Assembly (NCBI GenBank): GCA_001724025.1
Contig: MEDJ01000022.1
Span: 124,001 to 188,000, forward strand
Source: Acidobacteria bacterium SCN 69-37
GTDB taxonomy: Bacteria; Acidobacteriota; Vicinamibacteria; Vicinamibacterales; SCN-69-37
Reading direction: 5' to 3'
Length of the DNA stretch: 64,000 nucleotides
Position numbers and translations under genes: made by a program
Part shown: piece by piece, positions 1 to 64,000 of the stretch
Position numbering within the stretch: position 1 is the stretch's first letter
Layout: each line of letters begins with the position of its first letter
Notes under the pieces: model-generated
The model's database searches: none
What the model was told of the DNA's origin: nothing
What the model saw: the letters and a program-made list of their open reading frames with translations, nothing else

Positions 1-1272
1 ACGCGCCGACACGCGGACGCCGGGCTGGTTCACCTTCACCTCGATCTTCCGGAACCGGCCGTTCGCCGCCGCGTTCGTCGAGTAATAGCCGAGCAGATAG
101 AACGCCGACAGATCATCGGAGACGCGCCGCGCGCCACCAACCAGATCGTTCGTCGAGACCACGGCCATGCCATCGGTGTTGTCGGCCATCGTCATCAGCG
201 TGTCCGTCGCCTTCGTCCGCGTGGTACGCAGGCCGCCGACATCGATCGGATAGAACGAGACGTTGGCCTGCTGCGCGGATGTCAGCAGCTGCCTGAACCG
301 CATGTCGAAGTCGATGCCGGCCAGCCGCCGAATCTCCGAATCGCACCACGCCCGGTCCTGCGCGTACGGCTGCATCGACTGGCCGATCCCGATCCGACCG
401 CCGGGCCCCACGCCCACGGCCGGCCTGTCGCCGCCGCTGACCGACGTGTTGACCAGTTCGGGACGAGGCCCGCGCGGCACCCAACCCTCGGACACGAACA
501 GCACGTTCTTCCGCTCGTCACGCAGATCGCCGAGCCTGATGATCAGGTGCTCGAGGCTGGTCATCAGCAGGTCGTCGCGGGACAGATCGATCAGCGGCGC
601 TCCAGGCGTATCGAGGCTCAGATACGCCTCGCAGACGGCGAGGCGCTGTTCCAGCGGCGTCCGGACCTCGTTGCTCGATCGATCCAGCTGGCCCCATGGC
701 CAGTATTTCTCGAGCTCGGCCGCAAGGGTCGTCGTCTGTCGACCGAACACGAGCTGACCGATGGGCACCTCGGCGGTCAGCACACCGAACAGGTCGTTCG
801 CACCAATCGTCCGGGTCAGGAACTCGAGCACCGGCTGCCGCGCGTAGTGCGCGCCCGCGACCGTCGTATGTTTCAGATCAAGATAGACAACAAAGATACG
901 GTTACGCGGGTCGGCGGCCTGCCTGTCGCTGTCGGCCTTCGTGTTCGGATCGCGCCGCTCGTTGTCCGGCGGATTCGGATCGATGCGAATGAACTGGAAT
1001 CCCTCCACCGTCTGCGGGACGCCGTCCTCGAACACCTGGAAGTCGCCGGGCGCCAGCCCCTCGATGACCTGGCCATCCCGGCGCGGATAGACGTCGACCG
1101 AGACGAACGTGGTGCCGGCCCGGAAGACGGGCGGTGCCGGCGCCTGCGGCGTGGGCTGCTGCGCAGCGATCGGCCACGCGTGAAGGACCACGACGAGCGC
1201 CGCGCACACGGCCGCCAGCGGCCAGGCCAACAGACGACATCGTCCGGCGATCGGCATGGGATTCTGCATCAT
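1..1272 (-). CDS. VWFA-related Acidobacterial-type secreted protein (3' end outside window)
   Basis: The reading frame is open from an ATG at 1272 to the window edge, so at least 424 residues with the C-terminus missing. An SD-like GGAGAGG lies just upstream. Residues 1-39 form a signal peptide ending near AWPIAAQQ. Then comes the beta-strand region VSVDVYPRRDGQVIEGLAP with the FEDGVPQ motif, and RNRIFVVYLDLKH, the first strand of a von Willebrand A-like fold. Near the edge it reads LSAFYLLGYYSTNAAANGRFRKIEVKV, typical of the VWFA-related Acidobacterial domain family (TIGR03436). The role of this family is not known; it is exported and abundant in Acidobacteria. The gene lies 51 bp downstream of a second copy at 1324-2553 on the same strand, so the pair looks like a tandem duplication. 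The family call is firm; any function is not. Confidence 0.8.
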   Translation of the reverse strand, partial: MMQNPMPIAGRCRLLAWPLAAVCAALVVVLHAWPIAAQQPTPQAPAPPVFRAGTTFVSVDVYPRRDGQVIEGLAPGDFQVFEDGVPQTVEGFQFIRIDPNPPDNERRDPNTKADSDRQAADPRNRIFVVYLDLKHTTVAGAHYARQPVLEFLTRTIGANDLFGVLTAEVPIGQLVFGRQTTTLAAELEKYWPWGQLDRSSNEVRTPLEQRLAVCEAYLSLDTPGAPLIDLSRDDLLMTSLEHLIIRLGDLRDERKNVLFVSEGWVPRGPRPELVNTSVSGGDRPAVGVGPGGRIGIGQSMQPYAQDRAWCDSEIRRLAGIDFDMRFRQLLTSAQQANVSFYPIDVGGLRTTRTKATDTLMTMADNTDGMAVVSTNDLVGGARRVSDDLSAFYLLGYYSTNAAANGRFRKIEVKVNQPGVRVSAR

Positions 1273-1323
1273 AACCTCTCCGCCGTCGTCGGGTGACGCA
1301 GGCGTCACCTTCACGCCATCGCC

Positions 1324-2553
1324 TCAACGGACCGCGAACCGCACCAGTCGCGCGGCCGTCCGCTCACCGATTGCCGCCTCGACGCGCAGCAGGTATTCAC
1401 CAGGCGCCAGGTTCTGCACCGGCAGCGTCAGGCGCGACGTCGCCGTTCGGTTCGTCCCGAACTGATCGGGCGCCAGCACGATCGATTGATCACGTTCCGC
1501 GACGTCGTGCGTGTCGATGATGCGCACACGCAGGGAAGCGGGTTGCAGGCTGTCGGTACGTTCGGTGCCCTGGGAGATCTGGAGAAGCGCCTGCACCTGG
1601 TCGGTGCGGGCGAACGACCGTTCCGTGGTCGGCGCGGCTGGCACGGACGCCGCCGCGCTCGCAGGGCGCTCGATCGCGATGTCCGACAGCGCGAGCCGCT
1701 CGCTCGCGAACGCCGGTACGACGATCTGCGAGAAAACACTGGCCATCGTGTCCGTCGTGGTATCGGTCACCGCCACGCGCACTTCGTAGTCGCCTGGCGG
1801 AAGCACCAGATGTGTCGGGAGATGGATGGGCACGCCGGTATTGGACGCGGGGCGCGGTCCGGGAATCGTCGACGTCTGCCGGGCCGACGCAACGGACCGG
1901 CCCGCCTGGTCGACAGCACTCACCGATACGTCGAGCGGAATGGACGACGCGGTGTCGTACACGAAGCCGCTCACATCCACGCTGGCGCTGACGATGGCAT
2001 CCCCGCCGTCCGGGCTCGCGAACGCGGCCACCGCCATCGTCAAGGGACGGGTGGCATCCGGCAGCAGGCCGTTCACGGCATCATCCGGCGCCACGCCGCG
2101 CCGCACGCTGGCTGGGGCGGACGACGTCGCCTCGGATGCCGCTGGCGGCAGATACCGTCGTCGGGTCGATACCTGCACGTCGCGGCGTGCGACCTTCACG
2201 TCGATCGATCGGAACGCGCCGGCATGTGGATCGCGCGCGGCCTCGAAGCCGATGAGATAGTACGACTCACTCTCGCGGAAGATCGCAGACACCGTCTGTT
2301 CCGGCGCATTGCGATTGACCACCGTACGGCCGCCGGTCAGATCGGGAAGGACACGAAGCGTGCCCTGCGTTGCCAGCGCCTCGTTCATTTCGGCCTGCAG
2401 GGCTTCCCTGCGCAGCCGCGCGGCCACACCCTCCGGCAGAGCGCCAAGATTCTTGGTACTGGCCCGTGTGTGTGGTCCCACGCTGGCGACGAGGACGTGG
2501 ATGGCGAGTTCATGCAGGTCGGCGGGTGCCTGCGGGAGCTGTCCTGCGTACAC
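1324..2553 (-). pseudogene. VWFA-related Acidobacterial-type protein, N-terminus deleted
   Basis: The frame encodes the C-terminal two thirds of a second VWFA-related protein. It contains TGGRTVVNRNAPEQTV and ESESYYLIGFEAA (about residues 70-105), equivalent to the YYLLGY segment of the gene at 1-1272, then two beta-sandwich-like regions (PPGDYEVRVAV and APGEYLLRVEA) ending in RLVRFAVR. No signal peptide and no FEDG segment are present. Recognisable homology starts about 13 codons in, near 2535. At that same point a BlaI-like frame begins on the other strand. The first 200 or so residues appear to have been lost in a deletion that joined two genes, or the assembly is chimeric here. Confidence 0.7.
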
Positions 2554-2780
2554 TCAAGGCCAAAGGACACGTCGATCACGAGGAAGAAGGCAAGACGCAC
2601 CGCTACTTCGCCACCGTCACGGAGAAGGCCGCGCGCCGCAGTGCCCTGTCGAAGATGGTCGACCGCGTGTTCGGCGGCTCGGCCGAACTGCTCCTGACGC
2701 ACCTGGTCGAGGACCGCAAACTCTCGGCCGACGAAATCAAGCGCCTGCGGGCACTGATGCAGCGGAAGTCGGGTCCGTAG
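2537..2780 (+). pseudogene. BlaI/MecI/CopY-family repressor, C-terminal fragment
   Basis: The frame reads AVLRTLKAKGHVDHEEEGKT and then HRYFATVTEKAARRSALSKMVDRVFGG, ending ELKRLRALMQRK-like (DEIKRLRALMQRK) and a TAG at 2778. This is the recognition-helix end, wing and dimerisation helices of a BlaI-type winged-helix repressor. The N-terminal roughly 45-50 residues are missing and no start codon fits. Its natural partner, a BlaR1-type membrane peptidase, follows 10 bp downstream with its SD overlapping this stop, which supports the identification. In intact pairs BlaI represses the operon and is cleaved on signalling by BlaR1. Here the regulator cannot bind DNA normally. Confidence 0.75.
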
Positions 2781-2790
2781 GAGACACACG

Positions 2791-3831
2791 ATGCTCGCCG
2801 CTGTGGGACTCTACGCACTCGTCCTCGGGGCGCTGTTTGCCACGGTTGACGCCCTCGTCGACCGCGCCGCCACACTCGGCCGTCGCCCCCGGCGCTGGAT
2901 CTGGGTGGCCGCGCTCACCGCGAGCCTCGGACTGACGGCGGCCGCACCGTGGCGCTCGACCGACGCGCCGGACACCGGCGCCGCATCGTTGGGCGTCACC
3001 CTCGCAGTCGGCGCGACCGAATCGACGAATGCCGTCGCCGCTCCGCGCGCGTCGATGCCTTCACCACCGCGACTACCAAGCTCGATCCGCTGCTGGCGCG
3101 CCTCTGGATCGCCAGCAGCGCGGTGCTCACCGCCCTCATGCTCGTCGGCGCCATGACGCTGGCCCGGCAGCGACGTCAGTGGCGCGAGGCCATCGTCTCC
3201 GGTGAGCCGGCCCTGCTCTCCCCGACAACGGGCCCCGCCGTCGTCGGACTCCTGTCTCCGCGCATCGTGCTGCCAGGCTGGGCGCTCGGGCTCGACGCCG
3301 CGTCGCTCGACCTGATTCTGCGACACGAACGCGAACACGTGCGCGCACACGATCAATGGTTGATGCGCGTCGCCGTCCTCGCCGTCACGGTGATGCCGTG
3401 GAATCCGCTGGTCTGGTGGATGGCGTCGCGGCTGCGGCTGGCCGTCGAGCTCGACTACGACGCGCGCGTGCTGGGCGCGCGCGGGTTCGCGGACGGACGC
3501 GGCGGCGTACGGCGAACTCCTGCTGCTCGTAGTCGAACACCATCCGCGACGCGGCCTGCTCGCCTCGCCCGCGCTCGTCGAAGGCCGGTCGAGCCTCGCA
3601 ACCCGCATCTCGGCCCTGTTTCCGGACGCCGTGCGCTTCGCGCGCACCAGGGTCATCTCAGCCACCACCGCGGTACTGGCCTCCGCAATCGCGGCGCTGA
3701 TCCTGCCGCTGCCGCTACCGCGGCTTGTCGCAGCGCCGACGACGATCGACCGACTACCAGGCACCGATGGGCGCTGGCGATGTAACGGCCGAACCCGGAA
3801 GCTCACTGACCAGTTCTCTGCCACCGGCTGA
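2791..3831 (+). pseudogene. BlaR1-type M56 membrane metallopeptidase with two frameshifts
   Basis: Translation starts at ATG 2791 behind an AGGAG that overlaps the BlaI-fragment stop. The coding signal runs in frame 1 to about 3050, in frame 3 from about 3060 to 3495, and then again in frame 1 to a stop at 3831. Frame 3 holds a transmembrane helix (WIASSAVLTALMLVGAMTLA), the PRIVLPGW segment and the zinc site HEREH (3324-3338), followed by PWNPLVWWMASRLR, all classic for M56. The last part reads AAYGELLLLVVEHHPRRG and a final hydrophobic helix. The shifts compensate each other. No sensor domain follows, and the end runs into the neighbouring antisense gene. It is either a dying gene or carries two indel errors. 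Confidence 0.75.
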
Positions 3832-4387
3832 TTTCGTCTTCGAGTATCCGTGTCAGATCGCTCTGGCCCAAGGCTTTCTCGAGCAGCGCGAGTGTCGCCC
3901 GAATTCGACCGACGTCGAGTGCATCCCCGCGCTCGGACAGCACGCCACGCACATCCCCGATGTCCTTCTCGCGCCCGGCAAGAAGCTTCGTGACGATCAG
4001 ATCTTCAGGGCTGATGAAACGGACGAGGGTACCGGCGACGTCGATCGGCACGGCTCGCTCAAGAAACTGCTCCTCGAGCCCCGGCCCGCCGAGGACGAGA
4101 TCGAGGGCAAGCCCGGATGCGCCGTGTTCCAGCGGCACAACGCGTGTGGTCCGGATGAAGGCGGGCGTAGCGTCGACACGGAGCGAGAAGCCATGCGTCT
4201 CGAGCGCACGCACCAGGTCGTCGGTCGAGACGCCGCACTTAACGGTCACATCCACATCCGTCGTCAGGCGCGGCCGCCCCCAGACCAGTGCCGCCTGTGC
4301 GCCGAATACGTACCACGGAGCGCCGACCGCACCCAGCGCAACCGTCAGATCCGAGAGGAGTTCAGCAGGGCCGGCGGCTGACGACAC
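3803..4387 (-). CDS. nucleotidyltransferase, AbiEii/MNT-like
   Basis: A 194-residue protein with the minimal nucleotidyltransferase signature: WYVFGAQAALVWGRPRLTTD followed by VDVTV supplies the G-(A/S)-x-n-DxD metal-binding motif near residues 28-50, and ALDLVLGG near 95 supplies a third acidic position. ISPEDLIVTKLLAGREKDIGD is the C-terminal helix typical of AbiEii/DUF6036-type transferases. Such proteins often act as toxins that add nucleotides to tRNA or other targets, but that role is inferred from the family only. The start at 4387 overlaps the end of a small upstream gene (4362-4610) by 26 bp, so the two are probably cotranscribed and coupled. The 3' end overlaps the tail of the decayed BlaR1 frame. 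Confidence 0.8.
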   Translation of the reverse strand: MSSAAGPAELLSDLTVALGAVGAPWYVFGAQAALVWGRPRLTTDVDVTVKCGVSTDDLVRALETHGFSLRVDATPAFIRTTRVVPLEHGASGLALDLVLGGPGLEEQFLERAVPIDVAGTLVRFISPEDLIVTKLLAGREKDIGDVRGVLSERGDALDVGRIRATLALLEKALGQSDLTRILEDEISRWQRTGQ

Positions 4388-4610
4388 GCAGGGCTTCCCC
4401 CACCCGCTGGTGAACCAGAAGATCGTCGAGACGCTGTTGACGCGTGGGCCAACCGGGACGAATCTGCTGAGCGTGCGCGCGCAACCGATCGGCGACGCTC
4501 AACACGTCGGCCGGGCGACGCGCCTTGAGTCGGTGCCAGGAGCGAGTCTTCGACGTCGCGACGGCCGACCAATCTCGACGCACGAACTGCTGCACCGCGT
4601 CACGGTCCAC
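4362..4610 (-). CDS. small conserved partner of the nucleotidyltransferase
   Basis: An 82-residue basic protein starting at GTG 4610 with MDRDAVQQFVRRDWSAVATS and continuing with KTRSWHRLKARRPADVLSVADRLRAHAQQIRPGWPT. The pattern, a short N-terminal helix and then a helix rich in Arg and Leu, looks like the small protein commonly coded immediately before AbiEii-like transferases. It overlaps the transferase start by 26 bp. The protein could be the antitoxin or adaptor of that pair; nothing in it reveals an enzyme. Its 5' part overlaps the questionable 3' tail of the membrane-protein frame at 4499-5263, which speaks for that tail being spurious. Confidence 0.6.
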   Translation of the reverse strand: MDRDAVQQFVRRDWSAVATSKTRSWHRLKARRPADVLSVADRLRAHAQQIRPGWPTRQQRLDDLLVHQRVGEALRVVSRRPC

Positions 4611-5263
4611 CGCGGGATCCTACCATCTGCTGGTGTACCCTTCGAATGCGGCCGTGAGCCGGCTGAATAACGCAGGCTCCCAAGCCGGAAATTCGAAGGC
4701 GGAGGCCGGAACTCGAGGCTGCTGAATTCTTCGGCAACCTGCGACATCGAGCGTCGAGCCGCGACACCGCCAGGGTGAGCATGTTCGCGTCGCACGGCCC
4801 CGACGATCAGCAGAACGAGCTCGCGCAGATCGGCCGCGAGCGACTGACCACCGGCCACGAACAGGCCGCGTCGCATCATGGCCAGGCTGAAGCGCGTTGT
4901 CGTCATGCTGATCACGATCGACACGCCGATGGCCGTCGCAATGAAGGGCGTGCCCGCGACGCGATGCACGACATACTCCACACTGTGCGCCAGCGCCGGC
5001 AGCACGACGATCGCCTGGAGCGTGGCCGCACGTTGCGCCCGGCGGCGCGCAAAGTACGTGGTCAGTGCGCCGTAGAAGCCGGCCGAGCAGATGCGATAGA
5101 GAAACTCTGTCAGGCAAGCCGCAGCGGCCGCGTCGAAACCGGCCGGCAGATTCACGGTGAAGAATACGGGCGCGCGCATCGTCGCGCTCACCAGCGCCGC
5201 CTTCCAGTTCCAGACTGCACACACGCGCCGGCGGGCCGCCGCACCGGTGGTGACGGGCACCAT
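4499..5263 (-). CDS. integral membrane protein of unknown function (3' end uncertain)
   Basis: ATG 5263 shares one base with the glycosyltransferase stop (TGATG), so translation is likely coupled. The first 170 residues contain about four hydrophobic segments: AGFDAAAAACLTEFLYRICS, TLQAIVVLPALAHSVEYVVH, FIATAIGVSIVISMTTTRFS and SLAADLRELVLLIVGAVRRE. After about residue 185 the composition changes to Arg/Ser/Pro-rich sequence and the frame overlaps the next gene by over 100 bp, so the true end may lie earlier or a frameshift may exist near 4740. An alternative frame would stop at 4620. It is the last gene of a PHP-glycosyltransferase operon and may serve a lipid or envelope glycan step, which is inference from position only. 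Confidence 0.55.
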   Translation of the reverse strand: MVPVTTGAAARRRVCAVWNWKAALVSATMRAPVFFTVNLPAGFDAAAAACLTEFLYRICSAGFYGALTTYFARRRAQRAATLQAIVVLPALAHSVEYVVHRVAGTPFIATAIGVSIVISMTTTRFSLAMMRRGLFVAGGQSLAADLRELVLLIVGAVRREHAHPGGVAARRSMSQVAEEFSSLEFRPPPSNFRLGSLRYSAGSRPHSKGTPADGRIPRWTVTRCSSSCVEIGRPSRRRRLAPGTDSRRVARPTC

Positions 5264-6453
5264 CACGAGGCTCGGGGCGCGGTCGCTGATACGCGCGCGC
5301 GTGTCGGGTCAGCGGGGCGGCGCGCCAGCGCCGCTGCGGTCTGCGCGTCGGCCCACGCCGCCCGCAGCGGCGCCGTGGCGGCGGCCCACGATCGACCGAC
5401 TGCGTAGTCGCGTGCGGCTGCGGCGACCGCACGACGACGAGACGGATCTCGCACCAGTTCCAGCACGGCGCCGGCAAAGGCCGTCGCATCGCCTGCGGGA
5501 CAGACCGTACCCGTCACGCCCGGTCGCATCTGCTGACACGGCCCGCCTCGGTCACTCACCACGACGGGCAGGCCGGACGCCTGCGCCTCGAGCACAACGT
5601 TGCCGAACGTGTCCGTCGCACTGGGGAACAGGAAGAGATCCGCCGAAGCCATTGCGATCGCCACCTGATCGTGGGGCAGCGCACCGGTGAACACGGCGCC
5701 GGGTACGAGCCGTCGCAGTTCCAGGTCGAGCGGTCCATCGCCCACGAAGATCATGCGATGGTCCACGGCGTGCCGATGGAGGAGACGCTGCACGTCGCCG
5801 ATCACGCGCAGTCCCTTCTCTGCCGACAACCGGCCCGCATACAGGATCGCCGGACGACGGTCGTCCACCCGCCAGGTGCGCCGCCATGAGTCGGATCGGC
5901 GGGCAGGGGAAAAGCGCTCGCCGTTCACGCCGCGAGGCCACAGACGCAGATCCGGCGCGTAATCGAAGGCCGCGAGCCGCTCCGCGGTGGCGACGGACGG
6001 CACGAGCAGCGAGGCACAGGGTCGATAGAACCAGCGCATGTACGCGTCGAACGCGGTACCGAGGCGCGGCGACCCGCTGAGTACGCGCACGTACTCGCCG
6101 AGTTCCGTGTGGTAGCTGCCGACGACCGGCAGACGACGGCGCGCGGCGATCCAGCGCCCGGCGAGCCCGACCGGACCAGGCGTGGCCAGGTGCACGACGC
6201 TGATCCGGTCGGCGTCGAGCTGACGCAGCATGCGCCGTACGCGGGGCCAGTACGCGCGCATCTCGCGGTACCACGGCAGTCCGACGCCGAAGGACGCGGT
6301 GGCAAAGTAGTCGGGCGCTTCGACGTCGGTCTCGGCGGCCGTGAAGATGCGGACGCTGCCCGGCGTTCGCATCTCTTCCAGCACGGCACGCCACGTCGTG
6401 GTGACGCCGTTGATCTTGTCGAAGTCGTTGTCGGTGAAGACGGCGACGCGCAT
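5263..6453 (-). CDS. GT4-family glycosyltransferase
   Basis: A 396-residue GT-B glycosyltransferase. MRVAVFTDNDFDKINGVTTT at the N-terminus is the nucleotide-fold loop seen in GDP-mannose- or UDP-dependent GT4 enzymes acting on lipid acceptors. GSYHTELGEY lies mid N-domain; LYAGRLSAEKGL marks the start of the C-terminal donor domain; FPSATDTFGNVVLEAQASGL carries the E-x7-E donor-binding motif near residues 310-325. The start at 6453 was chosen because ATG overlaps the upstream PHP gene stop by one base (TGATG) and the protein begins at the canonical strand; an upstream extension to 6624 is inside that gene. The donor and acceptor cannot be read from the sequence. Confidence 0.88.
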   Translation of the reverse strand: MRVAVFTDNDFDKINGVTTTWRAVLEEMRTPGSVRIFTAAETDVEAPDYFATASFGVGLPWYREMRAYWPRVRRMLRQLDADRISVVHLATPGPVGLAGRWIAARRRLPVVGSYHTELGEYVRVLSGSPRLGTAFDAYMRWFYRPCASLLVPSVATAERLAAFDYAPDLRLWPRGVNGERFSPARRSDSWRRTWRVDDRRPAILYAGRLSAEKGLRVIGDVQRLLHRHAVDHRMIFVGDGPLDLELRRLVPGAVFTGALPHDQVAIAMASADLFLFPSATDTFGNVVLEAQASGLPVVVSDRGGPCQQMRPGVTGTVCPAGDATAFAGAVLELVRDPSRRRAVAAAARDYAVGRSWAAATAPLRAAWADAQTAAALARRPADPTRARVSATAPRAS

Positions 6454-7358
6454 CACGCCAGCTCGGGCACCCGCAGCATCGGAAACCGCGCCATGTCGCG
6501 CAGCAGCGACCGGTTGAACCGCGCCTCCAGCGTGAAGTGCAGGGAGGCCAGCACCAGCGGCACCGAGATCAGCGGCGATCCGAGGGCGAGGCACGCGACC
6601 ATCAGCTGCCGACGCCAGCGCCACGGCTGCTCCACGAACGCGCGTCCGTGTTCGGCGTAGAGCGACGACGTCATGCGGATGACGTCGGACGACATCGTCA
6701 GCACGTTGCCGTGCCGGCCGCCGACGCGCACACGACCGGCGCGGAGCTCATCGAGGAATTCATCGCGGTTCGTGGCGTGCGGGGCCTCGACCCACGTCTG
6801 GCCGACGCCGCGCATCGTGTGGCAGTCACTGCCGGCGATGCCGACCTTGCCATGCGCGGCGGCCAGCTGCGTGGCCGTACGGTTCTGCAGTCGCAGGCGG
6901 GAGCCGTTGATGACTTCCAGACCATCGATCCACGGGATCAGGGCGGCCACGTGCGCACCGGTGATCCGGCCGTTCACACGTGAGGCGACGTGATTGAGCG
7001 AGACGAACAGTCGCTGCTGTTTCAGATACGGCAACAATTCGCACACGTCGCCACGCAGTCGCTCGATGTCGGCGAACTGCGCCTCGTTCAGGCCGAGGAC
7101 ACCCAGGTGGACGCGCACGCCGTCGCCGGCGAAAACGCCCGTGACCTCGCACCCGACGATGACATCGGGTCGATCGGCGATCGCGAGCGCGCCGGCGATG
7201 ACGTCGTGGTCGGTCAGGGTGACCAGGTCCATACCGCGCGCCTTGGCGAGCCGGTAGACCCCTTCGGGCGAGTTGTAGGACTCGCGCATCAGCCGGGAAA
7301 GTCCCGCGATGGTCGAGTACCCGGAGTAGCTGGAGTGCACGTGCGTGTCGAGTCTCAC
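6453..7358 (-). CDS. PHP-domain metal-dependent phosphoesterase
   Basis: A 301-residue protein starting MRLDTHVHSSYSGYST, with the HxH motif of the PHP fold at residues 6-8. LVTLTDHDVIAGAL gives the second metal ligands, CEVTGVF a glutamate/cysteine site, SLNHVAS a histidine and GIAGSDCHTMRGVG the final DxH. These form a trinuclear metal site as in PHP phosphoesterases. A C-terminal tail after residue 235 includes a hydrophobic stretch (LMVACLALGSPLISVPLVLA) and may anchor it to the membrane. It heads an operon with a glycosyltransferase (one-base overlap) and a membrane protein. Members paired with glycosyltransferases are usually annotated as PHP proteins of unknown substrate. Confidence 0.85.
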   Translation of the reverse strand: MRLDTHVHSSYSGYSTIAGLSRLMRESYNSPEGVYRLAKARGMDLVTLTDHDVIAGALAIADRPDVIVGCEVTGVFAGDGVRVHLGVLGLNEAQFADIERLRGDVCELLPYLKQQRLFVSLNHVASRVNGRITGAHVAALIPWIDGLEVINGSRLRLQNRTATQLAAAHGKVGIAGSDCHTMRGVGQTWVEAPHATNRDEFLDELRAGRVRVGGRHGNVLTMSSDVIRMTSSLYAEHGRAFVEQPWRWRRQLMVACLALGSPLISVPLVLASLHFTLEARFNRSLLRDMARFPMLRVPELA

Positions 7359-7534
7359 CAGACCTCCCAGGCCGACCCGCCACGAACGCCGGGCCGTATG
7401 GTGCGGGCGGACGGCGATGGTCGGCAGGAAGTCGGTGCGGCGAGCGCCGGCTCATCCGGCCGGCGGACAGCGCAGTCCCTGACCGGCCATCGTCGCCCGC
7501 CGGCAGCAGGATGAGCATCGCGGGACGGGGTGAC

Positions 7535-7594
7535 GGTCCGATGTCGGACCAGGAACGGCGGCGTTAACTCGATGTACCGTGCGTGCGCCGTTCC
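7535..7594 (+). promoter_or_regulatory. nested inverted repeats in the long divergent intergenic region
   Basis: The 362-bp gap between the PHP gene (start 7358) and the outer-membrane protein (7721) has no credible gene. It contains a perfect operator-like palindrome GGTCCGA-TG-TCGGACC at 7535-7550. Directly after it is a 9-bp inverted repeat GGAACGGCG (7552-7560) with CGCCGTTCC (7586-7594) around a 25-nt loop. Both lie 125-185 bp before the downstream start, suitable for an operator or a structured leader. Function is inferred. Confidence 0.4.
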
Positions 7595-7720
7595 GGTGTA
7601 TCTTGCTGAGACCCCCAGCGCATCGCCTGAACGATGGCGGGCCCCCTCCCGGTGCCAGCAGTCTTCAGGTCAGGGGACCTTCATCGCTTCATACCCGACA
7701 ATCGACAAAGGACCATCACC

Positions 7721-8242
7721 ATGCGTATTTCCATGCTCAAAACCTGTTGTACTGCCGCGGCCCTCGTGCTCGGCCTGACCCTTCCCGCCGCGGCCCAGCA
7801 GCCTTCGCGGCCGATCTCCGGAGGCGACAACCAGACCATGCTCGTGGGTCTGGGCCTTTCCCTGCTCGATGCGGGCGACAACACCGGCATCGGTGGTGGC
7901 GTCAACGTCCTGTTCAACGCCCTCACGTCCGGCAATACGGGCCGACTCGGCATCGTGGGCGACTTCGGGATCAACGACAACGACTTCGGCACGGTGACGA
8001 CCTTCATGGGCGGCCCGCGCTTCACGTTCAACACGTCGGGCAAGGTATCGCCCTACGGCCAGTTCCTCGTCGGGATCGTGCACTGCTGCGGCGACAACGA
8101 GTTCGAGCCCGCGATTGGCGGCGGTGTCGACATCGCGTGGACGCCGCAGGTGAACTTCCGCGCGGAACTGCAGTTCTTCCTGGGCGACTCGGACGCGGTG
8201 CGCTACTTCTTCGGTGTCTCGCTGCCGATCAACAAGCGGTAG
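7721..8242 (+). CDS. small outer-membrane beta-barrel protein
   Basis: A 173-residue secreted protein. The start at 7721 was chosen over 7634 because it begins a proper signal peptide (MRISMLKTCCTAAALVLGLT, cleavage near AAAQQ) and has an AAAGGA ribosome site 8 nt upstream. The mature part alternates polar and hydrophobic residues in short strands (LGIVGDFGINDNDFGTVTTF, RFTFNTSGKVSPYGQFLVG) and ends VRYFFGVSLPIN, as in 8-stranded OmpW/Opacity-like barrels. The adjacent cysteines HCCGDNE lie in a predicted loop. No enzymatic motif. A strong hairpin 29 bp after the stop probably ends the transcript. Confidence 0.75.
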   Translation: MRISMLKTCCTAAALVLGLTLPAAAQQPSRPISGGDNQTMLVGLGLSLLDAGDNTGIGGGVNVLFNALTSGNTGRLGIVGDFGINDNDFGTVTTFMGGPRFTFNTSGKVSPYGQFLVGIVHCCGDNEFEPAIGGGVDIAWTPQVNFRAELQFFLGDSDAVRYFFGVSLPINKR

Positions 8243-8270
8243 CGATCGGCCGATCGACGCACGGACTGCG

Positions 8271-8294
8271 ACCCTGGGGCTTCAGCCCCAGGGT
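8271..8294 (+). repeat. dispersed hairpin repeat, copy 1 (terminator-like)
   Basis: Perfect 11-bp arms ACCCTGGGGCT / AGCCCCAGGGT around a TC loop, 29 bp downstream of the outer-membrane protein stop. The same hairpin recurs at 10843, 22669, 22696 and 40541. It lacks a T-run, so if it terminates it does so without the classic tract. Confidence 0.75.
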
Positions 8295-8320
8295 TTCCGC
8301 GGATCCCCGCACGCGCCTGC

Positions 8321-8326
8321 TAGACT
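8321..8326 (+). promoter_or_regulatory. -10 box TAGACT of a probable leaderless promoter
   Basis: TAGACT ends 6 nt before the GTG at 8333 and no SD is present, so transcription probably starts at or next to the start codon. Confidence 0.4.
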
Positions 8327-8332
8327 GATCCG

Positions 8333-9280
8333 GTGTCTTCGCCCATCCTCGGCCTGCACCATGTGACGGCAACGGTCGACGACGCGCAGGCCGACCTCGA
8401 CTTCGCGGCGGGCGCGCTGGCCCTTCGACTGGTAAAGAAGACCGTCAACTTCGACAACCCCTTCGTCTACCACTTTTATTACGGCACCCGCGTCGGCAGC
8501 CCCGGCACCATCTGGACGACGTTTCCCTACGGCGGGCACGGCATCCGGCGGGGAGTCGTCGGCGCAGGGCAGATCACGGCCACGGCGTTCTCCGTGCCGG
8601 CGGGATCGAGCGAATCCTGGCGCGAACGTCTCGACGCCAGGCACCTCGATCCGATCGAGATTGATCATCGCTTCGGTGAGCCGGTCCTCGCGCTGCGCGA
8701 TCCATCGGGACTCGTCATCGAGCTGATCGAAGCGGCGCACGACACGCGCGACCCCTGGCCCCTGGCCAACGTCCCGGCCACGCAGGCGATTCGCGGCATT
8801 CACAGCGTCACGCTGACGAGCCGCGCGGCGGCCAGCACGCGCGACTTCATGACCGATGTCCTCGGGTTCACGACGGACGGCGAGGAAGACGGACGCGTGC
8901 GGATGACAATCGGGGGCGATGGTCCCGGACACATCTTCGACGTCGTCGCCGGAGACGGCCGGCCGCCGGGCCGCAACGGTCTGGGCACGGTGCACCACGT
9001 GGCCATGGCCGTGCATACAGAAGAGGAACAACTCGCCATCCGCGAGCACCTCGTGTCGCTGGGTGTGATGGTGACGCCCGTGCAGGACCGCCAGTATTTC
9101 CAGTCGATCTATTTTCGTGAACCTGGCGGAGTCCTCTTCGAGGTCGCGACGAGTGCGCCGGGATTCACGGCCGACGAATCCGAAGACGCGCTTGGGGCGC
9201 AGTTGAAGCTGCCACCCTGGGAAGAATCCAAGCGTGCGACGATCGAGGCCGGTCTCGCCGTGGTCACCCTCCCGCGATGA
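8333..9280 (+). CDS. ring-cleaving extradiol dioxygenase, VOC superfamily (MhqO/MhqA type)
   Basis: A 315-residue protein with two vicinal-oxygen-chelate modules. It begins ILGLHHVTATVDDAQADLDF with the first metal His, then FGEPVLALRDPSGLVIELI; the second module starts IRGIHSVTLTSRAAASTRDF, has TVHHVAMAV and the last ligand region FREPGGVLFEVATSAPGF. VKKTVNFDNPFVYHFYYGT and GSPGTIWTTFPY are signatures of the hydroquinone/quinone-responsive ring-cleaving family. These Fe(II) enzymes open hydroquinone or catechol-like rings. The GTG at 8333 is preceded by a -10 box and no SD. The next gene overlaps by 4 bp and encodes the hydrolase that usually accompanies it, matching the mhqO-mhqD pairing of Bacillus. 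Confidence 0.88.
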   Translation: MSSPILGLHHVTATVDDAQADLDFAAGALALRLVKKTVNFDNPFVYHFYYGTRVGSPGTIWTTFPYGGHGIRRGVVGAGQITATAFSVPAGSSESWRERLDARHLDPIEIDHRFGEPVLALRDPSGLVIELIEAAHDTRDPWPLANVPATQAIRGIHSVTLTSRAAASTRDFMTDVLGFTTDGEEDGRVRMTIGGDGPGHIFDVVAGDGRPPGRNGLGTVHHVAMAVHTEEEQLAIREHLVSLGVMVTPVQDRQYFQSIYFREPGGVLFEVATSAPGFTADESEDALGAQLKLPPWEESKRATIEAGLAVVTLPR

Positions 9281-9930
9281 CGAGCGCCACCGACCCCCAC
9301 GCCGACCTGCCGGTCGTTACGGCAGGCGCGGCGCTGACAGACGCGACGGTCGCGGTCATCGCGATCCACGGACGCGGTGCCTCGCCGCTCGACATCCTGA
9401 TGCTCGAGTCGAGACTCGCGCATCGCGACGTGGCCTGGCTCGCGCCGACCGCCGCGGGCCGCCGCTGGTACCCTCATCGCTTCATCGCGGAAATCGCGGC
9501 CAATGAGCCGGACCTCGGATCGGCGCTGCGACGCATCGAGACGCTGGTCGACGAGATCCTCGAGGCCGGCATCCCGCACGATCGCATCGTGTTCCTCGGC
9601 TTTTCGCAGGGCGCGTGCCTCTCGTCCGAGTTCGTCGCGCGCCAGCCGCGCCGCTGGGGCGGGCTCGTGATGCTGAGCGGCGGCCTGATCGGCCCGCCCG
9701 GCACCACGTGGACGACGCCGGGTTCGCTCGCCGGGACGCCGGTGTTCATCGGGTGTTCGGACGTGGACGCGCACATCCCGCTGGCGCGCGTCGAGGAGTC
9801 GGCCCAGGTGCTGACGCGACTCGGCGGCGACGTCACGCTGCGGATTTACCCGGGCATGGCCCACACGGTCAACGCAGACGAACTGGATCACGCACGGTCG
9901 GTACTCGATCGTGCGCGCGTCCGGCAATAG
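9277..9930 (+). CDS. alpha/beta-hydrolase, phospholipase/carboxylesterase family (MhqD-like)
   Basis: A 217-residue serine hydrolase whose ATG overlaps the dioxygenase stop (ATGA). VIAIHGRGASPLDILMLES forms the oxyanion region, LGFSQGACLSSEFVARQP is the nucleophile elbow GFSQG, GCSDVDAHIPLARV carries the acid and YPGMAHTVNADEL the catalytic His. Length and motifs match the carboxylesterase/phospholipase family that includes MhqD. With the ring-cleaving dioxygenase it probably hydrolyses the ring-opening product or detoxifies quinone-derived compounds; the exact substrate is not visible. Confidence 0.88.
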   Translation: MTSATDPHADLPVVTAGAALTDATVAVIAIHGRGASPLDILMLESRLAHRDVAWLAPTAAGRRWYPHRFIAEIAANEPDLGSALRRIETLVDEILEAGIPHDRIVFLGFSQGACLSSEFVARQPRRWGGLVMLSGGLIGPPGTTWTTPGSLAGTPVFIGCSDVDAHIPLARVEESAQVLTRLGGDVTLRIYPGMAHTVNADELDHARSVLDRARVRQ

Positions 9931-9952
9931 CCGATCGCCGACCGCTCAGGCG

Positions 9953-10639
9953 TCAGGCAGGACTGTCGAGGACGCGGATAATCGCGGCCGTCACCTCGGC
10001 GGGCTGCCGCGTGCCGTCGATGGTGGCGAGCGCCCCGCGCTCGCGATAATGCGCAACGAGCGGCTCGGTCAGTGTCCGGTAATGCTCGAGCCGGCGCCTG
10101 ATCGTCTCGAGGTTGTCGTCATCGCGCGTGATCAGCACGGCGCCGCACTTCGAGCACAGCTCTTCCTCGGACCCATACAGGCTGCGCGACGTCGTGAGCG
10201 TCTTGCAGCGCGTGCAGATACGCCGCGACGTGAGGCGCCGCTCGAGCTCGGCTTCGGGCACCTCGAGCACGATGGCGCGCATGGGCGTGGCGCCGACGAT
10301 GACGTCGAGGGCGGCGGCCTGCGCGAGCGTCCGGGGAAAGCCGTCGAGGACGAAGCCGGCGGCGGTGTCGGTCCGGGCCAGCCGCTCGCGGACGAGGTCG
10401 ATCATCAGCGTGTCATCGACCAGCGCCCCGGCCGAGAGCAGCGCCTGCACCTGCGCGCCGAGAGGCGTGCCGGCCTTGACGGCCGCCCGCAGGATGTCGC
10501 CCGTGGAAATCCAGGGAATGCCGTAGCGCTCGCAGATCAGCGTCGCCTGAGTTCCCTTGCCCGACCCCGGGGGGCCAATGAGGATGACATTGACCTTCCT
10601 ACCGGCCGGTCGGTCGCTTGATTGAATCTTCTCGGGCAC
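9953..10639 (-). CDS. adk: adenylate kinase
   Basis: A 228-residue long-form adenylate kinase, AMP + ATP to 2 ADP in the cytoplasm. The P-loop GPPGSGKGTQA lies at about residues 22-32, the AMP-binding WISTGDILR and LDGFPRT follow, and the LID contains a four-cysteine zinc site CTRC...CSKC, as in Gram-positive and many Acidobacterial enzymes. The N-terminus has about 15 extra residues (MPEKIQSSDRPAGRK) before the first strand; a later start is not available except GTG-type codons, so the extension may be real or not. It stands alone, convergent with the hydrolase gene, away from a ribosomal operon. Confidence 0.95.
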   Translation of the reverse strand: MPEKIQSSDRPAGRKVNVILIGPPGSGKGTQATLICERYGIPWISTGDILRAAVKAGTPLGAQVQALLSAGALVDDTLMIDLVRERLARTDTAAGFVLDGFPRTLAQAAALDVIVGATPMRAIVLEVPEAELERRLTSRRICTRCKTLTTSRSLYGSEEELCSKCGAVLITRDDDNLETIRRRLEHYRTLTEPLVAHYRERGALATIDGTRQPAEVTAAIIRVLDSPA

Positions 10640-10722
10640 GATCGTAAATAGCTCCTGGCACGCTGCACAGTTATCGAGGTCCCTACGATAGACCGGGGGC
10701 CGGCCGCCCGGCTAGGAGAATC

Positions 10723-10864
10723 GCGGGACACCCGGAGCCCTGGGGCTTCGACCCGGGGAAAACGCACGATCCGCCCAACGCGTGTCCCCCGGAGGCTGAC
10801 CACCTTCGCACGGGGCTCCGGTGGTCGGCGGGACATCCGGAGCCCTGGGGCTTCAGCCCCAGGG
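10723..10864 (+). repeat. two direct copies of the dispersed hairpin repeat
   Basis: The 275-bp gap between adk and the histidine kinase holds two related units 105 bp apart, each starting GCGGGACA(C/T)CCGGAGCCC. The second (10843-10864) has perfect arms CCCTGGGGCT/AGCCCCAGGG around TC; the first (10737-10760) is degenerate on its right arm (GACCCGGGG). No gene is evident in the gap. Confidence 0.7.
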
Positions 10865-10899
10865 AAGAGCGCACCATCCCCCCCGCGGCCCGCCCGCGC

Positions 10900-10905
10900 G
10901 ATAAT
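10900..10905 (+). promoter_or_regulatory. -10 box GATAAT of a probable leaderless promoter
   Basis: GATAAT lies 9 nt before the ATG at 10915 with no SD between them. Confidence 0.35.
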
Positions 10906-10914
10906 CATCGTCCG

Positions 10915-12201
10915 ATGGCGCCTCGCCAGGACCGACTCGACGACGTGGCCCTGCCGTGGCTGGTGACGGTGCGCTGGGCGGGCGTGCTGGCGCAGGCCGC
11001 GGCGGTGGCGGCCGGCGCCCAGGGACTCGGCGCCACGATGCGCGTCTCGCTGCCGATTGCGCTGATCGCGATCTCGGCGCTGTCGAACGGCTGGCTGAGC
11101 TGGCGGCTCGGCCGCCGGCAGCCGGTCACGATGGCCACGGGCGGCTGGCTCGTCTGTGCGGACGTCATCGTGCTCTCCTGGCTGCTCCAGGGCGCCGGAG
11201 GCGTGCTCAACCCGGTCAGCATCTTTTTCCTCGTCGACATCGTGCTCGCTGCGCTGGTGCTCGACCGCGCCTGGGCGTGGATCGTGACGACGCTGTCTGT
11301 CGGGGGTTATGGCCTGCTGTTTCTCGCCCCGTCCGATGAGGTGGCGGCGGCCACGACGATGCACCCGGAGATCGGGCTGCACGTCCGCGGCATGTGGCTG
11401 GCGTTTGCCGCCACGTCGCTGATCGTGGCGATTCTCGTCGGCCGGCTCGCGTCGCTCATCGCCCGCCGCGATCGCGCGCTCGCCGAACTGCGCGACCGGG
11501 CCGCCCGTGATGCCAGGCTTGCGGCCATGTCCACGCTGGCCGCGGGCGCCGCGCACGAGCTCAGCACGCCGCTCGGCACGATTGCCGTCGCCTCGCGCGA
11601 GCTCGAGATCGCACTGGAGCGGGCGGGTGTCGACCCGGACGTGCGCGAGGACGCGCGGCTCATCCGTGCCGAGGTCGAACGCTGCCGCCTCCTGCTCCAC
11701 GACATGGCGGGACGCTTCAGCGAGCCGATGGGCGAGGGCATCGAACCCACGGTGCTCCCGACCTTCCTCGATGCGACGCTCGTCGTCCTGTCACCGGCCG
11801 AGCGGGCGCGCGTGCGCGTGGACGCCCCCATTCCGGACGTGCCGATCGCCTGGCCGCCGAACGTGATCCGCCGGGCCGTGGTGAACGTCATGCGCAACGC
11901 GCTCCAGGCGTCCGCCCCTCACGTCCCGATCCGGATCGCGGCCCGCGTCGGCGACAATGACGTCGTGATGCTCATGGTGAGTGATTCGGGCGCCGGCATG
12001 TCGGCCGACGTGCTCGCGCGGGTCGGCGAGCCGTTCTACAGCACCAAGGCCCAGGGCGAAGGCACGGGCCTCGGCCTGTTCGTGGCGCGATCCGCTGTCG
12101 AGCAACTCGGCGGTACGCTCCGTATGACCTCGCGCGAAGGAGCCGGCACGACGGTCACGATCGCGCTGCCCGCGCGGCCGGACCGGCCGCACGTCTCATG
12201 A
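10915..12201 (+). CDS. regB: RegB/PrrB-type redox sensor histidine kinase
   Basis: A 428-residue membrane kinase. Residues 15-180 hold about six transmembrane helices including WIVTTLSVGGYGLLFLA. GAGGVLNPVSIFFL between helices matches the quinone-binding GGxxNP motif of RegB. The H-box AAGAAHELSTPLGTIAV places the phospho-accepting His at residue 214. Cys257 in VERCRLLLHDM sits near the position of the redox-active cysteine of RegB. The ATPase domain has NVMRNALQAS (N), DSGAGM (G1), GEGTGLGLFVARS (G2). The response regulator overlaps by 4 bp. RegB/RegA systems tune respiration and redox genes; that role here follows from homology. Confidence 0.88.
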   Translation: MAPRQDRLDDVALPWLVTVRWAGVLAQAAAVAAGAQGLGATMRVSLPIALIAISALSNGWLSWRLGRRQPVTMATGGWLVCADVIVLSWLLQGAGGVLNPVSIFFLVDIVLAALVLDRAWAWIVTTLSVGGYGLLFLAPSDEVAAATTMHPEIGLHVRGMWLAFAATSLIVAILVGRLASLIARRDRALAELRDRAARDARLAAMSTLAAGAAHELSTPLGTIAVASRELEIALERAGVDPDVREDARLIRAEVERCRLLLHDMAGRFSEPMGEGIEPTVLPTFLDATLVVLSPAERARVRVDAPIPDVPIAWPPNVIRRAVVNVMRNALQASAPHVPIRIAARVGDNDVVMLMVSDSGAGMSADVLARVGEPFYSTKAQGEGTGLGLFVARSAVEQLGGTLRMTSREGAGTTVTIALPARPDRPHVS

Positions 12202-12737
12202 GCGCTGCCCCGCTGCTCCTGCTGGTGGAAGATGACGAGCGGCTGCGCGAGCGGCTCGCGCGCGCGTTCGTCACGCGCGGGTTCGACGTGCGGCAGGCGG
12301 CGGATCTGCCGGACGCCGAGGCGGCCCTGGCGGCCGATCCGCCGGAGTACGTCGTGCTCGATCTGCGCATGCCGGCCGGCAACGGCCTCGACCTGATTCC
12401 TCGACTGCTCGCGGCCGATCCAGCCACGAAGATCGTTGTCCTCACGGGGTACGGCAGCGTGGCCACGGCCGTCGAAGCCGTGCGCCGCGGGGCGGTCCAC
12501 TACCTGACGAAGCCGGCCGATGCCGACGAGATCGTGGCCGCGTTCTCGCGCGACAGCGCTTCGGCCGACGTCGCAGCCGCGCCGCTCCAGCCCATGTCGC
12601 TCGACCGTGTCGAGTGGGAACACATCAACCGTGTCCTCGTCGACTGCGATCACAACATCTCGGAAGCCGCGCGCGTGCTCGGCATGCACCGTCGGTCGCT
12701 GCAGCGGAAGCTGGCGAAGTATCCGCCGGGGCGATAG
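12198..12737 (+). CDS. regA: RegA/PrrA-type response regulator
   Basis: A 179-residue regulator with ATG overlapping the kinase stop (ATGA). The receiver domain has the acidic pair VEDDERLRERLA, the phospho-Asp in VVLDLRMPAGNGLDLIPRL near residue 53, the T in VLTGYGSVATAVEA and K in YLTKPADADE. The C-terminal Fis-type helix-turn-helix reads WEHINRVLVDCDHNISEAAR with VLGMHRRSLQRKLAKYPP, nearly the pattern of RegA/ActR/PrrA. It is the cognate partner of the adjacent RegB-like kinase. Its targets are not evident in the window. Confidence 0.9.
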   Translation: MSAAPLLLLVEDDERLRERLARAFVTRGFDVRQAADLPDAEAALAADPPEYVVLDLRMPAGNGLDLIPRLLAADPATKIVVLTGYGSVATAVEAVRRGAVHYLTKPADADEIVAAFSRDSASADVAAAPLQPMSLDRVEWEHINRVLVDCDHNISEAARVLGMHRRSLQRKLAKYPPGR

Positions 12738-12743
12738 AAGAGG

Positions 12744-12837
12744 GCTGGAAGGCGACAGGCTGGAAGGAGACGGGAAGGCTGGGAGCCAGGCGGGGAAGAG
12801 GCTTCCCGCCTCCTCCCCGCCTGTCGCCTTCCAGCCT
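12744..12837. repeat. long inverted repeat between convergent genes (family 2)
   Basis: Perfect 18-bp arms GGCTGGAAGGCGACAGGC (12744-12761) and GCCTGTCGCCTTCCAGCC (12820-12837) fill the gap between the convergent RegA-like and TonB-receptor genes. The centre has further purine-rich copies (GACGGGAAGGCTGGGAG). It probably acts as a two-way terminator and belongs to a dispersed family found also at 17044, 22720, 30690, 41625 and 56060. Confidence 0.7.
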
Positions 12838-12840
12838 TCC

Positions 12841-15800
12841 TCAGTTGAACGAGTAGCGGAAGCTGAGCATCATCGAGTACGTGTCGCTCAGGAACGCGCT
12901 CTTCTGGAACGTGCTGGTGACGAGCTCGTTGTTGGCGGTCGCCATCCGGTAGGAGATGCGCCCCTGCGCGTCGGCAGCCGCGTTGGTCAGAATCGGCAGG
13001 CTGTTGGCGCCGGTATTGGCAATCACCGTGCGCTCGCCGACACCCCAGTTCGAGTTCAGCAGGTTCCCGAAGTTGGTGACGTCGAGCCGGATCTCCCCGG
13101 CGTTACGACGGCCGGCCACGTTCCGGAACACCTGCTGGATGACGCTGAAGTCCAGCTTCGACCCGAGCGGCATCTGGAGCCCGCCGCGCTCGGCGAGCTT
13201 GCCGCGCCTGTTGCGCAGGTAGGGGTCCTGCGCGATGTAGGCCTCGAAAGCCGCGACCTGTTCGTCGACGGTGAACGTGCGACCGCCGGCCGTGAACGGG
13301 ACGAAGTTCATCTCCGACGCGTCACGCGGCACGTAGATCAGATCACTGTTCGATCCGCCGTCACCGTTCGCGTCGCCGCCATACGTGTAGCTGGCGCGGG
13401 TCGTGAAGTTCTGCTGCGACGGACGCGCCTCCCAGAACGCCGAGATCGTCGTCGCCCCGAAGCCGAAGTACTCGCGCGAGTACGAGGCCTGCAGGAACAC
13501 GCGGTGCCCCATCGTGCCGCCGCTCCAGCCGAGCCCGGGATTGTTGGGATCGCCCGTGTGCTGGTTGTTGGTGAACGTCGAGCCGGCCGTCGAACCGGGA
13601 TCGATCGTGTTCTTCGCGACACCGTAGCTGTAGGCGCCGCGGAACGACAGGCCGATCGCACTGTTCTTCGTCACGCTGGCCGCGATGTTCCACGAGTAGC
13701 CGTCGTGCTGGTTCGTCAGCACGTAGGCGTTCGTGATCACGTTGCCCGCCGTGTTGTTGATGCGGTTCGACGTGTAGCGCGGCCGGTCGTCGACGCCCGC
13801 GAACGTCGTCTGCGGCGCGGGCAGGTTCGCGTTGTAGTACGCGTACCCGTTGACGTCCTTCGTGTAGATGTACTCGACCGTCCCGGTCATGCCCCAGGGC
13901 AGCCGATGATCGATCCCGACGTTCGAGCGCCATACCTGCGGGAACTTGAAGTTCCTGTCGGTGACGTTCAGCTCGAAGCTCGATGCGCCCTCGCCCGTGA
14001 CGTTGCTCGGCTTGTAGGTATCCGGGTTCGGGTTGAACGGACGGGTCGTCGTATTGTCGACCACTTCCTCGCCGATGAGCACGCCGGTGTTGCCGAGCTG
14101 GTTCGAGATCCAGACGTAGAGCGGCGGCCCGGTGAACAGGCCGGTGCCCGCCCGCAGCTGGGTCTGCTGCCGGCCGCCCAGGTCCCAGTTCACGGCTGCG
14201 CGCGGCGACCAGAGCACCTTCGTGGCCGGCATCTCACCGGTCTGGAACTGGATCGGGCTGCCGTCGGGCGCGCGGAACGTGAGGGCGTCGGCCCGCTCGT
14301 TCTGGTAGGCCGTGTTGGCGAAGATCGAGGTATCGGCCCGGACGCCGGCCGTCACCGTCACGTCGCGCCGCGGCCGCCACTCGTCCTGCGCGTACGCGCC
14401 GGTGTACCAGACGCGCAGTTCCTGCAGCGGCTGATCGAGGCCGGGCACGTTCGAGTACCGCACCTTGAAGCGGCGCAGGGTCACCGGCGACGTCGTGCGG
14501 TTCGGGTTGGCCAGATAATCGCCCGTGTCGGCGTAGAAGTCCTCGAGCGAGTTGTAGGTGTAGTTGCTCTGCGGGCAGCAGCTCCAGAAGACGTTCTCGG
14601 CCCCGTAGCGCTGCGCCGAGAAGCCGAACGTCAGCGTATGCCTATTGCCGAACTTCGTGAAGTTATTCTGGATCTGGAACGTCCGGTAGCGCAGTTGGTT
14701 CTGCACCGTGAACGCCTCGGCGCCGAACGTGGCGTACGAGACCCCGTCCTTGAGGATGTCGACGTACGGGAACAGCGGACCGATATCGCCGCGGCTTTCG
14801 TCGTTCGACGTGAACCCGATGATCAGGTTGTTCGACATCGTGCCGCCGATGACCGACGTCCACTCGCCGACGCCCGACTTGATGTTCTCGAGTACCGAGT
14901 ACTTCGACCGCTCGAAGAAGAGGCCGCCGTTGACGCCGAACGTCCGGCCGACGCCGGCCGACGAGGAGGACGACGGCGGGTTGTCGGAGCTCGAGTCAAG
15001 CTGCGAGTAGCGGAAGCTGATCTTGTTCGTGTTCGTCAGGTTGTAGTCGGTGCGGACCAGGTAGCGCTTCGCCGGTGTCTTGCTCGGCAGGTTCTCGTAC
15101 CCGCCGGTCTCGTAGCCGAAGTTCTGCCGCAGGAACCCGCTCAACTGGTCCAGATCAGAAGCCAGCACGCGTGTGATGTTCCCCCCCACCGGCTCGCCGC
15201 CGCGGTTGGCGACCAGCGTCGTGAGCGGCCGCTCCGAGTTCTCGTTCTCGTAGCTGCCGAACGCGAACAGGCGGTTGCGCACGATCGGCCCGCCAAGCGA
15301 GACGCCCGTGTTGCGGAACGAGAACGTGCCCGGGTTCACGGCCGCGCCGGCCGCTTCCGTGCCGACGAAGCTGTCGTCGCGCATCCGGTGGTACACCGAC
15401 GCGCGGATCTGGTTGGTGCCGCTGCGCGTCACGCTGTTGATCGCGGCGCCGATGAAGCTGCCCTGCCGCACGTCGTACGGCGCGATGCTCACCTGCACCT
15501 GCTCGAGCGATTCGAGCGAAATCGGCGCGACGCCCGTGCGATCGCCCGGCTGCGCGCCGAGCCCGAACGAGTTGTTGAAGAACGACCCGTCGACGGTGAT
15601 GTTGTTGAGCCGGTTGTCCTGGCCGGCGAACGACGTGCCGCTGGCCTGCGGCGTCAGCCGCGTGACGTCGGAGATGCGGCCCGAAATCGTCGGCAGCGAT
15701 CCGATGTCGGTGCGCGTGACGGCGGTTGCCGCCCCCGTGCGCTGCGAACTGAAGACCGGGTCCGACGTCCCCGTGACCGTCACGCTCTCCTGGACACCTG

Positions 15801-16155
15801 CCAGGCCGAGCACGAAATCGACGTCAGCCGCCACGCCGAGGCTCAGCACGACACTGCCGCGCACCTGCGACTGGAAGCCCGCGAGCGACGCGGTCACCTC
15901 GTAGGGACCGCCGACGCGCATACCGGGGATGGTGTAGCGGCCGTCGCCGCGCGTCACGGCCGTGTAGGTGGATCCGGAGGGCTGGTGCACCGCCACGACG
16001 GTCACGCCGGGCATCGGCTGCCCCTGCGCATCGTTGACGATGCCGGCAATGGAAGCCGTGGTCACGCCCTGGGCGGCGGCCTCCACGGCGAAACCGCCGA
16101 GCACCGCAAGGCTCAGCGTGTGGATCAGAACGACCCGCGACAACATACGTAGCAT
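12841..16155 (-). CDS. Oar-like TonB-dependent outer-membrane receptor
   Basis: A 1104-residue receptor. GGGAGG lies 7 nt before the ATG. A signal peptide (MLRMLSRVVLIHTLSLAVLG to AAAQG) is followed by a carboxypeptidase-regulatory-like domain (ASIAGIVNDAQGQPMPGVTV, residues 33-115). The plug carries GTSDPVFSSQRTGAATAVTR and ITVDGSFFNNSFG, and QVSIAPYDVRQGSFIGAAIN with SGTNQIRASVYHRMRDDSF marks the start of an Oar-type barrel of 22 strands. The C-terminus MMLSFRYSFN ends in an aromatic-rich strand for BAM recognition. Oar-like receptors in Acidobacteria are thought to import glycans, peptides or siderophores; the ligand is not known. Gene faces RegA-like gene tail to tail. Confidence 0.9.
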   Translation of the reverse strand: MLRMLSRVVLIHTLSLAVLGGFAVEAAAQGVTTASIAGIVNDAQGQPMPGVTVVAVHQPSGSTYTAVTRGDGRYTIPGMRVGGPYEVTASLAGFQSQVRGSVVLSLGVAADVDFVLGLAGVQESVTVTGTSDPVFSSQRTGAATAVTRTDIGSLPTISGRISDVTRLTPQASGTSFAGQDNRLNNITVDGSFFNNSFGLGAQPGDRTGVAPISLESLEQVQVSIAPYDVRQGSFIGAAINSVTRSGTNQIRASVYHRMRDDSFVGTEAAGAAVNPGTFSFRNTGVSLGGPIVRNRLFAFGSYENENSERPLTTLVANRGGEPVGGNITRVLASDLDQLSGFLRQNFGYETGGYENLPSKTPAKRYLVRTDYNLTNTNKISFRYSQLDSSSDNPPSSSSSAGVGRTFGVNGGLFFERSKYSVLENIKSGVGEWTSVIGGTMSNNLIIGFTSNDESRGDIGPLFPYVDILKDGVSYATFGAEAFTVQNQLRYRTFQIQNNFTKFGNRHTLTFGFSAQRYGAENVFWSCCPQSNYTYNSLEDFYADTGDYLANPNRTTSPVTLRRFKVRYSNVPGLDQPLQELRVWYTGAYAQDEWRPRRDVTVTAGVRADTSIFANTAYQNERADALTFRAPDGSPIQFQTGEMPATKVLWSPRAAVNWDLGGRQQTQLRAGTGLFTGPPLYVWISNQLGNTGVLIGEEVVDNTTTRPFNPNPDTYKPSNVTGEGASSFELNVTDRNFKFPQVWRSNVGIDHRLPWGMTGTVEYIYTKDVNGYAYYNANLPAPQTTFAGVDDRPRYTSNRINNTAGNVITNAYVLTNQHDGYSWNIAASVTKNSAIGLSFRGAYSYGVAKNTIDPGSTAGSTFTNNQHTGDPNNPGLGWSGGTMGHRVFLQASYSREYFGFGATTISAFWEARPSQQNFTTRASYTYGGDANGDGGSNSDLIYVPRDASEMNFVPFTAGGRTFTVDEQVAAFEAYIAQDPYLRNRRGKLAERGGLQMPLGSKLDFSVIQQVFRNVAGRRNAGEIRLDVTNFGNLLNSNWGVGERTVIANTGANSLPILTNAAADAQGRISYRMATANNELVTSTFQKSAFLSDTYSMMLSFRYSFN

Positions 16156-16490
16156 GTAACCTCCCGTGGCCGGGCACCATGGATGGACGAAGCCTGCGAC
16201 CCGCCGACGACGTTCGATGCCGAAGGCGGATGGTACCGGGGCAGCGTAACGGTCCGATGAAGGACCGGCTACGTTCGCATTTCAGGTTGAGATGACAGGG
16301 CTGAGGATGCACCCCGTTCCACGGCTAACGACGATATCCGCGGAAAGCCCGAGGGGTCAAGCATGGCCGACGTCGTGGCGGGGCTCCTGCTGCCCATGAT
16401 GGGCACGACGTTACCCATCCGACCGTCGATCGCCGCAGGAACCACGCATTTCCCGCAGGATTTGCCGCATTCGTGGCGGGGACCGGAATC

Positions 16491-16506
16491 TGTCACGCGT
16501 CTTGCA
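16491..16506 (+). promoter_or_regulatory. possible sigma-54 promoter
   Basis: TGTCACGCGTCTTGCA matches the sigma-54 consensus TGGCACG-N4-TTGCA with canonical spacing but with one G of the -24 GG replaced. It lies 34 bp before the ATG at 16540, behind which an SD (GGAGG) is present. The remaining 384-bp gap 16156-16539 shows no gene; a frame starting at 16363 lacks features of a real N-terminus. Confidence 0.3.
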
Positions 16507-16539
16507 CTCTGTCAGGTCGGCTCCCAGCGGAGGTGCAGC

Positions 16540-17043
16540 ATGTCGTTCCCCAAAGCGTCACTCGTCGTTCTTGGCATGGCAGCGTCGATGGCTGTCGGTG
16601 TCTGGATGGCTCCGTACGTCACGGGTACCCGTGCGACGCCCACTGTCGATCTTGCGGCCGTCGACTCAGCGCCCGAGGCGGCGCCTGTCGCGACCGCTCC
16701 CGCACGTGAGACGCGCACGCCCACCGAAACCACAGTGACCGCGCGCCTGGCGTCGATCACGCCAGACACGCCGGCACTGCACGCGCGGCTGCAGCCGATC
16801 CTCGCGCGCGGCACGAAGGTCGAGCTGGCAGCCAGCGGATTCGACAGTGCCGAGCAGTTCGCCACGGTCGCGTATCTCGCGCACAACACGGGCGTGCCCT
16901 TCGTCCTGCTGAAGCATCGCCTCCTGAACGAAGGCCGATCGTTGTCCGATGCGGTCACGCTGTCGAAGCCGGATCTCAACGCGGATCTGGAAGTCTCGCG
17001 CGCGCAGGCCGAGGCGCGGGCGGAACTCTGGAGTGTAGGGTAA
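16540..17043 (+). CDS. small exported or membrane-anchored protein of unknown function
   Basis: A 167-residue protein. ATG 16540 has GGAGG 7 nt upstream and starts a signal-anchor MSFPKASLVVLGMAASMAVG. An Ala/Thr/Pro-rich linker follows to about residue 70, then a mostly helical domain: LHARLQPILARGTKVELAAS, FDSAEQFATVAYLAHNTGVP and FVLLKHRLLNEGRSLSDAVT, ending in a charged helix AQAEARAELWSVG. The pattern FVLLKHRLL...SL..AI resembles small Acidobacterial proteins of unknown role. No neighbour on the same strand. Confidence 0.6.
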   Translation: MSFPKASLVVLGMAASMAVGVWMAPYVTGTRATPTVDLAAVDSAPEAAPVATAPARETRTPTETTVTARLASITPDTPALHARLQPILARGTKVELAASGFDSAEQFATVAYLAHNTGVPFVLLKHRLLNEGRSLSDAVTLSKPDLNADLEVSRAQAEARAELWSVG

Positions 17044-17126
17044 GCCTGGGAGGCGACAGGCTGGGAGGAGACGGGAAGGCCCGGGCCTTCCGGCCTCCTT
17101 CCAGCCTGCAGCCTTCCCGCCTTCTT
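17044..17126. repeat. family-2 repeat between convergent genes, with 18-bp palindrome
   Basis: The gap opens with GGGAGGCGACAGGCTGGGAG and contains the perfect palindrome GGAAGGCCCGGGCCTTCC at 17074-17091, followed by the complementary CCTTCCAGCCTGCAGCC. It separates the convergent genes ending at 17043 and 17127 and probably works as a bidirectional terminator. Confidence 0.6.
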
Positions 17127-17981
17127 TCAGCGTCTCGGCGTCGCGTCTCCCTCGACGAGTCCCAGCACCCACTTCATCGCCTCGAGATACATCGTCTGGA
17201 TCGACGGATCGTCCCAGGTGTCTGCCGTGTGACCGAAAGTCGACCAGAACGTCCGCCCCTTGCCGTATGTCCGCGCCATCGCCACGGGGAAGTCGCTGTC
17301 GGTCCGGTGCAGATCGGGATGCGCGAGATCGACGGACGCCGGATCGAGGCTGGCCAGCACGCGGACCGTATCGCGTGAATACGGGGACGGACGGAGCACG
17401 TAGTATTCCTCCGTGCGCGTGAACGTCGCGGGAAAGTGCTTCATCGCGGGAAAATCCGGTGCTTCGATGCGTACGCGCGCGTCCACCACGTTCCACGGAT
17501 GGTTGTCGAAATAGCCGCCGACCATCTCGCCGAACTCGGGCCAGCCGTAGAACGCCGCGTTGCCCGAGTGCGCCGCCACCACGCCTTTCCCCTCGTCGCG
17601 CACGAACGACACGAAGTCGCGCTTCTGCTGATCGGTCCAGTCCCCCTCACCCGAGATGAACAGGAACACCGCGTCGAAGTCGTCGAGCGTCCGCGCGTTG
17701 CGTGCCGGTGCGGGAACCGGCTGCCTGGTGATCCACTGGGAATCGGTGCGGATGAACGTGTCCCACAGGCCGGTGTCGCGACCGAGCCGATCGATGACAG
17801 CGAGCGCGTGACTGATCGAGTCGTGCGTGAAGCCTGTGTGCGTATCGCCGAGCGCCAGCACGCGTTTGCGCGCCGGCGGCCCAGCCTGCGCATCCAGTCG
17901 CGCCGTCGTGACGACGTCCGTCGCGACGATCGCGACGGCCATTCCGATCGTCGCCAGGCCCAGCATCCATCGTCCGATCAT
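17127..17981 (-). CDS. ThuA-domain protein, exported
   Basis: A 284-residue protein whose ATG 17981 overlaps the preceding gene stop by 4 bp. Residues 1-35 form a signal peptide or anchor (MIGRWMLGLATIGMAVAIVA). The class-I glutamine amidotransferase-like ThuA fold follows: KRVLALGDTHTGFTHDSISH, DAVFLFISGEGDWTDQQKRD, GVVAAHSGNAAFYGWPEFGE with MVGGYFDNHPW, and the C-terminal RTYGKGRTFWSTFGHTADTW. ThuA proteins occur in trehalose and other sugar utilisation loci; catalytic activity is unproven. It is the third gene of an operon with an old-yellow-enzyme and a DHDPS-family protein. Confidence 0.85.
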   Translation of the reverse strand: MIGRWMLGLATIGMAVAIVATDVVTTARLDAQAGPPARKRVLALGDTHTGFTHDSISHALAVIDRLGRDTGLWDTFIRTDSQWITRQPVPAPARNARTLDDFDAVFLFISGEGDWTDQQKRDFVSFVRDEGKGVVAAHSGNAAFYGWPEFGEMVGGYFDNHPWNVVDARVRIEAPDFPAMKHFPATFTRTEEYYVLRPSPYSRDTVRVLASLDPASVDLAHPDLHRTDSDFPVAMARTYGKGRTFWSTFGHTADTWDDPSIQTMYLEAMKWVLGLVEGDATPRR

Positions 17982-19438
17982 CGTGACTCCCCGGCCGTCA
18001 TCCGCGTCCGTACGGCCAGGACACGCGCGGCCTCCGGCATCGCCTTGTAGTAAGCGTCGAGCGGATAGCACCCGGAGATGAACCCCAGGCGCGGTCCGGT
18101 CGTGCAGTCGCTGAAGGTACGGCACAGGTCCCCGCGCCGGATCGGCCGGCCCGCCAGCACGTCGGCAGGCAGATCCGGATACGAGAGGACGATGCGCCCG
18201 AGGCCGACGAAATCGGTCAGCCCCTCGCGGACGGTGTACTGGCCCACGTGCGGCAGCCACTCCTGAAGGTAGCTGTAGGCCGAGCCGACGAACGTCATCG
18301 TGGGAAACGCCGCCTTGAGCCGCGCCGTCGCGTCGATCTGCCGCGCAACGCCGTGGAGCGGATCCTCGGGCGGCAGGTACCCATCGGCCGGCGGGAAGAA
18401 AGCGGGCCGCTGCGTGTGCGGGCAGTAGTACGGACTGCCGCCCGTGACGCAGATCAGTCGCACGCCGAGTCGCTCGAGCATCGCGATCAACTGCCGGCCC
18501 TCGTCGAGCGCCGCGTGCATGTCGCCCGCGTCGGCCAGGCCGAAGCCGATCGGCGGGTCCTGCGGCATGACACCGTCCGGTTCGCCGACGCCGTCGGTCC
18601 CCTTCCGATACGGCACGAGATCGAAGGCGGAGAGCCGGACACCGATCTTCAGTCCGGGCACGGCGGCCTGGATCCCCTCGATGATGGCGCGCGGGAATCG
18701 CAGACGATGCTCGAGCGATCCGCCGTACCGCCCGGGGCGCTGACGGGCGCCGATCAGTTCGTGCCCCAGGTAGCCGTGACACAGCTTCACGTCGACGAAC
18801 TGGAACCCGCACGCCGCTGCGCGCCCCGCCGCGACGATGAACTCGTCGACGAGCCGATCGAGATCGTCGTCGGTGAGGACCGGCACGGGTCCGGCGACGC
18901 GCGCGTCGAGGATCGGGTGCGGCCCGGCGGTGAGCGGCTCGGGACGATCCGACGCGTTCGGCTTCGCGAATCGGCCGGAGTGCGTGAGTTGCAGCCCGAT
19001 GACCAGATCGCTGTCAGCGCTTGAGCCAAACATGTTTCGGTGAGACTGCACAAGATCCTCGCGCAGCGCCGCGATCGACGCCTGCGTGCGGTCAGCCATC
19101 AGCAGCTGGTTCGGGCTCGCGCGCCCGTCGTGACGTACGGCCACGGCCTCGCCGCCCCAGATGAGCTTCGCGCCGCTCGCCCCGAAGCGTTGCCAGCGAC
19201 GCCGCGTGTGATCGCTCGGCTGGCCGTCGAGCGTGCCGTCCCACCCTTCCATGGGCAGCACGCAGAAGCGGTTGCCGATGTGGAAGCCGTCGACGTCGAT
19301 CGATCGGGCCAGCGGGGCCTGGTCGCCCGACGCCAGCGTGTCGTCGAAGTCGATCCCGATGCCGCTGCGTTCGAGGTGTGCGCGGAAGAGCGCGGCGGTC
19401 TTGAGCGTTGCCATACGGGGGAACGCCGGTCGGCTCAT
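17978..19438 (-). CDS. old yellow enzyme-like NADH:flavin oxidoreductase
   Basis: A 486-residue FMN TIM-barrel oxidoreductase. N-terminal region FHIGNRFCVLPMEGWDGTLD and GASGAKLIWGGEAVAV are the usual OYE FMN-binding strands; VIGLQLTHSGRFAKPNASDR is the substrate/FMN loop; DVKLCHGYLGHELIGARQRP replaces the usual Hx2H(G)YL active-site segment and keeps CHGYL; GLTDFVGLGRIVLSYPDLPA closes the barrel. A Cys-rich tail (GDLCRTFSDCTTGPRLGFIS plus GCYPLD) could hold a cluster but differs from the CxxC-x3-C pattern of dienoyl-CoA reductases. No second NADPH/FAD domain exists. Flanked with 4-bp overlaps on both sides, so the three genes form one unit. Confidence 0.85.
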   Translation of the reverse strand: MSRPAFPRMATLKTAALFRAHLERSGIGIDFDDTLASGDQAPLARSIDVDGFHIGNRFCVLPMEGWDGTLDGQPSDHTRRRWQRFGASGAKLIWGGEAVAVRHDGRASPNQLLMADRTQASIAALREDLVQSHRNMFGSSADSDLVIGLQLTHSGRFAKPNASDRPEPLTAGPHPILDARVAGPVPVLTDDDLDRLVDEFIVAAGRAAACGFQFVDVKLCHGYLGHELIGARQRPGRYGGSLEHRLRFPRAIIEGIQAAVPGLKIGVRLSAFDLVPYRKGTDGVGEPDGVMPQDPPIGFGLADAGDMHAALDEGRQLIAMLERLGVRLICVTGGSPYYCPHTQRPAFFPPADGYLPPEDPLHGVARQIDATARLKAAFPTMTFVGSAYSYLQEWLPHVGQYTVREGLTDFVGLGRIVLSYPDLPADVLAGRPIRRGDLCRTFSDCTTGPRLGFISGCYPLDAYYKAMPEAARVLAVRTRMTAGESR

Positions 19439-20460
19439 CGATCCAGATCTCCCAGCACCCGATCGATCCGATCGAGGATGTCGGCAAGCAGCGGCACGTC
19501 GGTCGACGGCCGCCCCGCGCCCTGCGGGTGTGCGCCATCGGTGGCAATCAGACCGCGCAGTTTCAGGAATTGTGCCGCCGAGTGCTTGTAGGCAGGCACC
19601 GGCGCACGGAACGCGAGTTGCCCGAGATACTGCAGCAGATCGTTGACGAGGAACGCCCGCGGATCGCCCTCGCGCCAGAGCCTGTCACGCGCCGCAAACG
19701 CCTCGACGTGGAACGCCGAGAGCCCCAGCAGGTAGTCACTGCCGTAGAAGACCATGTCGATGGCCAGGTCGTTCCCCGTATACACCGTGAAGCCCGGCCG
19801 GTGCGCGTCGCGCAGCGCGAGGCGTCGCCATTCGGTCGTGCGATCGAGCGAGGAGTGCTTCGCGCCGATGAACGGCTCGAGGCTCATCAGGCGACGGAAC
19901 AGATCGTCCGAATAGATCCGCCCGAACGACGCGAACATCGCCCCGAGTTCGAAGGCGAGCATGGGACCGCCCTCGACGGCCACGCCGGCGTACACATCGA
20001 AGATCTCGTCCTCGCTGCGCGTGCCGAGGGCCGACGACTGGAACAGGATCGGCGTGCCGCCCGCGGTACGGACCGCGTCGATCTCGCGCAGATACAGACG
20101 AACCGGATCGCCCGTTCCGCCCTCGATGAAACAGCCGGCCACGAAGGAACGTCCCCGACCGACCTCGGCCGTCTCGGCGAGCACGCGCGCGCGTTGCGCG
20201 GCAGTGATGAGGTTGACGTAGCCGGTGTCCATGTTCACGGCTGGCGTGAGTCCGGCCGCCCACGTGCGATCGAGCAGGAGGCGGAACGCGGCCCAGTCCG
20301 GGCCGTCATCCGGCAGCCACGGCAGCAGGACCGCTGACGCACCGTTGATGGTGCGCCCGGGCTTGAGCGCAGGGATGTCCACGTGAATGTCCGGCAGAAG
20401 GATACCACTGCCGTCCTCGCGGCCTCGCCCGCCTTTCAGGAATGTGTACGCGGGTCGCAA
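19435..20460 (-). CDS. dihydrodipicolinate synthase-family lyase/aldolase
   Basis: A 341-residue class-I aldolase-like TIM barrel. The Schiff-base lysine is likely in EPFIGAKHSSLDRTTEWR, matching the GIKxxS motif of the DapA/NAL family. The usual Tyr motif YNxP is not evident (TPILFQSSALGTRS), so the reaction probably differs from DapA. The N-terminus MRPAYTFLKGGRGREDGSGI may be too long; LLPDIHVDIPALKPGRTING is nearer a family start. It leads the operon with the old-yellow-enzyme (4-bp overlap) and ThuA genes and is divergent from the PEGA gene 89 bp away. The three together suggest sugar-acid or keto-acid catabolism. Confidence 0.75.
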   Translation of the reverse strand: MRPAYTFLKGGRGREDGSGILLPDIHVDIPALKPGRTINGASAVLLPWLPDDGPDWAAFRLLLDRTWAAGLTPAVNMDTGYVNLITAAQRARVLAETAEVGRGRSFVAGCFIEGGTGDPVRLYLREIDAVRTAGGTPILFQSSALGTRSEDEIFDVYAGVAVEGGPMLAFELGAMFASFGRIYSDDLFRRLMSLEPFIGAKHSSLDRTTEWRRLALRDAHRPGFTVYTGNDLAIDMVFYGSDYLLGLSAFHVEAFAARDRLWREGDPRAFLVNDLLQYLGQLAFRAPVPAYKHSAAQFLKLRGLIATDGAHPQGAGRPSTDVPLLADILDRIDRVLGDLDR

Positions 20461-20549
20461 CTTGTAACGACACGCGAATCACGTGTTGCCGAACGGCCCG
20501 CAATCGGGCTGGCAGCGGACTTGCTCGTGGAGAGCGACGCGGCCCTCCC

Positions 20550-21707
20550 ATGTCGTCATCATTCTCGTCATCCGCCTCGTCAGACTCACACGCGTCGCCA
20601 CCAGACACCTCGCAGGATCCGGCAACTCCCGGCCACGGCTTCGGGCGCGGCGCGCTCGATCCCGCGGCGCTGCCGTTCATGCCGCCGCCCCGCAAGCCCC
20701 GGGCCGGGCGGCGACGCCTGTCGATCCTGCTCGGCATGCTCGCGTTGATCTGTATGGCAGTGCCGTCGATCGCGTACCTGCGGACGGCCTCGAGCCCGGC
20801 CCCGGACGCGGCCGCCTCGGCCGCCTTCGCCACGGCCGCAGCGGCCACCGTCACCCCTCCACCTGTTGTCGGCGTCGTCCAGGTCACGTCGAACCCGGTC
20901 GGGGCGCAGGTGCTCATCGACGACGAACCGCGAGGCGTGACGCCGCTACGGATCACGCTGCCGCCGGGCGACTATACGCTCCAGCTGCGCAACAACACGG
21001 TCACGCGCGTCCTGCCGCTGACCGTGGAGGCCAACGCCACGGTGCAGCCGTTCGTCGACCTCGTGCCGAGCCTGGCCTCGTCGGGTCGTCTCGAAATCTC
21101 GTCGGACCCGCCGGGCGCGCGCGTGGTGGTCGACGGCACCTCGCGCGGCGTGACGCCGCTCGTGCTGGCCGCGGTGCCGGCCGGCCAGCATCGCGTCGTG
21201 GTCACCGATGGCACGCTCACGGTGAATCGCGTGGTCGACGTCGTGCCGGGCGGCGCCGTCACCGTCGCGGCCGCCATGACGCCCGCCGGGGCGACGGGCG
21301 GCTGGATTACGGTGCGGGCCCCGTTCGAGATGCAGATTGTCGACAACGGCCGGATCGTCGGCACCACGAGCAGCGAACGCATCATGCTGCCCGTCGGCAC
21401 GCACGCGCTCGAACTGCGGGCCGCGGCATACGAATTCAAGGCGGACGTCACCGTCCAGGTGCAGGCCGGACGCACGGTGGACGTACCGGTGACGCTGCCC
21501 AGTGGATCCCTCTCGATCAGCGCCATGCCGTGGGCCGACGTCTGGATCGACGGCCGCGCCGTCGGGCAGACGCCGCTCGGACACATCGCCGTGCCCGTTG
21601 GCGAACACCAGGTCACCTGGAAGCACCCGCAGCTGGGCGAACGCTCGCAGACCGTGCGAGTGACGACGCACACGGCCACGCGGGTGGGGGTGGACTTCGG
21701 GCGATGA
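20550..21707 (+). CDS. PEGA-domain membrane protein
   Basis: A 385-residue protein. ATG 20550 was preferred to an upstream start at 20442 because residues before it have no features. A Ser/Pro-rich cytoplasmic tail (1-50) precedes one transmembrane helix RLSILLGMLALICMAVPSIA, then the outside part has PEGA repeats: SNPVGAQVLIDDEPRGVTPL, SSDPPGARVVVDGTSRGVTP, and a final AMPWADVWIDGRAVGQTPLG, with a diverged third copy between (VRAPFEMQIVDNGRIVG). PEGA modules are surface- or periplasm-exposed beta domains. The next gene overlaps by 4 bp and encodes a TonB-like protein, so both may serve an envelope energy-transfer or motility-related apparatus. Same architecture occurs after kinase domains in other proteins; no kinase here. 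Confidence 0.82.
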   Translation: MSSSFSSSASSDSHASPPDTSQDPATPGHGFGRGALDPAALPFMPPPRKPRAGRRRLSILLGMLALICMAVPSIAYLRTASSPAPDAAASAAFATAAAATVTPPPVVGVVQVTSNPVGAQVLIDDEPRGVTPLRITLPPGDYTLQLRNNTVTRVLPLTVEANATVQPFVDLVPSLASSGRLEISSDPPGARVVVDGTSRGVTPLVLAAVPAGQHRVVVTDGTLTVNRVVDVVPGGAVTVAAAMTPAGATGGWITVRAPFEMQIVDNGRIVGTTSSERIMLPVGTHALELRAAAYEFKADVTVQVQAGRTVDVPVTLPSGSLSISAMPWADVWIDGRAVGQTPLGHIAVPVGEHQVTWKHPQLGERSQTVRVTTHTATRVGVDFGR

Positions 21708-22627
21708 CCGGATGGGCCGCGACGATCCTCGTGCTCGCGCTCGGGGTCCAGCAGCCGTCGGGATCGCTGGACGCCGACGCGCTGACGCGCGTGCGCGAAC
21801 TCTACGCGCTGGCGTCATACGAGGACGCGTTGGCGCAGCTCGATGCGGCCGGCGCGCGCGTCGATCCCTCGCGCGCGGCGCAGTACCGCGCGCTCTGCCT
21901 GCTGGGATTGAACCGCGTCGCCGATGCCGAGCGCACGATCGATCGGCTCGTCGTCGATCACCCGTCCTATGCGATCGCCGAGGCCGAGGTCCCGCCGCGC
22001 CTGTTCGCGCTGTTCCAGGCGGCACGGGAGCGATTGCTGCCATCGACGGCACGGGCCCGTTATCTGGAGGCGCGGGCCGCCTTCGATCGCGGGCAGTTCC
22101 CGCAGGCCGCACGCGGATTCCGCGAGGTGCAGACGCTGCTGGCCGACCCCGCGTTCATCGCCGACATCGATGGCCTGCGCGATCTGAAGGCCCTCAGCGA
22201 CGGGTTCCTGGATCTCGCGGAGCGTGAAATCCAGCAGGCCGCGACGCCCGCGCCCGCTGCCGGCACGGCGAGCCCTGTTGCGGCCGCATCGACAATCGCC
22301 ACGCGCGATCCGGCGCCGGCGCCAGATCCGGTCCGGATCTACTCGGACGCCGATTCCGATGTCCAGCCGCCCGTCGACGTGCAGCGTCGCCTGCCGACCT
22401 GGGCGCCGCCGCCGGCGCTGGCGCAGAGCGAGTTCCGGGGCCTGCTCGACGTGAGCATCGACGAGACCGGGGCCGTGACCGCGGCGACGCTGATTGCCCC
22501 GATCCACCCGTTCTACGACGGCACGCTCGTGGAGGCCGCCACGCGCTGGCGATTCCGCCCGGCCCTCAAGGACGGCACGCCGGTGCCCTATCGCAAGACC
22601 TTCGCGATCGTCCTCGGTCGCAGATAG
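21704..22627 (+). CDS. TonB-C-domain protein with TPR-like N-terminus
   Basis: A 307-residue protein whose ATG overlaps the PEGA gene stop (ATGA). A short hydrophobic start MTGWAATILVLALGVQQPSG is followed by helical repeats resembling TPR (residues 25-180: VRELYALASYEDALAQLDAA, RALCLLGLNRVADAERTIDR). A Pro/Ala linker leads to the C-terminal TonB fold: GLLDVSIDETGAVTAATLIA, FYDGTLVEAATRWRFRPALK and DGTPVPYRKTFAIVL. The TonB C-domain normally contacts outer-membrane receptors; here it may link the PEGA protein to them. The N-terminal hydrophobic part looks like a signal peptide rather than a TonB anchor. Confidence 0.8.
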   Translation: MTGWAATILVLALGVQQPSGSLDADALTRVRELYALASYEDALAQLDAAGARVDPSRAAQYRALCLLGLNRVADAERTIDRLVVDHPSYAIAEAEVPPRLFALFQAARERLLPSTARARYLEARAAFDRGQFPQAARGFREVQTLLADPAFIADIDGLRDLKALSDGFLDLAEREIQQAATPAPAAGTASPVAAASTIATRDPAPAPDPVRIYSDADSDVQPPVDVQRRLPTWAPPPALAQSEFRGLLDVSIDETGAVTAATLIAPIHPFYDGTLVEAATRWRFRPALKDGTPVPYRKTFAIVLGRR

Positions 22628-22668
22628 CGGCGGCGCGATCGGCGGGCGGCGCGGCGGCGCGATCGGAG

Positions 22669-22750
22669 CCCCGAGGCTTCAGCCTCGGGGGATCCCCCTG
22701 GGGCTGGAGCCCCAGGGCTCCTCCCAGCCTGTCGCCTCCCCGCCTCTCTT
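22669..22750 (+). repeat. two back-to-back hairpin repeats plus a family-2 tail
   Basis: CCCCGAGGCT-TC-AGCCTCGGGG (22669-22690) is followed 5 bp later by CCCTGGGGCT-GG-AGCCCCAGGG (22696-22717). The arms differ by compensating base changes, so pairing is preserved. CCCAGCCTGTCGCCTCCC (22723 on) is the reverse of the family-2 repeat. This fills the gap before efp. Confidence 0.75.
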
Positions 22751-22751
22751 C

Positions 22752-22757
22752 TATACT
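22752..22757 (+). promoter_or_regulatory. -10 box TATACT of a probable leaderless promoter
   Basis: TATACT ends 9 nt before the efp ATG at 22767 and there is no SD. Confidence 0.45.
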
Positions 22758-22766
22758 GTTTCCCCG

Positions 22767-23342
22767 ATGGCGAGCCTGATTGAAGCGATCGAGATCAAGC
22801 GGAAGATGTTCTTCGAGTACGAGGGGGCACCGTACCACTGCCTCGACGTCGAGGTGTCGAAGCCGACGGCCCGCGGCGGGCAGACGCTCGTGCGGCTCAA
22901 GATGCGCAACATGCTGACGCGCGCGGTGTTCGACAAGACGTTCAAGGCCGGCGAGAAATTCGCCGAGCCCGATCTCGTGCGCGTGCCGGCGTCGTTCCAG
23001 TATGGCGATGGCAGCGGCTATCACTTCATGGATCTCGAGACCTACGACACGATGACCCTGAGTGCCGAGACGCTGGGCGACGATCGCCTGATGCTGTCGG
23101 ACAACCTCGAGGTCCAGGTCGACAAGTACAACGGCAACGCCATCGCCGTGCAGTTGCCGCCGCACGTGGTGCTGGCGGTGACGACGACCGAGCCGGGAGT
23201 GCGCGGCGATACGGCCAGCGGCGGCGTGACCAAGGCGGCCACGCTCGAGACCGGCCTCGAGATCCGCGTGCCGCTGTTCATCAAGGAAGGCGAGCGCGTG
23301 AAGGTCCACACGGAGACCCGCGAGTTCGCGGGCCGCGCCTGA
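22767..23342 (+). CDS. efp: elongation factor P, EfpL (YeiP)-like loop
   Basis: A 191-residue three-domain EF-P that relieves ribosome stalling at proline stretches. KOW-like domain I holds EIKRKMFFEYEGAPYHCLDV; the tip loop reads SKPTARGGQTLVRLKMRN. It lacks the modifiable Lys of the KPGKGQ type and has an Arg within xPTARG, the pattern of E. coli EfpL/YeiP. The C-terminal signature ATLETGLEIRVPLFIKEGER is canonical. The start at 22767 follows a TATACT box 9 nt away. The SDR gene overlaps the stop by one base. The EF-P call is certain; the EfpL assignment rests on the loop. Confidence 0.93.
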   Translation: MASLIEAIEIKRKMFFEYEGAPYHCLDVEVSKPTARGGQTLVRLKMRNMLTRAVFDKTFKAGEKFAEPDLVRVPASFQYGDGSGYHFMDLETYDTMTLSAETLGDDRLMLSDNLEVQVDKYNGNAIAVQLPPHVVLAVTTTEPGVRGDTASGGVTKAATLETGLEIRVPLFIKEGERVKVHTETREFAGRA

Positions 23343-24067
23343 TGGAGACGCCCGCGCCTCCGGTGATCGTCGTCACGGGCGCCGGCAGCGGGGTCGGACG
23401 CGCCGTCGCGCAGCGATTTGCCGCCGAGGGCTGGCACGTGGCGCTCGTCGGCCGGAACGCCGCCGCGCTCGACGAGACGATCGCGCTGTCGGGCCCGGAC
23501 GCGGCCGCTCGATGCCTGGCGATCGCGTGCGACGTGTCGGATGCCGCAGCGGTCGAGCGCATGGCTGCGGCCGTGATCGAGCGCTTCGGCCACGTCGACG
23601 TGCTCGTCAATTCCGCCGGCACCAACGTGCGGCGCCGCGCGTTCCGTGAGCTGTCGATCGAGGACTGGCACCGCGTGCTCGGCACGAACCTGCACGGCGC
23701 GTTCTACTGCGTGCGGACGTTCCTGCCCCACATGCGCGCGCGCGCGGCAGGCACCGTGATCAACATCAACTCGGACGTGGGCAAGCTCGCGCGCGATCTC
23801 GCGGGCGTGGCGTACGTCACGTCGAAGTTCGGCCTGACAGGTCTCACCCAGGCACTCAATGTCGAGGAGCGGGCGCACGGCATCCGCGCCTGTTCGATCT
23901 TTCCGCGCGACATCAACACGCCGCTGCTCGATCGTCGTCCCGAGCCGCCGTCGGCCGAGGCCCGCGCACGGATGGTGCAGCCGGCAGACGTGGCCGCCTG
24001 CGTGTGGCTCGCCGCCACCCTGCCGGCCAACGCCATCGTCGAAGAGCTGTCGGTCCACTCGCGCTGA
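23342..24067 (+). CDS. SDR-family oxidoreductase
   Basis: A 241-residue short-chain dehydrogenase. VIVVTGAGSGVGRAVAQRFA is the TGxxxGxG dinucleotide motif; LVNSAGTNVRRRAFREL holds the NAG-equivalent NSAG; INSDVGKLARDLAGVAYVTS followed by KFGLTGL gives the Ser-Tyr-Lys triad (S, YVTSK). ACSIFPRDINTPLLD is the usual post-triad loop. Start ATG shares a base with the EF-P stop (TGATG), implying translational coupling with efp. Substrate unknown; functional link with efp is not obvious and may be only positional. Confidence 0.85.
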   Translation: METPAPPVIVVTGAGSGVGRAVAQRFAAEGWHVALVGRNAAALDETIALSGPDAAARCLAIACDVSDAAAVERMAAAVIERFGHVDVLVNSAGTNVRRRAFRELSIEDWHRVLGTNLHGAFYCVRTFLPHMRARAAGTVININSDVGKLARDLAGVAYVTSKFGLTGLTQALNVEERAHGIRACSIFPRDINTPLLDRRPEPPSAEARARMVQPADVAACVWLAATLPANAIVEELSVHSR

Positions 24068-24137
24068 CGCGCACGCGAGACGGGCGGCACACGGGAACCG
24101 TCACCCCGACTTGAACGGGTGCCGGAGACCTCCCTCG

Positions 24138-24143
24138 TATAGT
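24138..24143 (+). promoter_or_regulatory. -10 box TATAGT upstream of the AraC-type regulator
   Basis: TATAGT lies 26 nt before the GTG at 24170. No clear -35 hexamer was recognised. Confidence 0.35.
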
Positions 24144-24169
24144 CCACGAACCGTTCCCATCGCGATCCC

Positions 24170-25051
24170 GTGGAGACCTCCCGCGTGACGCCAACGCCCT
24201 CCGACCCGTGCCCTGCCGGCCCCGCAGTGGGACAGGTCTGGCGATCGCCGACGCTGCCCGGCGTGGAGCTCATGCTCGGGATCAATGCCGGCCGTCGCTG
24301 CCGCCTGCTGCACGAAAGCTACACCGTCTGCGTCGTGCCGCACACGGGCAATGCTCCGACAGTCCTCACGGCGTGGAAATACCGCGGCCACATCTACCAG
24401 TTCCGCCCAGGGGACGTCAGCATCGAGGAGCCGGGTGAAGTCCACACGTGCGTCCGCGTGTACTCGCCGCTGCGGTACTGCCTGCTCAGAATCGACCCGG
24501 AGCTGATGACGGCCGTCGCCGTCGAGTTGAACCAGTGGCCGCTCCACTTTCCGACGCCGCTCATCGGCACGCCCCGGCTCTACGACGTGTTCGCGCGCTT
24601 CTACCACGCCCTGGCACAGCCGTCGACACAACTCGAGCGGGAAGTCCGGTTGTCGACGCTGCTCCGCCACCTGGTGATGGCGTCAGGGGATCCGCTGCCG
24701 GAACCGGCGACGCCTCCAGGCGTGCGCGCGGCGCTGGCGCGCGCCAGGGACTACCTCGAAACCCACGTCGCCGAGACCGTCTGCCTCGAACAGCTCTCGG
24801 GCATCGCGGGCCTGTCACGCTTCCATTTCAGCCGCCTCTTCGCCGGCCTGTACGGCCTGTCGCCGCACGCCTACCAGAACCAGCTCCGCCTGCGGGCAAT
24901 CCGCGAGCGGCTCCGCACAGAATCCCGTGTCGACGCGCTCGACGCGGGATTCTTCGACCAGAGCCACCTCATCCGCCACTTCCGCGACAGCATGGGCATG
25001 ACGCCCCGCGCCTTTGCCACGGCGCAGCCGACGCTGCCCCCACTCGACTGA
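24170..25051 (+). CDS. AraC-family transcriptional regulator
   Basis: A 293-residue regulator starting at GTG 24170. Residues 20-135 form a cupin-type sensor (YRGHIYQFRPGDVSIEEPGE, VHTCVRV). Two helix-turn-helix motifs end the protein: ETVCLEQLSGIAGLSRFHFS with RLFAGLYGLSPHAYQNQLRL, and DAGFFDQSHLIRHFRDSMGM. The spacer between them (RERLRTESRVDALDAGF) is about eight residues shorter than usual, so the first helix of the second motif looks trimmed; activity may be affected. It stands between the efp-SDR pair and a convergent DUF5946 gene, so its target is not clear. Confidence 0.82.
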   Translation: METSRVTPTPSDPCPAGPAVGQVWRSPTLPGVELMLGINAGRRCRLLHESYTVCVVPHTGNAPTVLTAWKYRGHIYQFRPGDVSIEEPGEVHTCVRVYSPLRYCLLRIDPELMTAVAVELNQWPLHFPTPLIGTPRLYDVFARFYHALAQPSTQLEREVRLSTLLRHLVMASGDPLPEPATPPGVRAALARARDYLETHVAETVCLEQLSGIAGLSRFHFSRLFAGLYGLSPHAYQNQLRLRAIRERLRTESRVDALDAGFFDQSHLIRHFRDSMGMTPRAFATAQPTLPPLD

Positions 25052-25064
25052 TCGAGGCGAATGC

Positions 25065-25565
25065 TTACCGGCGACCCGCCGGCGTGATCGGCGAGGCCTG
25101 CTGGATCCAGTCGCGCGCGGTCGCCTGCAGCGGGGCGTAGGCCAGCCACGTCGCGCGCGCCCACCGATCGATGCCCGCCACGAGCAGCAGCGGTTCGCTC
25201 AGCGTCTCGAGACTGTTGACCAGGATGCTGCCGCGGCCGTCGGGCCAGCCGGGCGCGGGCGGATACGGCGCGTGCTGCCAGTCCGGACGGGCCGCCAGTT
25301 GCGCCAGCGCGCGATGGCCGCGTTCGGACCCGTCGTGCTCGAGCGCCCACGCCACGCCGCCGAGGTGGACGATCAGCTCCGCATAGGACGTGCAGAGATC
25401 GGCCGGGTGCTGCAGCGCGTACACGTCGTGCATCAGGCGCCAGGTCTTCAGGCTGTCCGTCCACGCCAGCGCCCGCACGCGCAGCGAGACGTCCGTGAAC
25501 AGATCCTGGCAGCGTTGCCGGCCGGCACCCAGACCACACCCGGAACAGACGTCAGACGTTCCCAT
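25065..25565 (-). CDS. DUF5946-family protein
   Basis: A 166-residue protein beginning MGTSDVCSGCGLGAGRQRCQ, a CxxC motif near residue 7-10 that could bind metal. The body is helical with WTDSLKTWRLMHDVYALQHP, SYAELIVHLGGVAWALEHDG and RATWLAYAPLQATARDWIQQ. The pattern is that of the DUF5946 family found in Acidobacteria and actinobacteria; function unknown. Convergent with the AraC regulator, 13 bp between stops. Confidence 0.7.
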   Translation of the reverse strand: MGTSDVCSGCGLGAGRQRCQDLFTDVSLRVRALAWTDSLKTWRLMHDVYALQHPADLCTSYAELIVHLGGVAWALEHDGSERGHRALAQLAARPDWQHAPYPPAPGWPDGRGSILVNSLETLSEPLLLVAGIDRWARATWLAYAPLQATARDWIQQASPITPAGRR

Positions 25566-25601
25566 GTATCCCGGGGCATTCTACCGTGACCGTCCGAAGG
25601 A

Positions 25602-25619
25602 CGCCCCGGAACCGGGGCG
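25602..25619. terminator. GC hairpin between small membrane gene and DUF5946 gene
   Basis: CGCCCCGG-AA-CCGGGGCG, perfect 8-bp arms, lies between the stop of the 33-residue gene (25652) and the start of the next minus-strand gene (25565). It could end the short transcript; no T-run follows. Confidence 0.4.
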
Positions 25620-25651
25620 CCCTCGCGGCAATCGCACGTGGTGTTTGAAGA

Positions 25652-25753
25652 TTAGATGAAGATGATGGCGAGCAGGGCCGCACCAACGAGCAGGATGCCG
25701 GTGACCGGTTCCGCGGTGCTCGAGAAGTCCCAGCCGAATGAATGGATACGCAT
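25652..25753 (-). CDS. 33-residue single-span membrane peptide
   Basis: A short frame ATG 25753 to TAA 25652 encodes MRIHSFGWDFSSTAEPVTGI followed by the hydrophobic run LLVGAALLAIIFI. An unusually good ribosome site, AAAGGAGAG, lies 8 nt before the ATG. One polar N-terminal half and one hydrophobic C-terminal half suggest a small single-span inner-membrane protein like those in stress responses. About 230 bp of non-coding sequence lie upstream. It is too short for most gene callers. No partner can be named. Confidence 0.6.
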   Translation of the reverse strand: MRIHSFGWDFSSTAEPVTGILLVGAALLAIIFI

Positions 25754-25984
25754 GGCCGTCTCTCCTTTCAGGGAGAAGAGACGAGAGTCGGTGCCGGAAA
25801 GTTACGGCGCACGTGTGACATTCCACCGGCCCGCTGATGCCGGGACGCTCGTCGGTCGTCGGTGGTCGCGAGCTTGTATGATCTCCCTGCCTCGTCACGG
25901 CACCGGCGCTCAAGATGAGCCGCGCGCGAGGGACGATCAGAGATCGATGAAACAGATGGACGCAATCACGGGGCTGGCCCCGGC

Positions 25985-27556
25985 ATGACCCCTCTCGACT
26001 ACGACATCGTGATCATCGGCAGCGGTGCAGGCGGGGGCACGATGGCTCACGCCCTGGCCGACACGGGCGCGCGCATCCTGGTCGTGGAACGCGGGGCCGC
26101 CGTCCCGCAGGAGCCGGAGAACTGGAGCCCGCAGGCCGTCTGGAACGATCTGCGCTACCGGACGACGGAGCGGTGGCTCGATGACACGGGCGAGGCGTTC
26201 ATCCCGACCATGCACTACAACGTCGGGGGTAACACGAAGTTCTGGGGCGCGGTGCTCTACCGTCTGCGCCGCGAAGACTTCGGGGCGCTGGAACTGGCCG
26301 ATGGCGTCTCGCCGGCGTGGCCGATCGACTATGAGACGTTGGCGCCCTGGTACGACAAGGCCGAGGCGATGTACCACGTCCACGGCGCGGTGGGCGACGA
26401 TCCGACTGAACCGCCGCGCCGGGCGTTTCCGCACGCCCCGATCCCCCATGCGCCGGGCATGGCCCAGGCGGCGGCCCGGCTGCGCGATCTCGGTCTGCAC
26501 CCGTCGCCACTGCCGCTGGGCCTGATCAACCCGGGCGAACCGGACGGCTGCATCCTCTGCCGGACGTGCAACTCGTTCCCGTGCCGGATCCACAGAAAGA
26601 GCGACGCCGAGGTCTGCGGCGTCCTGCCGGCACGCGCGCACGCCAACGTCACGGTGTGGGAGCGGACCGTGGCCCGACGCCTGGTGACCGACGCGTCGGG
26701 CCGCCGGATCGATCGTGTGGAACTCGATCGGCACGGCGAACTCGTGTCCGTGCGGGCACCGGTGATCATCGTCTCGTGCGGGGCGGTCAATTCCGCCGTG
26801 CTGCTGCTGCGCTCGGCCAACGACAGGCATCCCCGGGGCCTGGCAAACTCATCGGACCTCGTCGGCCGCCACTACATGGCCCATCTCGCGACCATGCTCC
26901 AGGGCGTGTCGTGGCGACGGAACAACGACGAGTTCCAGAAGACGCTGGCGATCAACGACTTCTATCTGCGCCGGCCGGACACGCGGTATCCGCTCGGACA
27001 GATCCAGTCGCAGGGGCGCACCGACGCCCGGATGGCCAAGGGCGTGGGGGATACCTGGCGCTTCAAGGGCCTGCCGATGCGCTACATCCCGCTCTGGGCG
27101 TATGCCGGCTGGGTCTCGCGGGCCAACGACTGGCTCGCGATGACCGAGGATCTGCCGCGTCCGGAGAATCGCGTGACGCTCACGTCCGACGGACAGATCC
27201 GGCTGACCTACGCACCGACGAACGTGACCGCACACGCTGAACTCGTCGACCGGCTGCGCGGCCTGCTGGGCCGGATCGGCTACTGGTCGCCGCGGGTCTT
27301 CGCGCACTCGACAGGCGTCCGCAACACCACGCACCAGTGCGGCACGCTGGTGTTCGGCCACGATCCCCGTTCGTCGGTCCTCGATCCGTTCTGTCGCACA
27401 CACGATGTCGACAACCTCTACGTCGTCGACGCGTCCTTTTTCCCGTCGTCGGGGGCGGTCAACCCCGGCCTGACGGTGGTGGCGCAGGCACTGCGCGTCG
27501 CCGATCACATCAGGACCACGCACCTCGGCCTCGAACCAGGAGATCTCGCATCGTGA
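25985..27556 (+). CDS. GMC-family FAD-dependent oxidoreductase
   Basis: A 523-residue flavoenzyme. YDIVIIGSGAGGGTMAHALA is the FAD-binding GxGxxG near residue 8. MHYNVGGNTKFWGAVLYRLR is the GMC signature region. GCILCRTCNSFPCRIHRKSD is a Cys cluster typical of a cholesterol-oxidase/gluconate-dehydrogenase-like subgroup. The C-terminal GAVNPGLTVVAQALRVADHI with HQCGTLVFGHDPRSSV supplies catalytic His and FAD contacts. GMC enzymes oxidise alcohols or sugars. No Tat signal peptide is present, so it is probably cytoplasmic or needs a partner. The next gene begins within its stop codon (TGATG). Confidence 0.88.
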   Translation: MTPLDYDIVIIGSGAGGGTMAHALADTGARILVVERGAAVPQEPENWSPQAVWNDLRYRTTERWLDDTGEAFIPTMHYNVGGNTKFWGAVLYRLRREDFGALELADGVSPAWPIDYETLAPWYDKAEAMYHVHGAVGDDPTEPPRRAFPHAPIPHAPGMAQAAARLRDLGLHPSPLPLGLINPGEPDGCILCRTCNSFPCRIHRKSDAEVCGVLPARAHANVTVWERTVARRLVTDASGRRIDRVELDRHGELVSVRAPVIIVSCGAVNSAVLLLRSANDRHPRGLANSSDLVGRHYMAHLATMLQGVSWRRNNDEFQKTLAINDFYLRRPDTRYPLGQIQSQGRTDARMAKGVGDTWRFKGLPMRYIPLWAYAGWVSRANDWLAMTEDLPRPENRVTLTSDGQIRLTYAPTNVTAHAELVDRLRGLLGRIGYWSPRVFAHSTGVRNTTHQCGTLVFGHDPRSSVLDPFCRTHDVDNLYVVDASFFPSSGAVNPGLTVVAQALRVADHIRTTHLGLEPGDLAS

Positions 27557-28068
27557 TGAAAGCCCGATCGTTCAGCCACGTGGGCCTCACCGTATCCGAC
27601 TTCAACAAGGCTGTGGCCTTCTACTGGGAGATCTTCGGCTGCCCGCTCGTCGGCGTAGCCGATACGCCACCCGAACGTGTCCGGACGTTCTTCGGCGTCG
27701 ACGCCCCGGCGCCAAGCTGCAAGATCGGCTGGATCCGCGTGCCTGGCGGCGGCGTGCTGGAGATCTTCGCGTTCGAACCCAAGCTGCCAGCCGAGCCAAT
27801 CCCGTGGAGCCGCGTCGGCCTGACGCACTTCTCGTTCAACGTGCGCAACCTCCAGAAGTGGCACGACTACCTGGCCGGCAAGGGCGTCACCATCGTGACG
27901 AAACCCGAGCGATCGCCGCGCGGACACTCGTTCTTCTTCGTGCGCGACTTCGACGGCAACCTGATCGAGCTGATGGATCTCGGCTACATGTACTACGTGC
28001 TCGGCTGGCTCGGTCCGCTCGGTGGCTGGCTGTTCCGGCGCGGGATGTACAAGCAGTATTACGGCTGA
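27556..28068 (+). CDS. VOC-family (glyoxalase/dioxygenase fold) protein
   Basis: A 170-residue single-module VOC protein. ATG 27556 overlaps the GMC stop by one base. SFSHVGLTVSDFNKAVAFYW gives the first metal His, VGLTHFSFNVRNLQKWHDYL the second, and FFVRDFDGNLIELMDLGYMY the terminal Glu. These fit a metal-dependent lyase or isomerase. Tail after residue 150 is hydrophobic (YYVLGWLGPLGGWLFRRGM), unusual for the family. It is probably functionally tied to the GMC oxidoreductase through coupled translation; the substrate is unknown. Confidence 0.82.
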   Translation: MKARSFSHVGLTVSDFNKAVAFYWEIFGCPLVGVADTPPERVRTFFGVDAPAPSCKIGWIRVPGGGVLEIFAFEPKLPAEPIPWSRVGLTHFSFNVRNLQKWHDYLAGKGVTIVTKPERSPRGHSFFFVRDFDGNLIELMDLGYMYYVLGWLGPLGGWLFRRGMYKQYYG

Positions 28069-28173
28069 ACCGGCGGGCGTCGTGTGCCCGTTCCACCCCA
28101 TGACGCAGAATCGGTTCGTGCACCCGCTGGTCACGCCGGGGAATTCCTCGCCGTGTTACGTATCTCCGGTGTC

Positions 28174-30687
28174 ATGACCCTCGCCAGGTGCACGTCGCTG
28201 CTGCTGATGCTGCTGGTCGGTACCGCCACTGCGCTGGCTCAGCCAGCGCCCACCGGCCTGTCGGGCCAGGTGCGCGACGAGTCGGGCGCGCCGATCCCGG
28301 ACGCCGACGTCACGGTGACCGCGTCTGTCGACGGCGCCATCTCGCGCGCAGCGACGGACGCTGACGGGCGGTTTGCGATCCCGGAGCTCGTCCCCGGCCG
28401 CTATGCCGTGATTGTCGAGCGCGCGGGCCTCGTGCCCGCGGTCATCCCGGACCTGGTGATCGACGCTGGCACCACGCGCGCACTCACACTGGTGCTTCGC
28501 GTGCCCGGCATCAGCGAGGTCGTCTCCGTGGGGGCCGATCAGGCGCCACCGGCAGCGGCCCCATCGACGATCGAACTGCCGCCGACGATCGTCCAGAACG
28601 TGGCGGGCGCGGCCGAGAACATCTATCGCGTGCTGCAGACGCTGCCGGGCGTCGGGGCGGTCAACGACTTCGACAGCCGCCTGACCGTACGCGGCGGTGG
28701 TCCCGATCAGAACCTCACGGTGATGGACGGCGTCGAGATCCACAACCCGTATCGCCTGTTCGGCCTGACGAGCGCGTTCAATCCCGAAACCGTCGCCAAC
28801 TTCGAACTCACCACCGGCGGCTTCAGCGCGAAGTACGGTGACCGTCTCTCCTCCATCCTCGTTGTCGAGAATCGTCCCGGTCGCGCGTCTCCGGGACTGG
28901 GCGCCACGGCAGCCATCGGCCTGACGGATGGCAACCTCGTGGCCGAGGGACGCGTGCCCGGCACGAACGACAGTTCGTGGCTCGTCACCGGCCGCCGTAC
29001 CTATTACGACCTCGTGGCCGAGCGCATCGTCGATGCGGATCTGCCCTCGTTTGCCGATCTCCAGGCGCGCCTCGATCTCCAGGTACGGCCGGGCCACCGG
29101 ATCGCCATCTTCGGTCTCAACAGCCGCGAAGGCACCGACGCACGGTTCGAGGATGACGACGACGGTGATGAGTATGTCGACATTCTCACGTCGACACAGA
29201 ACGATCTCGGGGCCGTGTCGTACGCCGCGACGATTGGCAGCCGCGCGTTCAGCCGGACCACGGTGTCGTGGTACCGCAATCGGGAACTCATCGACTTCGC
29301 CGGCGATCTCCGGCCTGGCGCGAGGCGGTCGAACAGCCCCGATACGGACGGCATGCCGCTCGCCGCGATTGTCTTCACGCGGCGGCTGTCGATTCAGGAC
29401 GTGGCGCTGCGTCACGAGTCGGGCATCAACCTCGGGACGTCGCACCTCGTCGAGGCCGGCGTCGAGACGCACAACCTCGACACGACGTGGCGCTGGCGCA
29501 TCGCGGGCGAGCGCAATTTCGACGCATCGAACGGCTCGAGTGGACAAGGTGGCGCCGGCATCCCGTCGCTGCTCGACTCGGCGCAGGCGAGCGTGCGTGT
29601 CGGCGCGTGGGTGACGGACAGGTGGACGATGGCGCCCGGTGTGCGCGTCGAGCCGGGGCTGCGCCTCGACTGGAGTGGCGTGACAGGCGAAACGACGATC
29701 TCGCCGCGACTGGCTGCCGTGATCGACGTGACGTCCCGTACGCGCCTGCGGCTCGCGGGCGGACTGTTCACGCAGAGTCCCGGCTACGAAAAGCTGCTGC
29801 AGTCGGACTATTTCCTCGACCTCACCGACGCCGGGGGCCTCTCCGTGAAGAGCGAGCGCGCGTGGCACGCGCTGACCGCCGTCGAGCGTCGTCTGGCCCG
29901 CGGCGTGACGATCCGGCTCGAGGGGTACTACAAGGATTTCGATCGGCTGGCACTCGGCCGGCTCGAGACGCCCGAGGAGACGGCCGCACGTGTGGCGACA
30001 TACGACTTTCCGGCGTCGCTCGCCTCCGGCATTCCTCGCGCCGCGCAGGTGACCACCGTACCGGCCAACATCGGAACGGGACGGTCGTACGGCGCCGAGA
30101 TCTACGCGGAGAAGCGGGCCACGTCTCCCGACACCCGACTGTCCGGCTGGGCCTCGTATACGCTCGGTCGCGCGGAGACGACGGCGTACGGCCGCGTGTT
30201 TGCCGCGGACTACGACCGTCGGCACGCCCTGAGTGTAGTGTCGTCGTTCCGGTTGAACCGACTGATCGAGGTCGGCGCGACGTTCCGCGCACAGTCGGGA
30301 TTCCCCTATACGCCGGCGATCGGCGTGCGTCCGGCTTCCGTCGAGGATCCGCTCGCCGCGGCCGCCGGCCGCACGCGGCTGATCCCGCTTCGAGACGCAC
30401 GCGGCCAACTCGTCTGGTCGGCCGACTACGGTGATACGTCGAACTTCAATACCGGACGACTGCCGGTCTTCGCGCGGCTCGATATGCGCGTGACGTTCCG
30501 CCCCCGCTGGTCGAGCGACCGCTGGCAGTTGTACGTCGAGGTGATCAATCTCCTCAACCGCGATAACGCTAGCGAGATCAATACGGTGCTCGGCTTCGAC
30601 CCCTCATCCGATCGCCCGGCGATCACCGAGGAGCGCACCGGCCGACTGCCGCTGCTGCCGAGTTTCGGGCTGCGGTATCGATTCTGA
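28174..30687 (+). CDS. TonB-dependent receptor with carboxypeptidase-regulatory-like domain
   Basis: An 837-residue receptor. ATG 28174 starts a signal peptide MTLARCTSLLLMLLVGTATA (cleavage near ALAQP); a GTG at 28153 in the same frame is an alternative. LSGQVRDESGAPIPDADVTV is the regulatory-like domain (residues 30-110). The plug has NIYRVLQTLPGVGAVNDFDS, LTVRGGGPDQNLTVMDGVEI and the HNPYRLFGL motif, followed by the barrel ending LLPSFGLRYRF. The HNPYR-type plug resembles SusC/CirA-like receptors in Acidobacteria. It may form a unit with the GMC-VOC pair 105 bp upstream. Confidence 0.88.
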   Translation: MTLARCTSLLLMLLVGTATALAQPAPTGLSGQVRDESGAPIPDADVTVTASVDGAISRAATDADGRFAIPELVPGRYAVIVERAGLVPAVIPDLVIDAGTTRALTLVLRVPGISEVVSVGADQAPPAAAPSTIELPPTIVQNVAGAAENIYRVLQTLPGVGAVNDFDSRLTVRGGGPDQNLTVMDGVEIHNPYRLFGLTSAFNPETVANFELTTGGFSAKYGDRLSSILVVENRPGRASPGLGATAAIGLTDGNLVAEGRVPGTNDSSWLVTGRRTYYDLVAERIVDADLPSFADLQARLDLQVRPGHRIAIFGLNSREGTDARFEDDDDGDEYVDILTSTQNDLGAVSYAATIGSRAFSRTTVSWYRNRELIDFAGDLRPGARRSNSPDTDGMPLAAIVFTRRLSIQDVALRHESGINLGTSHLVEAGVETHNLDTTWRWRIAGERNFDASNGSSGQGGAGIPSLLDSAQASVRVGAWVTDRWTMAPGVRVEPGLRLDWSGVTGETTISPRLAAVIDVTSRTRLRLAGGLFTQSPGYEKLLQSDYFLDLTDAGGLSVKSERAWHALTAVERRLARGVTIRLEGYYKDFDRLALGRLETPEETAARVATYDFPASLASGIPRAAQVTTVPANIGTGRSYGAEIYAEKRATSPDTRLSGWASYTLGRAETTAYGRVFAADYDRRHALSVVSSFRLNRLIEVGATFRAQSGFPYTPAIGVRPASVEDPLAAAAGRTRLIPLRDARGQLVWSADYGDTSNFNTGRLPVFARLDMRVTFRPRWSSDRWQLYVEVINLLNRDNASEINTVLGFDPSSDRPAITEERTGRLPLLPSFGLRYRF

Positions 30688-30689
30688 GG

Positions 30690-30740
30690 AGGTGGGGAGG
30701 CGGCAGGCGGGAAGGAGGCTGGGAGGCACGGGAGGCGGGT
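30690..30740 (+). repeat. family-2 purine-rich repeat
   Basis: GGTGGGGAGGCGGCAGGCGG, GAAGGAGGCTGGGAGGC and GGAGGCGGG follow each other directly after the TonB receptor stop. A TATAGT box (30749-30754) comes next and may drive the permease remnant at 30802. Confidence 0.5.
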
Positions 30741-30801
30741 ACGCCTGCTATAGTGCGTCGCCATCCCTGATCGATCCGGAAGAAGTCTGCGCATACGTGG
30801 C

Positions 30802-31230
30802 GTGACCTTCCTATCGGGCGTTGCCCGCGACCTCCGCATGGCCGTCCGTCGTCTGCTGGCGGCCCCAGCCTATGCGGTGTTCTCCATCGTGACACTCGCG
30901 CTCGCCATCGGCATCACGACGGCGGTCTATTCGACGGTGCACCACTTCATGCGCGTCGACTACGGGATCGACGATCGCGCGAGTCTCTCCGACATCCGGG
31001 AGAACAGATGGGCACGGCCGTTGTCGTGGCCGGACTTCCGCGACATTGCCGCCGACCAGGAGAGCTTCGCGCAGCTGGCCGCCTGGAGCCGGGTCGTCAC
31101 GAACCTCAGCGCGGACGACACGACGCAGATGGCCTGGGGCGAAATCGTCAGCGGCACCTACTTCGCGGTCCTTGGCGCACAGCCGACGCTGGGTCGCCTG
31201 CTCTCGCCAGCCGACGACGCCGGCCGTCGT
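30802..31230 (+). pseudogene. ADOP/MacB-type ABC permease, N-terminal fragment
   Basis: From GTG 30802 the frame gives FLSGVARDLRMAVRRLLAAP, the hydrophobic helix YAVFSIVTLALAIGITTAVY, and the start of the periplasmic domain (PLSWPDFRDIAADQESFAQL, SGTYFAVLGAQPTLGRLLSP). This is the MacB_PCD start of an Acidobacterial orphan permease that normally runs to about 800 residues. The homology ends near 31230 where PadR-like sequence on the other strand starts, so at least 80 percent of the gene is missing. ADOP genes usually sit beside PadR regulators, matching the remnant next to it. Confidence 0.8.
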
Positions 31231-31392
31231 CAGAAGGCTCGGATGTCACGAGTCCTTTCTGCTCCATCCGCCCGAGCGTGACGTAGATGCCGCCGCGGGT
31301 CAGTCGCCCCTCGGATGCCGCCACCAGTTCCAGCCCGTAGCAGACATCGCGTGCCGAGAGCAGTTCGAGAACTTGCCGCTGTTGGAATGTTC
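31215..31392 (-). pseudogene. PadR-family regulator, internal fragment
   Basis: The minus strand reads RQVLELLSARDVCYGLELVA followed by ASEGRLTRGGIYVTLGRMEQ and KGLVTSEPSDDGR, the winged-helix core of PadR repressors. A stop (TGA) lies four codons before RQVLELL and no start is present; the far end runs into the permease fragment at a small palindrome GACGACGCCGGCCGTCGTC. Both ends are lost. Confidence 0.75.
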
Positions 31393-31399
31393 AAGAATC

Positions 31400-31446
31400 A
31401 TCTACCATGAAAATCGAATCTTAAATGTTCGATTTTCATGGTAGAT
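31400..31446. repeat. 19-bp perfect AT-rich inverted repeat before the DUF4143 ATPase
   Basis: ATCTACCATGAAAATCGAA (31400-31418) and its exact complement (31428-31446) flank a 9-nt loop. The ATPase GTG start follows 8 bp later. In such GC-rich DNA the AT content is exceptional. It may be an autoregulatory operator or a hairpin terminator-attenuator, or a mobile-element end. Confidence 0.7.
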
Positions 31447-31453
31447 TGGCTCC

Positions 31454-32632
31454 GTGGTTTCGCGAACCGATCTGCGCGACGTACTGTTGCAGGCGCTCGA
31501 CCGGGGCCGTGTCGTCGTCGTAGCCGGCCCACGACAATCGGGTAAGACCACGCTGGCCCGGGAACTGGTTGCGAGCGGTTCGCCGAACTATTTCGATCTC
31601 GAGGATCCCGTCAGCCTTGCGCTGCTCGACCAGCCCATGACCGCGCTGGCCGGTCTGCGCGGACTCGTGGTGATCGACGAAGTGCAGCGCCGTCCGGAAC
31701 TGTTTCCCATTCTCCGGGTCCTCGCCGACCGCGATCCGATGCCTGCACGGTTCCTGGTTCTCGGCTCCGCATCGGGTGCCCTGCTTCGTCAGAGCTCGGA
31801 AAGCCTGGCAGGACGCGTCGAACGCATCACGATCTCAGGCTTCACCGTGCAGGAACTCGGCGCCGACGCCATCGATCGCCTCTGGATGCGAGGCGGACTG
31901 CCGCGGTCCTGTCTGGCCGGCTCCGATGAGGACAGCGCGGCCTGGCGGGCCGACTACATCCGCACGCTGCTCGAACAGGACCTTCCGACCTGGGGCGGTC
32001 GCGTCCCGGCCAACGCCCTCCGCCGCTTCTGGACCATGCTCGCGCACTATCACGGCCAGGTCTGGAACGCCGCCGAGCCCGCGCGGGCGCTCGGTGTCAG
32101 CGAGCCCACGGTCCGTCGTCACCTCGATCTGCTGACCGATGCGTTCATGATTCGCCAGCTGCAGCCGTACCATGCCAACATCGGCAAACGGCAGATCAAG
32201 GCGCCAAAGATCTACGTGCGCGACAGTGGACTACTCCATCACCTGCTCGGAATCGAGTCGATGTCCGGTCTGCTCAGGCACCCGAAGCTGGGCGCGTCGT
32301 GGGAGGGCTTCGCCATCGAGCAGGTCCTGGCCAACGAACCGCACCACGACGCGTTCTACTGGGGCACGCACCAGGGAGCGGAGATCGATCTCGTGCTCCA
32401 GCGCGGCAGCCGGCTCTTCGGCGTCGAGTTCAAACGCGCCGACGCGCCACGCCTGACGCCATCGATCCGGCATGCGCTCGACGATCTGAAACTCGATCGC
32501 GTCGTGGTCGTGTACCCCGGCGACCGGTCGTACCGCCTGTCCGATCGCGTGCAGGTCGTGCCGCTGCGCACACTGGCTGACCGGGGCTCGCTGTTCGCCG
32601 AGGACGATCCAGGGGTGGACGCCGAGGGCTGA
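31454..32632 (+). CDS. DUF4143/AAA_14 ATPase
   Basis: A 392-residue ATPase. VVVAGPRQSGKTTLARELVA carries Walker A (GPRQSGKT) near residue 24 and LVVIDEVQRRPELFPILRVL carries Walker B. The C-terminal DUF4143 region has ALGVSEPTVRRHLDLLTDAF, a helix-turn-helix-like part, and EIDLVLQRGSRLFGVEFKRA, which resembles a PD-(D/E)xK nuclease core (D, E-x-K). These proteins are common, often horizontally transferred, and of unknown target. It sits in a scar between a truncated permease/PadR pair and the EcsC gene with an AT-rich palindrome in front. GTG start at 31454; no partner toxin gene adjoins. Confidence 0.88.
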   Translation: MVSRTDLRDVLLQALDRGRVVVVAGPRQSGKTTLARELVASGSPNYFDLEDPVSLALLDQPMTALAGLRGLVVIDEVQRRPELFPILRVLADRDPMPARFLVLGSASGALLRQSSESLAGRVERITISGFTVQELGADAIDRLWMRGGLPRSCLAGSDEDSAAWRADYIRTLLEQDLPTWGGRVPANALRRFWTMLAHYHGQVWNAAEPARALGVSEPTVRRHLDLLTDAFMIRQLQPYHANIGKRQIKAPKIYVRDSGLLHHLLGIESMSGLLRHPKLGASWEGFAIEQVLANEPHHDAFYWGTHQGAEIDLVLQRGSRLFGVEFKRADAPRLTPSIRHALDDLKLDRVVVVYPGDRSYRLSDRVQVVPLRTLADRGSLFAEDDPGVDAEG

Positions 32633-32689
32633 CGGCAGGCGGGCACGTCGTATGCCCGCCCGCGCGATGGCGACGTCGGGACCTGCGGC

Positions 32690-32752
32690 CGTGCCGCCGC
32701 GCCGCCGTGCCGCCGCCCGCCGCCCGCCGCCCGCCGCCCGCCGCCCGCCGCC
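32690..32752 (+). repeat. GC tandem array, 6 x CGCCGCC
   Basis: Six uninterrupted copies of the 7-bp unit CGCCGCC span 32711-32752, preceded by irregular GCCGTGCCGCC units from about 32690. It abuts the TATAGT box of the EcsC gene, so copy-number changes could affect promoter spacing. Confidence 0.85.
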
Positions 32753-32758
32753 TATAGT
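32753..32758 (+). promoter_or_regulatory. -10 box TATAGT before the EcsC-like gene
   Basis: TATAGT starts at the last base of the tandem array and ends 11 nt before ATG 32770, with no SD. Confidence 0.4.
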
Positions 32759-32769
32759 CTGTAATCACC

Positions 32770-33549
32770 ATGTCCTTGTCGGATGTCGATCGCGAGGCGC
32801 TCCGTACGGCCAAGCACCTGCTCGAGACGCCCGGCCTCGGCGCCAGGATTACCGGCATGATCGGGATGCCGATGGAAAAGGCACTCGAACTGCTGCCGGC
32901 GCACTGGACGGACGTCGTGTCGCGCGCGACGCGCAAGTCGCTCGACACGGCCCTGCACCTCGCGCTGACGACGCTCGGCGATCACGAGCGACCACGCGCA
33001 CGCGACGCGCTGCACCGGCTGGCCGTCGCGGCCACGGGTGCAGGCGGTGGCGCCTTCGGTCTGATGGGACTCCCGCTCGAACTGCCCGTGTCCACCACGA
33101 TCATGCTCCGCTCGATTGCCGACATCGCCCGCAGTGAGGGCGAACAGTTGCAGACACCCGAGGCGAAGATGGCGTGCCTGGAAGTCTTCGCGCTCGGCGG
33201 CCGCTCAGCCGCAGACGACGCCAGCGAGTCGGCGTATTTCCTGGTGCGCGCGGCCCTCGCAAAGTCGATCACCGATGCGGCGGCGTTCGTGGCTCAGCGT
33301 GGGCTTGCCGAACAGGGCGCTCCGGCCCTGCTCCGCCTGGTGGCGCAGATTGCATCGCGTTTCGGTGCGACGGTGTCCCAGAAACTCGCGGCGCAGGCGG
33401 TCCCCGTCGTCGGTGCGGCGGGCGGCGCCGTCATCAACGTCATGTTCATCGATCACTTCCAGGACATGGCACGCGGACACTTCACCGTGCGACGACTCGA
33501 ACGGCTGTACTCGCCTGAACTGATCAGGGCCGAATACGACAAGCTCTGA
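32770..33549 (+). CDS. EcsC-family protein
   Basis: A 259-residue protein like EcsC of Bacillus, whose exact role is unclear. The N-terminal amphipathic helix (LRTAKHLLETPGLGARITGM) is followed by glycine-rich hydrophobic GAGGGAFGLMGLPLELPVST, the family hallmark; SIADIARSEGEQLQTPEAKM with CLEVFALGG; and KLAAQAVPVVGAAGGAVINV with MFIDHFQDMARGHFTVRRLE. It probably associates with membranes. The preceding GC tandem array and TATAGT box make its promoter unusual. No EcsAB transporter is near. Confidence 0.85.
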   Translation: MSLSDVDREALRTAKHLLETPGLGARITGMIGMPMEKALELLPAHWTDVVSRATRKSLDTALHLALTTLGDHERPRARDALHRLAVAATGAGGGAFGLMGLPLELPVSTTIMLRSIADIARSEGEQLQTPEAKMACLEVFALGGRSAADDASESAYFLVRAALAKSITDAAAFVAQRGLAEQGAPALLRLVAQIASRFGATVSQKLAAQAVPVVGAAGGAVINVMFIDHFQDMARGHFTVRRLERLYSPELIRAEYDKL

Positions 33550-33604
33550 CGAGAAGGCGACTGGGTCACACGGCCACGAGGCTACGAGGTGACAGGCTGC
33601 CAGA

Positions 33605-34654
33605 CTACGTATCGAGGAACACGCGGCGGAACACGGCCTTGGCCGGCAAGCGCAAGCGCTTCGCCAGCCGGGTCTGCAGCGTCTGCTCCAGCGCCGTCCA
33701 CTGATCCGCCGTCGTCCTGCGTCCCACGCCGATACGTCCGCCGGCCACGCCGCCGTGCCCACCTGCCTCGTCCGGATCGTCCACCACGTCGCGCAGGACG
33801 TCGCTGGCCTGCGCATCCGGCAGGCCCGTCCGGAGCGAGAGGTGCAGGTTCCCCCGCGATCGGCCGGTGCAGAAGCTCCAGGACGCGTGCTCGTACGTCA
33901 GCAGGAAATCGGCCACCAGCGCCACGTCTTCCGGGCTCGACACGGCGCCAAGGTGCGCCACCATCACGCGCCGGCACACGACGGCCGTCCGGATGCTGCG
34001 ACCGAGCGTGGTGAAGAAATGCCGCGACCGCGGTGGGTTCTGAATCTCGGCCAGCGTCCGCATGTCGCAGCGGTGCAGAACACGCAGGTACGTCTGGATC
34101 ACGTCCGTGCGCGTCACGCGATAGAGATCCAGCGTGTCCGACAGGATGCCGTAGGCAATGGCCGTGGCCATCGTGACCGGAATCTCGATGCCCTCGATCA
34201 GTAACGCCTGCGCGACGATGACGCACGTGGCACCGCACCCGGTGTCGATGATCGCGAGATCGGCGGAGACGTCCTCGACGGGATGGTGCTGATCGAGCAC
34301 GATCGTCGCCCGCCGGTCGGCCGGGAACGGATTGTTCTCGAACCTGGGCTGCGTGTCGACCAGGGCCACGTGCGCATACCGCCTCAAATCCGACGGCTTG
34401 AGGCGGTGCACCGGAATCCGCAGCAGCTCGACCATCGCCCGGTTCTCGGCCCTGCCGATCACGCCCCCGTAGGCGATGTGCGCGTCGATCCCGACGGCCT
34501 TCGCGAGATGGTGCAGCCCCCAGGCCGAGGCCAGTGCGTCAGGGTCGGGAAAATCGTGCGTCAGGATCAGCAGCGGCGAGATCCGACGCCTGTGCGCGGA
34601 CAGGAACGCCAGCAATTGCCTGGCGTGCACGTCGATGTGAGGCGCGGCAGTCAC
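33605..34654 (-). CDS. DHH-family phosphoesterase (NrnA-like)
   Basis: A 349-residue enzyme from GTG 34654 (an upstream start at 34909 gives a tail with no features). ILTHDFPDPDALASAWGLHH gives motif I (HxxPDxD), HVALVDTQPRFENNPF motif II (D), TIVLDQHHPVEDVSADLAII motif III as DQHH instead of DHH, and GILSDTLDLYRVT motif IV. The DHHA1 domain ends with GHGGVAGGRIGVGRRT, the GGGHxxAAG-like substrate loop. Such proteins degrade short oligonucleotides or pAp. Divergent from the VWA gene at 34782 across 127 bp. Confidence 0.82.
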   Translation of the reverse strand: MTAAPHIDVHARQLLAFLSAHRRRISPLLILTHDFPDPDALASAWGLHHLAKAVGIDAHIAYGGVIGRAENRAMVELLRIPVHRLKPSDLRRYAHVALVDTQPRFENNPFPADRRATIVLDQHHPVEDVSADLAIIDTGCGATCVIVAQALLIEGIEIPVTMATAIAYGILSDTLDLYRVTRTDVIQTYLRVLHRCDMRTLAEIQNPPRSRHFFTTLGRSIRTAVVCRRVMVAHLGAVSSPEDVALVADFLLTYEHASWSFCTGRSRGNLHLSLRTGLPDAQASDVLRDVVDDPDEAGGHGGVAGGRIGVGRRTTADQWTALEQTLQTRLAKRLRLPAKAVFRRVFLDT

Positions 34655-34781
34655 CCAGCAAGCATCGCGGAAACTGCCGCCGATAGCCAGCGCTGCAAGA
34701 AATCCGGGGACCCACGTTCCAGGTTCGAGCGGCCATGACGCGCACCGAGCGTCCGGCTGCAGACTCCCGAGGAGGTCCCCC

Positions 34782-36671
34782 ATGCGTCTCGTCCTGTCCG
34801 TCCTGCTTCTCGGCCTGATGGCCGTCGGGTTTTCCGCGAGTCCGGCCGCCATCGGTGCCGGCACGCTTTCCGGGGTCGTCGTCGACGCCGCCGGCGCGGC
34901 CGTGCCCACGGTGCCCGTTCAACTGCTCGCCGGCCGGCAGGTCGTCCGCGAGACCACCACCAACGACGCCGGCTTCTTCCGGTTCGACAGCGTCGCACCG
35001 GGCCGCTATCAGGTGCGGGCCACGGCCCCGTTCGGCACCGGCACGCTCGCTCTCACGGTCACCGATGCCATCGTCCCGGCCTTGCGCGTCGTCGTCAGTG
35101 GGGTGAGCCAGACCACGAAGGTCCGCCTGGCGGCCCGCGAGCAGGCAATGCACCCCGCTCCTCCGCCATCTCCGCCTTTTGCCACGACGATGCCTTCTCG
35201 GATCGGTGGAGTCAGGCCAATGGTCTCGATGACGGACGTCACCACCGAGTCGTATTCGAAGATCGACGAGCATGGGTTCCGCCTCGTGGCCGACGACCCG
35301 CTGTCCACGTTCTCGATCGACGTGGACACGGCGTCGTACGCGAACGTGCGCCGCTTCCTGAACCAGGGGACACTGCCGCCCGCCGACGCCGTCCGCATCG
35401 AGGAACTGCTCAACTACTTCCGCTTCGATTACCCGGAGCCGGCTGGCGATCGACCGTTCTCGGTCACGACCGACGTGGGGCCCGCGCCCTGGGCCCCGGC
35501 GCACACGCTCGTGCTGGTGGGGTTGAAGGCACAGCCCATCGATGCGGATCGGCACGTGCCCCGCAACCTCGTCTTCCTGCTCGACGTGTCGGGATCGATG
35601 TACTCGCCCGACAAGCTGCCGCTCGTGAAGACGGCCATGCGCATGCTCACCGCCACCCTCACGCCCGCCGATCGCGTGGCCATCGTCACCTACGCGGGCG
35701 CCAGTGGCGTGGCACTGCCGTCGACGCCCGGCTCGGACAAGACGCGAATCGAGCAGGCCATTGCGGACTTGGCCGCCGGCGGATCGACGAACGGCGCGGC
35801 CGGCATCCAGCTGGCGTACGACATCGCCGCCCAGTCGTTCGTCCGCGGCGGCATCAATCGCGTCATCCTCGCAACCGACGGCGACTTCAATGTCGGCGTC
35901 ACGAGCGAAGGCGCGCTCGTCCGCCTCATCGAACAGCAACGCGAGCGCGGCGTCTTCCTCTCGGTCCTCGGCGTCGGCACCGGCAACCTCAAGGACTCGA
36001 CGATGGAGCAGCTGGCGGACCGGGGAAACGGCCACTACGCGTACCTCGATTCGCTGCACGAAGCGCGGCGCGTGCTCATTGCCGAGGGCGGCGGCACGCT
36101 CGTGACCGCGGCGAGCGACGTGAAGATCCAGGTCGAGTTCAATCCGGCACGAGTCGGAGCGTATCGGTTGATCGGCTACGAGAACCGGGTGCTGGCGCAC
36201 AGCGATTTCAACGACGACCGCAAGGACGCGGGTGAGATGGGCGCGGGCCACACGGTCACGGCGCTCTACGAGATCGTGCCGCCCGGCGTGACCATCGACG
36301 TGCCGGGTGTCGATCCGCTGCGCTATCAGACGGTCACGCGGCCTTCATCGGCGGCTGGCTCGGACGAACTGATGACCGTCAAACTCCGCTACAAGCAGCC
36401 GGAGGGTGGCGCGAGCCAGCTGATATCCGTGCCCGTGCAGGATCGTGCCGGCGCCATGACACCAAATCTCGGCTTCGCAGCCGCGGTCGCGGAGTTCGGC
36501 ATGCTGCTGCGGCGATCGGAGCACAGCGGAAGCGCCGGCTGGACTGAGGCTCTCGACCTCGCGCGTCGGTACCGTGGAGACGACGCGGACGGCTATCGCG
36601 CCGAATTCGTCAGGCTCGTGGAACTGGCCGCGGCGCTGGACGGGCAGGCGCGGGCCGACGGCCGACGCTGA
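34782..36671 (+). CDS. VWA protein, YfbK-like, with carboxypeptidase-regulatory-like domain
   Basis: A 629-residue secreted protein. GAGGAGG lies 8 nt before the ATG and a signal peptide (MRLVLSVLLLGLMAVGFSAS) opens it. Residues 27-115 form a regulatory-like domain (LSGVVVDAAGAAVPTVPVQL). DDPLSTFSIDVDTASYANVR is the YfbK N-domain; the VWA domain has the MIDAS site VFLLDVSGSMYSPDKL; LVTAASDVKIQVEFNPARVG begins the DUF3520-like C-domain. YfbK-like proteins bind divalent metals through MIDAS; their role is unclear. N-terminal fusion to a TonB-receptor type domain is common in this phylum. Confidence 0.88.
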   Translation: MRLVLSVLLLGLMAVGFSASPAAIGAGTLSGVVVDAAGAAVPTVPVQLLAGRQVVRETTTNDAGFFRFDSVAPGRYQVRATAPFGTGTLALTVTDAIVPALRVVVSGVSQTTKVRLAAREQAMHPAPPPSPPFATTMPSRIGGVRPMVSMTDVTTESYSKIDEHGFRLVADDPLSTFSIDVDTASYANVRRFLNQGTLPPADAVRIEELLNYFRFDYPEPAGDRPFSVTTDVGPAPWAPAHTLVLVGLKAQPIDADRHVPRNLVFLLDVSGSMYSPDKLPLVKTAMRMLTATLTPADRVAIVTYAGASGVALPSTPGSDKTRIEQAIADLAAGGSTNGAAGIQLAYDIAAQSFVRGGINRVILATDGDFNVGVTSEGALVRLIEQQRERGVFLSVLGVGTGNLKDSTMEQLADRGNGHYAYLDSLHEARRVLIAEGGGTLVTAASDVKIQVEFNPARVGAYRLIGYENRVLAHSDFNDDRKDAGEMGAGHTVTALYEIVPPGVTIDVPGVDPLRYQTVTRPSSAAGSDELMTVKLRYKQPEGGASQLISVPVQDRAGAMTPNLGFAAAVAEFGMLLRRSEHSGSAGWTEALDLARRYRGDDADGYRAEFVRLVELAAALDGQARADGRR

Positions 36672-36821
36672 TCCACCGCACGGGCGCGTGCACGGGACCG
36701 CCCTCACCGGCGAGTTCGGGATCCCCTGGATGTTCGGCTGCGCGGTCCGGAAGTAGTCGCGCGGGCGGACCGGTTGCGGCAGGTGGCGCGGCCGGGCCAG
36801 ACTCGATGACGGGACGTCATC

Positions 36822-37697
36822 GTGTCACACCAGGATCCTCTCGCCATCGACCGCAAGGCGGCGCCCTTCGACAAGTACAAGGGCGTCCGCCGGCTCGAGC
36901 CTGGCCGCAGCGGGCACGAGTCTCGGAGCCACGTCCGCCATCACCTCTACGTCGGGACCGGCAGGGACAACCCGGTCCAGGTGCTCATCAAGGTGACGTC
37001 GAAACCGGGTCTCGTCTACGAGCGCGATCTCGACAACGAGATTGCCACGCTCCAACGGATCAATGACGGGCTGCCCGACTCACATCACTTCCCGTTCGTC
37101 TACGAGCACGGGCACCTCGACGACGGCCGGCGATATCTCGTCATGTCGCTCTTCGACGAGTTCCCACTCTCGACGATGGTCGACACGGAACCGGATCCCG
37201 GCCGCCTGGTCACGCACCTGATCGCCGCGATCGCCATCGCCCGTCCGCTGATCGACATGCACGGCCTCGGCATCTTTCACGTCGATCTGAATCCGATGAA
37301 CATCCTGTACCGCGTCGAGCGTCGCCGGCCCGTGGTGCGGTTGATCGACTTCGAGTCGTCGTATGACTCATCGCGACACGGCCACGGTGCCTTTTACAGC
37401 CCGCCGACCACGCCCGGCTATACCGCGCCCGAAGTCGCCCGCCAGCCGCCGGACGCGCGGGCGGACGTGTTCTCGCTCGGCGCGGTCCTGCACACACTGC
37501 TGACGGGGGACCTGTGGGTCGGCCAGGAAGCCATTGCCCCGCGCGTCGCCGCAGACGAGACGCTCGATGACGAGTTGCGTGACGTACTCCTCAAGGCTGT
37601 CGCACCGAATCCGGCTCGTCGCCATGCCTCTGTCGATCGATTCCGGCTGGCGATGGAAACGTATCTCGAACGCATCTGGCCGGGCCGCAGCTGGTAG
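36822..37697 (+). CDS. serine/threonine protein kinase, soluble
   Basis: A 291-residue kinase domain without a transmembrane helix, starting at GTG 36822. The Lys is in VQVLIKVTSKPGLVYERDLD, the catalytic loop is FHVDLNPMNILYRV (HVD for HRD, catalytic D and N kept), and the metal motif is LIDFESSYD (DFE rather than DFG). TAPEVARQPPDARADVFSLG gives APE and the DVxSLG helix. The glycine-rich loop is weak. Active-site Lys, Asp, Asn and Asp are kept, so it may be active though atypical. No sensory part. Convergent with the fcl gene; 150 bp upstream shows no clear gene. Confidence 0.8.
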   Translation: MSHQDPLAIDRKAAPFDKYKGVRRLEPGRSGHESRSHVRHHLYVGTGRDNPVQVLIKVTSKPGLVYERDLDNEIATLQRINDGLPDSHHFPFVYEHGHLDDGRRYLVMSLFDEFPLSTMVDTEPDPGRLVTHLIAAIAIARPLIDMHGLGIFHVDLNPMNILYRVERRRPVVRLIDFESSYDSSRHGHGAFYSPPTTPGYTAPEVARQPPDARADVFSLGAVLHTLLTGDLWVGQEAIAPRVAADETLDDELRDVLLKAVAPNPARRHASVDRFRLAMETYLERIWPGRSW

Positions 37698-37745
37698 GGC
37701 CGAGACCGTCGCGGCTGCGCACGGCCATACGCGGCACGGGGTGAC

Positions 37746-40482
<2,737 letters not shown>

Positions 40483-40540
40483 AAGGGGGTAGATCAGGTG
40501 GCGCGGCGGCGGACGCGCCGACACGGGCCTTTCGGAGTCC

Positions 40541-40556
40541 CAGGGCTTCAGCCCTG
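40541..40556 (+). repeat. dispersed hairpin repeat, short copy
   Basis: CAGGGCT-TC-AGCCCTG, 7-bp arms, preceded by GGAGTC, as in the other copies (GGAGCC). It lies between the transporter stop (40482) and the next start. Confidence 0.6.
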
Positions 40557-40572
40557 CAGCCTCGTGGCCTCT

Positions 40573-41622
40573 ATGATCACCTTCGTGCCTCATAGCATCT
40601 TCGTCTCCGGCGCGACCGGGTTCATCGCGACCCACACCATCGCGCAATTACTGGCTGCCGGCCATCGCGTTCGCGGATCGGTGCGGAGCACGCGGAACGC
40701 GGAAGTCCTTGCGCCGCTCCGGGTGCTGCCGGGCGCGGACGACCGGCTCGATCTCGTCGAGGCCGATCTGCTCGCACCCGACGCGTTCGCCGGACACCTC
40801 GAGGGCTGCGACGTAGTGCTGCACATGGCCAGTCCGTACGCCCTCGACGTAAAGGATCCGCAACGCGATCTCGTCGACCCGGCCGTCACCGGCACGACAT
40901 CCCTGCTCACGGCATGCCTGAACACGCCGGGCATCCGTCGCGTCGTCCTCACGTCATCGATGGCCGCGGTCACCGACGAACCGGATGGGCGCATGCTCAC
41001 CGAAGCCGATTGGAACACCCACTCGGCGTTGACGCGCAATCCCTACTATCTGTCGAAGGTCAGGGCCGAGCGTGCGGCGTGGGCCTTCATCGACACGCAC
41101 AGGCCCTCCTGGGATCTGATCGCGATCAATCCGTTCCTCGTGATTGGCCCGAGCCTGACGCGCGCGCTCAACACGTCGAACAAGGTCGTGGCCGACCTGC
41201 TCAACGGTGCGTATCCGGCCATCCTCGCGCTGACGTGGGGCGTTGTCGACGTCAGGGACGTCGCCGATGCGCACGTGCGCGCCATGGACGCGCCCGGAGC
41301 AGCCGGCCGCTATCTCTGCCTGGCCGGCACGATGACCGCGCGAGAGATGGTGGCCTTGCTCCGATCGCGCGGTTACGACGGATACCGGCTGCCGCGCCTC
41401 GGCCTCGATGGCCCTGTCGGCACAGCCCTCGTGCGGCTGGCAGCCTATGCCCAGGCGCCGGGCATCCGGCAGTACCTGCGCACGAACCTCGGCCGATCGC
41501 TGAAGGCCGACAATACGAAGATCCGGCGCGACCTCGACATCGCCTTCCGGCCCATCGAGCAGACGGTCCTCGACGCCGCAGCCGACCTGGTGACGTGGGG
41601 ACACGTACGCCGCAACGGCTGA
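40573..41622 (+). CDS. extended SDR, dihydroflavonol-4-reductase/aldehyde reductase-like
   Basis: A 349-residue NAD(P)-dependent reductase. ATG 40573 precedes IFVSGATGFIATHTIAQLLA, the GxxGFIA motif near residue 14; GTG 40585 would also fit. VLHMASPYALDVKDPQRDLV, VVLTSSMAAVTDEP and NPYYLSKVRAERAAWAF give the Ser and YxxxK triad. AINPFLVIGPSLTRALNTSN completes the DFR-like pattern. Such enzymes reduce aldehydes or ketones. Upstream is the transporter, downstream a family-2 repeat and hairpin, so it appears monocistronic. Confidence 0.85.
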   Translation: MITFVPHSIFVSGATGFIATHTIAQLLAAGHRVRGSVRSTRNAEVLAPLRVLPGADDRLDLVEADLLAPDAFAGHLEGCDVVLHMASPYALDVKDPQRDLVDPAVTGTTSLLTACLNTPGIRRVVLTSSMAAVTDEPDGRMLTEADWNTHSALTRNPYYLSKVRAERAAWAFIDTHRPSWDLIAINPFLVIGPSLTRALNTSNKVVADLLNGAYPAILALTWGVVDVRDVADAHVRAMDAPGAAGRYLCLAGTMTAREMVALLRSRGYDGYRLPRLGLDGPVGTALVRLAAYAQAPGIRQYLRTNLGRSLKADNTKIRRDLDIAFRPIEQTVLDAAADLVTWGHVRRNG

Positions 41623-41624
41623 GG

Positions 41625-41682
41625 GCTGGGAGGCGACAGGCTGGGAGAAGGCCGGAAGGCAGGTGACCTCCGGCAGGAGGTC
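41625..41682 (+). repeat. family-2 repeat and hairpin after the SDR
   Basis: GGCTGGGAGGCGACAGGCTG is followed by GAGAAGGCCGGAAGGC and a 7-bp hairpin GACCTCC-GGCA-GGAGGTC (41665-41682), a likely terminator. The rest of the 186-bp gap shows only short imperfect repeats. Confidence 0.55.
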
Positions 41683-41808
41683 TGCCAGGTTCACGCGCAG
41701 GGTTCGGCTCACGCACCATGCAGGCAGGAACTCCGGGTAGGATCGACTGCCGACGACCAGTGGTCGACTACCGGCCGAGGACGGCCAGGGCAACGGGCTA
41801 CAGACTCC

Positions 41809-43227
41809 ATGCCGGAAATTCCTTCCAGACTCACGCCGGGCCTGCCCGAGGGCATCCGGCGGCCCGTGGCCGCGCTGCTGCTGTCCGTGATCGCCTGCGG
41901 CGTGGCCTGGCTCGCGCATGTGGCCGGCTGGCCGCGCGAGCAGGTGCTGGCCACGGCCGTCCTGGTGGCGACGGTCCTGCTGTGGATCACGGAGACGCTG
42001 CCGCTCTTCGCGACGGCGTTCATCTCGATTTCCCTGCAAATCCTGCTGCTCGCCAATCCAGGCCACTGGCGCTGGCTGGGGTTCGCAAGTGGCAACGGGC
42101 CGACCCTGCGCGACTTCATGTCGGCTGCCGTCGATCCCGTGCTGCTACTGTTCTTCAGCGGGCTCGTCCTGTCACGCGCTGCCGTGAAGACCGGCGTGGA
42201 TCGCAAGCTCGCCGCCGTGATGCTGCGGCCCATGACCGACTCGCCGGCGCACCTGCTCGCCGGTGTCATTGCCGCCACCTCTTTTTTTTCCCTGTGGATG
42301 AGCAATACAGCAACAACGGCGCTGATGCTCACGCTGGTGGTACCGATCCTGGCGCAGCTGCCGGCCGGCGATCCGTTCCGCAAGGCACTCGTCGTGGCCG
42401 TGCCCGTGTCGGCGAATATCGCCGGCATGAGCACGCCCATCGCGTCCCCGCCGAATGCGATCGCCGTGAGCTACATCAGCCGGGCGGGGCTCGAGATCAG
42501 CTTCGTGGGCTGGATGGTGATCGCGGTCCCGCTCGTGCTCGGGCTTCTGGCCGTCACCTGGTGGTGGCTCCTTCGGTCGTACCGTTCCACGACCGAGACC
42601 TGGCGTATCGACCTGCCGGACGCGACGCTCTCGAGACGTGGAACCTGGGTGATCGTCGTCGCGCTGCTGACGTTCGCGGCGTGGATCACCGAGCCGCTGC
42701 ACGGGGTGCCCGCGTCGGTGGCCGCGGCCCTGCCCGTCACGCTCTTCTTTGCCACGACGGTCATCACGCGCGATGACGTGAACTCGCTGGACTGGGATGT
42801 GCTGATCCTGATTGCCGGCGGCCTGGCTCTCGGATACACGCTGCAGGTCACGGCGCTCGACGTCCGTCTGGCCGCCGTGGTGCCCGTCGACGCCCCCGAC
42901 TGGGTCCGCCTGGCCGCCCTTGCCGGGGCCACGCTGGCTCTCGGCACGTTCTTCTCCAACACGGCCATCGCCAGCATGTTCGTGCCTGTCGCCGTCATCA
43001 CGGCGTCGCTCTCGACATCCATGGGCGTCACCACGTACGTCGTAGTCACCGCCTTCGTCGCCTCGCTCAGCATGGCCCTGCCGATGAGCACGCCCCCCAA
43101 TGCAATGGCCTACGGGTCGGACGAGCTGACGAGCCGCGACTTCATCCGCACCGGCGGCCTCATCGGCGCAGCCGGCACCGGCGCCATCGTCGCACTCGCC
43201 CTGCTGGTCAATCACCTCATCGGCTGA
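41809..43227 (+). CDS. SLC13/DASS-family anion permease
   Basis: A 472-residue membrane protein with about 11 helices. The two SNT-type substrate motifs are visible: SLWMSNTATTALMLTLVVPI (first) and GTFFSNTAIASMFVPVAVIT (second). AGMSTPIASPPNAIAVSYIS and ALPMSTPPNAMAYGSDELTS are the two paired TP-hairpin regions. DASS proteins bring in dicarboxylates, sulfate or other anions with Na+. The usual N-domain Na-binding residues are kept but the substrate cannot be told. No operon partner is evident; a TerB-like gene converges on it. Confidence 0.9.
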   Translation: MPEIPSRLTPGLPEGIRRPVAALLLSVIACGVAWLAHVAGWPREQVLATAVLVATVLLWITETLPLFATAFISISLQILLLANPGHWRWLGFASGNGPTLRDFMSAAVDPVLLLFFSGLVLSRAAVKTGVDRKLAAVMLRPMTDSPAHLLAGVIAATSFFSLWMSNTATTALMLTLVVPILAQLPAGDPFRKALVVAVPVSANIAGMSTPIASPPNAIAVSYISRAGLEISFVGWMVIAVPLVLGLLAVTWWWLLRSYRSTTETWRIDLPDATLSRRGTWVIVVALLTFAAWITEPLHGVPASVAAALPVTLFFATTVITRDDVNSLDWDVLILIAGGLALGYTLQVTALDVRLAAVVPVDAPDWVRLAALAGATLALGTFFSNTAIASMFVPVAVITASLSTSMGVTTYVVVTAFVASLSMALPMSTPPNAMAYGSDELTSRDFIRTGGLIGAAGTGAIVALALLVNHLIG

Positions 43228-43255
43228 GGACGCGCAGGCCGGTCCGGGTTGTCGC

Positions 43256-43723
43256 TCAGATGGCGTTCTTGATCGCGACGATCTTCAGGATCTGGAGCGC
43301 CAGCGCCGGGGCGATCTTCAACTGACGCGCCAGCTCGCTCAGGAACTGGCGCTCCTGTCGCTGCAACGTGCCGTCGACGAGCACCAGATCGGCGGCCACG
43401 GCAAGCACCGACGGGCGCATCGCCGCTGGAATCACCTTCGACGCCTGCTGCACGACGGCCGCTGGCCCCTCGACGACGATGCGCTCGCGCACGCGGCCGA
43501 TCAACCGGCCCACCGTGTCGCCCGATCGCCGGCGGAACCGCCGCATCGACCACGTCACGTGATGCGCGCGCTCGCTCTCCTCCGCCGATACGTGATCGTT
43601 GGCCATCATCGATCCGATGAGCACGGCGATGATGGCCTGGTCCACGGTCAGGACACGCGGCCGCGCGCCACGCCCGGCGGACGTCGCGCGACGCGTCGTG
43701 TTCTTTTTTCTGGTGCTCGCCAT
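43256..43723 (-). CDS. TerB-like protein
   Basis: A 155-residue protein from ATG 43723 with a weak AAGG site upstream; an N-terminal extension to 43762 is less likely. After a basic tail (MASTRKKNTTRRATSAGRGA) two related halves occur: VDQAIIAVLIGSMMANDHVS(AEE) and SVLAVAADLVLVDGTLQRQE, both with the acidic loop (ANDHVSAEE; VDGTLQRQE) of TerB metal-binding domains. TerB-like proteins bind Ca2+ and link to membrane stress; function here unproven. Adjacent to a mechanosensitive channel gene on the same strand (81 bp). Confidence 0.7.
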   Translation of the reverse strand: MASTRKKNTTRRATSAGRGARPRVLTVDQAIIAVLIGSMMANDHVSAEESERAHHVTWSMRRFRRRSGDTVGRLIGRVRERIVVEGPAAVVQQASKVIPAAMRPSVLAVAADLVLVDGTLQRQERQFLSELARQLKIAPALALQILKIVAIKNAI

Positions 43724-43804
43724 GGTGGCGTCCACCTTAACACGCGCTTCGCCGCTCGACACGCGATCGATCGGCGCGCGACGATCGCAACGATCGAGCG
43801 GGGC

Positions 43805-45163
43805 TCACGCCGTTCCGACGGCCATGCCCTCGAACGTGCCCCTGAGCCTCGGCAGGCTCTCCGGGTACTGCCGCCTGACGAAATCGACGAGCTTCTCGCG
43901 CACCTCGCAGCGCAGGTCCCACGCCTGCGACGCATCGGCCGCGCTCGCCAGCGCGCGCAGTTCGAGCGTGCGCTCCTTCACGTCGGTCACCACCAGGCCG
44001 TTGACCTTGCCGTCCCAGTACTTCGACGCGTGCAGGATGCGCGTCAGTTCACCGCGCAGTTCGTCGACGGGCACGGTGTAGTCCACCTGCAGGAACACGG
44101 TGCCCAGGATGTCGGACGACGTGCGCGTCCAGTTCTGGAATGGTTGCTCGATGAAGTAGGTGATCGGCACGACGAGCCGCCGCAGGTCCCAGATCCGGAC
44201 GATGACGTAGGTCAGGGTGATGTCCTCGATCCGGCCCCACTCCCCCTCGACGATCACTACGTCGTCGACCCGGATCGGCTGGGTGAGGGCGATCTGGAAT
44301 CCGGCCAGCAGCGTCGCGATGCTCTTCTGCGCAGCGAATCCGATGATGATGCCGGCAATGCCGGCCGACGCCAGGATCGACGCGCCGAACTGCCGCACGG
44401 ACTCGAACACCATCAGCATCGACGCGATTCCGAAGATGACGATGACGGCAATGGCAACCTTGCGCAGCACCATTACCTGCGTGTGGATCGCCCGGGCCTG
44501 CAGATTGTCACTGACATCGACGCGGTGCTGGCGCAGGACCAGTGCCGCCGCCGCGTCGACGGCCTGAATCAGCAGGAAGGCGATGACGCCGATGAGCACG
44601 AGGCTCGCTCCGTTCCGGAACATCACCTCGAGCGACGGGGAAATCGCCAGCACCGGCGCCGCCAGAATCAGTGCGACGAGCGGCAACAGCCGCCGCGCCG
44701 CACTCCCGGCGAGCGGCAGCATCACGTCATCCCAGGTATTGTCGGTACGCCCGGCAACGGAGACGAGGACGTGCTCGATGACGCGGCCGATGCGTGCGAG
44801 CAGCCAGACCGCCCCCGCCACCATCAGCACGGCGTACACCCAGGCGAGCGCCGGCTGCCCCCGCTGCACGAGCAATGGCACCGTGGTCTCGGCGAGCAGC
44901 AGGTCGCCGACCACGTAGAAGGCCTGGATCCAGAGCAAGACGCCGACAGGCGGCAGGATGGTCCGGAGGCCGCGCGCCACCCATCGACGGACGCGGTCGG
45001 TGACGGCCACGCCCGACGGCGCCGCCGCCTCCATCACGGTCGAGCGTCGCGTGAGCCAGACGTGCAGCAGAACGTTGATCAGTGCCGCCGCCAGCAGCAC
45101 ACCGCCGGCGACGAGCACGGTGTACAGGCGAATGCCCGCCAGCATCGGATCGTTGAGATTCAT
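43805..45163 (-). CDS. MscS-family mechanosensitive channel
   Basis: A 452-residue channel with about five or six N-terminal helices before the pore. FGASILASAGIAGIIIGFAA with QKSIATLLAGFQIALTQPIR is the pore-lining helix and the start of the MscS beta domain; VDDVVIVEGEWGRIEDITLT and YVIVRIWDLRRLVVPITYFI are diagnostic. The C-terminal alpha-beta domain (LQVDYTVPVDELRGELTRIL) follows. It is larger than E. coli MscS and like the YnaI-type. Released solutes on osmotic downshock. Shares a 82-bp divergent region with the DsbB gene. Confidence 0.92.
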   Translation of the reverse strand: MNLNDPMLAGIRLYTVLVAGGVLLAAALINVLLHVWLTRRSTVMEAAAPSGVAVTDRVRRWVARGLRTILPPVGVLLWIQAFYVVGDLLLAETTVPLLVQRGQPALAWVYAVLMVAGAVWLLARIGRVIEHVLVSVAGRTDNTWDDVMLPLAGSAARRLLPLVALILAAPVLAISPSLEVMFRNGASLVLIGVIAFLLIQAVDAAAALVLRQHRVDVSDNLQARAIHTQVMVLRKVAIAVIVIFGIASMLMVFESVRQFGASILASAGIAGIIIGFAAQKSIATLLAGFQIALTQPIRVDDVVIVEGEWGRIEDITLTYVIVRIWDLRRLVVPITYFIEQPFQNWTRTSSDILGTVFLQVDYTVPVDELRGELTRILHASKYWDGKVNGLVVTDVKERTLELRALASAADASQAWDLRCEVREKLVDFVRRQYPESLPRLRGTFEGMAVGTA

Positions 45164-45230
45164 CAGTACTCCTTTGCCTCGATGCTATCGCAGGCCGGGA
45201 CGCCCCTTCGGCGACGGATGGCCATGCGTG

Positions 45231-45236
45231 TTACTG
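45231..45236 (+). promoter_or_regulatory. -10-like box TTACTG before dsbB-like gene
   Basis: TTACTG is 9 nt before ATG 45246 with no SD, fitting the leaderless pattern seen at other genes in the window. Confidence 0.25.
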
Positions 45237-45245
45237 TGATCGGCC

Positions 45246-45710
45246 ATGCCAGCCGAGGTGCCGTCGCCCGTTCCGAACGAACGGATGTGGATTCCGCTGT
45301 TCGCCGCGTGGGTCGTCAGCCTGGTCGCGACGATGGGCAGCCTGTACTTCAGCGAGGTGATGCTGTTACCGCCCTGCGTGCTCTGCTGGTACCAGCGCAT
45401 CTGCATGTACCCGATTGCAGTCATCCTGACGGTCGGCCTGGCCGGACACGATCGCCGCGTCCCGCGCTACGTCTGGCCGCTCGCGCTCGTCGGCCTGGCC
45501 ATCGCCATCTACCACAACCTGCTCTACTACGACGTCATCCTCGAGACCTTCGCGCCGTGCGGGGCCGGAGTGTCGTGTACTGACAGGCAGATCGAGTGGA
45601 TTGGCTTCATCACGATCCCCCTGCTCTCGTTCGCAGGTTTCACGCTGATCGTGGGGTGCCTCGCGTGGTTCCACGCGCGGACAAGGGGCATCCGCCGGGA
45701 CGACCGCTAG
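45246..45710 (+). CDS. dsbB: disulfide bond formation protein, DsbB/BdbC type
   Basis: A 154-residue, four-helix membrane thiol oxidoreductase. [20 protein letters not shown] carries the CVLC pair that passes electrons to quinone and the conserved Arg; [20 protein letters not shown] carries the second Cys pair (C-x5-C) that re-oxidises DsbA. Its length and the wider second pair resemble BdbC. It would keep periplasmic disulfide formation going. The DsbA partner is not in the window. Confidence 0.92.
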
Positions 45711-45782
45711 CTCGCCTGCAGAAGAACGCAGGCGGCCAAGCGGCGCAGTGTCAGCAGCAGGCCGTCCAACGACGACGTCGAA

Positions 45783-46859
45783 TCAGTTCTCGATCGCCGC
45801 CAGCGGCGTTTCGGGCGGCAGGACCGCGGACCCGCCGGTCCCTTCATCGACGGGCACGTCGTTTCCGGTCCATGCCACGAGCATGGCCGCCACGACTGCC
45901 GCGGCGGCGCGCACCGCGTCGAGTTGTTCGTGCCCGCACGGCAGTTCCAGTGCCAGCACACCCGCGCACCCGTCCACGCCGAGGATCGGGACGACCAGCG
46001 CGCCACCAGCCTCGTCGTGTACGCCCACCGTGCGGGCGGACCGGAATGCGGCGGCCGTGGGATTGTCCCCGTCGTATGCGATCGGACTCAACCGCGCGAG
46101 CACGCGTCGTGAGTAGCCGTGCGCGAGGACGGGCGCGAGTTGGAGGGCCGGCTCACCGTTGGGCATCCAGACGATGAGCCCTTTCGCCTGCAGGATTCTC
46201 GCCGCGTCCGCCAGCAACGATTGCACGTCGTCGACGCTGCCCGCCCGGCCGAGTTCCGTGCAGACGCGCGACAGCGCCAGGAAGTCCGGCGCGAAGGTGG
46301 CGACTGGCGGTTCCGGTACTGCATCGGCGATCGGATCCACGAGTGCCGGCACGAACGGATCGATGGGCGACGCGGGCGCTGCAGGGAATTCCGGCACGAA
46401 CGTGCCCTCATCGGCAGCCGACGGAGCCGACGACGGCACAGGACCAGTGGCGGGAGTGGACGCCGCAGCGGCCGCGGTCTCCTGGTGGCGGCCGAGTCGC
46501 GACATCATCTTCAGCGCCGAGTTCAGCATCATGCCCAGGCGCGTGGGCGGCGCGGTCGCAGCGCGAAGATCGTCAACCGTCGAACGTGCGACCTCCGCGT
46601 CGATCTCGACCGCCTCGTGCGGATCCGGGTGCAGGGCGAGAAACTCCGGCAGCAGTTCGTCGGCATCGATCCCGATCGCCTCGGCGTACGACCGGAAATA
46701 GGCGCGACGGAAAATGCCGTTCGGCCACCGCGACACATCGTCGCGCTCGAGCGCTTCGAGCAGGCACGACTTGATCTTCGTGCGCTCGGCAATCACGCTC
46801 ACGGCAATTCCCTGCTGTTCTCGTCGCTCGCGCAACCGCGCGCCCAGCGTCTCAGGCAT
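45783..46859 (-). CDS. RodZ-like HTH protein fused to a GAF domain
   Basis: A 358-residue protein from ATG 46859 (a GTG two codons upstream also fits; GGGGAG precedes). Residues 2-75 are a RodZ-type helix-turn-helix: LGARLRERREQQGIAVSVIA with SCLLEALERDDVSRWPNGIF and RRAYFRSYAEAIGID. A Pro/Ala-rich linker (to about 190) leads to a GAF domain: ALSRVCTELGRAGSVDDVQS, LLADAARILQAKGLIVWMPN and PILGVDGCAGVLALELPCG. No transmembrane helix is present, unlike RodZ. HTH plus GAF suggests a ligand-sensing regulator; the domain pairing is uncommon. Confidence 0.78.
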   Translation of the reverse strand: MPETLGARLRERREQQGIAVSVIAERTKIKSCLLEALERDDVSRWPNGIFRRAYFRSYAEAIGIDADELLPEFLALHPDPHEAVEIDAEVARSTVDDLRAATAPPTRLGMMLNSALKMMSRLGRHQETAAAAASTPATGPVPSSAPSAADEGTFVPEFPAAPASPIDPFVPALVDPIADAVPEPPVATFAPDFLALSRVCTELGRAGSVDDVQSLLADAARILQAKGLIVWMPNGEPALQLAPVLAHGYSRRVLARLSPIAYDGDNPTAAAFRSARTVGVHDEAGGALVVPILGVDGCAGVLALELPCGHEQLDAVRAAAAVVAAMLVAWTGNDVPVDEGTGGSAVLPPETPLAAIEN

Positions 46860-47044
46860 GCGCACTCCCCCCTGCCGGCGGTCCCGTCACCCCACACGAC
46901 GTCACGACGGGAGGATCGAGACGGACTGCGAACTGCGCGGTTCCGACCGGGAGGGGAGAAACGCCGCGCAGCCTCGGGCGAGGCGATACGCCGGCGGCGA
47001 ACAGGCGGAACCTCGGTCGAGCGTAACAACTCGGACGGGCGCGT

Positions 47045-47581
47045 TCAAGCCTTGCGCGGGCGCTTCGCGGACTTCGCCGTGCGTGCCGGCGCCGGCACCA
47101 CCGCCGCGCCACCGCGTCCGAGCGCGACAACGATGTCGTATTCGGCCGCGGCAACCGGTTGCACGGACAGCCGACTGCCCTTCTGCGTGACGACCATCTT
47201 CTCGAGGCCCTTCGTATGCTTGAGCGTCTCGAGCGGCACCGTCCCGTGGAAGTTCTCGGCGAACGCGATGTCCACCATGTACCAGGTCGGTGCCTCCTCG
47301 CGGCTGTCCGGATCGAAGTATCTGTGGCCCTTCCGCGTCGCAAAGCTGTCGGGATATCCCGCACGGGCGATACGCGCCAGTCCCGTCACGCCCGACGGAT
47401 CGGCATTCGATGCATAGAACAGGACCGGATCGCCCACGCGCATGTCGTCACGCATGAAATTGCGCGCCTGGAAGTTCCGCACGCCCTCCCAGCTCGTGGT
47501 GCCATCCCGCTCGAGATCGTCGATCGTGTAGGCGGAGGGTTCGCACTTCATCAGCCAGCAGCGGGCAGGAGTCTTGGCCAT
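47045..47581 (-). CDS. EVE-domain protein
   Basis: A 178-residue protein with a PUA-like EVE domain over residues 6-150: CWLMKCEPSAYTIDDLERDG, WEGVRNFQARNFMRDDMRVG, DPVLFYASNADPSGVTGLAR and APTWYMVDIAFAENFHGTVP. EVE domains recognise modified bases in DNA or RNA and are common beside restriction and defence genes, but no such gene adjoins. A basic Ala/Arg/Lys tail (PARTAKSAKRPRKA) could bind nucleic acid. A 179-bp gap lies before the next minus-strand gene. Confidence 0.9.
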   Translation of the reverse strand: MAKTPARCWLMKCEPSAYTIDDLERDGTTSWEGVRNFQARNFMRDDMRVGDPVLFYASNADPSGVTGLARIARAGYPDSFATRKGHRYFDPDSREEAPTWYMVDIAFAENFHGTVPLETLKHTKGLEKMVVTQKGSRLSVQPVAAAEYDIVVALGRGGAAVVPAPARTAKSAKRPRKA

Positions 47582-47667
47582 GGTGTCAGCAGGATACCGC
47601 GTGTGCTGCGTGTCGTCGGACTAGAATGCCGGGGGCGCGGTGATGTGCCGGGCGAATTGCGGGGGCG

Positions 47668-48267
47668 GTGTTGACGATAGGGATTCTCGGCGCGGGCGCC
47701 ATGGCACGGGCGCTGGCGAAGCGGCTGGTGGCGGGCGGATTCACGGTCGCGATGTCGAATCGACGTGGGCCCACTTCGCTCACCGACGTCGTCACCGCGC
47801 TCGGGCCCGCCGTGCGGGCCGCCACCGTCGAGCAGGCCGCCGCGCATCCCATCGTCATCGTGGCCATTCCCTGGAGTCAGCTGCCGTCGGTCCTGGGCGG
47901 CATTCGCGACTGGCACGATCGGATCGTGATCGACACGACCAATCCGATCGAGCCACCGCACTTCACCGTCGCCGACCTCGAGGGCCGCACGTCGAGCGAG
48001 GTCGTGTCCGGACTCGTGCCGGCCGCGCGGCTCGTCAAGGCGTTCAACACGCTGACGCCGTCGGTGATCGCGCGCGATCCCCGCGAGGGCGGCGGGCACC
48101 GCGTGATCTTCTACTGCGGGAACGATAACGAGGCGAAGGCCGACGTCGACGCCGTGCTCACCGCCTGCGGTTTCGCCGGTGTCGATCTCGGCGATCTCGC
48201 CGCCGGCGGTCGCCTGATGCAGTTCCCGGGGGGATCGCTGCCGGCGCTGAATCTGATCAAGCTGTAG
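47668..48267 (+). CDS. NADPH-dependent F420 reductase-like NAD(P)-binding protein
   Basis: A 199-residue single Rossmann-domain protein starting at GTG 47668 (a TTG follows). TIGILGAGAMARALAKRLVA is GxGxxA; VAMSNRRGP gives the NADP-type Arg; VIVAIPWSQLPSVLG, IDTTNPIEPPHFTV, KAFNTLTPSVIARDPREGGG and HRVIFYCGNDNEAKADVDAV complete the family pattern. The fold is that of F420:NADP oxidoreductase, but the same family includes many enzymes that do not use F420, and no F420 genes are seen here. Confidence 0.82.
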   Translation: MLTIGILGAGAMARALAKRLVAGGFTVAMSNRRGPTSLTDVVTALGPAVRAATVEQAAAHPIVIVAIPWSQLPSVLGGIRDWHDRIVIDTTNPIEPPHFTVADLEGRTSSEVVSGLVPAARLVKAFNTLTPSVIARDPREGGGHRVIFYCGNDNEAKADVDAVLTACGFAGVDLGDLAAGGRLMQFPGGSLPALNLIKL

Positions 48268-48423
48268 CGATCAGGCACGATCGACGACAGGCTGGCCGCC
48301 GAGACAACGATGGCCGCGTCTGGCGCACTCGGGCGCCTCGACGCGGCCACCACGGTCTTCAGAGGCCTGGTCGCCCGCATCATGCGGGTGGGCGGCCGAC
48401 ACAAGGGCCGGACGCTGCGTACC

Positions 48424-49158
48424 TCACGGCTGCGCGAACTTGGCCACCAGCGCGACGGACATGATCGCGTCCGTCTTCTTGAATCCGGGCGGCGGGAAAT
48501 TCGCGTAGCGGATCGCGTGCGAGACTTTCAGCGAGAGGCCGGCGGCCACGCGCGTGGTCAGGGCAATCGCGTGATCGATCCGCCAGTTGTCGCCCTGGGC
48601 GAACAGGCCGCTGAGGCGCAGGTCATCGCTGATCTCGGCCGTCTCGGTCAGCTTCAGTTTGTAGCCGGCGCCCGCGACATACGAGCCGCTCGAGATGTCG
48701 TCACCGGCAAGTCTCGCCTCGCTGACGTACCCGGCGCCAAGGTCGACGCCGAACGTCTGGCGCGCGTCATCGATCACCTTGAGGGCGACACCGCCTGTCA
48801 CCGCATTGCGATGGACGACGCCGGCGAAGCGATCGCGGAAGAACCCGTACTCACCGAACACCGACGTGCGCGCATTCAGCTCTTTCTGGGCACGCGACGT
48901 CAGATCGAACGCGTTGGCGACGAGCACGTCGTTCGACTCGTTCCTGACGAACGAGACCTTGTTGCGGATGAGCCACGTGTCCGGGCGCGACACGAGATCT
49001 GCCCCGAGGCCGAATGTCGAGCTCGAGGCGTTACCGGTGACCCCGACGTACGCGGCCTCGAAGTTCTGTTCGTGGGTCGGGGGTGGAGGATCCTGCGCGA
49101 GGGCTGCCGCCGGAATGAGGAGGGCGGTCATGAAAACGAGAGCGGACGCATACTTCAT
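48424..49158 (-). CDS. DUF481 outer-membrane beta-barrel protein
   Basis: A 244-residue exported protein with signal peptide MKYASALVFMTALLIPAAAL (cleavage near ALAQD). The mature part has repeated amphipathic strands such as EAAYVGVTGNASSSTFGLGA, DTWLIRNKVSFVRNESND, FGEYGFFRDRFAGVVHRN and SHAIRYANFPPPGFKKTDAI, ending VALVAKFAQP. The TGN/NxxT strand pattern is that of the DUF481 family. Likely outer membrane; role unknown. A 156-bp gap to the convergent F420-like gene shows no gene. Confidence 0.85.
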   Translation of the reverse strand: MKYASALVFMTALLIPAAALAQDPPPPTHEQNFEAAYVGVTGNASSSTFGLGADLVSRPDTWLIRNKVSFVRNESNDVLVANAFDLTSRAQKELNARTSVFGEYGFFRDRFAGVVHRNAVTGGVALKVIDDARQTFGVDLGAGYVSEARLAGDDISSGSYVAGAGYKLKLTETAEISDDLRLSGLFAQGDNWRIDHAIALTTRVAAGLSLKVSHAIRYANFPPPGFKKTDAIMSVALVAKFAQP

Positions 49159-49204
49159 GCGTCCCAGTTTCTCACGACCGCCCCCCGGGTGGCCCGGTCG
49201 GCGA

Positions 49205-49627
49205 TCAACGTCGTGCGAGCAGGTCGCGGATCTCGGTCAGCAGGGATTCCTCGGTTGTCGGCCCCGGTGGCGGCGCCGGCGCCTCGGCGGCCTTCAGCGA
49301 GTTCATGCCCTTGACGAGCAGGAAGAGCGCGAACGCGACGATGAGGAAGTTGACGACGGTGTTGACGAACGCACCGTAGCCGACGACCACTGCGCCCGCG
49401 TTCTTCGCGGCCTCGAGCGACGCGTAGGGGCCTGGCGTGGTGCCCTCGCGGAGCAGAACGAACATGTTGGAGAAATCGGTTCCGCCGGTAATCAGGCCGA
49501 GCAGCGGCATCATGATCTGATCGACGAAACCGCTGACAATGGCACCGAACGCGGCGCCGATGATGATCCCGACGGCCATGTCAACGACATTGCCGCGCAT
49601 CGCGAACGTCTTGAACTCGTTCAACAT
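49205..49627 (-). CDS. mscL: large-conductance mechanosensitive channel MscL
   Basis: A 140-residue two-helix channel. [20 protein letters not shown] is the near-invariant N-terminus, [20 protein letters not shown] the first helix, [20 protein letters not shown] the second and [14 protein letters not shown] the cytoplasmic helix that interacts with the stem. The periplasmic loop is usual in length. ATG 49627 is chosen for this N-terminus and is preceded by GGGAG. It lies after the quinoprotein genes in the same direction, 88 bp apart, but likely has its own promoter. Confidence 0.95.
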
Positions 49628-49715
49628 CGTGGGGGCTCCCGTGAAAGACGAACGTCCGCGCCCATCGTACACGGGATGACGGCCCCGCGATGCATCGAGC
49701 CGCTCGATCGCCCGG

Positions 49716-52013
49716 TCAATCCACCGGCAGCGCGAACGCGACGTACGCACGCGCTGGAGCGCTCCCACCCACGCCATCCGAAGCGTTCCCCCGTGCCGCA
49801 CCGGTCGACTGCGTGGCGTTGACCACGAAGTACTGACGACCGCCAACTTCGTACATCGCGGGGATACCTGCCGATCCGGCCGGCAGGTCCGTCGTCCACA
49901 GGACCTCGCCGGTTTCGGCATCGTACGCCCGCAGCTTGCCATCGAGCCCGGCCTGGAACAACAGTCCGGTCGTCGTGGTGACAATCCCCGTCCGCACGCG
50001 CGGATAGCCGGTATTACTCGCTCCTTCCGCAACCGCGCGCGGTTCGTCACCACCGGCCGGCACCTGCCACTTGATCCGGCCCGTATTCAGGTCGTAAGCC
50101 GTGAGCGTGGAATATGGCGGCTTCACCAGGCTGTTCTGCATCCCGTAGTCGGTGTAGTAGCGAATGGACGGGACCGGCAATCCCGCCGGGTAGTCAGGAC
50201 CGACCATGCCACCGGCGCTGCGGGCACCGCCGGCGCGCGATCCGGGCGTACCGCCCGACGCTACGACGGGCCCGCGATCCGTCGTCGACGTCGCTGGCGG
50301 AGGCAACGGAGGGGCCGCAGCCGCCGCCGCACCCGGGCTCGCGAGAAAGGCGAGCAGCGACGACATCTCGGTCGCTGTCAGCGACGCGGGCGGCATGCTC
50401 AGGCGACCGCCGGTGATGATCTCGCGCAGCGTCTCAGGGCCCACCCGCATTCCGACATCGACGAGTGCTGGGACCGTCCCGATACCTCGAAGGTCCGTAC
50501 CGTGACACGCCACACATCGCTGCTGATAGACCGCCAGCCCTGCCGCCAATTCACCGGGCGAAGCCGCGGGCCCGGCGGCGCGGCCGCGACCAGCGGGAGC
50601 CCCCCCGGCACGTCCAGGCGGGTCGAGGCTGAGCTTGTAGATCGATGGCACCGTGATGCCAAGCACATAGAACGTACCGTTGGTTGGATTCGCAGCCGTT
50701 GTCCCCCAGTTGGCGCCGCCCTGCGCCCCCGGGATGGCGACGGTGTCGACACCAATGGCCGGCGGCGTGAACAGTCCCAGATTGCGGGCATTGGCGATCC
50801 GCGTGCGCCACACCTCCTGTTCCTCAGGCGTCAACACATACGGATTCACGTCGTCTGCGCTGAGTGTCTGCGGCGTGAACGGTGGGACGATGGTCGGGAA
50901 CGGCTGGGTCGGCCAAGCCGCCTCGCCGGGAACGTCACTCGGCGGTACGGGTCGCTCTTCGATCGGCCAGATCGGCTCCCCGGTGACGCGATCGAAGACG
51001 TACAGGAACCCCGTCTTGCCTGCCTGCACCACGACATCACGCGCGCGCCCTTCGTGCTGGATGGTGGTCAACTGCGGCGCGGCCGCGTTGTCGTAGTCCC
51101 AGAGATCGTGGTGAACCATCTGAAAGTGCCAGAGCCGCTTGCCCGTACGAGCATCGAGGGCGATGAGTGACGTCCCGAAGAGATTGGCGCCGTGCCTGTC
51201 GGCACCGTAGTAGTCGTACGTCGGGGAGCCCGTCGGGAAGTACGCAATGCCCCGCTGAGCATCGACGGTGATTTCGCCCCAGACGTTGGCCCCGCCGACG
51301 TACTTGTACGCGTCGGGTGGCCAGGTGTCATAGCCGAACTCTCCGGGCAGCGGAATCGTGTGGAACTGCCAGACGATCTTGCCCGTCCGCACGTCGAAGG
51401 CCCGGATGTCTCCAGGCATCGCCATGTAGTTCTCGCCGGTGGCCGAGCCGAGCAGCAGCAGATCCTCGAAGATCTTCCCGGGATTCGACGACTGCGCCCG
51501 CCCGACCGTCGAGACGTCGCGTCGCAGGCCCTCCCTCAGGTTCACCGCCCCCTGGTTGCCAAACGTCAGCACCGGCAGGCCCGTACGGGCGTCGAGCGCC
51601 TCCAGATAGTGATAGCGCTGGAACAGCAGCCGGCGCTCGGTGCCGTCGGCACTCTGCCAGTAATTGATGCCACGCGGCGCGATGCCCTGCAGTCCCTCGT
51701 GCACCCAGCGTTCCTTTCCTGTCGTCGCGTCGAGCGCCACGAGCGACTGATTGCGGGCCAGGACGTACATCGTGTCGTCGACCACGATAGGTCCCCACAC
51801 ATAGGACACGTTGTCGGACGTCGGATACGTCCACGCGACCTCGAGCTTGTTGACGTTGTCCTTCGTGATCCGATCGAGCGTCGTGTAGCGAGCGTTGTCG
51901 GGGCCCCCGCCGTGATCGCTCCACGTCTTTCGTTCGAGTGCGCGCTGACCAACTGACGCGACCGCCAGCCACACGACCAGGACACCTCCCACTACCAACG
52001 CAATACGTCTCAT
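49716..52013 (-). CDS. PQQ-dependent dehydrogenase with embedded cytochrome c (copy 1)
   Basis: A 765-residue exported quinoprotein. The N-terminal helix [20 protein letters not shown] is a signal anchor. Beta-propeller blades occur as W-motif repeats: [82 protein letters not shown] cytochrome-c domain with heme motif CVACH and Met region [20 protein letters not shown] is inserted between blades (about residues 500-600), framed by Gly/Ala/Arg-rich linkers. Such enzymes oxidise alcohols or sugars in the periplasm and pass electrons to heme. It is about 33 bp downstream of a paralogue. Confidence 0.9.
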
Positions 52014-52046
52014 TGTCCGAATCCTCTATTCGATCACTTCGGGCGC

Positions 52047-54296
52047 CTACTGCGGCAGGGCGAACGCAACGTAGCCGAGCGGCCCCGGCGGCGTGCCGTG
52101 CGGAGCGCGCTGGTTGCCGGCCGGCAGCCTGTTACCAGCCGCAGGCACGAGCAGGTACTGGCGTCCGCCGATCGCGTACAGGATCGGCGCGCCACGAAAC
52201 GTGCCGCCGTAGTGTCCGGTCCAGACCACCGCGCCGCTGGTCGTGTCGTAGGCGCGGATCTTGTTGTCGCCGCCCGACGCGAAGTAGAGGCCGGTGTCGG
52301 TGACCACGGCGCCATTGCGCATCTGCGTCATGCCGGTGCCGGTCATCCCCATCTCGGCCAATTCAGGATCATCGCCGAGACCCACCTGCCAGACGATGGC
52401 AGGAATGTTCAGGTCGTACTTGGTGATGGTCGTGTACGGCGGCTTCATCCGGACGCCAATCGTGCCGTATTCATTGATTACGTACCGCGGTGTATCGGGC
52501 ACGCCTTCCGGATAGCGAATGACCGCACCACGGCCAGGCCCGGCCGCACCCGTCCGCGCCCGGGCACCACCTGTCCCCACGGCGGGCCCGGGTGGAAAGA
52601 CCGGTGCGGGACCGGCGGCCCGGCCACGACCAGCGCCCGCGGCCGGTATCGCCAGATACGCGATGACGGCGGCCATATCCTCGTCCGTCAGATGTGGGAA
52701 CGCCGGCATGCGCCCGCGGCCACCAGTCATCGTCGCGCGAATCGCCGCCTCGTCGAGGCGCGTTGTCACGTCGACGAGCGACGGGCCATTCTCAGTGCCG
52801 ACCCGTGCCGGTCCATGACACACCTGACAATCGCGCTGATAAACCTGCTGTCCGGGAGAGGCGGCCGGGCCGCCTCGTCCCTCGCCAGGCCGGAGGAGCC
52901 GGAGGATCCCAGGATTGTCCTGGCCGATCACATAGACGATGCCCCGGTCTGGCTCGGCCGCGGTAGTACCGAACAGCGCACCGCCATTGCTGCCCGGCAG
53001 GTGCACGGTATCGACGAAATCGATCGGCGTGAACATGCCCAGGTTGCGTGCGCCGCGCACGCGGGCCCGGAAGGCAGCGCGCTCTTCGGGCGTGATGTTG
53101 GCGTACGGCGTGATGTCGTCTTCCGAGAACGTCTGGCGGCTGAACGGCGGCGGGTCGGTCGGGAACGGCTGCGTCGGCCAGCTCTTTTCGCCCGGCATCC
53201 CGCTCACCGGCACGGGGCGTTCCTCGATGGGCCAGATCGGCTCACCGGTCTCGCGATCGAAGACATAAAGGAAGCCGGTCTTGCCGGCGAGCGCCACGAC
53301 GTCGCGTGTCGTCCCGCCATGCCGGATCGTGGTCAACTGCGGTGCAGAGCTCGTGTCAAAGTCCCAGAGATCGTGGTGCACGAGCTGAAAGTGCCAGAGG
53401 CGCTTACCGGTCCGGGCATCGAGCGCCACGAGGCTGGTGCCGAACAGGTTGGCACCGTGCCGATCGGCGCCGTAGTAGTCATAGGTCGGCGATCCTGTCG
53501 GCACGAACACGATGCCGCGGGCCGGATCCACGGTCAGTTCGCCCCACGCATTGGCGCCGCCGACGTACCGGTACGCTTCGGGCGGCCAGGTCTCGTAGCC
53601 GAACTCGCCTGGATGAGGAATCGTGTGGAATTGCCAGACTTCGCGACCTGTCACCACGTCGTACGCCCGAATGTGGCCGGGCGGTGACATGTACGCTTCG
53701 CCCGTGGCCGACCCGAGGATCAGCAGGTTCTCGAACACCTGCCCGGGCGTGCCCGACTGGATGCGACCGATCTGCGAGGCGTCGCGACCGAGCCCCTCGC
53801 GCAGGTCAACGGCGCCGTCCTGGCCGAAACTCTTGATCAGCGCTCCCGTGCGCGCATCAATCGCCTGCAGGTAGTCCTGCATCGCGAACAGCAGCCGACG
53901 GTCGCTGCCGTCGGCGCTTTCCCAGTAGTTGATGCCGCGCGACGTCATCCCCTGCATGTTCTCGCGCACCCAGACCTCGGCACCGGTGCGGGCGTCGAGC
54001 GCGACGAGCGCACCGTTACGCCCCCGCCCATAGACCAACCCGTGCGCCACCACGGGTGTGGAGATCGTGTCGGCGTAGGGATACGTCCACGCCACCTCGA
54101 GACGCCCGACGTTCTCACGGGTGATCTGACTGCCGGGAACGTATCGAGAACTGTCGAGGGTACCGGAATAGCCGATCCACGGTCTGTCGGCGACGGATTG
54201 CGGTGGGGCGTCCGGACGGGCGCCGATGGCCGCGACGACACTGAAGACGACCACGCCCGTCAGGATGACGGATCCACGATGCCGGAAGGCGAGCAT
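52047..54296 (-). CDS. PQQ-dependent dehydrogenase with embedded cytochrome c (copy 2)
   Basis: A 749-residue paralogue of the preceding gene product. ATG 54296 has CAGGAG 8 nt upstream and a hydrophobic start (VILTGVVVFSVVAAIGARPD). Blades include [66 protein letters not shown] and AYDTTSGAVVWTGHYGG. The inserted cytochrome c has CQVCH and the methionine region RGRMPAFPHLTDEDMAAVIA. Blade residues TWPPEAYRYVGGANAWGELT and [20 protein letters not shown] are nearly identical to those of copy 1, so they are recent duplicates. A transporter gene lies 41 bp upstream on the same strand, probably one operon. Confidence 0.9.
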   Translation of the reverse strand: MLAFRHRGSVILTGVVVFSVVAAIGARPDAPPQSVADRPWIGYSGTLDSSRYVPGSQITRENVGRLEVAWTYPYADTISTPVVAHGLVYGRGRNGALVALDARTGAEVWVRENMQGMTSRGINYWESADGSDRRLLFAMQDYLQAIDARTGALIKSFGQDGAVDLREGLGRDASQIGRIQSGTPGQVFENLLILGSATGEAYMSPPGHIRAYDVVTGREVWQFHTIPHPGEFGYETWPPEAYRYVGGANAWGELTVDPARGIVFVPTGSPTYDYYGADRHGANLFGTSLVALDARTGKRLWHFQLVHHDLWDFDTSSAPQLTTIRHGGTTRDVVALAGKTGFLYVFDRETGEPIWPIEERPVPVSGMPGEKSWPTQPFPTDPPPFSRQTFSEDDITPYANITPEERAAFRARVRGARNLGMFTPIDFVDTVHLPGSNGGALFGTTAAEPDRGIVYVIGQDNPGILRLLRPGEGRGGPAASPGQQVYQRDCQVCHGPARVGTENGPSLVDVTTRLDEAAIRATMTGGRGRMPAFPHLTDEDMAAVIAYLAIPAAGAGRGRAAGPAPVFPPGPAVGTGGARARTGAAGPGRGAVIRYPEGVPDTPRYVINEYGTIGVRMKPPYTTITKYDLNIPAIVWQVGLGDDPELAEMGMTGTGMTQMRNGAVVTDTGLYFASGGDNKIRAYDTTSGAVVWTGHYGGTFRGAPILYAIGGRQYLLVPAAGNRLPAGNQRAPHGTPPGPLGYVAFALPQ

Positions 54297-54337
54297 GCAC
54301 GAACTCCTGCGACAGGTGAGACGATGAGCGACGGCGG

Positions 54338-54778
54338 TCAGCGTCGGGTCGCGAGCAGGACGCCGGCAACCATCACCATGGCACCGACGACATTGACAGG
54401 GCTCACGGGCTGCACGGGCGATCCCAGCCATCCGTAGTGCGACATGGCCATCCCGCCGAGAATCTGCCCGGCGAGTAGGCCGAGCATCACCGGCCCGGCG
54501 CCAATCTGCGGAATGAGCCAGGCGATACCGAACACAAGACACGCGCCGATGGCGCCGGCCGCGAGCAGCAGCGGATGTACGTTGCGCAGGCCTCCCAGCG
54601 CCCCGGCCTGCCAGCCGGTGACGCCGATGATCGCCGCCATCACCGCCCCGATGATCCAGAAGAGGGCGTTGGCCACGCGCGGGTTGTTGAGCGCGGCTCC
54701 CACCGCTCCGTTCATGGCGAGGTGAACGGCGAGGACGATGCCGAGAAACAGGGTCAACACATAGAGTTGCAGCTTCAT
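54338..54778 (-). CDS. DMT-superfamily YdcZ/DUF606 transporter
   Basis: A 146-residue, five-helix membrane protein: LYVLTLFLGIVLAVHLAMNG, ANALFWIIGAVMAAIIGVTG, HPLLLAAGAIGACLVFGIAW, GPVMLGLLAGQILGGMAMSH with YGWLG, and VVGAMVMVAGVLLATRR. AMNGAVGAALNNPRVANALF and AGQILGG(M)AMSHYGWLG fit the YdcZ family of small drug/metabolite-type transporters that often dimerise. The first gene of a likely operon with the two quinoprotein genes. An operator-like palindrome lies 93 bp upstream, shared with the divergent lactonase gene. Confidence 0.82.
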   Translation of the reverse strand: MKLQLYVLTLFLGIVLAVHLAMNGAVGAALNNPRVANALFWIIGAVMAAIIGVTGWQAGALGGLRNVHPLLLAAGAIGACLVFGIAWLIPQIGAGPVMLGLLAGQILGGMAMSHYGWLGSPVQPVSPVNVVGAMVMVAGVLLATRR

Positions 54779-54870
54779 GAGCGCTCCATCGGTCTGACCG
54801 GCGGTGGTCGCCGGGTGCGGACATCGCCGTCCCTGCGCGCGACGGGATCATCCTGTCGCGAGGTGGTGGT

Positions 54871-54883
54871 ATCGATAATCGAT
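54871..54883. promoter_or_regulatory. operator-like site A, ATCGATAATCGAT
   Basis: This 13-bp palindrome (wider form TATCGAT-A-ATCGATA, 54870-54884) sits in the divergent region between the transporter-quinoprotein operon and the lactonase gene. Its reverse complement ATCGATTATCGAT recurs as sites B, C and D at 56955, 57929 and 63150. Inferred binding site of the GntR protein encoded at 57048. Confidence 0.6.
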
Positions 54884-55017
54884 ATTGTATACTTGCGCCG
54901 TCGCCATCGGCAAGCCCTTCGTCCCCGCCCCGTCCGACGCGGAGCGCAGGACGCGAGCGCCCGATACCGGCGACGGAGACAACGGACCCCCATGCGGATT
55001 CATCTGGAGCCTCGCCC

Positions 55018-56058
55018 GTGAGCGCACACCCGACCGCCGCCAATCCGATTCTCGACTTCGGGATCGACAAGAGCGCGCTGCAATATCTCGGTGCCGACCT
55101 GCAGCGCCCCGAGTGCATCCTGGCCGAACGTGACGGCACACTGTGGTCAGCCGATGCGCGCGGTGGCGTCGTGCGCCTGCGTCACGATGGCACGCAGACC
55201 ATCGTGACGCAGGCGCAGTCGAGCCACTTCGGCGCGGCAGACTCCGATGCCACGCGGTACCTGCGCGGTACGCTGCCGAACGGCCTGGCCTTCGCCGACA
55301 ACGGCGACTTCCTCATCTCGAACTTCGGCACCGATCGGCTCGAGCGCATGACGCGTGACGGCCGCTCCGTCGTGCTGGCCGATCGCGTCGACAGCGAAGA
55401 AGTCGGCAAGGTGAACTTCGTCCTGCGTGATTCGAAGAATCGCATCTGGGTGACGATCTCGACGCGCATCAAGAACTGGATGCACGCGCTGCGCACCGAC
55501 CTGGCCGACGGTTATCTGGCGCGCTACGAGAACGGCACGCTGCGGATCGTGGCTGACGGCTTCCGTTTCACCAACGAGATCCGGTTCGACGCCAGCGAAG
55601 AATGGCTCTATGTCGTCGAAACGACGGGGGGCTGCATCACGCGTTTGCGCATCGATGACCGGGGAGAGGTGGCCGAGCGCGAGATTTTCGGACCATCCTC
55701 GCTCGGGACCGGCGCCTGGCCGGACGGGATCGCGTTCGACAGCGTCGGCAACCTGTGGGGCACGCTCGTCTATTCGGACAAGCTCTTCGTGCTGACACCG
55801 AAGGGCGACCTGATCGTCCTGCTCGACGAGGGCGATCCGAAGAAGGTGGCTGCACTCGAGCAGCAGTTCCGCCAGAATCGCGTGACCGAAGACGTGCTCT
55901 TTGCCACCGGCCGCGGCGTCGCGCCGTGGATGGCCAGCGTGACGTTCGGCGGGCCGGACCTGCGGACTGTCTATATCGGCTCACTCAAGGGCAGCTGCAT
56001 TCCCTATTTCCGAGCGCCCGTCCCGGGCCTGCCGATGGTGCACTGGCACGAACGATGA
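55018..56058 (+). CDS. SMP-30/gluconolactonase-family lactonase
   Basis: A 346-residue six-bladed beta-propeller hydrolase starting at GTG 55018. ECILAERDGTLWSADARGGV holds the first metal Glu; NGLAFADNGDFLISNFGTDR, GFRFTNEIRFDASEEWLYVV and GAWPDGIAFDSVGNLWGTLV supply the Asn, Asn and Asp ligands of the SMP-30 metal site. This family opens sugar lactones. A nine-codon frame (54992-55021) ends on the GTGA overlap just before it. Position beside quinoproteins that form lactones fits the role. Under the same operator as the transporter operon (site A, 135 bp upstream). Confidence 0.85.
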   Translation: MSAHPTAANPILDFGIDKSALQYLGADLQRPECILAERDGTLWSADARGGVVRLRHDGTQTIVTQAQSSHFGAADSDATRYLRGTLPNGLAFADNGDFLISNFGTDRLERMTRDGRSVVLADRVDSEEVGKVNFVLRDSKNRIWVTISTRIKNWMHALRTDLADGYLARYENGTLRIVADGFRFTNEIRFDASEEWLYVVETTGGCITRLRIDDRGEVAEREIFGPSSLGTGAWPDGIAFDSVGNLWGTLVYSDKLFVLTPKGDLIVLLDEGDPKKVAALEQQFRQNRVTEDVLFATGRGVAPWMASVTFGGPDLRTVYIGSLKGSCIPYFRAPVPGLPMVHWHER

Positions 56059-56103
56059 GGGGAAGGCGGGGAGCCTGCAGCCTGGGAGAAGGCCGGGAGG
56101 CGA

Positions 56104-56146
56104 CGGGCGGCACGGCTGCCGATGCCATTCGCCGCCGTGCCGCCCG
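56104..56146. terminator. strong hairpin between convergent genes
   Basis: Arms of 13 bp, CGGGCGGCACGGC (56104-56116) and GCCGTGCCGCCCG (56134-56146), with a 17-nt loop. It lies between the convergent lactonase (ends 56058) and SDR (ends 56158) genes after a family-2 repeat (56060-56103) and ends in a CCGCCCGCAGCCCGCCGCC run like that at 32690. Confidence 0.65.
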
Positions 56147-56157
56147 CAGCCCGCCGC

Positions 56158-56913
56158 CTATTTCCCCTGCCATCCTCCATCGACGTGCACGGACTGGCCC
56201 GTGAGATAGCTCGCCTCGTCTGACGCGAAGAACGCGACAACGCGGCCGACCTCGCGCGGCTGCCCGGCGCGGCCGAGCGAAATCTGTGCAAGGACCTGCG
56301 GCAGGATGTCCGGGCTCTTCATGACCCAGTCGGTCATGTCGGTCTCGATCAGTCCGGGATGCACGCAGTTCACGCGGATGCCGAGCGGGGTCATCTCGGC
56401 CGACATGTTGCGCGTCAGCGCCTCCAGCCCGAGCTTGGTCGGCGCGTAGTGCGTACGTCCCGGCAGCACCTTGGCCGCCTGGATCGATCCGATGTTGACG
56501 ATGCTGCCCTGCCGTTTCTCGGCCACGAGGCGGCGGCAGACGACCTGGGCGCAGAGCCAGTTGCCCCGAAGGTTGATGTCGGTCAGCCGCGTCCACTGCT
56601 CGTCGGTCAGTTCGAGGAACGGCACGATCGTCTCGATGCCGGCATTGTTGACCAGGATGTCGAGCGGACCGAACTCCTGCCAGACACGCTCGACCATCGC
56701 CTCCACATCGCTGCGGCTGGCCACGTCGGCCTTCACGGTCAGCGCGCGTCGTCCCTTGCTGCGCACGTATGCGGCCGTCTCTTCGGCGGCCGCGGCGTTC
56801 CCTACGTAATTGATCGCGACGTCGGCACCTTCGTCGGCAAATACTTCGGCGATCCCACGGCCGATGCCTCGGCTGGCGCCAGTCACCAGTGTCACTTTGT
56901 TCTGCAGTCTCAC
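56158..56913 (-). CDS. SDR-family oxidoreductase (glucose/gluconate dehydrogenase type)
   Basis: A 251-residue classical SDR. GTG 56913 is preceded by AGGAGG 5 nt away, so longer N-termini are rejected. VTLVTGASRGIGRGIAEVFA is TGxxxGIG, LVNNAGIETIVPFLEL holds NNAG, IVNIGSIQAAKVLPGRTHYA with PTKLGLEALTR supplies Ser-Tyr-Lys, and VHPGLIETDMTDWVMKSPDI is the PG motif; YLTGQSVHVDGGWQGK is the standard end. Such enzymes act on sugars, sugar acids or 3-oxoacyl groups. Divergent from the GntR gene with operator-like site B between them, 42 bp from its start. Confidence 0.88.
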   Translation of the reverse strand: MRLQNKVTLVTGASRGIGRGIAEVFADEGADVAINYVGNAAAAEETAAYVRSKGRRALTVKADVASRSDVEAMVERVWQEFGPLDILVNNAGIETIVPFLELTDEQWTRLTDINLRGNWLCAQVVCRRLVAEKRQGSIVNIGSIQAAKVLPGRTHYAPTKLGLEALTRNMSAEMTPLGIRVNCVHPGLIETDMTDWVMKSPDILPQVLAQISLGRAGQPREVGRVVAFFASDEASYLTGQSVHVDGGWQGK

Positions 56914-56954
56914 AGAGCCTCCTGACCCGCGGCCGGCGACCGGACCGCCACGCT

Positions 56955-56967
56955 CGCGATTATCGAT
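56955..56967. promoter_or_regulatory. operator-like site B
   Basis: CGCGATTATCGAT matches ATCGATTATCGAT at 11 of 13 positions. It lies 42 bp upstream of the SDR start and 81 bp upstream of the GntR start, placed to control both. A further half-site CGATTATA follows at 56980. Confidence 0.5.
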
Positions 56968-57047
56968 TATGCGGACGCGACGATTATAGCGGAGCACGCG
57001 GCACGATGCGACGTCCGGCCGCAGGGGGCGGTGCTACGATAGGGCTC

Positions 57048-57845
57048 GTGGCAACGCGGTCACCATCCGCTTCGACTTCTGCTTCCGACTCGACACGTCT
57101 CGTAGCGGCCCGGACCGCGGCACCGCTCCAGCGACTCCCGGAGCGACGCGTGCTCCGCGAGGAGATCCGCGATCGCCTGATCGAGGACATTCTCGGCGGT
57201 CGCCTCGTGCCAGGCGATCGACTCGTCGAAACGCGAATCGCCCAGAGCTACGGGGTGAGTCAGGCCCCGGTGCGCGAGGCCCTGCGCGATCTCGAACTGC
57301 TCGGCTTCGTCGTGAGTGCGCCGTTCCGCGGGTCGGTGGTGCGCGAGGTGTCGACGAGCGACCTCGTGCAGATCTATCCGATCCGCGCCGTGCTCGAAGG
57401 ACTCGCCGCCCGCGATGCGGCCACACGCCTCGACGCAGCAGGCCTCAAGAAACTCGAGAGCCTCGTCACGTCGATGCGCAAGTCCGCGGCACGGGGTGAC
57501 ACCCGTGCCGCGATCTCCGATGACTTCGCTTTTCACCTCATCATCGTCGAAGCCTCGGGCAACTGGCTGCTGAAGCAGTTCTGGGAGCGGATGCGCCTGG
57601 CCACGACAACGTTCCTGACGGTCTCGCGATCGCACCATGCGCTGGCCGAGATCGCCGAACGCCACGCGCCGGTCCTCGAGGCGCTGCGCCGCCGCGATCC
57701 CGATGCGGCCGAACGCGCAATGCGTCGGCACATCGAGGAACCGGGCGAGTGGCTGCGCCTCGCACTGGATACCGAAGGCGAGGAGCGGCCAACGCCGCCA
57801 CCGGCGCCGGCCCGAACGACGCCCGCACGTAAGTCGCGCCGATGA
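57048..57845 (+). CDS. GntR-family regulator with FCD ligand domain
   Basis: A 265-residue regulator from GTG 57048, 7 nt after a TACGAT box; an in-frame ATG at 57006 gives a 279-residue form. The winged helix is VLREEIRDRLIEDILGGRLV with PGDRLVETRIAQSYGVSQAP and VREALRDLELLGFVVSAPFR. The FCD domain follows with IRAVLEGLAARDAATRLDAA, DDFAFHLIIVEASGNW (acid/His metal site) and HHALAEIAERHAPVLEALRR with HIEE. FCD/FadR-subfamily proteins respond to sugar acids or organic acids. Sites A-D share one palindrome of the type these proteins bind, and the gene is in the centre of the cluster. Confidence 0.88.
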   Translation: MATRSPSASTSASDSTRLVAARTAAPLQRLPERRVLREEIRDRLIEDILGGRLVPGDRLVETRIAQSYGVSQAPVREALRDLELLGFVVSAPFRGSVVREVSTSDLVQIYPIRAVLEGLAARDAATRLDAAGLKKLESLVTSMRKSAARGDTRAAISDDFAFHLIIVEASGNWLLKQFWERMRLATTTFLTVSRSHHALAEIAERHAPVLEALRRRDPDAAERAMRRHIEEPGEWLRLALDTEGEERPTPPPAPARTTPARKSRR

Positions 57846-57928
57846 AGTAGGTTGGCGCCGTGCGACGGCGCCAACCTTCGGGCCGGGCAGCCCGCCAACG
57901 ATCGCCGCTCGTCGCGATCTCGCATATA

Positions 57929-57941
57929 ATCGATTGTCGAT
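57929..57941. promoter_or_regulatory. operator-like site C, ATCGATTGTCGAT
   Basis: Perfect match to ATCGATTRTCGAT within the wider palindrome TAATCGA-TTG-TCGATTA (57927-57943). It lies 49 bp before the transketolase ATG. Confidence 0.6.
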
Positions 57942-57989
57942 TACTCTTCACCACCGCCCGGTACCGTCGGGCCAGGGGGGCCTGCCACC

Positions 57990-60155
57990 ATGCATCAGTT
58001 CCCGGCCGTGCGCGCGTCGCACCACCAGCCGCTTCATCCGCCCGCGTCCACGCCCCAGCACCTGCTGCGGCAGGGCATCCTGAAGCTGCTTGCCATCAAG
58101 GACTCCGACGTCCGCACGCTCACGCTCGAACAGTGCCGCGACGCCGTCGACAAGAGTCTGCACGCCGGTGGCGCCTTCTCCGCCACCATCCCACTCGTCA
58201 GCCTGTACTACGGCGGCTTCATGACCCTCGACGTCGTCGATCCGACGCGACGCGGACAAGACCTCTTCGTCCTGAGCAAGGGGCACGCCGTTGCGGCCAT
58301 GGCGTCCATCTACGCCGAGTTCGGATACTTCGACCGATCGATTCTCCGAGGATCACGGGCGTTCGCGAGCATCCTCAATGGCCATCCGGGCCCGATCCTG
58401 CCTGGCGTCCACCTGGCGACCGGGCCGATGGGCCAGGGCCTTGCAGTCGCGCAGGGCTTCGCGATCGCCGGCCGCCAGTCGCCTCGCTTCGATACCTACT
58501 GCATCTGCGGCGACGGCGAACTGCAGGAAGGCCCGATCTGGGAAGCCGTGATGTACGCGGGCCAGAAGCAGCTCGACAACCTGTGCGTCATGGTCGACCG
58601 CAACAACGGGCAGCTCGACATGGCCAATCGCATGGTGTTCCCCATGCCCGACCTCGAACCGGTGTTCGCGTCATTCGGGTGGGAGGTTCAAAGCGTCGAC
58701 GCCACGCAGTACGAGCCGGTGTACGCGGCGCTCGAACGCTTCCGCTTCGGCCCACGTACCGGCCGACCGACAGCGATCATCTGCCGCACGACCAAGGGGC
58801 ACGGCGCCCTCTCGGACTTCATGAACAAGCACAAGGTGACCGTGCCCGACGCGACGCTCCAGCAGGAGTTGGCGCTGCAGGCACGGCAGCGCGAGGATCG
58901 CGTGCGCGAGTTCCACGCGTTCGATCAATCGCTCGCCGCCCGTGCCGACGGCGCCGCGATCCACGACGCGCTCGCAGAAATTGCCGCGGGCATGTTCCTC
59001 GATACCAGCACGAGCGACGAAGGTCTGTCGCTCGCGCCCGTCGTCGGGCCGGTGCGGGCACGCCGCACGCCGGCGCGCAACAAACGCGTGCATTACGACG
59101 CCAGCCGACTCCCACGCCTCGATCCGTCGAAGCCGTACGCCGCCAGCGACATCATCACCGCCGCGATGAGGGTCTTCGCGTGCGACCCTGCCGTCGTGTC
59201 CATCGACGCGGACCTTGCCACGACGAGCGGACTCGAGGCCGGCGTCGGCGCCGTCGATCAGCGTCGGGCGCTGAACGCCGGCGTGGCCGAGGCGAACATG
59301 ATGGGCCTGGGCGAGGCATTCGCCGCTCTTGGCCACCAGACGTGGATCAGCACGTTCTGCCCGTTCTTCGACTGGAAAGTCCTGCGACGCATTGCTGTCG
59401 GCCAGCAGGAGCGGCTCGAGACGATGGCCGCGCCTGACGGGTGGCTTGGTGAAGGGCACGGGCTCGATCTCGTGATGCTGGCGACGGCCGCCAACTTCGA
59501 GACGCGCACCAACGGCGCCACGCACATGGCCAACGACGACAACACGATCTTCGACGGCATGGCGCACCTGCAGATCGTGGATATTTCGTGCCCGCAGCAG
59601 ATGCTGGCGTTCATGCGCTGGAGCATGGAAGGCAACCGAGGCCTCGTGTACGTCCGCGTGATGCGCACGCCCTCGGCCGTGCTGTACGACAGCGACTACG
59701 AGTTCGCATTCGGTCGGGGCCACGTCCTGCGCGAGAGCCCCACCGATCGCGCGGTCATCGTCAGCAGCGGCCGCGGTGTGCACGAGGCTCTGGCCGCCGC
59801 TGTCACGTGTGAGCGGGACGGTCTGCCGGTCGGCGTGGTCGATATGCCGTCGATCGACGAAGATCTGCTGCTGCGTCTGTACGATTCGGGACAGACCCTC
59901 TGCCTCGCCGAACAGAACAACGGCTTCATCCTGCAGAACCTGCTGAGGATCGTCTATCGTCGCCGCGCGACCGACACCGCCGGCCTGGCGCGCGTGCTGA
60001 CCATCAATGCCCTCGATGCCGCCGGCAGACCGCGATTCATCCACTCGGGCACGTACGACGAGCTGATCGAGGCGTTCGGCCTGTCGGCCTCGGCCATTGC
60101 CGCGGCCGTCACCGCCCGCGTCACGACGGCCGACACGTCACAGCCCGATCGATAA
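57990..60155 (+). CDS. single-chain transketolase-like enzyme
   Basis: A 721-residue thiamine-diphosphate enzyme with both transketolase halves in one chain. The N-half has KGHAVAAMASIYAEFGYF, LATGPMGQGLAVAQGFAIAG and the ThDP motif GDGELQEGPIWEAVMYAGQK to DRNNGQ. A linker of about 100 residues rich in charged residues (VPDATLQQELALQARQREDR onward) joins the C-half, which has SGLEAGVGAVDQRRALNAGV, the catalytic Glu in VAEANMMGLGEAFAALG, and GRGVHEALAAAVTCERDGLP. Residues VHLATGPMGQG and TTKGHG are typical. Canonical transketolases show a different donor pocket; the substrate here is open. Operator-like site C is upstream. Confidence 0.88.
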   Translation: MHQFPAVRASHHQPLHPPASTPQHLLRQGILKLLAIKDSDVRTLTLEQCRDAVDKSLHAGGAFSATIPLVSLYYGGFMTLDVVDPTRRGQDLFVLSKGHAVAAMASIYAEFGYFDRSILRGSRAFASILNGHPGPILPGVHLATGPMGQGLAVAQGFAIAGRQSPRFDTYCICGDGELQEGPIWEAVMYAGQKQLDNLCVMVDRNNGQLDMANRMVFPMPDLEPVFASFGWEVQSVDATQYEPVYAALERFRFGPRTGRPTAIICRTTKGHGALSDFMNKHKVTVPDATLQQELALQARQREDRVREFHAFDQSLAARADGAAIHDALAEIAAGMFLDTSTSDEGLSLAPVVGPVRARRTPARNKRVHYDASRLPRLDPSKPYAASDIITAAMRVFACDPAVVSIDADLATTSGLEAGVGAVDQRRALNAGVAEANMMGLGEAFAALGHQTWISTFCPFFDWKVLRRIAVGQQERLETMAAPDGWLGEGHGLDLVMLATAANFETRTNGATHMANDDNTIFDGMAHLQIVDISCPQQMLAFMRWSMEGNRGLVYVRVMRTPSAVLYDSDYEFAFGRGHVLRESPTDRAVIVSSGRGVHEALAAAVTCERDGLPVGVVDMPSIDEDLLLRLYDSGQTLCLAEQNNGFILQNLLRIVYRRRATDTAGLARVLTINALDAAGRPRFIHSGTYDELIEAFGLSASAIAAAVTARVTTADTSQPDR

Positions 60156-60170
60156 GGGAGATTCGTCGAT

Positions 60171-60557
60171 ATGAGCGTTCCCACGAGACACGAATCGGAG
60201 GTCGAGGCCCTCGACCTCCCTGGACGACGCCTGCAATGGCTGGTCAACAACGGCGGGATCGCGGCCGCGCACTGCTCGGTCTGCCGTATCCTCGTCGCAC
60301 CGGGGGACAAGGTGTCTCCCGCGCACTCGCACCCGAACGGCGAGGAAGTCATCTACATCATGAGCGGGTCGGGGCGTGTGCTCGTCGCGGGCGAGGTGGC
60401 TCCCGTGTCGGCCGGATCGGTCGTGCTGTTCCCGAAGGGCGCGATCCACATGCTCCACAACACGAGCGCCGTGGAGATGGAAGTCGTGTGCTTCTTCGCT
60501 CCGCCGACGGGCCTGGACAATTACGTCACACACGAGGGTGTCGATTTTCCGGACTAG
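60171..60557 (+). CDS. cupin-domain protein
   Basis: A 128-residue single cupin. AAGGGAG precedes ATG 60171, 15 bp after the transketolase stop, so cotranscribed. PGDKVSPAHSHPNGEEVIYI is cupin motif 1 (HxHx-E, GE), and GSVVLFPKGAIHMLHNTSAV is motif 2 (PxG-IH-N), so the metal-binding His and Glu are kept. Small cupins in sugar loci act as isomerases or sensors. No more specific role visible. Confidence 0.82.
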   Translation: MSVPTRHESEVEALDLPGRRLQWLVNNGGIAAAHCSVCRILVAPGDKVSPAHSHPNGEEVIYIMSGSGRVLVAGEVAPVSAGSVVLFPKGAIHMLHNTSAVEMEVVCFFAPPTGLDNYVTHEGVDFPD

Positions 60558-60592
60558 ACGACGGGCCCTCTGGCTTCTCATCGGCGGCTTGC

Positions 60593-60598
60593 CATAAT
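60593..60598 (+). promoter_or_regulatory. -10 box CATAAT before ogt-like gene
   Basis: CATAAT ends 12 nt before ATG 60611, with no SD. Confidence 0.3.
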
Positions 60599-60610
60599 GT
60601 ATGTCGAGCG

Positions 60611-61126
60611 ATGGGGACCGTCTATACGTCGTCCGTCGAGAGCCCCGTCGGTCCGCTCCTGGTCGCGGCGTCAGACGCCGGCATCCACGCGATCGAGTTC
60701 CACGCGCCGCGGCACGCGGTACCACGCACCGGCGACTGGCATGAGGGGACGCACCCGCTGATCGAGGCGGCGCGCGGGCAGCTCGCCGAGTATTTCGCCC
60801 GGCGGCGCCGAGTGTTCGATTTGCGGCTCGCGCCGGCTGGCACGTCCTTCCAGCGGCATGTCTGGGAGACGCTCGCGACGATCCCTTACGGCCAAACCAT
60901 CAGCTACACCGAACTGGCGATTCGCGTGGGACGGCCCAGCGCAACGCGGGCCGTGGGCGCCGCCAACGGCCGAAATCCGCTGCCGCTCGTCCTGCCCTGT
61001 CACCGGGTGATTGGCGCCAACGGATCGCTCACCGGCTTCGGCGGTGGGCTCCCGACGAAGCGGTTCCTGCTGGAGCTCGAAGGCGCACAGCGGACGCTGC
61101 TGGGGAAACTGACGGACGACGGGTGA
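60611..61126 (+). CDS. ogt: methylated-DNA--protein-cysteine methyltransferase
   Basis: A 171-residue suicide repair protein that removes alkyl groups from O6-guanine. GTSFQRHVWETLATIPYGQT precedes SYTELAIRVGRPSATRAVGA (recognition helix), ANGRNPLPLVLPCHRVIGAN holds the acceptor Cys in PCHRV, and GSLTGFGGGLPTKRFLLELE completes the domain. Ogt-type because only the C-terminal transferase domain and a short N-domain exist. Preceded by its own CATAAT box, it is probably not part of the transketolase unit functionally. Confidence 0.95.
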   Translation: MGTVYTSSVESPVGPLLVAASDAGIHAIEFHAPRHAVPRTGDWHEGTHPLIEAARGQLAEYFARRRRVFDLRLAPAGTSFQRHVWETLATIPYGQTISYTELAIRVGRPSATRAVGAANGRNPLPLVLPCHRVIGANGSLTGFGGGLPTKRFLLELEGAQRTLLGKLTDDG

Positions 61127-61150
61127 GAAGTCAAAAGTCGTTGACTTGCC

Positions 61151-63088
61151 TTACTTTCCCCAGAAGATGAACGTGCCGAACTTCGTGCTCGTCACGATGT
61201 CGACGTGACCATCGCGGTTGATGTCTCCGGCCCAGGCGTCTGACCCGACTCCCGACTGGTTGTGGATCAGTTCCGGCACGAACTCGGCACCACCGGGGGC
61301 CTTCGGATTGCGTACGGTCCGGTACCAGTAAATCACCGGCGGCCCGTAAGGATCGGGATCGATCTGCGTATCCTGATGCGACCAGTACCGCTTGCCCACG
61401 ATGAAATCCGGGATGCCGTCGGCGTCGATATCGGCAACCGTCGTACCGTGCAGCTGAGAGAACGACACCCCACCGGCATTGCCCGGCCAGTTGTGATCGT
61501 CCATGATCATGTGCTGCTCGAACGAGATCGTCCCCGAGGCGTCGCGCTTCTGCTCGTACCAGGCCAGTCCCCAGCCGTGCGCGGAGAGCGACGTGACGAC
61601 GTCGTTGAGGCCGTCGCCGTTGACGTCGTAGACGGCCATCACGCTGCCGCCTGCGCTCGTGCGGCCGATCGGACGACCGAACGCCTGCGGATGGTATTGC
61701 CAGGGCCCGGTCGCCGACGCGTTTGCCGGCTGCTCCCACCACCCGTATGCGTTGAGGATGTCCTTCCGGCCATCACCGTTGACGTCGCCCACGCCCACGC
61801 CGTGCGCGGTGGCATAGCCGGTCTCGGAAACGGTGCGCACGATCCACGGCTCCGTCGGATTGGCGGGATCGGGTTTCGCGTAGTGCATCGCGCCCTGCGC
61901 CCCGTAGACCAGCTCCGGCTTGCCGTCGCCGTCGACGTCCTCGAGCACGGCAATCTCCGTTTGCTGCGCGCTGGTGACGCGGTAGCTGTCCCACCGCCGC
62001 GACTCGCCCTTCGGATTCACGTAAAGCGTCGCTCCGGCGTTCTCGCCCGAGAAGCTCGCGTTCAGAACGTCAGGCCATCCATCCCCCGTGAAATCGTACG
62101 CGAACTGCATCCAGGCGTCGTTCGCGAACTGCACCGAGGGATTGATCGTGGTGGTCAGATAGATTTCGCGGCTGCGCTGATAATCGGGCCCGAAATAGAT
62201 GTGCGGACCGGCGACGACATCGGTGACGCCATCGTGATTGAAGTCGGCGGCGCTTGCACCGAACGAGTAGTAGAAGTCGCTGATCTGCTGGACGCGGAAC
62301 CGCGGGGACACCTTCTCGGCTTCGCGTGTGCGCACGCCGAGATCCTTGAACGCGATCGCCTTGAAGCGAACCGGTCCCGTGCCGGCCACGTGCAGGGCCA
62401 CGGACCCGAATCGGCCCATCGCGTCGTCGGCCACGCCGCTCGGTCCGGCGTTGTTGATGAACGTGCGCACGATGTTGGCGTCGATCAGAATCTCGAGGTC
62501 GTTCCATTCACCGGGGTGCAGCCCCGTATTCGGCGTGGGAATCGGCAGTTGCACGGCAGGCCCGCGGCCGCCACGACCCGCGGCCGGAGGCGCGGCAGGG
62601 CCACCCACACGTCCCCGTCCCGGAGCGTCGGGCGTCGGTGGTGGCGCGATGCGCACCTGGCCTCCGCCGGGCACACGCAGGCGGGTACGCGACGTTTCGC
62701 GACCACTCGCGTCGATCGTCAACGCGTAGGCGCCGACGTCGCCCTCTGTCAGCGAGACGTAAATGCCTTTCAGGCCGTCGGCGGTCTTCTCCGCGCGCAG
62801 CAGCACACCGGCGCGGCAACCGGCCGCACACTGGAACGTGGAGAAGAAGCCCGTGTCCTGCCAGGACCGGTCGAAGACGAGCCACCCTCCGGTGTCTGCC
62901 TTCGGCGTTCCGGTAATCTCGCCCTCGGCGGCGCGCCAGTCGGCCTGCCCGATTGGATTCCAGCCAGTGAGGCTGGAGCCCTCGAAGCGAAGATCGGGCC
63001 GGAACGACGGCCCAGCGCCGAACACGGGCACCAGGACGCCCGAGGCGAGCGACGCGGTCAGGACGAGAGCGAGACGAGTGCTGCGCAT
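61151..63088 (-). CDS. exported VCBS/FG-GAP propeller protein with DUF1080-like N-domain
   Basis: A 645-residue exported protein. Signal peptide MRSTRLALVLTASLASGVLV, then a DUF1080/LamG-like jelly-roll domain (LTGWNPIGQADWRAAEGEIT, GWLVFDRSWQDTGFFSTFQC) interrupted by a Gly/Ala/Pro/Arg linker (GRGRVGGPAAPPAAGRGGRG). Seven Asp-rich calcium motifs follow: DFNHDGVTD, DFTGDGWPD, DVDGDGKPE, DVNGDGRKD, DVNGDGLND, DIDADGIPD, DINRDGHVD, forming a seven-bladed propeller. DUF1080 proteins often act on 3-keto-glycosides or bind glycans. Operator-like site D lies 62 bp upstream. Confidence 0.88.
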   Translation of the reverse strand: MRSTRLALVLTASLASGVLVPVFGAGPSFRPDLRFEGSSLTGWNPIGQADWRAAEGEITGTPKADTGGWLVFDRSWQDTGFFSTFQCAAGCRAGVLLRAEKTADGLKGIYVSLTEGDVGAYALTIDASGRETSRTRLRVPGGGQVRIAPPPTPDAPGRGRVGGPAAPPAAGRGGRGPAVQLPIPTPNTGLHPGEWNDLEILIDANIVRTFINNAGPSGVADDAMGRFGSVALHVAGTGPVRFKAIAFKDLGVRTREAEKVSPRFRVQQISDFYYSFGASAADFNHDGVTDVVAGPHIYFGPDYQRSREIYLTTTINPSVQFANDAWMQFAYDFTGDGWPDVLNASFSGENAGATLYVNPKGESRRWDSYRVTSAQQTEIAVLEDVDGDGKPELVYGAQGAMHYAKPDPANPTEPWIVRTVSETGYATAHGVGVGDVNGDGRKDILNAYGWWEQPANASATGPWQYHPQAFGRPIGRTSAGGSVMAVYDVNGDGLNDVVTSLSAHGWGLAWYEQKRDASGTISFEQHMIMDDHNWPGNAGGVSFSQLHGTTVADIDADGIPDFIVGKRYWSHQDTQIDPDPYGPPVIYWYRTVRNPKAPGGAEFVPELIHNQSGVGSDAWAGDINRDGHVDIVTSTKFGTFIFWGK

Positions 63089-63149
63089 AGTGAGTCCCTG
63101 GAGAAGCCGGCCGGCGCGGGTATGTCCCCGCCACGTCAGAACGCATTCG

Positions 63150-63162
63150 ATGGATTATCGAT
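63150..63162. promoter_or_regulatory. operator-like site D
   Basis: ATGGATTATCGAT matches ATCGATTATCGAT at 12 of 13 positions. It is 62 bp upstream of the FG-GAP protein start and after the TonB receptor stop, so it can act on the former. Confidence 0.5.
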
Positions 63163-63257
63163 GATATCGCGGTTCGCCACGGCCGGTCGCCGCGGGCGCC
63201 GACGGACAGCAGGCGGATCATCACGATCGACCTGCTGCCCGTCGCGTGTCTGTCGAA

Positions 63258-64000
63258 CTAGAACGTCAGGCGAGCCGCCAGCTGAATCAGTCTCGGCTGA
63301 TTTCTCTGCGACGTCACTCTGCCGAACGTACTGGTGGCCGCCGTGCTCACTGTCGTATTCGGCATGCCGAACTGCACGCGGTTGAACAGGTTGAAGGCCT
63401 CCGCGCGCAGGGTCAGGTTCACGCCGCCCTGAAGCGGTGTGGTCTTCGAGATGGCGAGGTTCCAGTTGTTGACACCATGCCCGCGCAAATCGGGATCGGT
63501 GCGGGGCGCATCGCCGAGTTGCCACCGCAGCCGAGGGTCGCCCGCCGAACCCGCGTTCGGCACACTGAAGCAACTGGTGTTGAACCACTGATCGAGTCGA
63601 TCGAGCGTGGATCCACTCACCGTCTTGTTGCAGGAGGCATCAACGTTGGGCCGCAACCCGTAGCCGCTCCCGATCAGGTTCGGCGTGGCGCCGAAGCCGA
63701 GCGGGAAGCCGCTCTGAAGCGTCACGACACCGGACACGCTCCATCCGCCCACCAGCTGTTCCATGAGACCGCTCGCACCACCAAGGAACCGTCGGCCGGC
63801 GCCAAACGGCAGATCAACGGTGTAGTTGAGCACGAACCGGTGCCGCACGTCGAAGCTGCTCAGCGCCATCTCGTTGTCGAGATTGTTCGTCTGATAGCCG
63901 GCGATCGGCGTGCCGGCGCCGCTCTCGAGCCATCCGGTCGTCGATTCGACGTTGGTCATGTTCTTCGAGAACGTGTAGTTGGCGCTCACGCTGGCGCCGG
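63258..64000 (-). CDS. Oar-like TonB-dependent receptor, C-terminal part (5' end outside window)
   Basis: The frame is open to the window edge; about 247 codons of the barrel end are visible. VSANYTFSKNMTNVESTTGW, FVLNYTVDLPFGAGRRFLGG and SVSGVVTLQSGFPLGFGATP are Oar-type barrel strands; VNLTLRAEAFNLFNRVQFGM and IQLAARLTF form the last strands with terminal F. The region resembles the end of the receptor at 12841-16155. It lies upstream of the FG-GAP gene in the same direction (169 bp gap with site D). Confidence 0.85.
   Translation of the reverse strand, partial: GASVSANYTFSKNMTNVESTTGWLESGAGTPIAGYQTNNLDNEMALSSFDVRHRFVLNYTVDLPFGAGRRFLGGASGLMEQLVGGWSVSGVVTLQSGFPLGFGATPNLIGSGYGLRPNVDASCNKTVSGSTLDRLDQWFNTSCFSVPNAGSAGDPRLRWQLGDAPRTDPDLRGHGVNNWNLAISKTTPLQGGVNLTLRAEAFNLFNRVQFGMPNTTVSTAATSTFGRVTSQRNQPRLIQLAARLTF

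Follow-up and report, generated by a model that had tools for sequence, protein, structure and literature searches.

A conserved 33-codon gene with an ECF-type promoter, probably encoding an envelope-stress-induced small membrane protein, in one Acidobacteria order

A small gene between DUF5946 and GMC oxidoreductase genes

The window (i.e., the whole stretch of 64,000 nucleotides from Acidobacteria bacterium SCN 69-37, genome G000, analyzed here) contains a gap of exactly 419 bp between an ORF encoding a DUF5946 protein (start at 25565, minus strand) and a divergent ORF encoding a GMC oxidoreductase (start at 25985, plus strand). Within this gap, a minus-strand ORF extends from an ATG at 25753–25751 to a TAA at 25654–25652 and encodes a product of 33 aa, MRIHSFGWDFSSTAEPVTGILLVGAALLAIIFI (Table 1); the window's genome contains one copy of this peptide. 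An earlier sequence-only reading, which gave no strand, had described a 33-residue membrane peptide ending in a hydrophobic run of 13 residues and preceded at 8 nt by a ribosome site, in a 419-bp region otherwise free of genes. All of these points were recovered; the Shine-Dalgarno sequence AAAGGAGAG ends 6 nt before the ATG if counted from its last G and 8 nt before it if counted from its GGAG core, and the 14 residues from residue 20 to the C-terminus include no charged or polar side chain.

A single-sequence AlphaFold2 model (no alignment) presented one C-terminal helix (residues 14–32), whose pLDDT is 72–74 up to residue 20 and about 95 thereafter, and no regular structure in residues 1–13 (pTM 0.37). 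With an ORF below the limit of 50 aa, conserved and coding as described below, and with one predicted membrane helix, the peptide would fall in the class of small single-pass membrane proteins (≤50 aa). The window peptide matched no family in Pfam or NCBIfam, and Rfam gave no match in the window at gathering scores. Scans of the peptide region for sigma-70 promoters and for intrinsic terminators returned no site. Folding of a 101-nt stretch (−41 kcal/mol, z −1.70; 12 of 200 shuffles folded equally well or better) yielded a 12-pair hairpin located 27 nt past the peptide stop codon, which is not called a terminator because it lacks a T run.

Table 1. Features of the peptide locus, in positions of the window.
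Feature	Position	Strand	Basis
Small membrane peptide gene, 33 codons (stop codon included)	25652..25753	-	ORF reading, family profiles, codon constraint, predicted helix
Shine-Dalgarno sequence	25760..25768	-	Read directly upstream of the peptide ATG
CGTC, -10 core of ECF-type promoter	25780..25783	-	AAC-N17-CGTC pattern
AAC, -35 core of ECF-type promoter	25801..25803	-	AAC-N17-CGTC pattern
12-pair hairpin	25597..25624	-	Folding of 101-nt stretch
DUF5946 protein, downstream neighbor on the same strand	25065..25565	-	PF19371, 6.4e-13; context, outside the system elsewhere
GMC oxidoreductase, divergent upstream neighbor	25985..27556	+	PF05199, 6e-20; context

Extent of the peptide family and protein-level selection

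An initial search of 60 genomes, including the window's own, produced 28 matches (E up to 1) spread over 23 genomes; besides the window's own match, 15 were small ORFs with the same layout, and the rest were located in longer unrelated frames. At E < 1e-4, a profile built from these 16 small ORFs (A1) matched 57 of the order's 162 genomes, 55 of them with a single match. A second profile, built from divergent family members (A5), added eight genomes, bringing the family to 65 of the 162 genomes, the window's included; the A5 search did not find the window's own copy, which counts against the explanation preferred below. The family is present in 14 of the 15 order families numbered in the 60-genome search. 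A 51-row profile matched 15 genomes at E up to 0.01 in a 396-genome draw of the phylum, all from the same order, in a draw whose share from outside the order is not given and in which divergent members could be missed. With the window's row left out, the profile still found the window ORF at an E of 1.9e-11, the next best among the 1213 six-frame segments of the window being 0.46. A tblastn search with the window peptide found zero matches in 50,697 phage and 72,556 plasmid records. Named genomes with the peptide are metagenome-assembled and labeled Acidobacteria (several of them "gp6"), Vicinamibacteria, or Vicinamibacterales, with some labels evidently wrong (e.g., Bifidobacterium breve); as these genomes overlap with the searched genomes of the order, they do not represent an independent sample.

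Family members are 27–34 aa long and consist of an N-terminal segment of 11–16 residues, which closes with the motif W-x-F-S-S-T-A-E, and of 16–20 mostly hydrophobic residues (median 17) that extend from the acidic residue of the motif to the C-terminus. In the 51-row alignment, the consensus is MxEWxFSSTAExVVGxLL with a hydrophobic end after it; in window numbering, S11 and L22 do not vary, and F10 and A14 hardly do. Only 4 of 53 members have a charged residue after the acidic residue of the motif, and the best 15-residue hydropathy of the 53 members has a median of 2.97 and a minimum of 1.99. A divergent subfamily (L304–L307, L309, L266, L268, and L272) presents YDKADW instead of WxFSSTAE, with an AAC-N17-CGTC promoter where this was read and with the neighboring VWA gene described below. 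A decayed peptide gene was also found beside a VWA gene in L163 (G098; about 1500–1600, minus strand), where the helix and the latter half of the motif can still be read and the start and first half lie outside the same open frame; a similar remnant is present in L238.

Across 17 non-overlapping close pairs, differences numbered 59, 30, and 113 at codon positions 1, 2, and 3, respectively, and 86 of 202 changes (0.43) were synonymous; 500 random-mutation trials averaged 0.17 and never exceeded 0.25. Judged by this codon pattern, the peptide family is under protein-level selection. Start codons were ATG in 49 and GTG in 4 of 53 members, and 50 of the 53 had an SD-like core ≤18 nt from the start, a count that is not independent since starts were picked partly by the ribosome site; the codon, charge, and ribosome-site counts omit G083 (chimeric contig) and G057 (cut by a contig end). 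The 33-codon ORF is almost certainly a real gene, and the proposal of a real membrane peptide gene made in the sequence-only reading is sustained by the frame kept across the order, the codon constraint, the ribosome site, and the recurring promoter described next.

An ECF-type promoter upstream of the peptide genes

Upstream of the peptide gene, AAC and CGTC elements are separated by a spacer of 17 nt. Of 54 loci, 42, window included, have the AAC-N17-CGTC pattern no more than 120 nt upstream (G083 is omitted from this count), with letter shuffles averaging 0.31. The promoter consensus is TTAAACCTTT-N13-CGTCTAAC; among the letters that the pattern itself does not force, T, A, and A follow CGTC in 71, 86, and 90%, respectively, and CTTT follows AAC in 52–69%. 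Two observations weigh against the preferred explanation: the exact pattern is missing in 12 of the 54 loci (two of which show N16 spacing), and the −10 element of the window continues as CGTCTCT, while most members present CGTCTAA. The N17 motif was present in nine of ten members outside the defining set (the exception being G148), and 26 of 34 peptide loci from named genomes had the promoter, which was missing in the other eight, likewise counting against that explanation.

Excerpts from two publications give AAC at −35 and CGT at −10 as hallmarks of ECF promoters (PMC8103513) and describe CGTC at −13 to −10 as functionally important for one ECF sigma factor (PMC3397946); the peptide promoters share the AAC −35 and CGTC −10 of the RpoE-like and ECF promoters in these excerpts, with a 17-nt spacer. 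An AAC/CGTC promoter at fixed spacing, as expected of an ECF regulon, was found upstream of most peptide genes, including that of the window. We consider it very likely that the family as a whole is preceded by an ECF-type promoter, and slightly less so that the window copy is. Transcription would be expected to start about 10 nt after CGTC, which in the window is just before the ribosome site.

The gene and the promoter type are well supported by sequence; expression, sigma factor, target, and function are inferred. We favor, as the probable interpretation, that this ORF is a gene for an envelope-stress-induced, tail-anchored small membrane protein.

A TIGR03436 VWA-protein gene as the usual neighbor

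In 48 of 55 loci, the peptide gene lies next to a gene encoding a VWA protein of the TIGR03436 type, mostly tail to tail; this neighbor and the ECF-type promoter are two features that the sequence-only reading had missed. These 48 loci include 42 with convergent genes (gaps of −18 to 234 nt, median 28.5), two with convergent and overlapping genes (G031, where the VWA frame runs into masked bases, and G045, where it runs through the peptide gene), and four with the VWA gene in the same orientation, up to 184 nt upstream. In two more loci, the genes are convergent but farther apart (754 nt in G061 and 1662 nt in G015), and one locus is located on a chimeric contig (G083); three of the remaining four are at contig ends, with the tail of a VWA gene readable in two. 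Among the loci with ample flanks, only the window has no VWA cluster member within the 9 kb searched. G068 and G148 (contig ends) were left out of the 55-locus set and were read later among ten extra members, nine of which had a VWA gene within about 700 nt (six convergent and three in the same orientation, located about 180, 270, and 700 nt upstream), a linkage that is partly by construction because some profile rows came from VWA loci.

The VWA protein of G049 matches TIGR03436 (acidobact_VWFA) at 3.9e-54; the usual neighbor matches this model, and the peptide itself is outside the family. In 39 of 50 VWA proteins, a crude test identified a hydrophobic stretch close to the N-terminus, which suggests export of the VWA protein. 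We know of no role assigned to TIGR03436 proteins, and a search of the open-licence literature by the name of this model found no publication on the family. A promoter of the same type as a general feature of VWA genes was ruled out, as an ECF-type promoter preceded only 5 of 51 of them (2% in shuffles); this count gives no sign of co-regulation of the VWA and peptide genes and also speaks against the preferred explanation. The window itself includes two TIGR03436 matches on the minus strand, one over the family cut-off (1–1131) and one partial match below it (2149–2412).

The adjacency has led us to consider, as a tentative and somewhat doubtful proposal, that the peptide serves the VWA protein as a dedicated physical partner (an anchor, a secretion or assembly helper, or a switch) and that the pair represents one functional unit. 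The linkage is kept in two orientations although genes farther out differ, and TIGR03436 genes are scattered in the window's genome (21 matches in 4.4 Mb), making linkage by chance unlikely. However, the two genes are mostly on opposite strands and so are not co-transcribed, they are 754 and 1662 nt apart in G061 and G015, and VWA homologues without the peptide exist. Among 80 VWA loci from named genomes, 34 had a peptide match at E < 1e-3 (including one decayed copy), 30 of which were convergent within 500 nt; a search for promoter-preceded short ORFs in the 46 loci without a significant peptide match recognized one more peptide, with some of the peptide-less loci among the 80 being cut by contig ends. 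Furthermore, in the window's genome, the peptide and VWA genes are on different contigs.

The window copy as an exception

While the peptide gene is usually next to a VWA gene, the window copy has DUF5946 and GMC oxidoreductase genes as neighbors and carries its own promoter. The closest VWA homologue in G000 is located on another contig (C23:18236-19102) and is 55% identical to the query. VWA homologues at E up to 1e-30 were found in all 14 genomes of the window's family, the one in G010 being only distant (38% identical). None of the 13 other genomes of this family had a peptide match at E < 1e-4 (best 0.08, in G008), which again counts against the preferred explanation. A rough search for a ribosome site and a hydrophobic run ≤700 nt downstream of the VWA gene in 11 genomes of the window's family, G000 among them, found no family-like peptide; it returned one weak candidate, in G005, without the family motif. 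The same-genus genome G001 has kept the block of GMC oxidoreductase and DUF5946 genes, with a different gene, presumably encoding a Gfo/Idh oxidoreductase, where the peptide region would be. The pattern in the window's family and in G001 suggests that the window copy either moved away from its usual neighbor or was acquired.

The sequence-only reading had named a lack of frame conservation in relatives with this region as evidence against the peptide gene. The frame is conserved across the order, but the same-genus genome has another gene at this place and the 13 other genomes of the family are without a match; as the conservation is visible only with an order-wide search, that test needs to be applied with care.

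Candidate regulon and sigma factor

A strict form of the motif (AACYTT-N14-CGTCTMA) was searched in six genomes and presented 15 sites in four of them (3–6 sites each), compared with two for a reversed control. The absence of strict sites from the window's genome and from G036 counts against the preferred explanation. Four of the 15 sites are the peptide genes' own promoters. The eleven others include one site in G030 in front of an ECF sigma gene that has a zf-HC2 (zinc-finger) anti-sigma gene after it, two that precede PDZ-protein genes (G060, confirmed by Pfam, and G049, by likeness), one in G060 before a gene encoding a 49-aa protein, one in G049 located 75 nt before a gene that we take to be MurJ-like, and three just before genes that presumably encode permease-like proteins (G049; L168, L176, and L179). 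The remaining sites precede an unclassified protein gene (one, in G030) or have no convincing gene (two, in G074). These sites suggest an envelope-stress regulon, several of whose members may represent chance matches; most non-peptide sites precede genes without a clear envelope-stress role or no convincing gene, which does not favor the preferred explanation.

One ECF sigma factor group was found in 31 of the 162 genomes, and the peptide (A1) was present in 25 of these 31 genomes as compared to 32 of the 131 others, in a hand count that is confounded by kinship. At the thresholds used, this group was not detected in G000. Its own promoter was located at 9 of 29 loci, eight of which read CGTCCA. 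A second ECF sigma group (L185, L186, L187, and L192) presents a similar motif upstream of itself, with an 18-nt spacer, which reads AACG...CCCGTCTAA in most of these loci.

The strict sites before the sigma and anti-sigma genes and the PDZ-protein genes, together with the co-occurrence of the first ECF group and the peptide, would fit a peptide that acts as a feedback regulator within an ECF sigma/anti-sigma cascade. We consider this unlikely, given that the co-occurrence is confounded by kinship and that the candidate sigma factor's own promoter is a variant or was not found in most loci.

Proposed mechanism and comparison with known small membrane proteins

Under the preferred reading, that of an envelope-stress-induced, tail-anchored small membrane protein, envelope stress would free an ECF sigma factor from its anti-sigma factor, and the freed sigma factor would transcribe the peptide gene from the AAC/CGTC promoter. 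As a tail-anchored helix, the peptide would then enter the inner membrane; the conserved motif at its N-terminus may dock on a membrane or envelope complex and adjust that complex, in the manner proposed for known stress-induced small membrane proteins, the likeliest partner or pathway mate being the probably exported VWA protein. A more specific joint reading, which we regard as rather unlikely, is that the ECF-switched micropeptide and the VWA protein form a two-part module that converts envelope damage into changed activity of the VWA protein or its complex, and that this module spread through one Acidobacteria order with its smaller part missed by annotation.

The AcrZ and MgtS proteins are stress-regulated short single-helix proteins that tune a larger membrane complex, and the peptide, with its single predicted helix, would resemble them, with no kinship claimed. 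TisB is a hydrophobic, SOS-induced type I toxin of about 29 aa that is controlled by LexA and by an antisense antitoxin RNA. It shares size, hydrophobicity, and a stress-type promoter with the peptide; however, the TisB promoter is of the LexA type, while that of the peptide is of the ECF type, and the peptide is not known to have an antitoxin RNA. The E. coli protein YohP (27 aa), whose production has been tied to starvation and stationary phase and has been reported to alter membrane fluidity and potential, belongs to the same size class of small membrane proteins, with no sequence kinship claimed, and the excerpt of its description mentions neither ECF control nor a VWA neighbor (PMC12719787).

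A TisB-like role, in which a stress-induced, membrane-active peptide lowers the membrane potential and slows growth as a type I toxin or dormancy effector, would be compatible with the small size, the single hydrophobic helix, and the stress-type promoter, and YohP production has been reported to lower the membrane potential, according to an excerpt (PMC12719787). On the other hand, the conserved positions are mainly those of W-x-F-S-S-T-A-E and a single helix leucine, a pattern more suggestive of a binding surface than of hydrophobicity alone. The mostly single match per genome, tied in most cases to one neighbor, and the lack of a tblastn match in phage and plasmid records also argue against a TisB-like role, and, as to an antitoxin RNA, an Rfam search returned no match in the window; we consider this role distinctly unlikely. 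It is highly improbable that the window holds a chance ORF or a part of a non-coding RNA, as might be suggested by the absence of Pfam, NCBIfam, and Rfam matches and of the gene from the same-genus relative, because amino-acid conservation with synonymous change and the codon pattern refute a chance ORF for the family, the leave-out profile recovers the window ORF, and the arrangement of promoter, ribosome site, and start codon is repeated among the members.

The peptide family appears to be undescribed so far, stress-induced small membrane proteins being a kind already known; a narrow search of the open-licence literature found no publication on such a family. A family of genes of about 30 codons, present in 65 of 162 genomes of one order, is not covered by Pfam and NCBIfam. 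It offers two handles that are rare for orphan micropeptides, i.e., a promoter from which the conditions of expression can be predicted and a neighbor that hints at a partner. A conserved peptide companion would offer a way into the numerous TIGR03436 proteins.

Wider gene context

Genes farther out from the peptide gene vary among the loci read, as judged by rough gene calling based on codon composition and used for context only. A gene family whose member in G087 is frataxin-like (CyaY) provides an upstream neighbor, nearly always divergent, at 21 of 55 loci among the matches listed; in L082 (G087), the frataxin-like gene is located 61–382 nt upstream. In L035 (G049), ORFs that we take to encode proteins resembling cytochrome c oxidase subunits are located 4–7 kb upstream of the peptide gene; similarly spaced ORF clusters recur in 13–14 genomes among the matches listed.

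Follow-up and report, generated by a model that had tools for sequence, protein, structure and literature searches.

The window analysed here, the whole 64,000-nucleotide stretch of DNA from Acidobacteria bacterium SCN 69-37, carries a 47-bp perfect palindrome at positions 31400-31446, which a repeat search resolved into ATCTACCATGAAAATCGAA and its exact complement, that is, two arms of 19 nt (31400-31418 and 31428-31446, no strand assigned) that are 100% complementary around a 9-nt loop. Seven nucleotides separate it from the GTG start codon (31454) of a forward-strand gene (31454..32632) for a 392-aa ATPase with AAA_14, winged-helix and DUF4143 parts, whose best PADLOC match is PDC-S01. The preliminary description had reported the perfect 19-bp inverted repeat at this place and its departure from the local base composition, and both observations hold: the GC content of the palindrome is 0.30 versus 0.678 for the window, and of the 63,954 windows of 47 nt just 16 match it in AT-richness. 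With loops of up to 20 nt allowed, no inverted repeat in the 64 kb is longer and one equals it, a second 19-bp perfect repeat (55172-55217) that is GC-rich and located within a 346-aa ORF (55018-56058), a coding gene. No second copy of one arm was found in the window when as many as 3 mismatches were allowed (chance expectation 0.00), nor any further copy of the palindrome in the whole 4.43 Mb genome, so that a palindrome family within the host genome is ruled out; the one-arm search of the genome returned two extra single arms with 3 mismatches each, which proved unrelated on inspection.

The start at GTG 31454 is backed by the alignment of relatives, whose starts likewise lie 10 nt past GGTA. 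The product matches the Pfam families AAA_14 (E 2e-22) and DUF4143 (E 7.5e-44) and the PADLOC profile PDC-S01 (E 1e-87). In the AAA_14 ATPase domain (residues 19-135; 31508..31858, + strand), matched by Pfam, the Walker A residues G25/G30-K31 and the Walker B residues D75-E76 are invariant among 47 aligned family members, as are E284, D312 and E325, with K327 nearly so, in the PD-(D/E)XK nuclease-type domain (32288..32569, + strand; conserved E284, D312, E325-x-K327). The AlphaFold model of the ATPase (pLDDT 91.7) contains a winged helix at about residues 186-236 (32009..32161, + strand; also from Pfam), which is the candidate DNA-binding part; an HTH-like segment had earlier been placed in the C-terminal part of the protein, and it is in fact central. 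Residues 1-266 of the model resemble the archaeal ATPases 2qen and 2fna (VIA Z 16.5 and 15.8, respectively, over 243 residues), and the next fold matches are NLR/CED-4-type and Avs ATPases. When the C-terminal domain was modelled alone, the nearest structures were the PD-(D/E)XK nucleases Can2, Card1 and McrC, and these modest matches (Foldseek E 7e-4; VIA Z 7.9, 145 residues aligned, rmsd 4.4) agree with the PD-(D/E)XK motif residues. Among solved structures, no sequence relative was found beyond P-loop matches. The structure models point to AAA+, winged-helix and PD-(D/E)XK nuclease domains in what is a predicted anti-phage ATPase. That the palindrome serves as the substrate of its own nuclease was judged unlikely, because it would then hardly be intact beside an intact gene.

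Both features lie within a segment of about 2.1 kb (30686..32783, no strand) that is missing from the corresponding position of another genome of the genus. In that genome the flanking TonB-receptor and EcsC genes stand 46 bp apart, from stop to start codon, and no DUF4143 gene was found. Apart from the palindrome and the ATPase gene, the segment contains a truncated MacB/FtsX-type permease ORF (30802..31281, + strand; from Pfam and the ORF list) and a padR-like regulator fragment (31249..31390, - strand), which has no in-frame start codon, ends just left of the palindrome and resembles Pfam PadR only weakly (E 0.006, below the cut-off). From this one comparison, the segment may represent either a gain in this lineage or a loss in the other. 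A G-rich repeat at 30690-30740 is matched in part at about 40 places in the genome.

A scan of 84,980 species genomes with the pattern TACCATGAAAATCG-N{0,30}-CGATTTTCATGGTA, built on the 41-bp unit TACCATGAAAATCG-N13-CGATTTTCATGGTA at 31404..31444 (no strand), matched 37 loci in other species, with identical arms and with a palindrome of exactly 41 nt in every case despite the 0-30 nt permitted for the spacer. This fixed-length recurrence across phyla (Bacteroidota, Verrucomicrobiota, Nitrospirota, Acidobacteriota, Pseudomonadota and Chloroflexota) rules out a chance palindrome. At 18 of the 37 loci the palindrome adjoins a full-length ATPase homologue (38-69% identity), in either orientation, and at four others merely a piece of a homologue is retained. 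A single copy is present in 35 of 36 genomes, and Pelobium and Algoriphagus have the identical 41-mer. Since none of 296 other genomes of the window's phylum contains the exact palindrome, the cross-phylum matches look horizontal rather than vertical, though some of them are metagenome bins, in which mis-binning is possible. ATPase homologues also occur on plasmids, and a search of viral contigs for the exact palindrome gave no IMG/VR match. Looking for similar palindromes near homologues was the check proposed in the preliminary description, and it turned up identical or subfamily-specific ones at many homologue starts in several phyla, so the operator idea withstood it. Inverted repeats scoring at least 12 were found upstream of 55 of 96 family genes and downstream of 16, in a set that over-represents the window's palindrome class because its genomes were found via that palindrome. 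Among DUF4143 genes picked regardless of palindromes, 8 of 40 upstream windows scored at least 11, versus 2 of 788 control windows.

A common geometry underlies many of these sites. The 35-bp dyad core of the window's palindrome, CATGAAAAT-N17-ATTTTCATG (31406..31440, no strand), fits the pattern C.TG.AAWT-N17-AWTT.CA.G that is common to relatives in other phyla. The strict pattern C.TG.AAWT...AWTT.CA.G was found in 37 upstream regions and in one of 3,706 control windows, and all 37 matches are 35 bp long, with lengths of 22-44 bp permitted; 45 of 140 upstream regions contain the looser TG.AA-N21-TT.CA, where 0.67 would be expected. As the motif was derived from those same data, the counts are descriptive and do not constitute an independent test, and more weight falls on the constant 35 bp, a length that the search did not impose. 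When members of the window's palindrome class are removed, the dyad persists in about 10 of 44 protein clusters; one further cluster belongs to the window's class and had escaped removal. On alphaproteobacterial plasmids, nine of ten homologues score beyond the 99th percentile of the controls, and in several of them symmetry is limited to the outer half-sites with the length unchanged, which suits protein binding better than a hairpin. On repABC plasmids of Alphaproteobacteria (L268, L269, L273 and L274), the ATPase gene repeatedly adjoins the replication gene repC. Among acidobacterial and chloroflexotal genes taken without selection, only a minority show a clear dyad (15 of 39 beyond the 99th percentile of the controls).

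Elsewhere in the family, branches have their own, different palindromes at the start codon. Half-sites are common to orthologues across genomes (median score 16 for pairs at least 60% identical), whereas paralogues within one genome do not share them (score 5, versus 4 when shuffled), and one Algoriphagus genome encodes seven ATPases with seven different palindromes. Changes between relatives were symmetric in both arms in 21 cases and not in 41, suggesting that symmetry is favoured but not absolute. The site is real, is found at homologue starts in several phyla, is branch-specific and keeps a strict 35-bp geometry in many branches. Some relatives present other upstream arrangements, namely tandem direct repeats (TTGTACAATTTCAAAATAA-like, iteron-like) in place of a palindrome (L145, L147, L149, L150 and L151) or arrays of several partly palindromic units ahead of the start codon (L163-L165, L157 and L104).

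In relatives with readable promoters, by our own reading, the dyad overlaps the -35 and -10 elements (TTGACT-17-CATAAT in L036 and TTGACA-17-TATGGT in L109). A TAnnTTTG motif is enriched near the start in a mostly Bacteroidota set (21 of 83, versus 3.6% in shuffled sequences), and at the window locus no sigma-70-like promoter scored above threshold. From these comparisons, the palindrome would be a double-stranded-DNA operator lying over the promoter and start region of the ATPase-nuclease gene and cognate to that single gene. Its binder would most likely be the ATPase's own winged-helix domain, acting as a dimer or a larger assembly, and the bound ATPase would repress its own transcription. 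We infer all three elements, namely protein binding, the ATPase as binder, and repression, and consider a cognate self-repression operator the best explanation and the most likely reading, probable though well short of certain. Counting against it are the perfect symmetry over 19-27 bp, which exceeds what an operator needs, the failure of any promoter to pass the threshold in the window, the minority share of clear dyads among the genes taken without selection, and the solo palindromes described below.

The palindromic site can occur twice at fixed spacing: in Algoriphagus, where the palindrome (up to 3 mismatches) is present in 44 of 72 genomes, most of the intact ATPase genes read have two palindromes each, and the tandem spacing in 15 pairs is 76 bp in 12, 98 bp in two and 77 bp in one, spacings of 76 and 98 bp differing by about two helical turns. 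At 22 Algoriphagus loci, the palindrome (again with up to 3 mismatches admitted) has no intact adjoining ATPase gene, and in 13 of these the arms are unchanged. In orthologous solo pairs aligned through the site (several pairs, e.g. L013/L037), the arms are identical at 28 of 28 positions and the flanks are about 70% identical, though these loci come from the search limited to 3 mismatches. Five palindrome-bearing draft genomes (G329, G297, G364, G305 and G311) have no detectable DUF4143 gene. The Algoriphagus solo palindromes do not fit a simple operator. They may reflect a second function of the site or recent losses, and recent repeated loss of the ATPase could explain part of them. The autoregulatory operator proposed in the preliminary description is therefore sustained only in part: it agrees with the palindromes at homologue starts and with the presence of a winged helix, and it is at odds with Algoriphagus palindromes that outlast the loss of the ATPase. 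It is still the best account, with strong comparative support, and the solo palindromes need explaining. In Sulfuricaulis (L014), two solo palindromes (1381-1421 and 5678-5718) stand about 100 bp ahead of a FitA/RHH-like antitoxin frame, and the homology between the two copies extends beyond the palindrome.

It could also be that the palindrome serves the spread of the ATPase gene as a target or attachment site, the gene moving along with it or being gained and lost beside it so as to leave solo copies, much as in the case of REP palindromes and their RAYT transposases. The gain or loss of the Algoriphagus ATPase beside a retained palindrome, with gene remnants in some cases, would be in line with this, as would an ATPase gene flanked by palindromes on both sides (L192), the location of the window's ATPase inside a segment missing from a same-genus genome, the 41-mer shared by Pelobium and Algoriphagus, and the homologues on plasmids. 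However, one palindrome per genome in nearly all genomes means that there is no dispersed repeat, the gene usually has no further copy at its other end, no transposase or recombinase domain was found, and paralogues in the same genome have no common palindrome, so we regard this explanation as improbable. The persistence of solo palindromes would find a place in a more speculative proposal that we also think unlikely, in which PDC-S01 branches are self-addressed, each co-evolving with its own start-codon dyad, and recognition is part of defence, for example with the dyad-bound, repressed protein being released or activated by phage DNA; loci that lost the gene would then retain the solo palindrome as a decoy or docking site.

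More doubtful still is that the palindrome acts as RNA, either as a hairpin hiding the start codon or as a terminator or 3'-end stabiliser for a neighbouring gene. The palindrome is predicted to form a strong hairpin (-32.3 kcal/mol, z -6.4), in Algoriphagus an ATG falls within its right arm, and several solo palindromes lie 6-36 bp past a stop codon. Yet any palindrome yields such a hairpin score, the readable promoters of relatives put the start of transcription in the dyad or beyond it, and the plasmid homologues that retain only outer half-sites have no stem. An RNA loop would be free to differ in size, yet the overall length is constant, and the palindrome is absent from the list of terminator-like sites; TGGCTCCG comes after it, with no U tract. 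The least probable of these alternatives is that some other regulator uses the site as its operator, for instance a defence or stress repressor of the host. Palindromes that persist where no DUF4143 gene is detected, and the two Sulfuricaulis copies ahead of a FitA-like antitoxin frame, could be read in its favour, but across phyla the site tracks the ATPase branch, and every paralogue in a genome has its own site, so that a separate, co-transferred regulator would be needed for each, and no regulator gene recurs beside the site in the loci read.

PDC-S01/COG1373 proteins (AAA_14-DUF4143) are predicted phage-defence ATPases, reported to rank fourth by frequency among the predicted defence systems of prokaryotes, and the literature on them gives prevalence and domains, validation pending for most such candidates (PMC12988326). 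The window gene shares the defining ATPase and PD-(D/E)XK architecture and the PADLOC match, its defence role being likewise a predicted one, and differs in the proposed operator, of which the literature found makes no mention: searches on DUF4143, COG1373, PDC-S01 and the sequence returned no report of a palindromic site, and no published PDC-S01 mechanism was found. The palindrome belongs to a set of gene-specific palindromic sites that spans several phyla, and a single fixed 35-bp layout recurs in many of them. A cognate site whose layout is fixed in many branches while its sequence is branch-specific would offer a direct handle on PDC-S01, as it predicts the target of the protein, the means by which its expression is kept low and the residues expected to covary with the site, and arms that stay intact after gene loss make a testable puzzle.

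REP palindromes are dispersed in many copies per genome and are associated with RAYT proteins, which are HUH (Y1) transposases. The window palindrome is likewise tied to one gene family and has solo copies, but it differs in being present once in 35 of 36 genomes and in accompanying AAA_14 and DUF4143 domains instead of an HUH transposase. With the archaeal STAND-type ATPases SSO1545 (2fna) and PABY2304 (2qen), the window ATPase has an AAA+ and winged-helix fold in common; the match covers residues 1-266 only, and the nuclease domain lies beyond it. Orc1/Cdc6 initiators are AAA+ and winged-helix proteins with inverted recognition sites (origin boxes) near their own gene, and 2qby is among the fold matches of the model. 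The similarity extends to the fold and to inverted sites near the gene, whereas the window ATPase adds a nuclease domain and has many paralogues per genome, and evidence for an origin is absent at the window locus. The control genes of toxin-antitoxin and restriction-modification systems have an autoregulatory dyad that lies over the promoter, beside the start codon, and is specific to its own gene, which may be a harmful one. The window similarly presents a gene-specific dyad beside a start codon, with dyad symmetry conserved in homologues; unlike in those systems, where the regulator is a small separate protein, the likely regulator here would be the ATPase-nuclease itself.
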